From a virus, in IMG/VR virus record IMGVR_UViG_3300034522_000022, positions 1 through 29,907 of that record: 29,907 bases of DNA, one strand, 5' to 3'. The position numbers and the translations under genes are program-made. The notes below the pieces were generated by a model that made no database searches, was not told where the DNA came from, and saw only the letters and a program-made list of their open reading frames with translations. Below, one piece after another: positions 1 to 29,907 of the stretch. Every line of letters begins with the position of its first letter. Position 1 is the first letter of the stretch.

Positions 1-2182
1 GTACAACCTCAGAACTGCTACCCCAGATTGACGTCACGTCCATGGCGTTAATCGAACTCACGCGGGCGACGTAGCGCCCGCTGTAAATTCCCTCGACCTC
101 GGCACCAAGGTTCCCCGTACGTGGTAGACGAATCCAGTTGCCACTGTCCTTGCGCCATTCCACGTTGTAGGCAATAGCCCCTGGCACCGAATCCCAGGTG
201 ATGCGCATACTGGTGACTGCAATCCCTTGCGACACCACGCTGCGCGCTGCGATGCCGATGTTAGCCGGCGGCGACATAACGCCAGGTGGAATGATGCTGG
301 TGGGCTGTGGGTCAATCCGTGCACCAGTATCGATCGCCGGATACTTCAACGGCTCATGCTGAGTGGCCGCAATCTTGAACTGGTGCAGCCCTTGCGGCTC
401 AATGGTCTGCACCCGGAACCGCATTACGGCAAGATCAGCGCTTTCCACGGACCAGCTGCACTCAGGCTCTGGAAGTTCCGAATAGTCCGCCATGACGGTG
501 ACCAAACGGCCGAAAACGGATTTAACGATACGGCCCTCGGACTTGCCGCTCGGCAGGTTGAGGATTAAACGGTCCTCCTCGTGCACCTCAGCGTCGATGT
601 CCAGCGTGATCACACGCTTGGTTGCGGCACTGATGCGCCCGCCATTGGCGCGCCCAGAAAACAATTCATCTGCCACGCAGATGATTTGCCCTGGCTCGAC
701 GTTGCGGCCTTCCATGCCCGCGGTAAAGGTCACCGACCACTCTTCGTACTGTTCGGACTTGAGCGCCCAGACGCCGTGGCGGATTGCTTCGCCCTCAACA
801 GTGCAGGCAAACCGCGAGATATCAAGCATACGGTGGCCAAGCACGCCGATCAGCTCGTCGTTAGTTACAGGAGCGGGCTGGGTTTTGAACTCGTTTTCCG
901 GGTTGTCCCAGGCCACCTTGGCGCGGGTGTGCCGATCGGGATACGCGGCAGCGACATATTCGAACTCGCCGATGATGTTGGATCGGGTGAAGACGTAGCC
1001 GTCTTCATTCCCGGGGATATCAGCCACCATGGTGACCTTCGAGCCGTTCCAGCAGCTGCTGCCGCGGAACACACTGGCAAGGTCGGAAAGAAGTGCGTAA
1101 CCCTCAACTGAATCCTGGATGTACACGTTGGTGGTCATTCGCGGCTGCAGGCCGCCCTTGCCGTCCGGCACCATCACGTCGCAATAGCGCCCGATCTCGT
1201 ACAGCGTCCAGTGGTCCACCATGTCGGCGGTAATACGGCGGCCAAGGCCGTAGCGGCGGTGCAACAGCAGGTCGCGCCAGACCCAGACCGGGTTGTTGGT
1301 GTAGGCCAGTTTAAAGGTGCCGTTCCAATCTCCTGTATAGGTGCGGGTTTCCGGGCTGTAGTTGGTCGGAACCTGCACGATTCGACCGCGCATCAGCGCC
1401 GCAAACTTCGGCGTGTCCTGAAACTGCTTGGCATCGAACTGCAGGCCGCCCAAGGCGAGATTTGGATAGCGCAGCTTCTTGTCGATGACTTCGGTCAGGC
1501 CCTTGATCCGCATCAGGTCCGCGAAGTTTGAGTCGTTGCGGTTTGGGGTGAGCCGGCGCACTCGTACCAGGGCACTGGTGAAGCCTTCGGGCAGATCGAT
1601 TCGATGGGTTCGCTCGTATTCAGTCGTGCCCTTATCATCCAGGACGGCCGACAGGACGGTCTGATAGCTGCCGCCGTCGACCGATAGGTCAATCGCATAA
1701 TCAATGCGATAGCCGATCTGATCCCCATTGGTCTTGACCTGCCATATCTGCGGCCACGACAGCCGCACGCGCACGGCTGACAACTGCTGGTCGGTGACTG
1801 CATGAGTCCACGGGGTGTCCGATTTCAGCTCGACCGGCAGACCTTGAGAGGCTTCGTTCTCGATCGCAGGAAAGCCTGCGATATGCTCCTGATCGACGGT
1901 ACCGGGCCGAAAATCCCAGATGGTTCCAGGAAAGTTTTCGCTCCCGTCAGGGGAGAGAAGTGGCGTGCCGTTCAGCTTGATCGACCGCAAGCCATCAACC
2001 GGGCCAACAATCGGACCTTCGCTCAGCGCATACAGCAGCTTTACGGTGGCTACCGAAAGCGCACTATCGGGCGCCTTGTAAGGCGTGTATGGCTTCTTTT
2101 CTCCGCCCTTGCCGCCCAAAACGCGGGCAGCAGCAGGCCGGCGCCGATGCTTTGCAGCAGGCGCTGTTGCGATTTTGGACAT
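1..2182 (-). CDS. J: Tail tip / host-specificity protein J (partial, 3' end outside window)
   Basis: Reading the minus strand from ATG at 2182 gives one uninterrupted frame of about 727 codons that leaves the window at base 1, so the C-terminus is missing. AAGGA precedes the ATG by about six bases. The product matches lambda gpJ-type central fibre/hub proteins: a basic N-terminus, then the blocks SVATVKLLYALSEGP and RLSWPQIWQ, the conserved RRYGLG, and a fibronectin-III-like segment near the window edge (YNVEWRKDSGNW, then GRYVARVSSIN). J proteins close the tail tip and bind the host receptor, and the receptor-binding end lies in the unseen part. It is last in the series M-L-K-I-J, as in lambda, nine bases after gene I. 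Family assignment is secure; receptor specificity cannot be judged. Confidence 0.93.
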   Translation of the reverse strand, partial: MSKIATAPAAKHRRRPAAARVLGGKGGEKKPYTPYKAPDSALSVATVKLLYALSEGPIVGPVDGLRSIKLNGTPLLSPDGSENFPGTIWDFRPGTVDQEHIAGFPAIENEASQGLPVELKSDTPWTHAVTDQQLSAVRVRLSWPQIWQVKTNGDQIGYRIDYAIDLSVDGGSYQTVLSAVLDDKGTTEYERTHRIDLPEGFTSALVRVRRLTPNRNDSNFADLMRIKGLTEVIDKKLRYPNLALGGLQFDAKQFQDTPKFAALMRGRIVQVPTNYSPETRTYTGDWNGTFKLAYTNNPVWVWRDLLLHRRYGLGRRITADMVDHWTLYEIGRYCDVMVPDGKGGLQPRMTTNVYIQDSVEGYALLSDLASVFRGSSCWNGSKVTMVADIPGNEDGYVFTRSNIIGEFEYVAAAYPDRHTRAKVAWDNPENEFKTQPAPVTNDELIGVLGHRMLDISRFACTVEGEAIRHGVWALKSEQYEEWSVTFTAGMEGRNVEPGQIICVADELFSGRANGGRISAATKRVITLDIDAEVHEEDRLILNLPSGKSEGRIVKSVFGRLVTVMADYSELPEPECSWSVESADLAVMRFRVQTIEPQGLHQFKIAATQHEPLKYPAIDTGARIDPQPTSIIPPGVMSPPANIGIAARSVVSQGIAVTSMRITWDSVPGAIAYNVEWRKDSGNWIRLPRTGNLGAEVEGIYSGRYVARVSSINAMDVTSIWGSSSEVV

Positions 2183-2191
2183 GGGTTTTCC

Positions 2192-2788
2192 TTACTGCTG
2201 ATCTTCCGAGAAGACGCCAGCCGAAATGAGGGCGCCGCCGATATCGCGTTCGCCGTAGAGCAGCGGTTTGCAGCGGCCTTGCGCCATCGTAGTGACCGCG
2301 CCGCCGAACGCGTAGGAAGGCTTGTTGCCATCGCCTTCCTTGTCCAGCACGCCCACCGGTGACGGGGACATACTCATGGCGATACCGCCGATCATCAAAC
2401 CAGCACCAGCTGCTATCAGGTAGTACTGCTGGGTGATAGCGCCGACCACCACCAGGGCGAGACCGGCAATGGTGGCGAACAGGCCGCCTCCCTTGCTGCC
2501 AATCACAATTGGCGCAATACGGATCGGCTCTACCGTGTCCTGGCGCATCTCAATCTCGGTTTCGCTCAGGTTCTTCTTTCCGCGGAACACTGCGTAAGTC
2601 AGGCCGCGCTCCTCCGAAAAGCGAAGAAACCGCCGGAAGCCGGGTATCTTCACGCAAAGGGCATGGACCGCCTCAGCGCAAGATGCAACCGCCAAGTGGT
2701 GTACCCGGCCAAATCGTGTGCCCAGCACCCCGTAAAGCATCACCAGTACCACCAGGGGTTGGGGGCGAACCGTTGCTCTCATGGCCAT
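2192..2788 (-). CDS. I: Tail assembly protein I
   Basis: A 198-residue protein matching the lambda gpI family, needed for assembly of the tail tip. The N-terminal half contains the typical block LYGVLGTRFGRVH and a ubiquitin-like region. The middle has a glycine- and alanine-rich hydrophobic stretch (about residues 104-140), and the C-terminus the family-like PLLYGERDIGGALISAG. The start at 2788 shares one base with the TGA of gene K (TGATG) and has GGAGG seven bases upstream. A second in-frame ATG at 2782 is also possible. Its place between K and J is exactly lambda-like. Confidence 0.88.
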   Translation of the reverse strand: MAMRATVRPQPLVVLVMLYGVLGTRFGRVHHLAVASCAEAVHALCVKIPGFRRFLRFSEERGLTYAVFRGKKNLSETEIEMRQDTVEPIRIAPIVIGSKGGGLFATIAGLALVVVGAITQQYYLIAAGAGLMIGGIAMSMSPSPVGVLDKEGDGNKPSYAFGGAVTTMAQGRCKPLLYGERDIGGALISAGVFSEDQQ

Positions 2789-3540
2789 CAGTCAACCTCC
2801 GGCACTCGTTGGTGCCGAAGAATCAGCACGGTGTAATCAGCCCACATGCCGCCGTAAACGTCGCGGGTGGATTTCTTGTTGTAGCGGTGATGCAGGAAGG
2901 TGCCCGGGGCCGGGTGTAGTTCCGGGGCGCTGGTCAGCAAACCGTCACCCAGATAGATTCCTGCGTGGTTCGGTGCAGCGGCGTTGATCTGCATGACGAT
3001 CATGTCGCCCTTGCGCGGCATCGAAACCGGATAGAAACCGGCCTCCTCGTAGTACTTCTCGTAGAGGCTCTCACCATCGTTCCACCAGCCGTCCCGGCGC
3101 GGGTAGTTCGGCAGTTCAATCCTGTGCTCGCGCTCGTAGTAATCGCGGCACAGTGCGTAGCAATCGAGCAGGCCGTGACCGAACTCGCGGCCCACCAGCG
3201 GAGCCTGGTAACCGTCGGGCTTAAACTCGAAGTACTCGCCAGACGGCCAGCTCACAATGCCCCAAGGCTTTTCGTGCAATTCGCAGCTGACGCGATCGGT
3301 CATGCTCGGCACGGGAGGCACGTCAGGATGAGAATGAATGATCATCGTCACCTCGCCGCGGTCCTCAGCGTCACACTTATCCTCGGGGTTGATGATGAAG
3401 TGTTCGCTCGGCGTCTTGGCATCATTGCGGCATGGAACGTACTTCAGCCGCCCCGCCTCACGGATCACCACGCCGCAGCTTTCCTTGGGAAACTCAGCCG
3501 CCGCGTGCGCCTGAATTTGTTTCAGCATCGTCTTGTTCAT
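2788..3540 (-). CDS. K: Tail tip peptidoglycan/isopeptide peptidase K (JAMM + NlpC/P60)
   Basis: A 250-residue two-domain protein of the lambda gpK type. Residues 1-110 form a JAB1/MPN (JAMM) domain with complete zinc ligands: Glu20, the HSHP at 69-72 (His69, His71), Ser79 and Asp82, in the canonical H-x-H-x7-S-x2-D spacing. Residues 120-245 form an NlpC/P60 domain with catalytic Cys127 (LLDCYALC) and His192 (NHAGIYLG). Such proteins sit in the tail tip and are thought to cut the cell wall during DNA injection or to process tail components. It lies between L and I. The Shine-Dalgarno match at 3540 is weak, so translation probably depends on L just upstream (five bases between L and this ATG). 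Both active sites look intact. Confidence 0.92.
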   Translation of the reverse strand: MNKTMLKQIQAHAAAEFPKESCGVVIREAGRLKYVPCRNDAKTPSEHFIINPEDKCDAEDRGEVTMIIHSHPDVPPVPSMTDRVSCELHEKPWGIVSWPSGEYFEFKPDGYQAPLVGREFGHGLLDCYALCRDYYEREHRIELPNYPRRDGWWNDGESLYEKYYEEAGFYPVSMPRKGDMIVMQINAAAPNHAGIYLGDGLLTSAPELHPAPGTFLHHRYNKKSTRDVYGGMWADYTVLILRHQRVPEVD

Positions 3541-3545
3541 AGGGT

Positions 3546-4232
3546 CTATCCAATAAGCGCAGCGCCAGGAGCGCCACCGAACGACAGTGGGTTGCCCTTC
3601 CCAAAGCGAATTTCGCAGTCACTTGGCCGGCCGCCACAGCGATCGAGCGCAGGGTCGTCTACGGGGTTGCCGTCGACGTCGAACATCTTGATCCCGGTGT
3701 AATTGCAGTCGGGGCCGCGGTACTCGCCCCACAGGCACCACTCGCACCGGTTCATGATCAGGCCGCCTGGCAACCTCTGGCCTTTAACAGCGGTCGGCGG
3801 CGCCAGCGAGAACACCACCTCCTCGCGCAACAAGCTGGTGACCTGGTTGATATAGGAGATGTCCAGCCTCTCCATGGTGCTGGCCGTGGGGTTGCCCTCA
3901 GGAAAGTTCGCAGCGTCCAGGTATTTCGCGTACGTCTGTCGAACCGTCAGCTTTACCCCACTCATCCCCTGGAATCGCCGGCATAACGCTGTAATCGTTC
4001 CGTCGATATTGCTGATCTTCAGCATGGGTGTGGAGTTGTTGCCTTCAACGCTGCGCCCGAACCCGCCGGTCTCATAAGGACGTGGTAGATACACGTCGCC
4101 CTTCCAGATGATCGGCGTGGACTGTTGATGCGCGTGATACCGCAAGATGCCCATTCCACGCGCCTCGCCGTCCAACTCAATCAGCTGAATAACCGCGCCC
4201 GGCTCGAGCTTCTGGTCGTCCAAAGTGATCAT
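3546..4232 (-). CDS. L: Minor tail protein L
   Basis: A 228-residue homologue of lambda gpL, a tail tip protein that carries an iron-sulfur cluster in its C-terminal domain. The C-terminal Cys set is visible: Cys163, Cys166, Cys176, Cys199 and Cys206. The 176-199-206 spacing (23 and 7) equals what I recall for the lambda cluster ligands. N-terminal beta-rich domain with GGFGRSVEGNN, then RLDISYINQV. The ATG at 4232 overlaps the stop of gene M by four bases (ATGA). Cluster binding is inferred from the conserved cysteines. Confidence 0.88.
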   Translation of the reverse strand: MITLDDQKLEPGAVIQLIELDGEARGMGILRYHAHQQSTPIIWKGDVYLPRPYETGGFGRSVEGNNSTPMLKISNIDGTITALCRRFQGMSGVKLTVRQTYAKYLDAANFPEGNPTASTMERLDISYINQVTSLLREEVVFSLAPPTAVKGQRLPGGLIMNRCEWCLWGEYRGPDCNYTGIKMFDVDGNPVDDPALDRCGGRPSDCEIRFGKGNPLSFGGAPGAALIG

Positions 4233-4567
4233 GGGTTAAATACCTGCTGGAAAGTGGTGCTGAGGGTGTACTTCTTGTTGCCGTGGGTTTGCAGCTTCCA
4301 GCCACCGGTTGTGATGTAAGCCCCTTGAACCTCGAGCGGCGGGGTCCACAAGAAGTGGTTTGCCCCCTTGTGCCGCTTGAAGAATTCCCGGATCGGCTTG
4401 ATATAAGCCTCACCGCCCGTAAAGGAAACGGCGTATGTACCGGCGATATTATTGATGCCGAAGGATAAACGCTGGCTGTAGCCATTACCGAACTTCGACT
4501 CAAGCACGTCGGGTTGGTCGTCACCGGAAGAGCCAACCCTGGGCGACCAGTTGAATACCTCTGCCAT
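4229..4567 (-). CDS. M: Minor tail protein M
   Basis: A 112-residue protein of the lambda gpM family, a component of the tail tip that joins tape measure and hub. Family features are the N-terminal PRVGSSGDDQPDVLESKFGNG, a central FFKRHKGANHFLWTPP and a C-terminal TTFQQVFNP. The start shares one base with the tape-measure stop (TGATG at 4567-4569) and the end overlaps L by four bases. Length is normal for the family (lambda gpM is 109). Confidence 0.88.
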   Translation of the reverse strand: MAEVFNWSPRVGSSGDDQPDVLESKFGNGYSQRLSFGINNIAGTYAVSFTGGEAYIKPIREFFKRHKGANHFLWTPPLEVQGAYITTGGWKLQTHGNKKYTLSTTFQQVFNP

Positions 4568-7500
4568 CAGCTGTTTCTCCGATTGTTGGGATCGAGCAGG
4601 CCATTCTGTCCTTTCTCTTGCACGATCACCTGGCGCGCGATCTTGGGCATTTCGGAGCGTGCGGTGGCAAGCAGCGCCAGCCCCATCTGCTCATAGCCTT
4701 CCGGCGCGTTCACAGATCCACCAGATCCGTCGCCATTGATGTGAAGGTGAATCTCCGGAGCAGAGCCTGACCCAGCACCCGGCGCGACAGATGGAGCGGT
4801 GAAGGCCGGTGTGATACCTGGGCTTCCGACGAATCCGCCGCTTGCATAGCCAGGCTTACCGCTGCGGTTCAGTCCGATTAGGTAATCTTTCATTCCTGGC
4901 TGATCGACCACCTCCTTGCGGATGACCACCTCGCCGCCGTGAACCACCCCCTTCGGTTCAAACTTGCCACCCGGCCCGGTAAAGCCACCGTCAGAGAAGC
5001 CGGCCAGCGCCATGCCGGCGACCATGCCCGCATTAGCGTAACCAGCAGCCAGCAGCGCCGCGCCCACCGGGATACCGCCCAGGATGGTCAGTTCAGCCGG
5101 TGCCTTCGCTGCAGCTATCTGGGCGTTCATGATGATCGACGCCACCGCGAACGCCTTTTGCGCGACAAACAACGCCTTGTAAGCGCCGGACTGCTCGCCA
5201 GCAATCTTGCCAACCATGTCGGCGGCCTGGCCGGACAGCTCGCTGAATGTGCCGATCACGGCCACTTTGTAAGCGCCCTGAATGTCTGAAAGCCGTGCCT
5301 GGTTCGTTTGGTTGATTTCCACCACGCGGTCCAAGTACTGCTGCTCGGCGGCGAGCTTCTGTTCGTTGGTGCTTTGCTGGTCGGCCAGGATCTGATCGCG
5401 AAGTTCGGCCTGCATCGACATCTGCTTGTCGTGCCACTTTTTCAGGGCGGCCTCGGCCTCTGCAATCTTGACCAGCTCACCGGACGGCCCGCCCACCGAG
5501 GAGTCGATGCCACCAAACTCTGGTGCCTCGGTAACGGTGGCTTTCGAGATGGCATCAGCGCCGGCGCGATAGTCGTCTGACGACAGCTTCCCAGCGCGAT
5601 TGGCTGTTTCCAGGACCTGCATCCGCTCTTTCGTGGTTGCAAGCAGGGCCTGCTCTTTGGTTTGAAGGCCTGACATCAAGCCGTCATAGGCCTTTCTGGC
5701 ATTGAGCGCGTCGAGCTCAATGGCCTTGCCCTCGAGCATTACCTTGTTCTTCGCTGATAGCTTCGAAAGCTCGCCAGTGGTGAGCTCGTAGCGGAGGCGC
5801 CCTATCTCGGTAGTTTCACCATATAGCGCTACCTGCTGTGTGAGGTTGGCCAGGGTCTGCTTGTAAGCGTTGTTGAGTTGTTCGGCTTGGCGGTGAATAT
5901 CCTCCGCCGTTTTCTTCGCCTTCTGCTGGGCTTCCTCCGACGCCTTGGCCGCAGCCTCGGAACCTTTGATAGCACCGGCTAGAATGCGCCAGCCTTCCGC
6001 AGTAGCTGGGTCGACGCCCTCACGCTCAATACGGCGATTCACCTCACCGACCAGGTCTCCGCCATCCCGCACCGAATTCAGTCGCTCCACCAGCGTCTTG
6101 GAGTAACTGGTCCAGCCGTCAATCGTTTTCTGATCCGGGCCTTCTATTGTCTTCAGGCCCGCACCGGCCTGACCGGCCGCGTCGGCGACATCGTTTAATC
6201 GTGCTGTCAGTATATTGGCGACGTCACCGTAATCGCCGGAGGCCTTGATGGCCTCACCGTACGCTGCTGCCGAGGCGTTGATGGCGCTGGTCATGTCCTT
6301 GTTTGGGCCGATTGCCGCGACCAACTGCTGGCTGGCGGAATCAATATCCTGGCCGCCGGCGATGCGGCGATTGAAGTCTGTCACCGCCCGATCGCGCTGG
6401 AACGGGTTGGCCGAATAGGTGTCGCCCCACTTGTCATTACCCTGGGCCGCGGCGCGGATCTCGCGCAGCGCCTTCTGGGCCGCGACCTGTGCGTCCGCCT
6501 GCTGCTGAATAACGCCGTCGAGCTTGTATCGAGCCTGCTCTTTTCCAAGCTCGGCAAACTCTTTGCGCAGCTCCTCAACAGGACGCTTAAGGTCGACCGT
6601 GGCCTTCCTTGCCTTTTCGCTGTTATCAGTGAAGAGAAGATAGCTGGCAGCAACGGCGCCGACGGTCAGTGCAAGTCCAGCAGGGCCGCCCATCACACCA
6701 AGAAGAGCTGCACCGGCGCGCCCAGCTATCGAAGTCGCAGCTGATTGTGCGGACTGAGCTGCAGTTTGCGCAGCGGCCGCCTGCGCATCAGCGAGCCTGG
6801 CGATACGCAAGCGGCTAAGGGCGGCGGCGTGTGCGTCAGTAAATTTCGTTGCAGCAACCTGAGCTTCAGCAGCCACGGTCTCAGCGCCAGCTCTTCGGAC
6901 CGCCATATTGGCGGAATCGAGCTGCGCCTTTGTACGTCCGATTTCAGCTGAGTTTGCTTCCCGAATAGCACCAACTTGGGCCCACAGGCTCTTGATAAGA
7001 TCTCCCGCTTTCAGGCCGCCATAAGCAGCCCCAACGGTAAGCGCCGAGGCCGCAAGTACGTCCATGTTTTCGGCAACAAACGTAACCGCGCGCGCGAGTA
7101 TTTTGGTGCTCCCGGTCGCCCCGTCCATTCCGCCAACCCATGCCTGGAATGAGTTGCTGACGGTTGTAGTGGCTCGACTTACCGAGCCTGGCAAATCCTT
7201 AAACTCTCCCTGAAGCGCGCCGAGCTGGCTAATCAGCGCGGGTACCACTTTATCAATGGTCAGCAGGCCTTCGTCCGCCATCGATTTAAGGTCTTTACGG
7301 GCAACCCCCATGCCGGTGGCAAGCGCCCGGATTACGCGATCGCCGTTTTCATTGACCGAGTTGAACTCCTCCCCACGCACTACCCCCTGGCCTAGAGCCT
7401 GGGAGAACTGTGTAATTACTGATGAAGCTTCAGCTGCGCCAGCGCCGGAGAGCTGAAGCCCGAGTGCCAGCGCCTCGGTCACACCCAAAACATCGCTCGA

Positions 7501-7944
7501 TGAAAATCCAAACTCGCGCATAGATGCGGACGAACGACTGAATAGATTGGCATTGTCGGAAAATGCTGTACCAGTGCGCTGGCTTACTTCAAAGAGCGAT
7601 TTTTGGCTTACAGCAAAATCTTCAGTACTTGAGGATGCTTGCTTCAGTCGGGCATTAACCTGATTCCAGCTATCTGCTTGGTGAATGACGTTTCCCACAG
7701 CAAGAGCGCCGGCCATGGCCTTTGCATACCCGCCAACAGTTGAGGTGAGCGCCTGCATTGCTGAGCCTTGAGCCCGGACTGCTGCCTCTTGAGATCGCCA
7801 TGAACTGGTCGCGTCACGGTTTCCGGACGTTATGGTTCGGAGATAGCTTTGCCCCATACGGCCAGCCCTTGCCATCTCGCGCTGGTATGCGCTTGTCTCG
7901 GCTGAAACGCTGACGATAAGGGAGCGTAGGGTTTGCCCTGACAT
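4567..7944 (-). CDS. H: Tape measure protein (lambda H-like)
   Basis: A 1125-residue protein, by far the largest in the window, lying between the tail chaperones and gene M as expected for the tail-length ruler. The N-terminal tape-measure domain covers about residues 80-280 and includes the conserved GEEFNSVNENGDRVIRAL. Long alanine/glutamine-rich helical stretches follow (about 330-410, 640-700 and 840-900). Hydrophobic segments at 411-438 and 957-981 are typical of tape measures that enter the host membrane. The C-terminus has the usual SDGGFTGPGGKFEPKG and VVHGGEVVI. By the rule of thumb of about 0.15 nm per residue the tail would be near 170 nm, somewhat longer than lambda (inference). 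ATG at 7944 has GGAGA six bases upstream. It follows a terminator and a lipoprotein gene. Confidence 0.95.
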   Translation of the reverse strand: MSGQTLRSLIVSVSAETSAYQREMARAGRMGQSYLRTITSGNRDATSSWRSQEAAVRAQGSAMQALTSTVGGYAKAMAGALAVGNVIHQADSWNQVNARLKQASSSTEDFAVSQKSLFEVSQRTGTAFSDNANLFSRSSASMREFGFSSSDVLGVTEALALGLQLSGAGAAEASSVITQFSQALGQGVVRGEEFNSVNENGDRVIRALATGMGVARKDLKSMADEGLLTIDKVVPALISQLGALQGEFKDLPGSVSRATTTVSNSFQAWVGGMDGATGSTKILARAVTFVAENMDVLAASALTVGAAYGGLKAGDLIKSLWAQVGAIREANSAEIGRTKAQLDSANMAVRRAGAETVAAEAQVAATKFTDAHAAALSRLRIARLADAQAAAAQTAAQSAQSAATSIAGRAGAALLGVMGGPAGLALTVGAVAASYLLFTDNSEKARKATVDLKRPVEELRKEFAELGKEQARYKLDGVIQQQADAQVAAQKALREIRAAAQGNDKWGDTYSANPFQRDRAVTDFNRRIAGGQDIDSASQQLVAAIGPNKDMTSAINASAAAYGEAIKASGDYGDVANILTARLNDVADAAGQAGAGLKTIEGPDQKTIDGWTSYSKTLVERLNSVRDGGDLVGEVNRRIEREGVDPATAEGWRILAGAIKGSEAAAKASEEAQQKAKKTAEDIHRQAEQLNNAYKQTLANLTQQVALYGETTEIGRLRYELTTGELSKLSAKNKVMLEGKAIELDALNARKAYDGLMSGLQTKEQALLATTKERMQVLETANRAGKLSSDDYRAGADAISKATVTEAPEFGGIDSSVGGPSGELVKIAEAEAALKKWHDKQMSMQAELRDQILADQQSTNEQKLAAEQQYLDRVVEINQTNQARLSDIQGAYKVAVIGTFSELSGQAADMVGKIAGEQSGAYKALFVAQKAFAVASIIMNAQIAAAKAPAELTILGGIPVGAALLAAGYANAGMVAGMALAGFSDGGFTGPGGKFEPKGVVHGGEVVIRKEVVDQPGMKDYLIGLNRSGKPGYASGGFVGSPGITPAFTAPSVAPGAGSGSAPEIHLHINGDGSGGSVNAPEGYEQMGLALLATARSEMPKIARQVIVQEKGQNGLLDPNNRRNS

Positions 7945-7961
7945 GCTTTTCTCCAGGCGTT

Positions 7962-7983
7962 AAAAAACCCGCCTTGGCGGGTT
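7962..7983 (-). terminator. Intrinsic terminator of the lipoprotein gene
   Basis: A perfect 8-bp stem AACCCGCC/GGCGGGTT with a two-base loop (AA on the minus strand) is followed on the minus strand by a run of six T (7967-7962). The stop codon of the lipoprotein gene lies at the foot of the stem. It lies inside the late operon, so the phage must read through it to reach the tape measure. Confidence 0.85.
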
Positions 7984-8338
7984 ATTTGGTTCTCTCACTA
8001 CTGAGAACTTTAGAATTTTGATCGATATAGAAACGCCATCGATTCACGCAGTCTGCATAAACGACTATTGTTGAAGGTGGGCTACTCATTTGCTCAGAGA
8101 GCCCAACGTACTCAACTTTGTCGCACTGCAATTGCTTTGCTGCCTTTGAGAGCGCAGTTCGCTCAGCAACTTTTATTCGTTCGACGCCGGCATCGCCCCA
8201 TTTCTGGAATGTCTTGGGATAATGCTCTTTTGAATAAACTGATAAAGCGGCCTCATCAATCACGACTTCTGAATCCGGCCTTTCCGAATTCCCACAACCT
8301 GTGATTAAAGCAGCAACTAAAACCGCGCACTTCCTCAT
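7982..8338 (-). CDS. Small lipoprotein, probable lysogenic-conversion (moron) gene
   Basis: A 118-residue protein beginning with a short basic signal peptide and a lipobox LITGC, with Cys15 as the lipid-modified residue, so the mature protein would be about 104 residues and membrane-anchored. The mature part contains two further cysteines (about residues 73 and 97) that could form a disulfide. I recognise no family. A strong GGAGG lies seven bases before ATG 8338. Unlike its neighbours it does not overlap them: a 64-base gap precedes it and an intrinsic terminator ends it, between the tail chaperone and tape-measure genes where no structural gene is needed. That arrangement is typical of cargo genes. 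Superinfection exclusion is a common role of such lipoproteins but is only a guess here. No convincing promoter was seen in the gap. Confidence 0.72.
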   Translation of the reverse strand: MRKCAVLVAALITGCGNSERPDSEVVIDEAALSVYSKEHYPKTFQKWGDAGVERIKVAERTALSKAAKQLQCDKVEYVGLSEQMSSPPSTIVVYADCVNRWRFYIDQNSKVLSSERTK

Positions 8339-8402
8339 AAGAATCCTCCTTGTAAAACAGAGAATCTAGCATGAGGATAGAGCCATCGAGGCAGGCAGTT
8401 TT

Positions 8403-8738
8403 TCAGGCTTCTGAAGATTTGACTATCAAAAACGCCTTGAACAGCTGCTCCCCCTCCTCGGCCTGCGCCGCCTCATCAACCACCACTGCGGCTTCTTCCT
8501 TCCATTTAGGCATCAGGTCGACAGCAGAAACTTTCGCACCCTGGGCCTGGAACACCGAAGCAGCAATAATCGAGGCCTGAATGTCGCCACGGGTATCGCT
8601 CAGTGGAGATTCTTGGTTGTAGGCCATCCAAAGGAACAACTCCTCCGCGCTCATCCGTGAGCGCAGATCCTGGAGCGTCATGCCAAGCCGGAGGGCAAGA
8701 GTCAGCATAAACGCCAACTCCGGCTCCTCCGTCAGTCG
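8403..8738 (-). CDS. T: gpT-like C-terminal part of the tail assembly chaperone GT (reached by -1 frameshift)
   Basis: This frame encodes 111 residues that begin RLTEEPELAFMLTLALRLGMT when entered from the preceding gene by a -1 slip. It has no good start codon of its own (nearest TTG at 8717). Downstream come DLRSRMSAEELFLWMAY and a Glu/Ala-rich tail. In lambda the same arrangement yields gpG and, at a low ratio, the fusion gpGT; both coat the tape measure and recruit tail tube subunits. The fusion would be bases 9205-8738 followed by 8738-8403, about 267 residues, close to lambda gpGT (279). It is placed exactly as in lambda, before the tape measure, with only the lipoprotein gene between. 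Confidence 0.85.
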   Translation of the reverse strand, partial: RLTEEPELAFMLTLALRLGMTLQDLRSRMSAEELFLWMAYNQESPLSDTRGDIQASIIAASVFQAQGAKVSAVDLMPKWKEEAAVVVDEAAQAEEGEQLFKAFLIVKSSEA

Positions 8739-9205
8739 TTTCCCGCCGCATCTACCGGATCTTCGCCGCCGGCGCCGGCCGCAACACCGCTCAGTTCGAA
8801 AACTTTGCCGACAAGGCGGTCGTGCACCGGGCTGAAAGCTTCAGCTACAGCAGGCACATCTTCATCCTGGAACACCCGGGCATTTTTCTCATCGAGCAAC
8901 GCACGCACCAGGACGAATGCATACAGTGGCGACGACTGGATTTCAACCATGGGCTCAGACGGTGCGCCGTCGCCTTCCTCTGGCTCTTGCTTCTGTGCCG
9001 GTAGGCCAGCTTCCTGCCGGGCCTCTGCGACCGCTTGCGCGGCGCGGCGCCGGTACTCGACCCAATCGCCAGCGCTCAATGCTCTGACGACGACCTTGGC
9101 GCCCTCCCATTCATCAATGGTCAGACCCTCATGCTTGAAATTGCGCATCGGGTCCAGCGCCATGGAGCGCAGATCAAACCCGCCGCCGACTTTTACCCGG
9201 GCCAT
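8732..9205 (-). CDS. G: Tail assembly chaperone gpG-like
   Basis: A 157-residue protein following the tail tube gene, with the family-like LTIDEWEGAKVVVRALSAGDW and a helical, acidic second half. It ends in AAGND at a slippery heptamer. The start at 9205 overlaps the TAA of the major tail protein by one base (TAATG). It binds the tape measure during tail assembly, and most ribosomes should terminate here to give the short form. Recognition rests on position, length, the motif and the frameshift site. Confidence 0.85.
   Translation of the reverse strand: MARVKVGGGFDLRSMALDPMRNFKHEGLTIDEWEGAKVVVRALSAGDWVEYRRRAAQAVAEARQEAGLPAQKQEPEEGDGAPSEPMVEIQSSPLYAFVLVRALLDEKNARVFQDEDVPAVAEAFSPVHDRLVGKVFELSGVAAGAGGEDPVDAAGND
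8738..8744 (-). promoter_or_regulatory. Programmed -1 ribosomal frameshift site GGGAAAC
   Basis: Minus-strand heptamer GGGAAAC, read in the upstream gene as G GGA AAC, the exact X XXY YYZ phase needed for simultaneous -1 slippage. The zero-frame stop TGA follows one codon later (8734-8732), and the -1 frame is open for 111 further codons with the gpT-like sequence. It is the counterpart of lambda's GGGAAAG. Confidence 0.88.
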
Positions 9206-9672
9206 TACGGCACCACCGGCAGGTCGAAGGATACGGCGCCGGTGATACGCACGTTGAACGTGCCGTTAACGGTACCGTTTGGTGCGGCGTCCCAGGTGAA
9301 CTGGGTGACCAGGCCGAGGAAGCTGGAGGACGAGCCGTCTTTGAACAGCGACTTGAACGCGCGCGGCTCACCGTCATCGCGGGCAGTACGCAGTACCGTC
9401 TGTGCTTCGTCGTCAGCCTTCCAGTTCCCGGACATGCTGAACGTGCCGTTATCGGCCAGGCCTACGGTGAACTCTTTCGCCTCACTGGCAAGCACCGTCA
9501 CCTCGATCTCATCCGACTGCCCACCCTGGAACTGCGGTTGTTTGATCGTTACGGACAGATCGGCCCATTCAATCCCGACCGCCTTGGGGTCGAGCGTGGT
9601 GGCTTTGGAAACGCTGAGAGCCGTGCCCTGAGTCTTGACGAACTTCGCTTTCGTTGGAGTTTGAACGGCCAT
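9205..9672 (-). CDS. Major tail tube protein
   Basis: A 155-residue beta-rich protein immediately upstream of the tail chaperones, the expected place of the tube subunit. The N-terminus has VSKATTLDPKAVGIEWADLS; the C-terminus ends in a strand-rich region (GTVNGTFNVRITGAVSFDLP). It has a strong start: GGAGG five bases before ATG 9672, consistent with high expression. It lacks an obvious C-terminal Ig-like domain such as lambda gpV carries. Confidence 0.85.
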   Translation of the reverse strand: MAVQTPTKAKFVKTQGTALSVSKATTLDPKAVGIEWADLSVTIKQPQFQGGQSDEIEVTVLASEAKEFTVGLADNGTFSMSGNWKADDEAQTVLRTARDDGEPRAFKSLFKDGSSSSFLGLVTQFTWDAAPNGTVNGTFNVRITGAVSFDLPVVP

Positions 9673-9680
9673 GTGGCCTC

Positions 9681-10028
9681 CTATGGTTGCAGGGTGTATT
9701 CCCAGCTCACGCTGAAAAGTTTGGTTTCGTTCTCGAACACATCCGCCAGGCGTTCTGCGCTGCCGGTGGTGAAGTCGGCGCCATCCGTGGTCATCGCGTT
9801 AAAGGCCTGGCCAGCAAGAGTGAGCGCCTGCAGGAAGCTTTCGCCCCATGCGTCGAGCTGGATAGTCAGGTCGCTTGAGCCGTCCCAGCCGGCGAGAGTG
9901 AAACCGGTGGTGCCGCTTACCGTTTGAATCACCAGACGCGGCTGTGCGGCGTCCTCCGGCGCAACGCCGAAGTACACTCGCCCGTCGACCAGAGGCGAAA
10001 GCCTGTCGATGAGTGATTTCTCGATCAT
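9681..10028 (-). CDS. Tail terminator / completion protein (DUF3168 type)
   Basis: A 115-residue protein with the DUF3168 pattern: N-terminal short helix LIDRLSPLVDGRVYFGVAPEDA, then PRLVIQTVSG, a central strand DLTIQLDAWG and a C-terminal SWEYTLQP. Proteins of this fold cap the tail tube (SPP1 gp17, lambda gpU role). It sits between the HK97-gp10-like gene and the tube gene, which fits a tail-to-head joining function. The ribosome site before ATG 10028 is poor; coupling to the gene six bases upstream is likely. Confidence 0.8.
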   Translation of the reverse strand: MIEKSLIDRLSPLVDGRVYFGVAPEDAAQPRLVIQTVSGTTGFTLAGWDGSSDLTIQLDAWGESFLQALTLAGQAFNAMTTDGADFTTGSAERLADVFENETKLFSVSWEYTLQP

Positions 10029-10033
10029 TGGGT

Positions 10034-10504
10034 TTACCGGGTGATTGCGTTGTCGATGCCTTCGGCCAACTTGTCAGCAACGGCCTTTTCGATTTGAGGC
10101 AAGCTGCCGTCCCAGGCTGGTCGAATGAATGGATGGGCTTGCATCTTCGATGTGCCCAGTTCCAGAAACTTCCAGTAGAACGGCGAGTCGTAATCGGTCT
10201 TAGACGTGCGCCCCTTTTTGCCGGGACGCTTCAGCGCCTTTGCTTGCTTTCCGGTCGGCTTCTTCACGCGGATGCCGGCAGTAGCACCGCCAGGCGTGTC
10301 AGCTTGTTTCACGCTGACGGCAACGATGTTCTTCTTCAGCTTGCCCGTTCGAACTGGCGCCGTGCTCCGGGCCTTATCCCTGGCCACCCTGGCTCCAGCC
10401 ATGGCGGCATCCCTGGCAATCTTGTTACCTACGGACTTGGCCAGGCGCTCGAAGTCGGCCTGCAGCTCACCAAGGCCCACGACAGTCAGCGAACCGTTGC
10501 TCAT
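10034..10504 (-). CDS. HK97 gp10-like neck/tail completion protein
   Basis: A protein of 156 residues from ATG 10504, chosen because it forms an ATGA overlap with the preceding gene; an upstream GTG (10525) would overlap more. The HK97-gp10 family pattern is clear: GLGELQADFERLAKSVG, then VARDKARSTAPVRTGKLKKNI, a basic middle, and FYWKFLELGTSKMQAHPFIRPAW near the end. These proteins act at the neck in joining head and tail. Its neighbours are a head-tail adaptor and a tail terminator. Confidence 0.86.
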   Translation of the reverse strand: MSNGSLTVVGLGELQADFERLAKSVGNKIARDAAMAGARVARDKARSTAPVRTGKLKKNIVAVSVKQADTPGGATAGIRVKKPTGKQAKALKRPGKKGRTSKTDYDSPFYWKFLELGTSKMQAHPFIRPAWDGSLPQIEKAVADKLAEGIDNAITR

Positions 10505-10821
10505 TTTGGCTTCACCGTTTTGCACATGAGTTTCAGCATGTCCCGTTGGTTGGTAGCTAGCGGCGCGATGATTTCGTAAGTGATCCCGTCATGCACCAGG
10601 TGCTGACCCGCCACCACGTCCTTGCGGTAACGAATGTTGATCTCGGCGGTGACCGTGACCTGCATCTGGGACGCTGCCTCGTACATGCGGCCAGAAGGAA
10701 TATTGATCTCCGCCCAAAGCTTTCCGAGGTCGCCCCAGACCTTCGAGGGCTGACCGAGGTCATCCTTGCCGTCGATGTAGCCGCGGCGCATGCAAGAGTG
10801 TCGAAGCGGACCGGCCCTCAT
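10501..10821 (-). CDS. Head-tail adaptor / head closure protein
   Basis: A 106-residue protein with the pattern of the phage head-tail joining family (SPP1 gp16-like): WGDLGKLWAEINIPSGRMYEAA, then ITAEINIRYRKDV-like strands and HDGITYEIIAP before a C-terminal KLMCKTVKP. It forms the head-closure ring under the connector. The ATG at 10821 shares a base with the TAA of the upstream gene (TAATG). Confidence 0.84.
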   Translation of the reverse strand: MRAGPLRHSCMRRGYIDGKDDLGQPSKVWGDLGKLWAEINIPSGRMYEAASQMQVTVTAEINIRYRKDVVAGQHLVHDGITYEIIAPLATNQRDMLKLMCKTVKPK

Positions 10822-11162
10822 TACACACCCAGCTCGACGCGGTAAGGCATCAACATAGACCTATACCCCATCGGTAACTCGGAAGAGATTGTGCCCACCA
10901 CAACATCCTCACGATTGCCGTAGAGGTTGCCAGCAATCAACAGGCAGGCAGCACGGATCGATGGGTTGACCAAGATAGGATCAGTACCCGCATCACCAGC
11001 GAGGACTGCTGCGGCAAGCGCATCAGCGTCGGCGTAAAACTTGCGATTCAGGAACCGGGCCGCACTATCCTCAGCAGCCTCCAGAACCAGCGCAACATAG
11101 CTCTGATCCTCGCTATCGGCCCGTAAGTGCTGCATTACCACCTCGATCGGGATCACTGTCAT
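10821..11162 (-). CDS. Head-tail connector protein (HK97 gp6-like)
   Basis: A 113-residue protein with the helical gp6-like pattern: VVMQHLRADSEDQSYVALVLEAAEDSAARFLNR near the start and SIRAACLLIAGNLYGNRED in the middle, then a C-terminal MGYRSMLMPYRVELGV. It forms the connector ring between portal and head-closure protein. It starts one base after the stop of the preceding small gene. Confidence 0.86.
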   Translation of the reverse strand: MTVIPIEVVMQHLRADSEDQSYVALVLEAAEDSAARFLNRKFYADADALAAAVLAGDAGTDPILVNPSIRAACLLIAGNLYGNREDVVVGTISSELPMGYRSMLMPYRVELGV

Positions 11163-11163
11163 G

Positions 11164-11397
11164 TCAGGAGCCTTTCTTCTTGCCGGCTGGCTTCGTAGCA
11201 GCCTTGTCGCTGGTCAGCGGATCTGGCGACTCTTCCTGCTCAGTCAGATCCACCAGTGGCTCGCCCTCGTCATCGGTCTCATCGGCATAGCTCATTTGGA
11301 TCAACTGGCGGCCGTGCTGCTCATCCGTGATGAACGGCGAACCCTCTGTCAGCGTCTTGCCGCCGAGGTACAGCGGTTTTAGGGTGATCATTTTCAT
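11164..11397 (-). CDS. Small protein downstream of the capsid gene
   Basis: Seventy-seven residues from ATG 11397, which has GGAGG five bases upstream; an upstream TTG is less likely. The N-terminus is compact (MKMITLKPLYLGGKTLTEGS), then ITDEQHGRQLIQMSYA. The rest is acidic and ends in a basic PAGKKKGS tail. Proteins of this kind often lie between capsid and connector genes in HK97-type phages. The role is unknown, perhaps a head accessory. The gene is preceded by a stem-loop. Confidence 0.75.
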   Translation of the reverse strand: MKMITLKPLYLGGKTLTEGSPFITDEQHGRQLIQMSYADETDDEGEPLVDLTEQEESPDPLTSDKAATKPAGKKKGS

Positions 11398-11407
11398 GCT
11401 TGCCTCC

Positions 11408-11430
11408 AAAGGCCGCCCTTGAGCGGCCTA
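11408..11430 (-). terminator. Stem-loop between capsid gene and downstream small gene
   Basis: A perfect 7-bp stem AGGCCGC/GCGGCCT (11410-11416 and 11423-11429) with a six-base loop lies just after the capsid stop. On the minus strand it is followed by only TTT and then the GGAGG of the next gene. Weak terminator, attenuator or mRNA-stabilising end; the short T run argues against strong termination. Confidence 0.5.
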
Positions 11431-11437
11431 TCCAGGG

Positions 11438-12658
11438 TTAGCCGCCAGAAGCAACTGGCGCAGTGAACGAGCCGTAGATGAATGCTTCAGGGCGCTTGAC
11501 TGCCAGGGCGACACGCTCTTCGCAACGGATAGAGATCATGTTGTTCTCGAAGTCGTCGGCGTTCTCTGTGGAGATCACCACGTTGGCATCTTCACGGTCG
11601 AACAACTGCGCTCCGGTCTGGAATGCGCCGGTCAAGAACTTGCCCTGGAAAGCTGCGATCTCGGTTGCGACAACCGGAAGACCCCACAACAGCGGACCGC
11701 TCAGGCCCAGCGGGTTGGCGAGAATGTAGCGGCCAAGGCTGTCCTTGGTCAGCTCAATCTTTGCCCAGTCAATAAAATGCAGGACGTGACCCGAGGCGGG
11801 GAGTCGAGCCAGCTGCGCCTGCAGCATCGCCAGGCGCAAATCATCGATACCAGACTGCTTGTCCACATCAAATGCAGCGTCGAAAGCAGTGGCCTGAGGA
11901 ACAATGCCATGCAAATGAACGCCGGTACCGTCGCCGAAAAGAATCTCAGCTTCTTCAACGTATTTCAGGCCGTAGCGCATTTCGACATCGATGGTCGATT
12001 GCAGCTGGGCAAAGTCATCAAGGATCTGTTTCGACGCCTTGAACATATGTGCCAGCGTGCTCACAGCGGTCATCTTGGTCGCGAACTGGATATCGCTATA
12101 CGGCTTCTTGGTGCCCTCAGCCACAACACGAGCGGCATTGGTGAAGCCAGTTTGTTGCACCCAGAAAATCGTCGGCTGGGTGGTTCGGCCCGGAGCAATC
12201 AGGTCGCGAATGAACAACCGCTGTTTGGGCGCAACATCAATGCCCGGAAGGCGCTGCGGCTCAACCACACCGGCGGGCACGTTGGTGCTGAGTAGCGCCG
12301 CGTGGACAGGGATGCTGACACGGCGGTTGCCCTCGACGTGGGCAGAGAACTGCTTCAGCGCTTCGCTTTTGATCACCACCCCGCCCACGGTGTCGCGGGA
12401 TGCAGCGGCGGTGCTGGCAGGGGTTCGAGCGAACTCTTGCTCCAATTCTCCGAGCTGAGCTTTCAGCTGCTTCTCAGCTTCTGTCAGGCTGTTGAACTTG
12501 GTAGCCAGTTCGTCTACTGCGTTTTTGGTTTCCGCCGACAAGGCGCCAGCTTTCTTGGCTTCAGTCAGCGCGTTTTCAGCCTGTTTGCTGAATTCGTCAG
12601 TGGCCTTCTTGAGCTCGTTGGAGACGTTCTTCAACAGCTCAGCAGTGGTGTCGCTCAT
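11438..12658 (-). CDS. Major capsid protein (HK97 gp5 family)
   Basis: A 406-residue HK97-fold capsid protein. Residues 1-85 are a charged, coiled-coil scaffolding (delta) region, expected to be removed by the protease encoded just upstream. The capsid body follows: EGTKKPYSDIQFATKM (E-loop region), LAHMFKASKQILDDFAQLQS, EAEILFGDGTGVHLHGI, PLLWGLPVVAT, and the C-terminal CEERVALAVKRPEAFIYGSF. I recall HK97 gp5 as closely matching over these blocks. The asparagine before MISIRCEER aligns with the region of HK97's cross-linking Asn, but the partner Lys is not certain. The ATG overlaps the protease stop by four bases. Confidence 0.95.
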   Translation of the reverse strand: MSDTTAELLKNVSNELKKATDEFSKQAENALTEAKKAGALSAETKNAVDELATKFNSLTEAEKQLKAQLGELEQEFARTPASTAAASRDTVGGVVIKSEALKQFSAHVEGNRRVSIPVHAALLSTNVPAGVVEPQRLPGIDVAPKQRLFIRDLIAPGRTTQPTIFWVQQTGFTNAARVVAEGTKKPYSDIQFATKMTAVSTLAHMFKASKQILDDFAQLQSTIDVEMRYGLKYVEEAEILFGDGTGVHLHGIVPQATAFDAAFDVDKQSGIDDLRLAMLQAQLARLPASGHVLHFIDWAKIELTKDSLGRYILANPLGLSGPLLWGLPVVATEIAAFQGKFLTGAFQTGAQLFDREDANVVISTENADDFENNMISIRCEERVALAVKRPEAFIYGSFTAPVASGG

Positions 12659-13542
12659 GGTTGTTCTCCGGTTTGGGTAGCTGCTGCCGAGAACCGCGAA
12701 AGCGCGGCCTGTAGTTCGGCAATGGGGTCGGCCAGGTTGGCCGGGGTTGCGGCAGCGTTCTGCTTGCCGGAGGTGGTAGCGCCAGGCGTACCAGCCTTGA
12801 GTTCTTGAATTAGGGCGCGGCGCTCGGAACGCGGCATGCCCTGTTTGGCCAGGATCAAATCCATACGGCGGGCAGCGACCTGGTGAGGCGCTGATGCGCT
12901 GGCATCTTCGACGGCGGCATCAGATGCCAGAAGGCTGTCTGCAAACCCCGCATCGATTGCGGCAGCGCCGCCCATCCAGGTCTCGACGTCCATGAGCTTG
13001 CGCATGGCCTCAATGGGGTCACCGGTGCGTACGGCGTAGATATCAGCGAGTGTTCCGTCTATCTGCTCGAGAAAGTCGGCGACCTCTCGAATGTCGTTGC
13101 GGTCACCGGCGGCCATGGTCCAGCTGTTGTGAATCATCAAGAAGCCGGCCCGAGCGATCTGGATTTCATCCGCCGCCATGGCAATGAACGATGCGGCCGA
13201 AGCTGCCAGGCCGAGGATTTGCACTGTTACCTTGCCTTTGTGCTCGCGCAGCAGGTTGTAGATGGCCAGTCCTTCAAACACGTCGCCGCCGGGGCTGTTG
13301 ATCTTCACGGTCACATCGCTGTCGCCGATAGAGCGCAGTGCAGCGCTGATTCGCTTTGCCGTAACTCCTTCGCCGGTCCACCAGTCAAACCCGATCGGGT
13401 CATAAATGGTGATGGAGTTGTCGTCAGTGTTCGCCGCCTTGATCGATGGGTTCCACCGCTCCAAGGCCTTCGGCGTCAGGTCGCAGTGAACCTGCGCGCG
13501 CGGCCGAGCCTCCGGCGCCGCCGGAATGGTCTTTAGGGTCAT
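12655..13542 (-). CDS. Prohead maturation protease, ClpP-like (S14)
   Basis: A 295-residue ClpP-type serine protease. The family blocks are INSPGGDVFEGLAIYN (82-96), GLAASAASFIAMAA with nucleophile Ser115 by analogy with ClpP, MIHNSW with His138, and DVETWMGGAAAIDAGFAD with likely catalytic Asp185. The C-terminal 80 residues are Ala/Gln-rich and may bind the scaffold. It cleaves the capsid delta domain during head maturation. It lies between portal and capsid genes as in HK97-type modules. ATG 13542 has GGAG six to seven bases upstream, and the stop overlaps the capsid ATG. Confidence 0.93.
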   Translation of the reverse strand: MTLKTIPAAPEARPRAQVHCDLTPKALERWNPSIKAANTDDNSITIYDPIGFDWWTGEGVTAKRISAALRSIGDSDVTVKINSPGGDVFEGLAIYNLLREHKGKVTVQILGLAASAASFIAMAADEIQIARAGFLMIHNSWTMAAGDRNDIREVADFLEQIDGTLADIYAVRTGDPIEAMRKLMDVETWMGGAAAIDAGFADSLLASDAAVEDASASAPHQVAARRMDLILAKQGMPRSERRALIQELKAGTPGATTSGKQNAAATPANLADPIAELQAALSRFSAAATQTGEQP

Positions 13543-13556
13543 TGGTTACTCCAGGA

Positions 13557-14957
13557 TCAAGCGGCGAGAAGCCGAGGTAGAGATATCAGTGCGTGGGCCA
13601 TCATTGGCCCATCGGGGTTTCCGGCATCGAGCGCCTTGTTAGCCAGGTCGAAGGCTTCCTTGATTGCCTCCTTGTCCCCGCTCTGATTTGCCGCAGTGAT
13701 GCGCAACATAAAGGCGGTAGCCGCCGGCGACATGCCGGCTGACTGCTTGCCGAGCTGGTCAAGCGGCACGAGCGCCGACTGAACAGTGAACGTGTCTCCG
13801 CCGGGAATCGGTGGATAGTTCTCCAGGCGACGGACCTCGTTGCGGGACATCCAGCCATTTTGTAGGGCCGTGTTGTACCAAGCACCGCGGCCAACGCTGT
13901 CAGCGCGAAGCAAGCCTTCTACCGCGAACTCAGCGAAGAACTCGTCAGCGTCTGCCTCACCGATCAGGCATCGGGTGATCTCCTGCTCAATGTTCACCAG
14001 CAGCGGGCGCAAACTGTTGGTCAGGAAGTGCAGGTTCTGCGCTTCTACCGAGCTGGCCCAGCTGGATTGTTTGTCCATGTGACCAACCATGAAGGGCGGA
14101 ACCCGGAACCATCGGCACATCTCTTCAATGCTGAACGATCGCGACTCAAGCATTTGCGAGGCTTCGGGGTTCATCGTGATCCCCTGATACTTCAGCCCGG
14201 CCTCGGCCACCATGATCTTGCCGGCGTTCTTGGAGCCCATGAAGGAACCGAGACTGCTGCGCAACTGCTCGCGCTGCGCCGGTGTGAGCGTCTTGTCGCT
14301 GGAGAGGATTCCGGAGGCCTGCATACCCTGGGCAAAGACCTTCGCGGCTGCCTCTTCTACCGCCATGGCAGAACCGAAGATTTCCTTGCCGGTGGTTACG
14401 GGCAGCATCCCGCACACGCCATCCAGGCCAAAGCCGCGAATATGCATCAAGGTTTTTTCGGGGATTTCGCGCTCCACACCATTCTCGGTGTAGGTGTACT
14501 TGAGCCGGCCATTGTCCTCTCGCTTGACCCGCATGCACTGCGGGAGCAGCGGCACCAGGGCGATGATCCGGCCCGCCAGCATCTTCTTTTCGACGAACGC
14601 GTTGCCGCGCAGGCAGATGCTGGCCACGACCAACAGCATAAAGCGTTGAGGGGTCATTTCCGCGTTCGGCACCCGGCAGAGCAGCCGATATAGCGGATGA
14701 TCAGTCGCCGGAGCCCTTGAACCGTCCGGCAGGCGCCGGTACAGCTTCAGCGGCAAAGTCGACACCGATTCAGAAAGCAAGCGGACGCAGGCCCATACCG
14801 TAGACAGCTGCATGGCTTTATCAACCGATACGTGCTGACCACTGACCGAACTGCCGAACCACTCCTGCCAGAACGAACCATCCTTTAATCCGATGGGCAC
14901 ACCAAGCCAATTTTGAAGAGTGGCCTTGATTCGCCCGGGTTTCTTTTCGCGCGCCAT
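13557..14957 (-). CDS. Portal protein (HK97 gp3 family)
   Basis: A 466-residue portal. The start ATG 14957 shares a base with the TerL stop (TGATG); the TTG just before is unlikely. Family features are VDKAMQLSTVWACVRLLSESVSTLPLKLYRR near residue 50-80, LRGNAFVEK (about 116), MHIRGFGLDG, FSIEEMCRWFRVPPFMVGH (about 280) and NEVRRLENYPPIPGGD near 390. It forms the dodecameric DNA channel at the head vertex and docks the terminase. Length is normal for the family. Confidence 0.94.
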   Translation of the reverse strand: MAREKKPGRIKATLQNWLGVPIGLKDGSFWQEWFGSSVSGQHVSVDKAMQLSTVWACVRLLSESVSTLPLKLYRRLPDGSRAPATDHPLYRLLCRVPNAEMTPQRFMLLVVASICLRGNAFVEKKMLAGRIIALVPLLPQCMRVKREDNGRLKYTYTENGVEREIPEKTLMHIRGFGLDGVCGMLPVTTGKEIFGSAMAVEEAAAKVFAQGMQASGILSSDKTLTPAQREQLRSSLGSFMGSKNAGKIMVAEAGLKYQGITMNPEASQMLESRSFSIEEMCRWFRVPPFMVGHMDKQSSWASSVEAQNLHFLTNSLRPLLVNIEQEITRCLIGEADADEFFAEFAVEGLLRADSVGRGAWYNTALQNGWMSRNEVRRLENYPPIPGGDTFTVQSALVPLDQLGKQSAGMSPAATAFMLRITAANQSGDKEAIKEAFDLANKALDAGNPDGPMMAHALISLPRLLAA

Positions 14958-16648
14958 CAAAGCCCCACCATAATTGGATTGTCGAAAAAGCCCTGTAGAT
15001 CACCGCAACCCACCGGGTTCAGCGCTATGAGCGTTGTTGCGTCGAAGGTAGCCATGAGCGGGTCAATCTTTGCCGACCCACTCACCTGCTTGTTGATCGC
15101 AATCGCGTTACCCACCGCGACAGTTCTGGCGTTGCCGACGCACCAGGCCATGAGCCGCGTGCCGCCGTGTACAAACTCGCCGCCCGCGACCTTGCGCTCA
15201 GTGGTCTTGATTGCACCGTTGAGCCGCCAGCCCTGGGAGATCGAAACGATCTGCTCCATGGTGATACCGCGATCTTCCGTGGTCAGCTCATCAACAATAT
15301 CGCCGATACCGGCCGCATCGACGCCAATTGCCTGCTTGTCCGGCAGTAGTCCCGCGTCCCGAACTTCGCAGATGATGTCTGCGACCTGCAGAACATCATC
15401 ACCAGGCCGCTCAACAATCGTCAGATCGCCATCAGCCTCGAAGTCGCGTAGGTTTGAAACGATATCTTTGCGCCGGTCGAGTGCGATCTTGTGGGCCCAG
15501 GCGTGCGCCCAGTGCAGCCAGCGCCGCGTTTCACGCTCGCGGCCAATCAAACTCAAACCCAACAAGTCATCAAGGCCGCCGCCATCGATTCCCACCACGA
15601 TCACCTCGGAGCGCCGCAACAGCTCATCAAAGTTGAGCGACTTGTCGCCGGCGGCTTCCCAGTGATCAGCCCCTGCCCAACGGTCGGTCCGTAAGTTCAG
15701 ACCAATTTCGATATTCAGATGCTTGGCCAGGAACTTCTGCAAGGATCCATCTGAAGTGCCCAACCTCTTCTTGAGCTGGTCTTCTAGCCACTCCGCACTC
15801 ACAGAGCGCCCAATGTTCGGGTTGGTGATGTAGAAGTTTTCTGGATTCAGGTATTGCTTGTTAGCGACCATCCGGACTGGGAACTCGTAAAGAACCCCCA
15901 GCGTCTTGCAATCCACCACCTTTCCATCGCGAACATCGCGCCAGTAACTCAAGCGCTCTTTGAAAACCCCTGCCGGCGGCTCATCACTTTGAGTGGTGAG
16001 GTAGATGACCCATCCCTCTTCGCGGGAGATCTGTCCGCCAAGTGCCTCCATGAACATCGACTCGGCATTTGCTCGCTTGCCAAACACCCAAAGCTCATCG
16101 ACCAGCACTTTGCCCGACTTCTTGCCAGAAACGGTGTCAGTGTCAGCCGCAACGACCTTCAATGAATTCAGCGTGGTTCGGTCCGTGATAGTCCTGGTGT
16201 GTTCCTGGATGTGAAACATCGCTGACAGTTCTTCATCAGCTCGGACCATACCCGCAGCAGGCTTGAACGCGTTGTCCGCTACCTCCTTTGTCGGCGCCAG
16301 AATCAGATGTTCCTCTTCCTCTCGCCAGCAGAGAATCAGAGCGGTGAGCATGATGCCGGCTGCGATTGTGCTCTTCGTGTTCTTCTTGCTGATCAGCAAG
16401 CCGAACTCCCGGATCATTTGCTTGCCAGTGTCCGCATCGTAGGCTCCGAAGATGCAGCGGACGTAGTCGAAAACCCACTCATCGCAACAGTCGGCCATCC
16501 TTGGCTTGCCTGGCAGATCCGGCACGCGGAGCTCCTTGAATATCTGCAGCGCGCGCTCCGCTTCCTCTACAAAAATCGGCGGCGGGATGATCGACTCATG
16601 GTCTATCAGGCGTTGCTCCCAGTCGTGGCATGCGGTCGACCACTGCAT
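14957..16648 (-). CDS. terL: Terminase large subunit
   Basis: A 563-residue packaging motor of the HK97 class (Terminase_1). ATPase domain: Walker A-like SKKNTKST at about 87-94 and Walker B VLVDEL with Asp184-Glu185. TTQSDEPPAG (about 218-227) corresponds to the coupling region. The C-terminal RNase H-like nuclease shows VVGIDGGGLDD with Asp355 and later AIGVDAAGIGD. It pumps and cuts concatemeric DNA together with TerS. It lies between TerS and portal; ATG 16648 is preceded by AGCAGG. Confidence 0.94.
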   Translation of the reverse strand: MQWSTACHDWEQRLIDHESIIPPPIFVEEAERALQIFKELRVPDLPGKPRMADCCDEWVFDYVRCIFGAYDADTGKQMIREFGLLISKKNTKSTIAAGIMLTALILCWREEEEHLILAPTKEVADNAFKPAAGMVRADEELSAMFHIQEHTRTITDRTTLNSLKVVAADTDTVSGKKSGKVLVDELWVFGKRANAESMFMEALGGQISREEGWVIYLTTQSDEPPAGVFKERLSYWRDVRDGKVVDCKTLGVLYEFPVRMVANKQYLNPENFYITNPNIGRSVSAEWLEDQLKKRLGTSDGSLQKFLAKHLNIEIGLNLRTDRWAGADHWEAAGDKSLNFDELLRRSEVIVVGIDGGGLDDLLGLSLIGRERETRRWLHWAHAWAHKIALDRRKDIVSNLRDFEADGDLTIVERPGDDVLQVADIICEVRDAGLLPDKQAIGVDAAGIGDIVDELTTEDRGITMEQIVSISQGWRLNGAIKTTERKVAGGEFVHGGTRLMAWCVGNARTVAVGNAIAINKQVSGSAKIDPLMATFDATTLIALNPVGCGDLQGFFDNPIMVGL

Positions 16649-16650
16649 AG

Positions 16651-17058
16651 TTAAACCTGCTTACCGTTCGCTGCGACTAATTTGGGCGGAGCCTGTCGGT
16701 TGAATTTACCGGCGGCGTCCTCGGCAGCTTTTTGCTTCCCATCCTTCTTGCCGCCGTCCGCCTTTTTGACGTGCGTGTACTGAACTGCTGCGATGGCCGC
16801 TCTGACCTGGATGGGGCTTGCGTCGAGTTGACCGAGCGCGATCTTGGTCAGCAGGGCCAACATATCCATCTCAGGGGCAGGCACCGGCACCGCCCTCTCG
16901 CGCTTCAATGCGCCGCCGTGAGGTTGCGCCTCGAACTCCACAAAGACCGCCGAGGAATTTGCTGATTCCGGCTCGACCTTCTTCTTCCTGCCAGCACCCG
17001 GCCGAGCGCCGCCAGAGTTGGGGCGAGCGCCCCCGCTCTTGCCTTTAACGCCTGCCAT
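16651..17058 (-). CDS. terS: Terminase small subunit
   Basis: A 135-residue protein from ATG 17058, with AGGA about nine bases upstream. A longer frame reaching 17187 would run through the structured gap and is rejected. The N-terminus MAGVKGKSGGARPNSGGARP is a hallmark of many HK97-like small terminases, followed by a basic AGRKKK, a central helical region (MDMLALLTKIALGQLDASPIQVRAAIAAVQYTHVKK) and a Lys/Gly-rich C-terminus. It recognises the packaging site and loads TerL, and it lies immediately next to the candidate cos. Confidence 0.88.
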   Translation of the reverse strand: MAGVKGKSGGARPNSGGARPGAGRKKKVEPESANSSAVFVEFEAQPHGGALKRERAVPVPAPEMDMLALLTKIALGQLDASPIQVRAAIAAVQYTHVKKADGGKKDGKQKAAEDAAGKFNRQAPPKLVAANGKQV

Positions 17059-17211
17059 TTGCTGAATTCCTTTTTCAAAAGTGGGAGAAAATCTGCGCGT
17101 GAGAGGGGGAGTGGTGTCCGAGACGAAAGGTCGTGAACTTTCGACCCACCCTCCCCCTTGTAGCACGTCACTGGCACTATGTAGCACGCCACTGACGTGC
17201 AGCTCAGACGA
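17059..17211 (-). other. Structured gap between HNH and TerS; candidate cos/packaging site
   Basis: A 153-base non-coding interval, the longest in the packaging module. It contains a large hairpin: AGGGGGAG (17104-17111) pairs with CTCCCCCT (17151-17158), extended by GGTG/CACC, enclosing an inner CGAAAG/CTTTCG stem (17124-17129, 17138-17143). Next to it is a near-duplicate 16-mer (17160-17175 and 17181-17196, 14 of 16 equal), whose outer parts form GCACGTCA/TGACGTGC. In HK97 and D3 the cohesive end lies between an HNH gene and terS, the same position. The cut point cannot be seen. Confidence 0.55.
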
Positions 17212-17529
17212 TCAGCATCGATGGGCAGCCGATTCGCGCGCCGTCTTGGCCTTGTGGCATGGGATGCATATCGCCTGGAGGTTGCCATCGTCATCGGTGC
17301 CGCCTTGGGCGACGTTGATGATGTGGTCGACCTCAATGTCTTTGGTGGTCAGCCCGCACACCCGGCAGGTGTAGTTGTCACGGATCAGGATCGACTCACG
17401 CTTGCGCCGCCACGGGCGGCCACCGCGGCCTGAACCCCACGTGTCACCGCCAGAGGTCTCTGCGAGTGTTGAGACCTTGCGGCTTCCTACGGGCGTCAAC
17501 CTTGACTTGAGGCTGGGTATCTTAGCCAT
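17212..17529 (-). CDS. HNH endonuclease
   Basis: A 105-residue HNH nuclease from ATG 17529, which overlaps the preceding stop by one base (TGATG). Motif order: Cys55-x2-Cys58, Asp68-His69 in IEVDHI, Asn83 in DGNLQ, and Cys88-x2-Cys91-His92, so the beta-beta-alpha-metal site and structural zinc ligands are complete. In HK97-type phages the HNH protein next to terminase helps TerL cut DNA at cos. Its position beside the terminase genes and the candidate cos supports that role rather than a homing function. Confidence 0.9.
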   Translation of the reverse strand: MAKIPSLKSRLTPVGSRKVSTLAETSGGDTWGSGRGGRPWRRKRESILIRDNYTCRVCGLTTKDIEVDHIINVAQGGTDDDGNLQAICIPCHKAKTARESAAHRC

Positions 17530-17786
17530 CACCAACCACCCGCCATCTTGGCGCCGACCACTGCACCTGCGATGAACACCAGCACCACCAGCATTGAACC
17601 AACGCTTGGCGTGATCGATGTGTCAGGTGTCCGCATGGGCGGTGGTGGCTGCAATCCACTCTGCTCTGTGGTGGGTGGTGGAAGCAGCGTGCGGCGACAG
17701 GCTTGGCACATCAGGCCATTACCGTAGTAAGGCACGACCTCAGTCTTCACAGCCCCGCACTTCGGACATTCGAATGTGTGATCCAT
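17529..17786 (-). CDS. Small zinc-ribbon protein with C-terminal membrane anchor
   Basis: Eighty-five residues: an N-terminal zinc ribbon with Cys7-x2-Cys10 and Cys27-x2-Cys30, a proline-rich linker (about 36-60), and one hydrophobic segment at about 63-81 (SMLVVLVFIAGAVVGAKMAG). It would be a tail-anchored inner-membrane protein with a cytoplasmic metal-binding head. GGAG lies eight bases before ATG 17786. I recognise no named family. It sits between the lysis genes and HNH. Confidence 0.75.
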   Translation of the reverse strand: MDHTFECPKCGAVKTEVVPYYGNGLMCQACRRTLLPPPTTEQSGLQPPPPMRTPDTSITPSVGSMLVVLVFIAGAVVGAKMAGGW

Positions 17787-17788
17787 CG

Positions 17789-17965
17789 TCAGGGCTCCAG
17801 TGACAGCTTGATCGAACCCAGGATCACACCGAGCGCGGCAGCCTGGGACGACTTCGCCAGCTCCACCACCAGGGCTTCAACGCGGGCGACCTCGGCCTGC
17901 TCATCGGCGGGCATATCACTGACCATGCCTTTGATTTGGTAGTACTCAGCGCTTACTGTGCTCAT
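17789..17965 (-). CDS. Small helical protein of unknown function
   Basis: Fifty-eight residues from ATG 17965, with AGGA eight bases upstream; a further in-frame ATG at 18001 lacks such a site. The sequence is acidic and helical (MPADEQAEVARVEALVVELAKSS) with a mildly hydrophobic end (AALGVILGSIKLSLEP). It lies between Rz1 and the zinc-ribbon gene in the late operon. No known family. Confidence 0.65.
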   Translation of the reverse strand: MSTVSAEYYQIKGMVSDMPADEQAEVARVEALVVELAKSSQAAALGVILGSIKLSLEP

Positions 17966-18019
17966 GGTGTGATCCTTGTTGCGCGCCACGATTTGGCGCA
18001 TTCGAAAACGTGGCGCGGA

Positions 18020-18292
18020 TTACTTGCTATGGCTGCGAACGATCTGGGCGTCGACCTGATCAGCGCATGTGTCGAGCAACTTGATGGCCTTATCCTTGAG
18101 CTCCCACACATCACCATTCAGGCGAAGGTCGGCGTCGTCCTGATCGACTCGCTCGCATGGGATCAGCTCAGGGGCTTCAATTCTTACGGCCTCGGTCTTT
18201 GTCACCACCAACGGCTTTGCTACGCAGGCCGTCAGGAATAGGCTGAGCAGCCCAGTCACGAACAGGCTTGCTGTTGCGTTTGAGGTTTTCAA
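18020..18292 (-). CDS. Rz1-like spanin lipoprotein (nested start inside Rz)
   Basis: The start is taken as TTG 18292, preceded by GAGGAAAGACT; it lies within Rz in another frame, and the gene extends past the Rz stop. The 90-residue product has a signal sequence ending in the lipobox LFLTAC (Cys23). The mature outer-membrane lipoprotein is about 68 residues with an N-terminal AKPLVV. Out-of-frame overlap with Rz is the usual spanin arrangement. Spanins fuse inner and outer membranes in the last step of lysis. The start codon is the least certain point. Confidence 0.78.
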   Translation of the reverse strand: MKTSNATASLFVTGLLSLFLTACVAKPLVVTKTEAVRIEAPELIPCERVDQDDADLRLNGDVWELKDKAIKLLDTCADQVDAQIVRSHSK

Positions 18293-18554
18293 AGTCTTTC
18301 CTCGCCTTATCGGCTTTCTTCTCGCTGGCCTTGATGCGCTTGGCCAGATCGGCGGCGTACGCGGCATTGCGCAGGGCCTCGGCCCGCAGGGTGGTGATGG
18401 TGGCCTGGCTCTCGGTGTTGGCCTTCACGGCCTCTTCCTTGGCGCGGGTCTCCACCAGCTTTTCGTCACGCAGATCCTCGACCCGCAGTTGCTGGATGCC
18501 TACAAGCAGAAGGCCAACCAGCGCAATGATGATTCCTGCAGCGATCGCCTTCAT
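18177..18554 (-). CDS. Rz-like inner-membrane spanin
   Basis: A 125-residue protein with an N-terminal membrane anchor (residues 4-20, IAAGIIIALVGLLLVGI) and a long periplasmic coiled coil rich in Ala, Lys and Glu (about 25-95), ending in a basic tail. This is the classical i-spanin architecture. The ATG overlaps the holin stop by four bases, and a second frame within it encodes the Rz1-like partner. Confidence 0.86.
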   Translation of the reverse strand: MKAIAAGIIIALVGLLLVGIQQLRVEDLRDEKLVETRAKEEAVKANTESQATITTLRAEALRNAAYAADLAKRIKASEKKADKARKDFENLKRNSKPVRDWAAQPIPDGLRSKAVGGDKDRGRKN

Positions 18555-18877
18555 GCTGAGTCCGCCTTTCTGCCCAGAAACCTGATGATCAGGTCACGGA
18601 TCGCTGTCACGCCGATGAAGCCAATAGCACCACCAGCGGCAACGGATAAGCTCGGGGGCCATTCCATCCACTCGATGATGCTACTGGCCGAAAGGCTCAA
18701 GGCCCCGCACAGCAGCGCCTCAAACAAGGTGCGCCAGTAGTTCGGCTCTTTGGCGTCGTACAGCACGCGCAAGAGTGTGATCGTGAAGGCCATGATTGCG
18801 CCCTGCCACAGTGGGTTCGAGAGGACCAGCCAGACCTGGGCCCAGAAGTCGGGGGTTTTCTCAGGCATTGGGTTCAT
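18551..18877 (-). CDS. Phage holin, lambda-family type (Phage_holin_3)
   Basis: A 108-residue membrane protein with three likely transmembrane segments (about 26-40, 52-66 and 77-95). Typical blocks are PDFWAQVWLVLSNPLWQGAIMAF, FEALLCGALSLSASSIIEW and GGAIGFIGVTAIRDLI, then a basic C-terminus. It forms the timed holes in the inner membrane. GGAGG lies eight bases before ATG 18877, and no second internal start of S107/S105 kind is obvious except Met4. It is followed directly by Rz; no endolysin lies beside it. Confidence 0.87.
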   Translation of the reverse strand: MNPMPEKTPDFWAQVWLVLSNPLWQGAIMAFTITLLRVLYDAKEPNYWRTLFEALLCGALSLSASSIIEWMEWPPSLSVAAGGAIGFIGVTAIRDLIIRFLGRKADSA

Positions 18878-18913
18878 CTCGATATCCTCCCAGCTTGGGA
18901 GTGAAGGAATTAA

Positions 18914-19756
18914 TTAGCGGGAGCGGTGAAGCAGGCCGCCCGGCATGAGCTCCTTGCGGATCACAGCCTTGACCTGGTCAGCTAAATTCGACTCCAGCAG
19001 GTCAATCTGCTCTTTCAGTTCCTGGCCGAGCTTGGTCTCGCCGATCATGCCGGCGATATCTCGGAGAATGTCTGAGGCGCTAAGGTCGTTTATGGCAAAG
19101 CGATCAGCTGACACCAGGATCTGCGATGGAATCCCGCTACCGATGCCTGCGGCGTAGTATTTGCCGTCCTCGCCGAGCTGCATCCTCACACCCCAGGCAG
19201 CGGGCCATGGCGACTTGATGATGCCGTCCTTGATGGAGGCCTCACTGATGTAGACCTTGTCGCCATCAACCTTGAAGGGCTCGGCCTGCTCAGGCCCTGG
19301 CTGGTCCAAATTGCCGAGCTTGAACCGCACAACACCGTCATGCGTCACGGTCATCTCACCATTCTTGGTGCTGACTCGTGTGCCGGCCACCTTCGCCTTC
19401 TCCAGGCGATCAGCAAGCTCTTCTTCAGTTTCGAGACGGGAGTAGCTCAGGAACAGGCGAGCATTGAACGACTCATCGCCGTAGCTCGCATCGCACTCTT
19501 CGAACTCGGCGGCGTGGCGATACTGCTCCGGCACTTTTTGCAACTCGGCCTGCATGAACTGGAGCAGGTTTGCGGCGTTCTTGGGTAAGTCGTACTTGCT
19601 CCAGCTGGCCACTTCGACCGACACCATCTGGCGCTCGGGCGCTTTGGACGCACTGCCGAGGATGCAAGAGTTGATCTCGAAGTCACCCGTGAGGTGATTG
19701 AACTTCCAGCCGGAAACGCCCGGCACGTAGTTGCTGGATTGGATCGTGCGGGACAT
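18914..19756 (-). CDS. Tail-fibre-like protein with DUF1983-type segment
   Basis: A 280-residue protein from ATG 19756 (GAGG upstream); longer frames would run through a terminator. It opens with SSNYVPGVSGWKFNHLTG and DFEINS, the signature seen at the C-terminal part of J-type host-specificity proteins. The middle has ANLLQFMQAELQKVP and a beta-rich segment; the C-terminus is helical (QELKEQIDLLESNLADQVK). It is probably a tail tip or fibre component, but it lies ahead of the holin, about 17 kb from J in prophage order. It is the first gene of the late block after a cluster of terminators. Confidence 0.7.
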   Translation of the reverse strand: MSRTIQSSNYVPGVSGWKFNHLTGDFEINSCILGSASKAPERQMVSVEVASWSKYDLPKNAANLLQFMQAELQKVPEQYRHAAEFEECDASYGDESFNARLFLSYSRLETEEELADRLEKAKVAGTRVSTKNGEMTVTHDGVVRFKLGNLDQPGPEQAEPFKVDGDKVYISEASIKDGIIKSPWPAAWGVRMQLGEDGKYYAAGIGSGIPSQILVSADRFAINDLSASDILRDIAGMIGETKLGQELKEQIDLLESNLADQVKAVIRKELMPGGLLHRSR

Positions 19757-19777
19757 TTTTCCGTGCCTCATAACGAG

Positions 19778-19804
19778 AAAAGGCCCGCCGATATGGCGAG
19801 CCTT
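19778..19804 (-). terminator. Intrinsic terminator upstream of the late operon
   Basis: The minus strand forms a 10-bp stem AAGGCTCGCC/GGCGGGCCTT (one G-T pair) followed by TTTTCT. It lies 22 bases before the ATG of the DUF1983 gene with no promoter between, so late transcripts must read through it. Confidence 0.78.
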
Positions 19805-19975
19805 GGAATAGGTTTGATGTCTTTCCATCAGTCCGTCAGCACCGCCCCGGTAAGCACAAATGAGGTCTGGGGTTGCTGACTGCCGGTGTTCTGCCGTAAC
19901 GCGTGACTTCCGGCTATACCGCGTCCAGGCCCGCCCGAAGGCCCACCCTGGCTGTGGCTCTCGCGACAAAATCGC
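19805..19975. other. Non-coding spacer between two terminators
   Basis: No supported gene, promoter or strong repeat. The frame that crosses it on the minus strand has no start with a ribosome site and would contain a terminator. Confidence 0.6.
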
Positions 19976-20002
19976 AAAAAAAAGGCCTGCCGAAGGCAAG
20001 CC
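19976..20002 (-). terminator. Intrinsic terminator after the DUF2513 gene
   Basis: Minus strand: an 8-bp stem GGCTTGCC/GGCAGGCC (one G-T pair), loop TTC, then a run of eight T. It lies 19 bases after the DUF2513 stop and is one of three in a row on this strand. Confidence 0.88.
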
Positions 20003-20020
20003 CAATTGAATCTGGCATAT

Positions 20021-20278
20021 CTATTTCTTTAAGTGCTCAATCAGATCGTGCCCCGCCCAGGTTAATTGCACTGACGCCGGGTCAATATCTGTGGCCACTT
20101 TCTTCTTCAAATAGCCCGCGTCTACCAGGAGACCCAAGTGGTAAATCATCTCGATGGTCCATGCCTCATGCCGACCCGGCAGCGCTGCCCTCAGGTGCGT
20201 GAGATCCATGCCATCCGTATCAGCGTTCTCTTGAACAAGCTGAAGGATCCTCAGGGCCAAATCTTTGTCGCGCTTCAT
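20021..20278 (-). CDS. DUF2513-family small protein
   Basis: Eighty-five residues from ATG 20278, preceded by GGAG eight bases upstream. It has the DUF2513 pattern: MKRDKDLALRILQLVQ at the start, a central MIYHLGLLVDAGYLKKKV and a C-terminal QLTWAGHDLIEHL. The family is widespread in prophages and genomic islands, with a winged-helix-like look and no firm function. The gene stands alone, framed by terminators on both sides and with a plausible promoter, so it may be expressed in the lysogen. Confidence 0.82.
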   Translation of the reverse strand: MKRDKDLALRILQLVQENADTDGMDLTHLRAALPGRHEAWTIEMIYHLGLLVDAGYLKKKVATDIDPASVQLTWAGHDLIEHLKK

Positions 20279-20308
20279 GCGGGAAGCTCCAGCGATTATC
20301 GAATCACC

Positions 20309-20337
20309 GCTATACCGCACTATCGCTGGGAAAACAA
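20309..20337 (-). promoter_or_regulatory. Candidate promoter of the DUF2513 gene
   Basis: Minus strand TTGTTT (20337-20332), 17-base spacer, TATAGC (20314-20309). This would start RNA about 24 bases before the ATG. It matches sigma-70 moderately and lies directly after an upstream terminator, as expected for an autonomous unit. Confidence 0.45.
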
Positions 20338-20344
20338 CGCGCAT

Positions 20345-20377
20345 AAAAAAGCCCGACTCAATGGTCGGGCTTTCTTT
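20345..20377 (-). terminator. Intrinsic terminator after the 20444-20989 gene
   Basis: A perfect GCCCGAC/GTCGGGC stem with a six-base loop, flanked by six A on the left and TTTCTTT on the right, so it could act in both directions. On the minus strand it ends the early/replication transcript. Confidence 0.85.
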
Positions 20378-20443
20378 GCTTGGTTGTCATCCTGTGATGC
20401 ACCAAACCGCAGGTTCGAAATCTACGCGGTCACTCGGTCACTG

Positions 20444-20989
20444 TCAAGCCACCTCCTTCAACAACAGGCCGCGCTCATCAAGCAGAGCCTCGACCGCGAA
20501 GTGTGCGGCGCTTACCTGCTCGTCCAGCCACGCCTTAGTGATCGAGCGCCACCGGCGCAGCGTTCGTTCAGGCGTGCCGTCAGCGTCCCAGCTGTGCAGC
20601 ACGTAGAAGGATGCAGGCAAACCGTTCCGGCGCTCCGGGATCATCCATGCCATGACGCACTTTGTCTTGAACAACTGGTGGGCCGGACTGACAACCCTTG
20701 GCGTGAGATAGGCAGCAGCAGCTCGCACTTCATCCTGGTTGATCGAGTACTTTCCCGCCAGTGCCTGCCACTGGATTTCCGGCAACGCTCGTTTGAGGGT
20801 CGCCCTGGTCATTGAATCCTGGGTCAAGCGCTCCTCCGGCGACAGGTCATCGCTTATCGATCCCCCCAGCACCTCATCGTCGAAGGTCGCCTTGTACTTG
20901 CGCTGCCAAGACGCCTTCTTAGTGCCGTCGTGAATCTCGATCGACATCACCCGGCTGATGCAGTGGCCAGCATCACGGTAGACGGTCAT
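20444..20989 (-). CDS. Unknown protein; positional candidate for late antiterminator
   Basis: A 181-residue protein with no family I can name. It is helical and charged. A potential DNA-binding region lies at about 65-95 (TRATLKRALPEIQWQALAGKYSINQDEVRAAAAYL). The C-terminus has TLRRWRSITKAWLDEQ and ALLDERGLLLKEV. It is the last gene before three successive terminators and the late operon, where lambdoid phages carry Q. That position is the only argument for an antitermination role. The ATG shares one base with the preceding stop. Confidence 0.7.
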   Translation of the reverse strand: MTVYRDAGHCISRVMSIEIHDGTKKASWQRKYKATFDDEVLGGSISDDLSPEERLTQDSMTRATLKRALPEIQWQALAGKYSINQDEVRAAAAYLTPRVVSPAHQLFKTKCVMAWMIPERRNGLPASFYVLHSWDADGTPERTLRRWRSITKAWLDEQVSAAHFAVEALLDERGLLLKEVA

Positions 20990-21288
20990 CAGGCAGCCCT
21001 CCGGATTCGACGTGGTGGCGGGTTGTCATCCAGGCCCAGGATATTGCGCAGCAACTTATCAGCCGACTTGCTTTTGACGTTCCCCTCGGAAACCCAGCGT
21101 TTGCAGTAATCCCCGAACTCGATATTGACCCGTGTGGCGTGCCAACTGGCGACCATATCCAGAAGGCAAGCCAACGCCGCGGCGCCGCCGACCTTCTCTT
21201 GGGCCAGGCCATCCCCGGCGATTTTCAGAAACTTGCGCTCGTGCTCCAGCAGGCTCTTGCGCGGCAGTGCCGCCGTTACGTTGCTCAT
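20989..21288 (-). CDS. Small basic helical protein of unknown function
   Basis: Ninety-nine residues, mostly helical, with KSLLEHERKFLKIAGDGLAQEK near the start, a hydrophobic AAALACLLDMVASW and a basic C-terminus PPPRRIRRAA that could bind nucleic acid. It overlaps the upstream gene by four bases (ATGA) and the downstream one by one. Unknown family. Confidence 0.7.
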   Translation of the reverse strand: MSNVTAALPRKSLLEHERKFLKIAGDGLAQEKVGGAAALACLLDMVASWHATRVNIEFGDYCKRWVSEGNVKSKSADKLLRNILGLDDNPPPRRIRRAA

Positions 21289-21875
21289 AGGGTGGCACTC
21301 CGTACTTGCAGATATTCATTGGGCATCGTGTCATCGCGGGACTGGGCAGAGATCGCGTGGCTCCAGGCTCGATACGCCTCCTCGGGCGAATCTCCAACCC
21401 CGGCCCACGGGTGTTTCTTCGAGTAGCACCAGAACGTGCCACTGCGGCCGGTGATCCGCGCCTTCGGTAACCGGCCGGTAAACCCGACCTTATGCCGCGC
21501 CAGCCAGCCTTCTACCGCGGGCCAGATGATTGCCTGCTCTGGCTTGGAGAAGTCGAACTTTCCCCCATTGCTGTAAACCTCGGCCAGGCCGTAGTCCTGG
21601 TTGGCCACCCACAGAACGAAACCACTCGGCGTATGGATCAGCGTGTAGCCCTTCATCTTCCAGGCCCAGTCTTCCGGAAAATTCAGGATCGACGCAGCGA
21701 TGCGTTCAGCTTCGAGTTGCTCGGGCGCCGAGACCACCTTCAAACCCGGCGGTAGAGCGTACGGTTCACCCGCCTCAAGCGCAGATTGCAAGGCCCCAAG
21801 TGCTTCGCCGGCAATTAGCGGTGAGGGAGCGACGCGGTGTTGCCGAAAGATTTTTGCCAAGCTGGAAATTTTCAT
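21285..21875 (-). CDS. Hypothetical phage protein
   Basis: A 196-residue protein directly after the helicase gene, overlapping it by four bases. It has an N-terminal helical third, a central WAWKMKGYTLIHTPSGFVLWVANQDYG with aromatic strands, and a C-terminal RTG-type segment SGTFWCYSKKHPWAGVGDSPEEAYRAW. The last part resembles the small PEEAY motif seen in many uncharacterised phage proteins. I do not recognise its function; the context suggests a replication-linked accessory. Confidence 0.72.
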   Translation of the reverse strand: MKISSLAKIFRQHRVAPSPLIAGEALGALQSALEAGEPYALPPGLKVVSAPEQLEAERIAASILNFPEDWAWKMKGYTLIHTPSGFVLWVANQDYGLAEVYSNGGKFDFSKPEQAIIWPAVEGWLARHKVGFTGRLPKARITGRSGTFWCYSKKHPWAGVGDSPEEAYRAWSHAISAQSRDDTMPNEYLQVRSATL

Positions 21876-23245
21876 TTCCCCTGCCTCCCCTTGTACTGGT
21901 CTGCGAAGGGGCGCCCGATCTCCACCTCTTCCTGGGTGGGCTCGCGGCCCGCGAAATCAACGAATCGGGCGAACTTGCCCTGCTGCTGGACGATGCATGA
22001 ACCCACCGGCGCGTGCCGACACTTGGGCATAAGCAGCTCAGTCGCGCCGTTCTGCCCCTCCTCGCTGTCCATGTCCCGGTGGACCAGGATGATGCAGTGG
22101 GCGTCAGCCTCGATCTGTCCGGAGTCGCGCAGATCGGAGGCGATCGGCTTCTTGCCCGGGCGTTTGGTTGAATCTCGGTTGAGCTGAGCCAGCAGGATCA
22201 CTGGCACTTCCAGCTCCTTAGCGATATTGACGATGCCCGTGGAGATCTTGCCCAGCTCGGAGGTACGGTTAAACGCCTTGCCGTCTGAGCCGATCAGCCC
22301 GATGTAGTCGATCACCACCACGTCGAGGCCGTGCTTGCGCTTTACCTGTCGGCAGATGCTGCGTATGCGCGGGACGGTCAGGCCCGACTTGTCGCTGACG
22401 TACAGCGGCTTATCCATGATCTTGCTGACTGCCGAGGTCAGCCGCGGCCAGTCCTCATCGAGCAGCTGACCGTTATCCAACACTTGCAAGTCGACATTGC
22501 CGAGAGACGCTAACGCTCTGTTTCCGAGTTCCTCCTCAGGCATCTCCAGAGAGAACACCATGCCAACGCCCAGGCCAGTGCAAGCGATATGCTGGGCGAT
22601 CTGCAGGCCGAGCGTTGTCTTGCCACTACCCGGCAGGCCGGCAACGATGGTCACAGTCTTTTTGCGCAGCCCGCGGATCAGCTTGTCCAAGTCTGCCAAT
22701 CCGGTTGACAGACCGGTTTTCAAGGTTTTGTTGAACTTGGAGTCGATGATGTCGATGTTCCGACTGACCACCTCGTCCATCCGCTTGTAGTCGGGTTCAC
22801 CCGTGTCCAGGTCGCGCAGATCCGCCATCGCCTGTTGCGCACTGGCGATGATCTCGGCCACTGGCTTGTTCTCGCTGGCCGAATCCCGAACGGCGTCTGC
22901 AGCATCCACCAGGCGGCGCAATACAGCCCGTTCAGCAACCGTTCTGGCGTATGCCTTCCAGTTGGCGGTGCTGGGCGTGTTCTTTGCCAGTTCGCCTGCG
23001 TAGGCAATCGTCGCCCCACCACTGGGCAGATACGGCTTGAAGTCGTGGAGCGTGACGGGATCAACAGGTGCACCAGTCGCATGCAGGTCGAGCATCACCT
23101 GGAACAGCGCCGCGTTTTCCGGATCATGGAAGTCCGCCGTGGTGACGCTGGCGGTGATCGAATCAAACAATTCGCCATCCAGCATCAGTGACCCAAGCAG
23201 CGCGTGTTCAGCCTCGTCGCTGTATAGCTCGCGATAATCGTTCAT
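21872..23245 (-). CDS. dnaB: Replicative DNA helicase, DnaB-like
   Basis: A 457-residue DnaB-family helicase. The N-terminal helical domain spans about 8-110 (EAEHALLGSLMLDGELF). The RecA-like domain has Walker A GLPGSGKT (203-210), SLEMPEEEL (232-240), Walker B VVVIDYIGLI with Asp313, then LLAQLNR and SDLRDSGQIEADA. It unwinds the phage fork, and the preceding DnaC-like gene supplies its loader. Length matches bacterial DnaB. It is translated through ATGA overlaps on both sides. Confidence 0.95.
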   Translation of the reverse strand: MNDYRELYSDEAEHALLGSLMLDGELFDSITASVTTADFHDPENAALFQVMLDLHATGAPVDPVTLHDFKPYLPSGGATIAYAGELAKNTPSTANWKAYARTVAERAVLRRLVDAADAVRDSASENKPVAEIIASAQQAMADLRDLDTGEPDYKRMDEVVSRNIDIIDSKFNKTLKTGLSTGLADLDKLIRGLRKKTVTIVAGLPGSGKTTLGLQIAQHIACTGLGVGMVFSLEMPEEELGNRALASLGNVDLQVLDNGQLLDEDWPRLTSAVSKIMDKPLYVSDKSGLTVPRIRSICRQVKRKHGLDVVVIDYIGLIGSDGKAFNRTSELGKISTGIVNIAKELEVPVILLAQLNRDSTKRPGKKPIASDLRDSGQIEADAHCIILVHRDMDSEEGQNGATELLMPKCRHAPVGSCIVQQQGKFARFVDFAGREPTQEEVEIGRPFADQYKGRQGK

Positions 23246-24039
23246 ACGCGCCCCCTTGCCGATTCCCAGGTGAAGCCGACCAGCAGCGCCTTGTTCTCGC
23301 GCAGGCGGTCGAGGGCTCGCTCGCCGATGTACTGGCTCAATCCCTGAGCGTTCAGATTGGACACCACCACCGTCGGGCGGATCAGGTTGTACCGGCGGTC
23401 CAATACCTCATGCAAGACCGACAGCTCGTAATGGGTACCGGCCTGGGCGCCCACCTCATCGATCACCAGCAGGTCGAAACTTGCCAGTTCGTTGATCACG
23501 TCGCCTTCGGTGTAACCGGCGTTGCGATCCATCGAGCGCTTGAATACACGAATGATCTCGGCGGCCGTGGTGATCACCGCCACGGCCCGGTGCTGGCGAA
23601 TGACGTGCTGAACGATGCTGCTGGCCAGGTGCGTCTTGCCGTTGCCGACGTTTCCGCACAGCAGCAGATTGCGGCCGGCTTGGAAGTGCTCGCCGAAGTT
23701 GTCGGCGTAGGCCTGGCAGGTTTCCAGCGCCTGGGCCATTGCCGGGGTGGTGCCGCGGTAGCTCGCGAAAGTGCTATCGGCAAACCGAGGCGTGATACCA
23801 GAGCCTACAAGCGCGGTGTTGACGCTTTCGGCTTGCAGGTTGGTCAGCGCCTGCGAATGCTCTTCACTGCCCTGCGACGCTACGCGCAGGCCGTGGAACT
23901 GACACTGCTTGCACGGACGGACAGCCATCGAGCCGTCGAACTGCTCGACCTCGGAACGATCAATCGAACCGTGGACTGGGCACTCACCGGCGAAGGCGCG
24001 CTGCTCAGGCTGGCGGCGGAAATTAGAACGCTGGGCCAT
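23242..24039 (-). CDS. DnaC-like helicase loader (AAA+ ATPase)
   Basis: A 265-residue protein from ATG 24039, which has GGAG seven bases upstream. This start lies 17 bases inside the preceding gene and is better than longer frames. The N-terminus holds a probable zinc site (Cys20, His23, Cys43, Cys46). The AAA+ core has Walker A GNVGNGKT (129-136) and Walker B LLVIDEVG (190-197), followed by VVSNLNAQGL (sensor 1) and ERALDRLRE. It loads the downstream DnaB-like helicase, as DnaC does in E. coli. Confidence 0.92.
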   Translation of the reverse strand: MAQRSNFRRQPEQRAFAGECPVHGSIDRSEVEQFDGSMAVRPCKQCQFHGLRVASQGSEEHSQALTNLQAESVNTALVGSGITPRFADSTFASYRGTTPAMAQALETCQAYADNFGEHFQAGRNLLLCGNVGNGKTHLASSIVQHVIRQHRAVAVITTAAEIIRVFKRSMDRNAGYTEGDVINELASFDLLVIDEVGAQAGTHYELSVLHEVLDRRYNLIRPTVVVSNLNAQGLSQYIGERALDRLRENKALLVGFTWESARGRV

Positions 24040-24787
24040 TTCCGTCTCCTTGGTACATATCCGGGGTGTGGTTGGGCAGGCCGGTGAAGGCCGAGGCTTT
24101 CGCCGCAGATGCCGGTACCAGCTCATCAGTCCAGCGCTCACCGTTGAGCCAAGTAGCCGCATTCGGAACGTAGCGGCCGTTGTCCTTGGTCCAGTCTTCG
24201 GAAACGCAGTGGCTACCCAGGGCGGTGATCAGGGTCTGGCGTAGCTCATCGTTCGGTTTCAGCTTCGCCCATGCCTTGATCGCTTCCTTGCGAGCTTTCT
24301 TTTTCGGGTACAACTTCCAGAACCGTTCAAACCCTTCATCCGAAAGCACTTTTTTTGCGCCTGATGCCGGAGTGTTTTTAATGCTCTTTGTATTGTTGCT
24401 CTGTGTATTGTTCCCCTGCGTGTTTTCCGAAGGGGGTTCGCCGTCTTTTCCGAAGGGGTTCGCCGCGTTTCCCGAAGGGGTATTCGGAAAACCGAAGGGG
24501 TCAACAAGTCGCAGACGACGCTCGACTACGCGCTTGCCTTCGCGGATCAATTCCACCCGCAGGTGACCCTTATCAACCAGACCGCTGATGATCTCCGAAA
24601 CCCTGGAGATAGACAGGTCGAAGAATTCAGCAAAGTGGGCGTTCGTTGCATAGCAGCCGCGGGGGCCTGTCTCCAGGCTTGATATCTCGCCCAGCATGAC
24701 CTTCTCATTTGGCGACAAGGTTCGATCAAGCCAGCGCTCTGCGGGAATCCAGACACCCTGGAATTTGCGTGGAGTGTCGGCAGTCAT
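24023..24787 (-). CDS. Phage replication initiator, lambda O-like, with origin inside the gene
   Basis: A 254-residue protein. Residues 10-95 form a winged-helix region (LSPNEKVMLGEISSLET, then FFDLSISRVSEIISGLVDKG). Residues 96-121 are a Pro/Gly-rich linker encoded by the iteron DNA. A polar Asn/Thr linker follows, then a C-terminal domain with FERFWKLYPKKKARKEAIKAW, typical of phage replication proteins that contact the loader. It should bind the iterons in its own gene and recruit loader and helicase. ATG 24787 overlaps the preceding stop. Confidence 0.87.
   Translation of the reverse strand: MTADTPRKFQGVWIPAERWLDRTLSPNEKVMLGEISSLETGPRGCYATNAHFAEFFDLSISRVSEIISGLVDKGHLRVELIREGKRVVERRLRLVDPFGFPNTPSGNAANPFGKDGEPPSENTQGNNTQSNNTKSIKNTPASGAKKVLSDEGFERFWKLYPKKKARKEAIKAWAKLKPNDELRQTLITALGSHCVSEDWTKDNGRYVPNAATWLNGERWTDELVPASAAKASAFTGLPNHTPDMYQGDGNGPAF
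24345..24426 (-). other. AT-richer stretch beside the iterons, candidate unwinding element
   Basis: Coding DNA for the polar linker of the O-like protein, visibly richer in A+T than surrounding sequence (runs TTTTTTT and TTTTTAATG, repeated GTATTGTT). Its side relative to the four repeats is the same as in lambda ori. Confidence 0.5.
24427..24500 (-). repeat. Iteron cluster, probable phage replication origin
   Basis: Four copies of CCGAAGGGG begin at 24427, 24450, 24472 and 24492 (spacings 23, 22 and 20), each with a short T- or A-rich lead. The last two are joined by a TTCGG-AAAA-CCGAA dyad (24483-24496). They lie in the linker part of the O-like gene, as lambda ori does. Confidence 0.82.
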
Positions 24788-25020
24788 ATGTCCAACTCCC
24801 GTGTTACCCGGGCAATGAACGCTTGATAGCTCTCGGTCATGACCAATCCGCGATCCTCAAGGGCTCCACGGGAAGCTTTTGCCATGGCGTAGATCTCCCA
24901 GCGCTCACGCTCCGGCAGTTGGCGGCAGTTGGAATAGTTGGGCCAGGGGCCGGCGACCACTTCGGCAGTGGCAACGGTAACTACCGGGGTCCCGGTAGTT
25001 GATTCCAAGGGAGTAGTCAT
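24784..25020 (-). CDS. Small protein of unknown function upstream of O-like gene
   Basis: Seventy-eight residues: a Thr/Val-rich N-terminus, then GPWPNYSNCRQLPERERWEIYAMAKASRG and a helical C-terminus. Four-base overlaps with both neighbours place it in the early operon. No known family. Confidence 0.65.
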   Translation of the reverse strand: MTTPLESTTGTPVVTVATAEVVAGPWPNYSNCRQLPERERWEIYAMAKASRGALEDRGLVMTESYQAFIARVTRELDI

Positions 25021-25613
25021 TGCAGCGTCTCCGATCCAGGCGCGTTGGCTATCGGCGTTTCGCTGGCGGGATTCGAAGTCACACCACCAGACAACCTTTC
25101 AATCAGAACGACAAGCGCGCCCATAGCATCAAGCGAGTGCGCGCGGGCGAGATCCAGCTCAATGAGTTTCGGGCAGTTACCCTTGATGTGCTCATGCGAT
25201 CGGCTGATGTAGTTGAATCCAACCTGGGCCAAATCCACCGTCGAAAGGGCTTTGAAAGCTGCGGTTGGTAACGGGCTGAGCGCTGGAGGCCGAATAGGAA
25301 TAGGAAGGGATTTGGACTCCAGCCCTTCCATCAAGCACTTCCTCTGGTGGTCGAGATGGTCAGCCGAGACTTGCTGAACTTCATGCCCAGTCCTGCGCCT
25401 GAACATCACGGCCAGCGCCATGCATACTTCCATCAGCCCAACGTGACTACAATCCCGCTCGGTGATTCCTTCACCTTCAGAGACCGCCTCTACAGCGTCT
25501 GCGGCCACCTCAAAGCACATGAGCAACAGTGCCGCCTCATCGAATTTTTCGAAGTGGGCCTCATCGATGATCTCAACGGGCGCTGGTGTTGGAAAATTCA
25601 AGACTTTGCTCAT
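25017..25613 (-). CDS. Hypothetical early protein
   Basis: A 198-residue acidic protein with a helical first half (EKFDEAALLLMCFEVAADAVEAVSEGEG, then MEVCMALAVMFRRRTGHEVQQVS) and a low-complexity Pro/Ser linker (about 103-117). The C-terminal half has ELDLARAHSLDAMGALVVLIERLSGG. No recognised motif. ATGA overlaps on both sides. Confidence 0.68.
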   Translation of the reverse strand: MSKVLNFPTPAPVEIIDEAHFEKFDEAALLLMCFEVAADAVEAVSEGEGITERDCSHVGLMEVCMALAVMFRRRTGHEVQQVSADHLDHQRKCLMEGLESKSLPIPIRPPALSPLPTAAFKALSTVDLAQVGFNYISRSHEHIKGNCPKLIELDLARAHSLDAMGALVVLIERLSGGVTSNPASETPIANAPGSETLQ

Positions 25614-25915
25614 AGCGCACGCTCCAGGCGCTCGACGAGCACGCGCATCTTGCGCTTCAGCTTGGTCGCGAGGTCACGCTGAACTTTCCACCGCGTGTAA
25701 GCCACATCGGTGAAAGCAATTACGCCTTCGAACTCTTTATCGTGGGGGTTCACGCGCTTGTTGCTGTCGGCGAAGGGCCGCCCGTAGGCATCGAAGTACA
25801 CGCGGTACATGGTGTTCAGTTCGCGGCGCAGCGAGTTGCGCTTGGTTTCGGCCAGTTGATACTCAACCGCAGACTCGGCGATCTGGGTCATGAGCTGTTC
25901 GTGGGAAATTTTCAT
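25610..25915 (-). CDS. Coiled-coil early protein of unknown function
   Basis: A 101-residue, highly charged and mostly helical protein with probable coiled coils at 5-40 and 72-100 and a central polar loop (FDAYGRPFADSNKRVNPHDK). It is basic at the C-terminus. Its operon position between the Rha-like regulator and unknown genes suggests an early accessory role. No family recognised. Confidence 0.65.
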   Translation of the reverse strand: MKISHEQLMTQIAESAVEYQLAETKRNSLRRELNTMYRVYFDAYGRPFADSNKRVNPHDKEFEGVIAFTDVAYTRWKVQRDLATKLKRKMRVLVERLERAL

Positions 25916-26640
25916 GCTTGTGCTCCGTCGGCGCCAAACAGGTCAGCCAAGTCAATTTGGTAAGTGTCCATCCAGGCGCCAGCAGGCCAGCAGCGAACGA
26001 AGCCATAGGTCGGGTGGAATACTTTGGGGGCGGTAATGCCGCGATCCTTGCACCAGCGGCGCAGAGGCACGTAGCCGGACACGCCGAACGTGCGGCCAAG
26101 CGCCTTCTCTACAGGGAGAATCGCCGCCTGCCGGGTGCCGAGGCCCAAGTCATCCTTGAGTTTCTGCACTTGCCGAACAGCCGCCGAAGCGGTGGCCATG
26201 GCCGTGGCTTCACGACGCGAACCGATCTCAGCCTTGGTTTCGATGGCATGGTCACGTTGCTCGATCGCGAGCTTTTCGGAGCGCTTGGATTCCAGCAGGT
26301 GTTCCAGAGCCGAGATGTAGTCGCCGGGCAGTGCAGGGGCCTTCACCTGCTCCTCCAGCTTTTGCCACCGGTCTACCAGAGCGCCAGTGAACTCAGGGCT
26401 GAGCTGGGCGACCACGACAAGGCTGTCGCGCTTACCCTTCTCGCCAGAGAACAGGTATTCAGTGGCCGGCCGGCCAAGGCCATCGAGGTATTCCACCATT
26501 GGTGGAGAACCAATTACTTTTCGCTCGGCCAGCCTTTCGATGGTGCGTTTCACACTATCGTGGCGAGACTCGACCAATTCGGCGATCTCGCGGGAGGACA
26601 TGGTGACGGCATCGCCGCCATTGAATGGGGTGATAGTCAT
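25912..26640 (-). CDS. rha: Rha-family phage regulatory protein / antirepressor-like
   Basis: A 242-residue protein from ATG 26640 (GGAG eight bases upstream, ATGA overlap with the previous gene). The N-terminal Rha domain (about 10-98) shows MSSREIAELVESRHDSVKRTIERL, then GRPATEYLFSGEKGKRDSLVVVAQLSPEF. A coiled-coil linker (100-160) leads to a C-terminal domain with VEKALGRTFGVSGYVPLRRWCKDRG, like the variable ends of phage antirepressors. Rha-type proteins influence phage development, and an antirepressor role is plausible. Confidence 0.84.
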   Translation of the reverse strand: MTITPFNGGDAVTMSSREIAELVESRHDSVKRTIERLAERKVIGSPPMVEYLDGLGRPATEYLFSGEKGKRDSLVVVAQLSPEFTGALVDRWQKLEEQVKAPALPGDYISALEHLLESKRSEKLAIEQRDHAIETKAEIGSRREATAMATASAAVRQVQKLKDDLGLGTRQAAILPVEKALGRTFGVSGYVPLRRWCKDRGITAPKVFHPTYGFVRCWPAGAWMDTYQIDLADLFGADGAQA

Positions 26641-26861
26641 TCGCGAGCTCCCGCTGAATTCATGACTTCGCAAAAATCGTCATGCGCTTGGGCGGAGATC
26701 AGCAGCACAGCGCGCATTACTGCGTCGACGTCCAGGTGTTCGAGCTGTGGCTCTGGATCGGAACCGCGCAACGCCTCGTTGTTGATCAGGATTTTGCTCA
26801 GTTGGTTTATCGTGAGCAGCGCATTTTCCAGACGATCCGGGAGCAGGGTTTCACGGCTCAT
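26637..26861 (-). CDS. Small helical protein of unknown function
   Basis: Seventy-four residues, two predicted helices (RLENALLTINQLSKILINNEAL and VDAVMRAVLLISAQAHDDFCEV) separated by a polar loop. Four-base overlaps with both neighbours. Unknown family. Confidence 0.65.
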   Translation of the reverse strand: MSRETLLPDRLENALLTINQLSKILINNEALRGSDPEPQLEHLDVDAVMRAVLLISAQAHDDFCEVMNSAGARE

Positions 26862-27169
26862 GGCTGCACCTCGGATTCCCGCGCCACGTTTTCGATCTGC
26901 GCAGAACGTGGCGCGGGAACAAGGGCCGCAATCTTCTTGAATTGCTCAAAAGCTGCCTCAAGACTCGTCGCGCCGGAATCGTCGAAATACTTGGCCAAGT
27001 CCGCCAGTACCGGAACATCAGCGCCGCCACCAGTCTCAACGTCGCGAGCGATGGCGCGAGCGATGGCGCGAGCGATGGCTGCAACCCAGTTGCAAATATC
27101 AATGGTCGCAAGCACCTGGAACTCCGCCTCGTCAGCCAGCTCCTTAATTTCATTCGACTGGATATTCAT
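26858..27169 (-). CDS. Small early protein with internal AIAR repeat
   Basis: A 103-residue protein from ATG 27169, which has GGAG six bases upstream and an ATGA overlap with the previous gene. The helical N-terminus (NEIKELADEAEFQVLATIDI) leads to AIARAIARAIAR, encoded by a perfect 12-bp triplication, and then ADVPVLADLAKYFDDSGA. No known family. Copy-number change of the 12-bp unit would keep the frame. Confidence 0.65.
   Translation of the reverse strand: MNIQSNEIKELADEAEFQVLATIDICNWVAAIARAIARAIARDVETGGGADVPVLADLAKYFDDSGATSLEAAFEQFKKIAALVPAPRSAQIENVARESEVQP
27044..27079 (-). repeat. Perfect 12-bp tandem repeat, three copies
   Basis: The unit gcgagcgatggc (plus strand) occurs at 27044, 27056 and 27068 without mismatch. 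It lies inside the gene at 26858-27169 and encodes Ala-Ile-Ala-Arg three times. Confidence 0.9.
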
Positions 27170-27498
27170 GCTTGCTCCCTCTCTGCAACTTCCGAGGGAA
27201 GGCCTTTCTGTACGGACCAAAGAAGAGCGCTGATGCTGTCGGCGACAAACTCCAAGGTTTCCATGCCGTCGCAATAAACCATCTCGCCGTAGTTCAGGCT
27301 GTCATGCATGTGACGACAGATCTGACCGAGACCCGAAGCGAGGGTGCGGGCCTTTTGGATCGCATCGCGCGATTCAATACCGGCAACGACCTGGAGCATT
27401 TGGACACCTGTGTTGCTGATAGGTGTATTGCAAAAATCAACCACAAGTGTGAGTGAGTCTTGCGCTATGGGTTGATTGTTGCTATTTTTTGGGTGCAT
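27166..27498 (-). CDS. DUF3077-like small protein, first gene of the early block
   Basis: A 110-residue protein. The second half matches the pattern of the Pseudomonas DUF3077 family: LQVVAGIESRDAIQKARTLASGLGQICRHM, then a helix ETLEFVADSISALLWSVQ. Members are common in Pseudomonas genomes and prophages; the function is unknown. GAGG precedes ATG 27498 by eight bases. The gene starts after a 276-base stretch without large genes. Confidence 0.65.
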   Translation of the reverse strand: MHPKNSNNQPIAQDSLTLVVDFCNTPISNTGVQMLQVVAGIESRDAIQKARTLASGLGQICRHMHDSLNYGEMVYCDGMETLEFVADSISALLWSVQKGLPSEVAEREQA

Positions 27499-27557
27499 GA
27501 AATCGTCCTCTAGACGAAGAAGTACCTAAGCGCTTGCTCTAACAAGTGCCGATTGAG

Positions 27558-27588
27558 AACCCGCTGCCAGGCGGGTTTTCTGCTTTTT
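27558..27588 (+). terminator. Plus-directed terminator-like hairpin
   Basis: AACCCGC/GCGGGTT stem with a six-base loop, followed on the plus strand by TTCTGCTTTTT. On the minus strand the stem is followed by TCTCAA, so termination would be of rightward RNA, although no plus-strand gene lies before it. Confidence 0.55.
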
Positions 27589-27626
27589 GGGCTATGCCAA
27601 AAACAGAATTTGAAGCAGGCGCACTA

Positions 27627-27674
27627 TCAGGGCGGTCCTGTTGGTTGTTGCTCTGGTGCGTCTGCGTGCTTCAT
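27627..27674 (-). CDS. Possible 15-residue peptide
   Basis: ATG 27674 with AAGGA seven bases upstream begins MKHADAPEQQPTGPP, ending in TGA directly followed by TAG. The good ribosome site and its position in the early transcript are the only support. It may be a leader peptide or chance. Confidence 0.28.
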   Translation of the reverse strand: MKHADAPEQQPTGPP

Positions 27675-27774
27675 TCTTGAATCCTTGTACTGGGGTTACA
27701 TCCAGTAGCCATAGAATACTTCAGGTATCTAGCCAAAGTGCGGCAAGACCTGCGCATCCGAGGAACACACCTCG

Positions 27775-27969
27775 TTACCGTCCCGGGAACTTGCTAATTT
27801 CTTTTGCCGATGCCGAGCCATCTGCGGCCAGATCCACAAAAATGGTCCTACCTGCTGCGATTGCTTTCGACAAAGCAGGTCCGGTGCAATCCAGTTCTCT
27901 CGCCGCCTGCTTCCTGCCGTTGCGCTCAATGAATTCTTCGAGTGGAATGCCGCTTGATACGGGAGTCAT
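27775..27969 (-). CDS. Lambda Cro-like DNA-binding protein (second Cro-type gene)
   Basis: Sixty-four residues from ATG 27969 (ATGA overlap with the previous gene; no separate ribosome site). It resembles lambda Cro along its whole length: EEFIERNGRKQAARELDCTG, ALSKAIAAGRTIFVDLAADG and AKEISKFPGR align with the lambda helix-turn-helix, the AGRKIF block and the NADGSVYAEEVKPFPS tail as I recall them. It is thus a probable transcriptional repressor in the switch. It lies second from the divergent promoter, where P22/lambda would carry cII. Confidence 0.78.
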   Translation of the reverse strand: MTPVSSGIPLEEFIERNGRKQAARELDCTGPALSKAIAAGRTIFVDLAADGSASAKEISKFPGR

Positions 27970-28271
27970 TGGGTGATCTGCTGGGTACTGGATGCGCATA
28001 CAGAGCCATCAGGCCCACGTGCGCGGATCGGGAATTCAGTGGAAGATTCACCTACCTTGTGGCGAGCTTCGACCTGAGCAATAAGCTCGCAGAGCGAAGA
28101 GGCCTTGATCGCGCCACCGGTTACGATCTCGGCAAGCATTGCCTTTTCGGGGCTAACCTTTTGCGACCCGGCCAGCCAATAAGAAACTGTTGCTTGAGAC
28201 ACGCCGAGGGCATCCCCGGTCTTCGACTGGCTACCGAAATGATTTATTAGTTCGCTGATTTTTTGAGCCAT
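27966..28271 (-). CDS. YdaS/Cro-type helix-turn-helix regulator
   Basis: A 101-residue protein divergent from the CI-type repressor. Residues 1-62 match YdaS/Cro-like regulators: ELINHFGSQSKTGDALGVSQATVSYWLAG, then KVSPEKAMLAEIVTGGAIKASSLCELI. The C-terminal 35 residues are longer than in most family members and look disordered. AGAGG lies about nine bases before ATG 28271 and overlaps a 12-bp palindrome. Likely the first gene of the rightward lytic promoter, repressing the cI promoter. Confidence 0.84.
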   Translation of the reverse strand: MAQKISELINHFGSQSKTGDALGVSQATVSYWLAGSQKVSPEKAMLAEIVTGGAIKASSLCELIAQVEARHKVGESSTEFPIRARGPDGSVCASSTQQITQ

Positions 28272-28285
28272 GAGGCCGGCCTCTG

Positions 28286-28349
28286 ATAAGTCTTTTTATA
28301 GACTGCACAGAAGCAAACTTCTTTGCAACCCCATAAGTATCTTTATAGG
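28286..28349. promoter_or_regulatory. Divergent cI/cro control region with paired operators
   Basis: Two similar 17-mers, starting ATAAGT at 28286 and 28333 (14 of 17 equal), each with a partial ATAA/TTAT dyad, flank a perfect inverted repeat AGAAG-CAAA-CTTCT (28309-28322). A TATAAA (28300-28295, minus strand) lies in the first and would start the cro-side RNA near 28288. A TATCTT/TATAGG region lies in the second for cI. This fits operators overlapping both promoters. Confidence 0.65.
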
Positions 28350-28357
28350 ATCAGAGG

Positions 28358-29137
28358 ATGAATCTATCCGACCGAATCAAACTTGCCCGGAAGAAAGCAG
28401 GACTTACCCAGTCTCAGCTTGCCGAATCCGTTGGTATCGCGCAGACAGCCATCAGCCAACTCGAATCTGGGAAGACGCTGCGATCTTCCTATCTGGTTCA
28501 GATAGCCAGGGCATGTGGCGTGAACAGCACATGGCTAGCATCCGGGGAAGGCGAAATGCTTTCGCCAGAAGATGTTGCGTCCTACTTCAGTAGTGAGCTT
28601 GAGGAGATCCTCCGCGGCGAACACGAGGATGACGCAGCGCTCAACTCTGCATTACGAGACAGGATTGAAGAGCTCAGGAGTGCGAGCCGGTACGCGCCTT
28701 CCAACTCTCTTCTGACGGAGGAAATACCCTATCTGATTGAGCTGGACGACCCTCGCGACCCATCGAAGACGGTCGTCGAGATTAGCGTAAAGGTTCATCT
28801 CGACCTCAACACCGAGATACTTTCGAAACAAGGAGTGCTACCCGAACACGTTGTGGCGGCAGCGATCTCTGGTAACTCAATGACCCCAGTTCTACAGGAC
28901 GGCGGCACCGTTGTTGCCCACTTGCGCGAGACTCAAGTCGTTGACGGTCGCATGTACGTGATAGACCACGGAGGGCAGATCAGGGTAAAGGCGCTCTACC
29001 GACTGCCAGGCGGCGGCGTCCGCATGAAAAGCTACAATACCAATGAGCATCCCGATGAGACGTATTCGGTGCGCGAGATGGAAGACGCCAACATCCGCAT
29101 CATGGGGCGCGTCTTCTGGGGCGCATCATTTTACTAG
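28358..29137 (+). CDS. cI: CI-like prophage repressor, XRE helix-turn-helix + S24 peptidase fold
   Basis: A 259-residue repressor. The N-terminal XRE domain spans 1-60 (LARKKAGLTQSQLAES, IAQTAISQLESGKT). The linker is about 65-140. The C-terminal LexA/CI-like domain has catalytic Ser174 in GNSMTP and Lys211 in QIRVKAL, ending VFWGASFY. It maintains lysogeny by binding the operators just upstream. No Ala-Gly cleavage pair is visible in the linker although the Ser-Lys dyad is present. It is the only large plus-strand gene in the window. AGGA lies seven bases before ATG 28358, but the RNA may start almost at the ATG. Confidence 0.94.
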   Translation: MNLSDRIKLARKKAGLTQSQLAESVGIAQTAISQLESGKTLRSSYLVQIARACGVNSTWLASGEGEMLSPEDVASYFSSELEEILRGEHEDDAALNSALRDRIEELRSASRYAPSNSLLTEEIPYLIELDDPRDPSKTVVEISVKVHLDLNTEILSKQGVLPEHVVAAAISGNSMTPVLQDGGTVVAHLRETQVVDGRMYVIDHGGQIRVKALYRLPGGGVRMKSYNTNEHPDETYSVREMEDANIRIMGRVFWGASFY

Positions 29138-29155
29138 CTCAACCACAAACTCCCG

Positions 29156-29183
29156 AAAAAACCCGGATCACCGGGTTTTTTTT
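29156..29183 (+). terminator. Intrinsic terminator after cI
   Basis: AAAAAACCCGG/CCGGGTTTTTTTT with a four-base loop, 18 bases after the repressor stop. The T run of eight is on the plus strand; the A run on the other side makes it usable in both directions. Confidence 0.9.
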
Positions 29184-29236
29184 CGCGTACCGGTTAGGAA
29201 AAATCAGCGGCCTGGTAAAAATAATAAAAATACTGC

Positions 29237-29265
29237 TTGATCACTTATATAAATCTGCTTATATT
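29237..29265 (+). promoter_or_regulatory. Sigma-70-like promoter of the LuxR-type gene
   Basis: TTGATC (29237-29242), 17-base spacer, TATATT (29260-29265) in AT-rich DNA, the best promoter match in the window. RNA would begin near 29272, about 20-30 bases before the start codon. Confidence 0.7.
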
Positions 29266-29292
29266 TTCGTCCATCAGCAACGAATGTGACGG

Positions 29293-29484
29293 ATGAAAGA
29301 GATGAGCACGGTTATCAATTTCGGCAAGCTCCAAGGCACCACCGGCGTACTTGCTGAACAAGAGCTGCGTGCCGCCCTTGCTGTCTGCGCTGGCTTGGCC
29401 AACAAGGAAATTGCTCGTGTCGTTGGCTGCGCTCCCAGCACCGTCAAAAAATCTATTGAGCGTGTTTTCTGTGTATTCCAGTGA
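29293..29484 (+). pseudogene. LuxR-type helix-turn-helix gene, cut off by an insertion
   Basis: Sixty-three residues with a LuxR-type DNA-binding helix pair (ELRAALAVCAGLANKEIARV, GCAPSTVKKSIERVF). Complete proteins of this kind, as I recall them from Pseudomonas, continue past KKSIERVF with a further helix (FKLG..., about 100 residues). Here the frame turns into repeat-array DNA at about 29470 and stops five codons later. The start may be ATG 29293 or ATG 29302; the latter gives MSTVINFG with GGA eight bases upstream. A clear promoter is present, so a truncated protein may still be made. It follows the repressor's terminator. Confidence 0.65.
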
Positions 29485-29565
29485 TGCTGCCCACCGGTTC
29501 CAGTGATTGTGACCCGCCCGTGCTGGAGGTTCTGCCTAGCCATTCCAGTGGTTGTGATCCACTGC
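29470..29565 (+). mobile_element. IS21-like end fragment with four ~22-bp direct repeats
   Basis: Begins with TGTGTATTCC at the break in the LuxR-type gene. Units start with TTCCAG at 29476, 29498 and 29543, and a diverged unit lies at about 29520 (spacing 22, 22 and 23). The unit pattern is TTCCAGTG-N-TTGTGACC. Multiple short terminal repeats of this kind are typical of IS21-family ends, where the transposase binds. No transposase gene follows. Confidence 0.5.
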
Positions 29566-29603
29566 GCCGACGATCCTGCCCCATCCCTAAGGCATGTAGG
29601 TGC

Positions 29604-29718
29604 GTAATTGCACGGACTTGACCACCTTATTGCATCCGTACTGACCACTCATTTGCATTGCACTTGACCAGGCGGTTGCATTCGATTTGACTACCGATTT
29701 GCATCGGGTTTGACCCGC
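29604..29718 (+). repeat. Five tandem 23-bp diverged repeats, second IS21-like end array
   Basis: Five contiguous units of exactly 23 bases start at 29604, 29627, 29650, 29673 and 29696. They share TTGCA in positions 5-9 and TGAC(C/T) near positions 16-20; the rest varies. The architecture parallels the array to the left but with a different first half, suggesting the end of a second IS21-like element in the same direction. Confidence 0.7.
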
Positions 29719-29907
29719 ACGCTTAGTAACCATGATCGGCTGAGAGCTGGCCATTGCTGCCGGTGGCGACAGGCAGAAATCGGCCAATAGCGGTCGCTCA
29801 CCAAGGGCTGTTTCCGACCCAGGCTGGGTGAAAACGCATGCGTCGTTTTGAAGTCTGCGTTGCTACGTAAAATCTGCCAGCGTTTGGTTGGTCAGCCAGA
29901 CCTGAAC
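29719..29907. other. Non-coding DNA, no gene recognised
   Basis: No start with ribosome site and no protein similarity on either strand. It includes a dyad AAAACG/CGTTTT around a perfect ACGCATGCGT (29831-29849). The text looks like intergenic or insertion-remnant sequence common in Pseudomonas, but I cannot place it. Confidence 0.4.

Follow-up and report, generated by a model that had tools for sequence, protein, structure and literature searches.

A predicted theta-type replication origin embedded in the initiator gene of a Pseudomonas-type prophage

Four copies of a short repeat lie inside a protein-coding gene of the virus record analysed here (the window, i.e., the whole stretch of 29,907 bases), raising the question of whether they belong to a replication origin, and which protein would bind them. 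The gene (24787..24023, an ORF of 254 aa) is on the minus strand and is matched across residues 11-233 by phrog_270 (replication initiation protein, E=1e-45). We regard it as highly probable that nt 24377-24502 form the theta-type replication origin of a Pseudomonas-type prophage, embedded in its initiator gene. An origin of this placement is a known kind; the exact sites are supplied here.

The original prediction put the repeats in the linker-coding part of a lambda O-like gene. They do lie in that linker, between the parts encoding the winged-helix and C-terminal domains, but the protein has no match to the lambda O Pfam family (Phage_rep_O, PF04492) at E<=0.01, a threshold at which the lambda O control gave 6e-36. 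Profile comparison with lambda O by hhalign was likewise negative, remote O-like PHROGs were the only lambda-O-type matches, and RepA_N (PF06970) was not among the Pfam matches. The HTH_36 winged helix was matched weakly (E=2.5e-4, just below its curated cut-off), and was found in the N-domains of 17/17 diverse relatives; DnaD_N (PF21984) matched 10/17 of these N-domains, the window protein itself being without a match. With an HTH_36 N-domain and a phage replication C-domain, the protein has the composition of an HTH_36-type phage initiator. The best fold matches of its AF2 model were RepA_N initiators and DnaD, all weak (best E=5.6e-3), the closest being the pSK41-type RepA_N NTD. Judged by sequence, the initiator belongs to neither PF04492 nor PF06970, and its N-domain resembles HTH_36, DnaD_N and RepA_N initiators.

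In the AF2 model, a winged helix (residues 16-94; pLDDT about 72-89 across residues 21-100) is followed by a disordered linker and a helical C-domain, with the domain break at 100-149. The N-domain (24506..24769, minus strand, residues about 7-94; HTH_36 and DnaD_N in relatives) is the predicted reader of the repeats. The C-terminal helical domain (24140..24340, minus strand, residues about 150-216) is swapped among relatives and presumed to contact the loader or helicase; the model of this domain is too uncertain for interpretation (pTM 0.36). Downstream on the same strand are genes for a DnaC-like helicase loader (23242..24039; phrog_50, E=7e-67), which overlaps the 3′ end of the initiator gene, and a DnaB-like replicative helicase (21872..23245; DnaB_C, E=1e-73). 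The loader start, an ATG at 24039, was picked by eye in an ORF that opens at 24162.

The repeats (iterons) are exact copies, as originally described, of CCCCTTCGG on the minus (coding) strand at 24492, 24472, 24450 and 24427, or of CCGAAGGGG on the plus strand (24427-24435, 24450-24458, 24472-24480 and 24492-24500). The gene being on the minus strand, the orientation first given has to be reversed and the iteron read as CCCCTTCGGAAAAC. In gene direction the spacing is 20/22/23 (23/22/20 on the plus strand), at gene offsets 287, 307, 329 and 352. Taken at greater length, they are direct repeats of the class of about 14-20 bp: iteron 1 (24487..24500, CCCCTTCGGTTTTC, with its core CCCCTTCGG at 24492-24500), iteron 2 (24467..24480, CCCCTTCGGGAAAC), iteron 3 (24445..24458, CCCCTTCGGAAAAG) and iteron 4 (24422..24435, CCCCTTCGGAAAAC), all on the minus strand. 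When the synonymous codons of the initiator gene were permuted 20,000 times, keeping its protein and codon usage, four copies of any 9-mer within 120 nt never occurred, and three copies were reached in 13 trials. The origin region contains no DnaA box.

The TTCGG/CCGAA dyad is also real. It is a hyphenated palindrome, TTCGGAAAACCGAA (24483..24496), centred on iteron 1, and is the sole perfect match of its dyad type in the window; once a single mismatch was permitted, matches in the window were no more numerous than expected by chance. Its right half, CCGAA, is retained in relatives (mean 4.97 of 5). As iteron 1 carries the full palindrome, around an A4 tract, binding by a dimer is probable there, and since iterons 2-4 each have just one clear half-site, dimer binding at these is uncertain.

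The coding-strand sequence directly past iteron 4 is AACAATACACAGAGC AACAATACAAAGAGC, and here lie two 15-nt direct repeat units, both on the minus strand and both kept in relatives: 24397..24411, with AATACA at 24404-24409, and 24382..24396, with AATACA at 24389-24394. They fall within the predicted unwinding region (24369..24418), the locally least stable 50-mer, which has an A-rich coding strand, is 60% AT (41.7% for the window) and ranks in the least stable 0.8% of window 50-mers. The flanking AT-richer stretch of the original prediction is thus present, and can be refined to a specific, conserved AATACA doublet. Among 34 distinct relatives that keep the array, the distance from the start of iteron 4 to that of the first AATACA is 26 nt in 32, and the second lies 15 nt further in 29.

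To guard against bias, N-domain relatives were also fetched by protein alone, giving 82 representatives (<=85% identical). Their iterons vary widely (TATTTAGAAAA, GGTGTCAAG, TATTGCGGAAAC and others), and AATACA is the commonest paired 6-mer in their linkers (56/82; mean 7.2 and maximum 12 under synonymous permutation). Its reverse complement was paired in 0/82, the signal being confined to the coding strand, and 49 of 64 neighbouring pairs are 15 nt apart, with the consensus ARTAATACA. The dominance of AATACA is seen in GC-rich and AT-rich genomes alike, and named carriers include phages of Pseudomonas, Lysinibacillus, Staphylococcus and Fusobacterium and a Paraclostridium plasmid-prophage; a Flavonifractor phage has a single copy. 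The units are nearly always in frame, encoding S/N-N-T, and the Thr codon of NT motifs is ACA in 66/98 cases against 24/303 elsewhere (p=6e-31, mostly from GC-rich carriers), the 98 including the Asn-Thr of iteron 4, whose Thr codon is ACG. In the sequences compared, the AT-rich flank is a second element, recurring in phages of very different bacteria. AATACA is not universal: it is missing downstream in 5/76 N-domain relatives (L291, L295, L296, L303 and L305), other A-rich repeats take its place in phi31, BK5-T and 80alpha, and lambda has one ATTACA. A protein-blind scan for AGTAATACA pairs placed 26/137 among the matches listed in N-domain ORFs. Most of the listed matches were ordinary coding repeats (PSNT-type), and for this reason AATACA was judged on protein-retrieved sets only.

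What the doublet does can be read in two ways. It may be an A-rich unwinding region of the ordinary kind, unstable but read by no sequence-specific protein, a serious prospect that we rate a little short of an even chance. Known unwinding regions need low stability, and lambda, phi31, BK5-T and 80alpha have other A-rich repeats at this place; a single 6-mer that outnumbers all others, on one strand, in GC-rich as well as AT-rich genomes, and with a preferred 15-bp spacing, is not what such a region would call for. Alternatively, ARTAATACA-N6-ARTAATACA would be a cross-phylum origin element of HTH_36 initiators, a strand-specific signal for single-strand recognition or helicase loading that is inherited with the winged helix and stays constant while the iterons change; the chances of this stand level. 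No relevant description of AATACA as an origin element was found in the openly accessible literature, and it is the doublet, among the parts described, that may be new.

Recognition of AATACA as a single strand is a hypothesis with about even odds. It is modelled on the DnaA-trios and DnaD element of Bacillus oriC, likewise short strand-specific elements beside double-strand sites. To our knowledge, Pseudomonas has no DnaD. The strand opposite ARTAATACA is TGTATTAYT, with the TnnT spacing of the DnaD element, and this likeness is offered as an analogy only. DnaD needs TnnT in pairs (PMC10201434).

The layout is that of lambda ori without its sequence, as originally proposed. In lambda gene O, four iterons likewise lie in mixed reading frames where the linker of the initiator is encoded, spaced 20/24/23 rather than 20/22/23, with hyphenated dyads around an A tract followed by an A-rich coding strand (with ATTACA in lambda). 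Lambda differs in its iteron sequence, in the PF04492 family of O, and in using P and host DnaB, whereas the window phage encodes DnaC-like and DnaB-like proteins. The lambda AT-rich unwinding region is already known (PMC7466680, PMC6022878), and, while O can bind without it, unwinding depends on it (PMC7466680). The RepA_N plasmid pSK41 similarly has four Rep boxes in the middle of rep, 23 bp apart, then AT-rich 15-bp repeats. The NTD of its Rep binds the Rep boxes, the part encoded by the ori is a dispensable linker, and the CTD is conserved only within a genus (PMC5703833). It differs in being a plasmid, in the Pfam family of its NTD (RepA_N) and in lacking AATACA.

In the account of Perez-Roth 2010 given in PMC5703833, plasmid pPR9, with a pfam13730 NTD on a pSK41 CTD, replicates. 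This parallels the window, in that a phage-type HTH_36 NTD and its origin work as a cassette on another CTD. The pPR9 rep gene has repeats followed by AATAATAC units at a 15-bp period; its iterons are different, and AATAATACN units stand in place of the AATACA doublet. Staphylococcus phages 77 and 80alpha and Lactococcus phages BK5-T and phi31 (all HTH_36) have repeats in the linker directly after the N-domain, each with its own iteron sequence; a putative rep_origin is annotated at that place in 80alpha and a repeat_region in BK5-T. Phage 77 has AATACA-type repeats, and the other three have related A-rich triplet repeats. Annotated or experimentally used origins thus occupy the same place in lambda, BK5-T (repeat region), 80alpha (putative), pSK41 and pPR9. 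Outside this set, SPP1 oriL lies within gene 38 (PMC5499656).

A winged-helix protein on repeats within its own gene could also repress that gene, and the repeats might be operator sites, and no origin, for control of the operon by the initiator itself or by another regulator. We think this very unlikely, given that the sites are about 290 nt inside the gene, that they coincide in position with known origins, and that an unstable AT-rich element follows and is conserved together with them.

Across 2.9 million viral contigs, a search for CCCTTCGGA pairs made without regard to the encoded protein returned 52 stretches, 42 of them with the 22/23-bp spacing. Of these, 38 were in ORFs with this N-domain and one was the truncated edge of a gene of this type; the remaining three (L080, L083 and L096) were GC-rich tandem repeats of CCCTTCGGA type, unrelated to the origin. 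Among the ten stretches of spacing 21, one (L113) was a diverged initiator and nine were unrelated. Eight loci (L037, L039-L045) share the N-domain and the array and have other C-domains. Conversely, both CCCCTTCGG and AATACA are missing from eight genes with the same C-domain and another N-domain (six IMG/VR loci and the named P. aeruginosa phages U2 and Pacha). Finding relatives of the same N-domain without the repeats had been named as grounds for abandoning the origin; they keep them, and it is the genes with another N-domain that lack them. Because the array tracks the winged helix and is absent from the eight genes sharing only the C-domain, the four repeats are very probably the binding sites of the initiator, and the origin, as originally predicted.

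U2 and Pacha carry their own array, AACGGGGTGCA four times in the same linker (offsets 286, 326, 348 and 370), embedded in their initiator loci (L483 1970-2809 and L484 2018-2857), and it is predicted to represent a second origin class.

Since N- and C-domains are freely exchanged at the linker, its DNA might instead have been conserved as a junction for swapping initiator halves between phages. This we consider more doubtful still than an operator. Homology for exchange requires neither four spaced repeats nor a constant 20/22/23 spacing, and the array accompanies the N-domain side only; the exchange may be a by-product.

For an origin, the linker should be under selection as DNA. The spacing is exactly 20/22/23 in 31 of the 34 relatives that keep the array. 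The iterons are in codon frames 2,1,2,1, and the same DNA consequently encodes PFG at some sites and PSE or PSG at others. L006 has the array shifted to frames 0,2,0,1, its iterons 1 and 3 coding for PLRK instead of the PFGK of other relatives, and L049 similarly retains the DNA with an altered peptide. The check originally proposed, conservation of the repeats at synonymous positions, gave a clear result. Where amino acids are shared, synonymous codon identity is 91% in the iterons and 86% in the AATACA region, against 49% in the N-domain and 54% in the C-domain (Mann-Whitney p=6e-18, a value as much descriptive as inferential, as the columns share ancestry). Bounded by this conservation, the origin core spans 24377..24502 (minus strand, codons 96-137), a block wider than the range 24427-24500 first given, which holds the repeats and leaves out the AATACA doublet. 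The fixed spacing, the use of two frames and a synonymous identity of 91% against about 50% indicate that the linker DNA itself is selected. Across these sequences, then, the iterons and the AATACA doublet are shown to be under selection at the DNA level and to pass on together with the winged-helix N-domain. An origin of the repeats in selection for the peptide of the linker (NPFGK, PSEN and SNT motifs), to which the in-frame S/N-N-T of AATACA might point, is contradicted by the different frames and peptides of the iterons, by L006 and L049, by the frozen synonymous sites and by the use of the rare codons ACA and AAT.

Under the origin reading, we propose that every CCCCTTCGGAAAAC iteron is bound by the N-domain, with the array wrapped in the manner known for lambda O and RepA. 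By comparison with the same two systems, wrapping would destabilise the adjacent A-rich region, with melting at 24369-24418. The AATACA pairs may mark the strand to be held open, and their being read as a single strand is speculative. The opened strand would then receive the DnaC-like loader and DnaB-like helicase, products of the genes just downstream, from the C-domain, with the linker peptide itself serving mainly as a spacer.

The sites provide exact, testable predictions for a large and mostly uncharacterised class of phage initiators, and show winged helix, iterons and unwinding element passing as a single cassette among phages whose replisome contacts differ. Should AATACA be read as a single strand, the information in phage origins would be of the kind found in DnaA-trios, and strand choice for helicase loading by O-like initiators would become directly testable.

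Several other features were seen in the course of the searches. The initiator of L114 (5118-6695) carries two winged-helix domains in tandem (HMM i-Evalues 3e-24 and 2e-29), and the iteron array downstream of these is partly preserved. An ORF with CCGTACCCTTCGGATAAAAAT repeats every 21 bp (L086 2565-2595, L088 7062-7113) looks like a further initiator-type gene missed by the N-domain HMM. Acinetobacter phage D2SVT (PQ554527.1) and Enterococcus phage vB_ElaS_B1578 (PQ283533.1) gave identical initiator match statistics despite being assigned to very different hosts, possibly reflecting a mislabelled or contaminated record. Elsewhere in the window, a short tandem repeat, CGCGAGCGATGGC, occurs at 27043-27071, where the minus-strand ORF 26858-27274 reads AIARAIARAIAR, and 19878-19957 (minus strand) matches the Rfam Proteo-phage-1 RNA (RF03044, 70.3 bits), a small phage RNA family.
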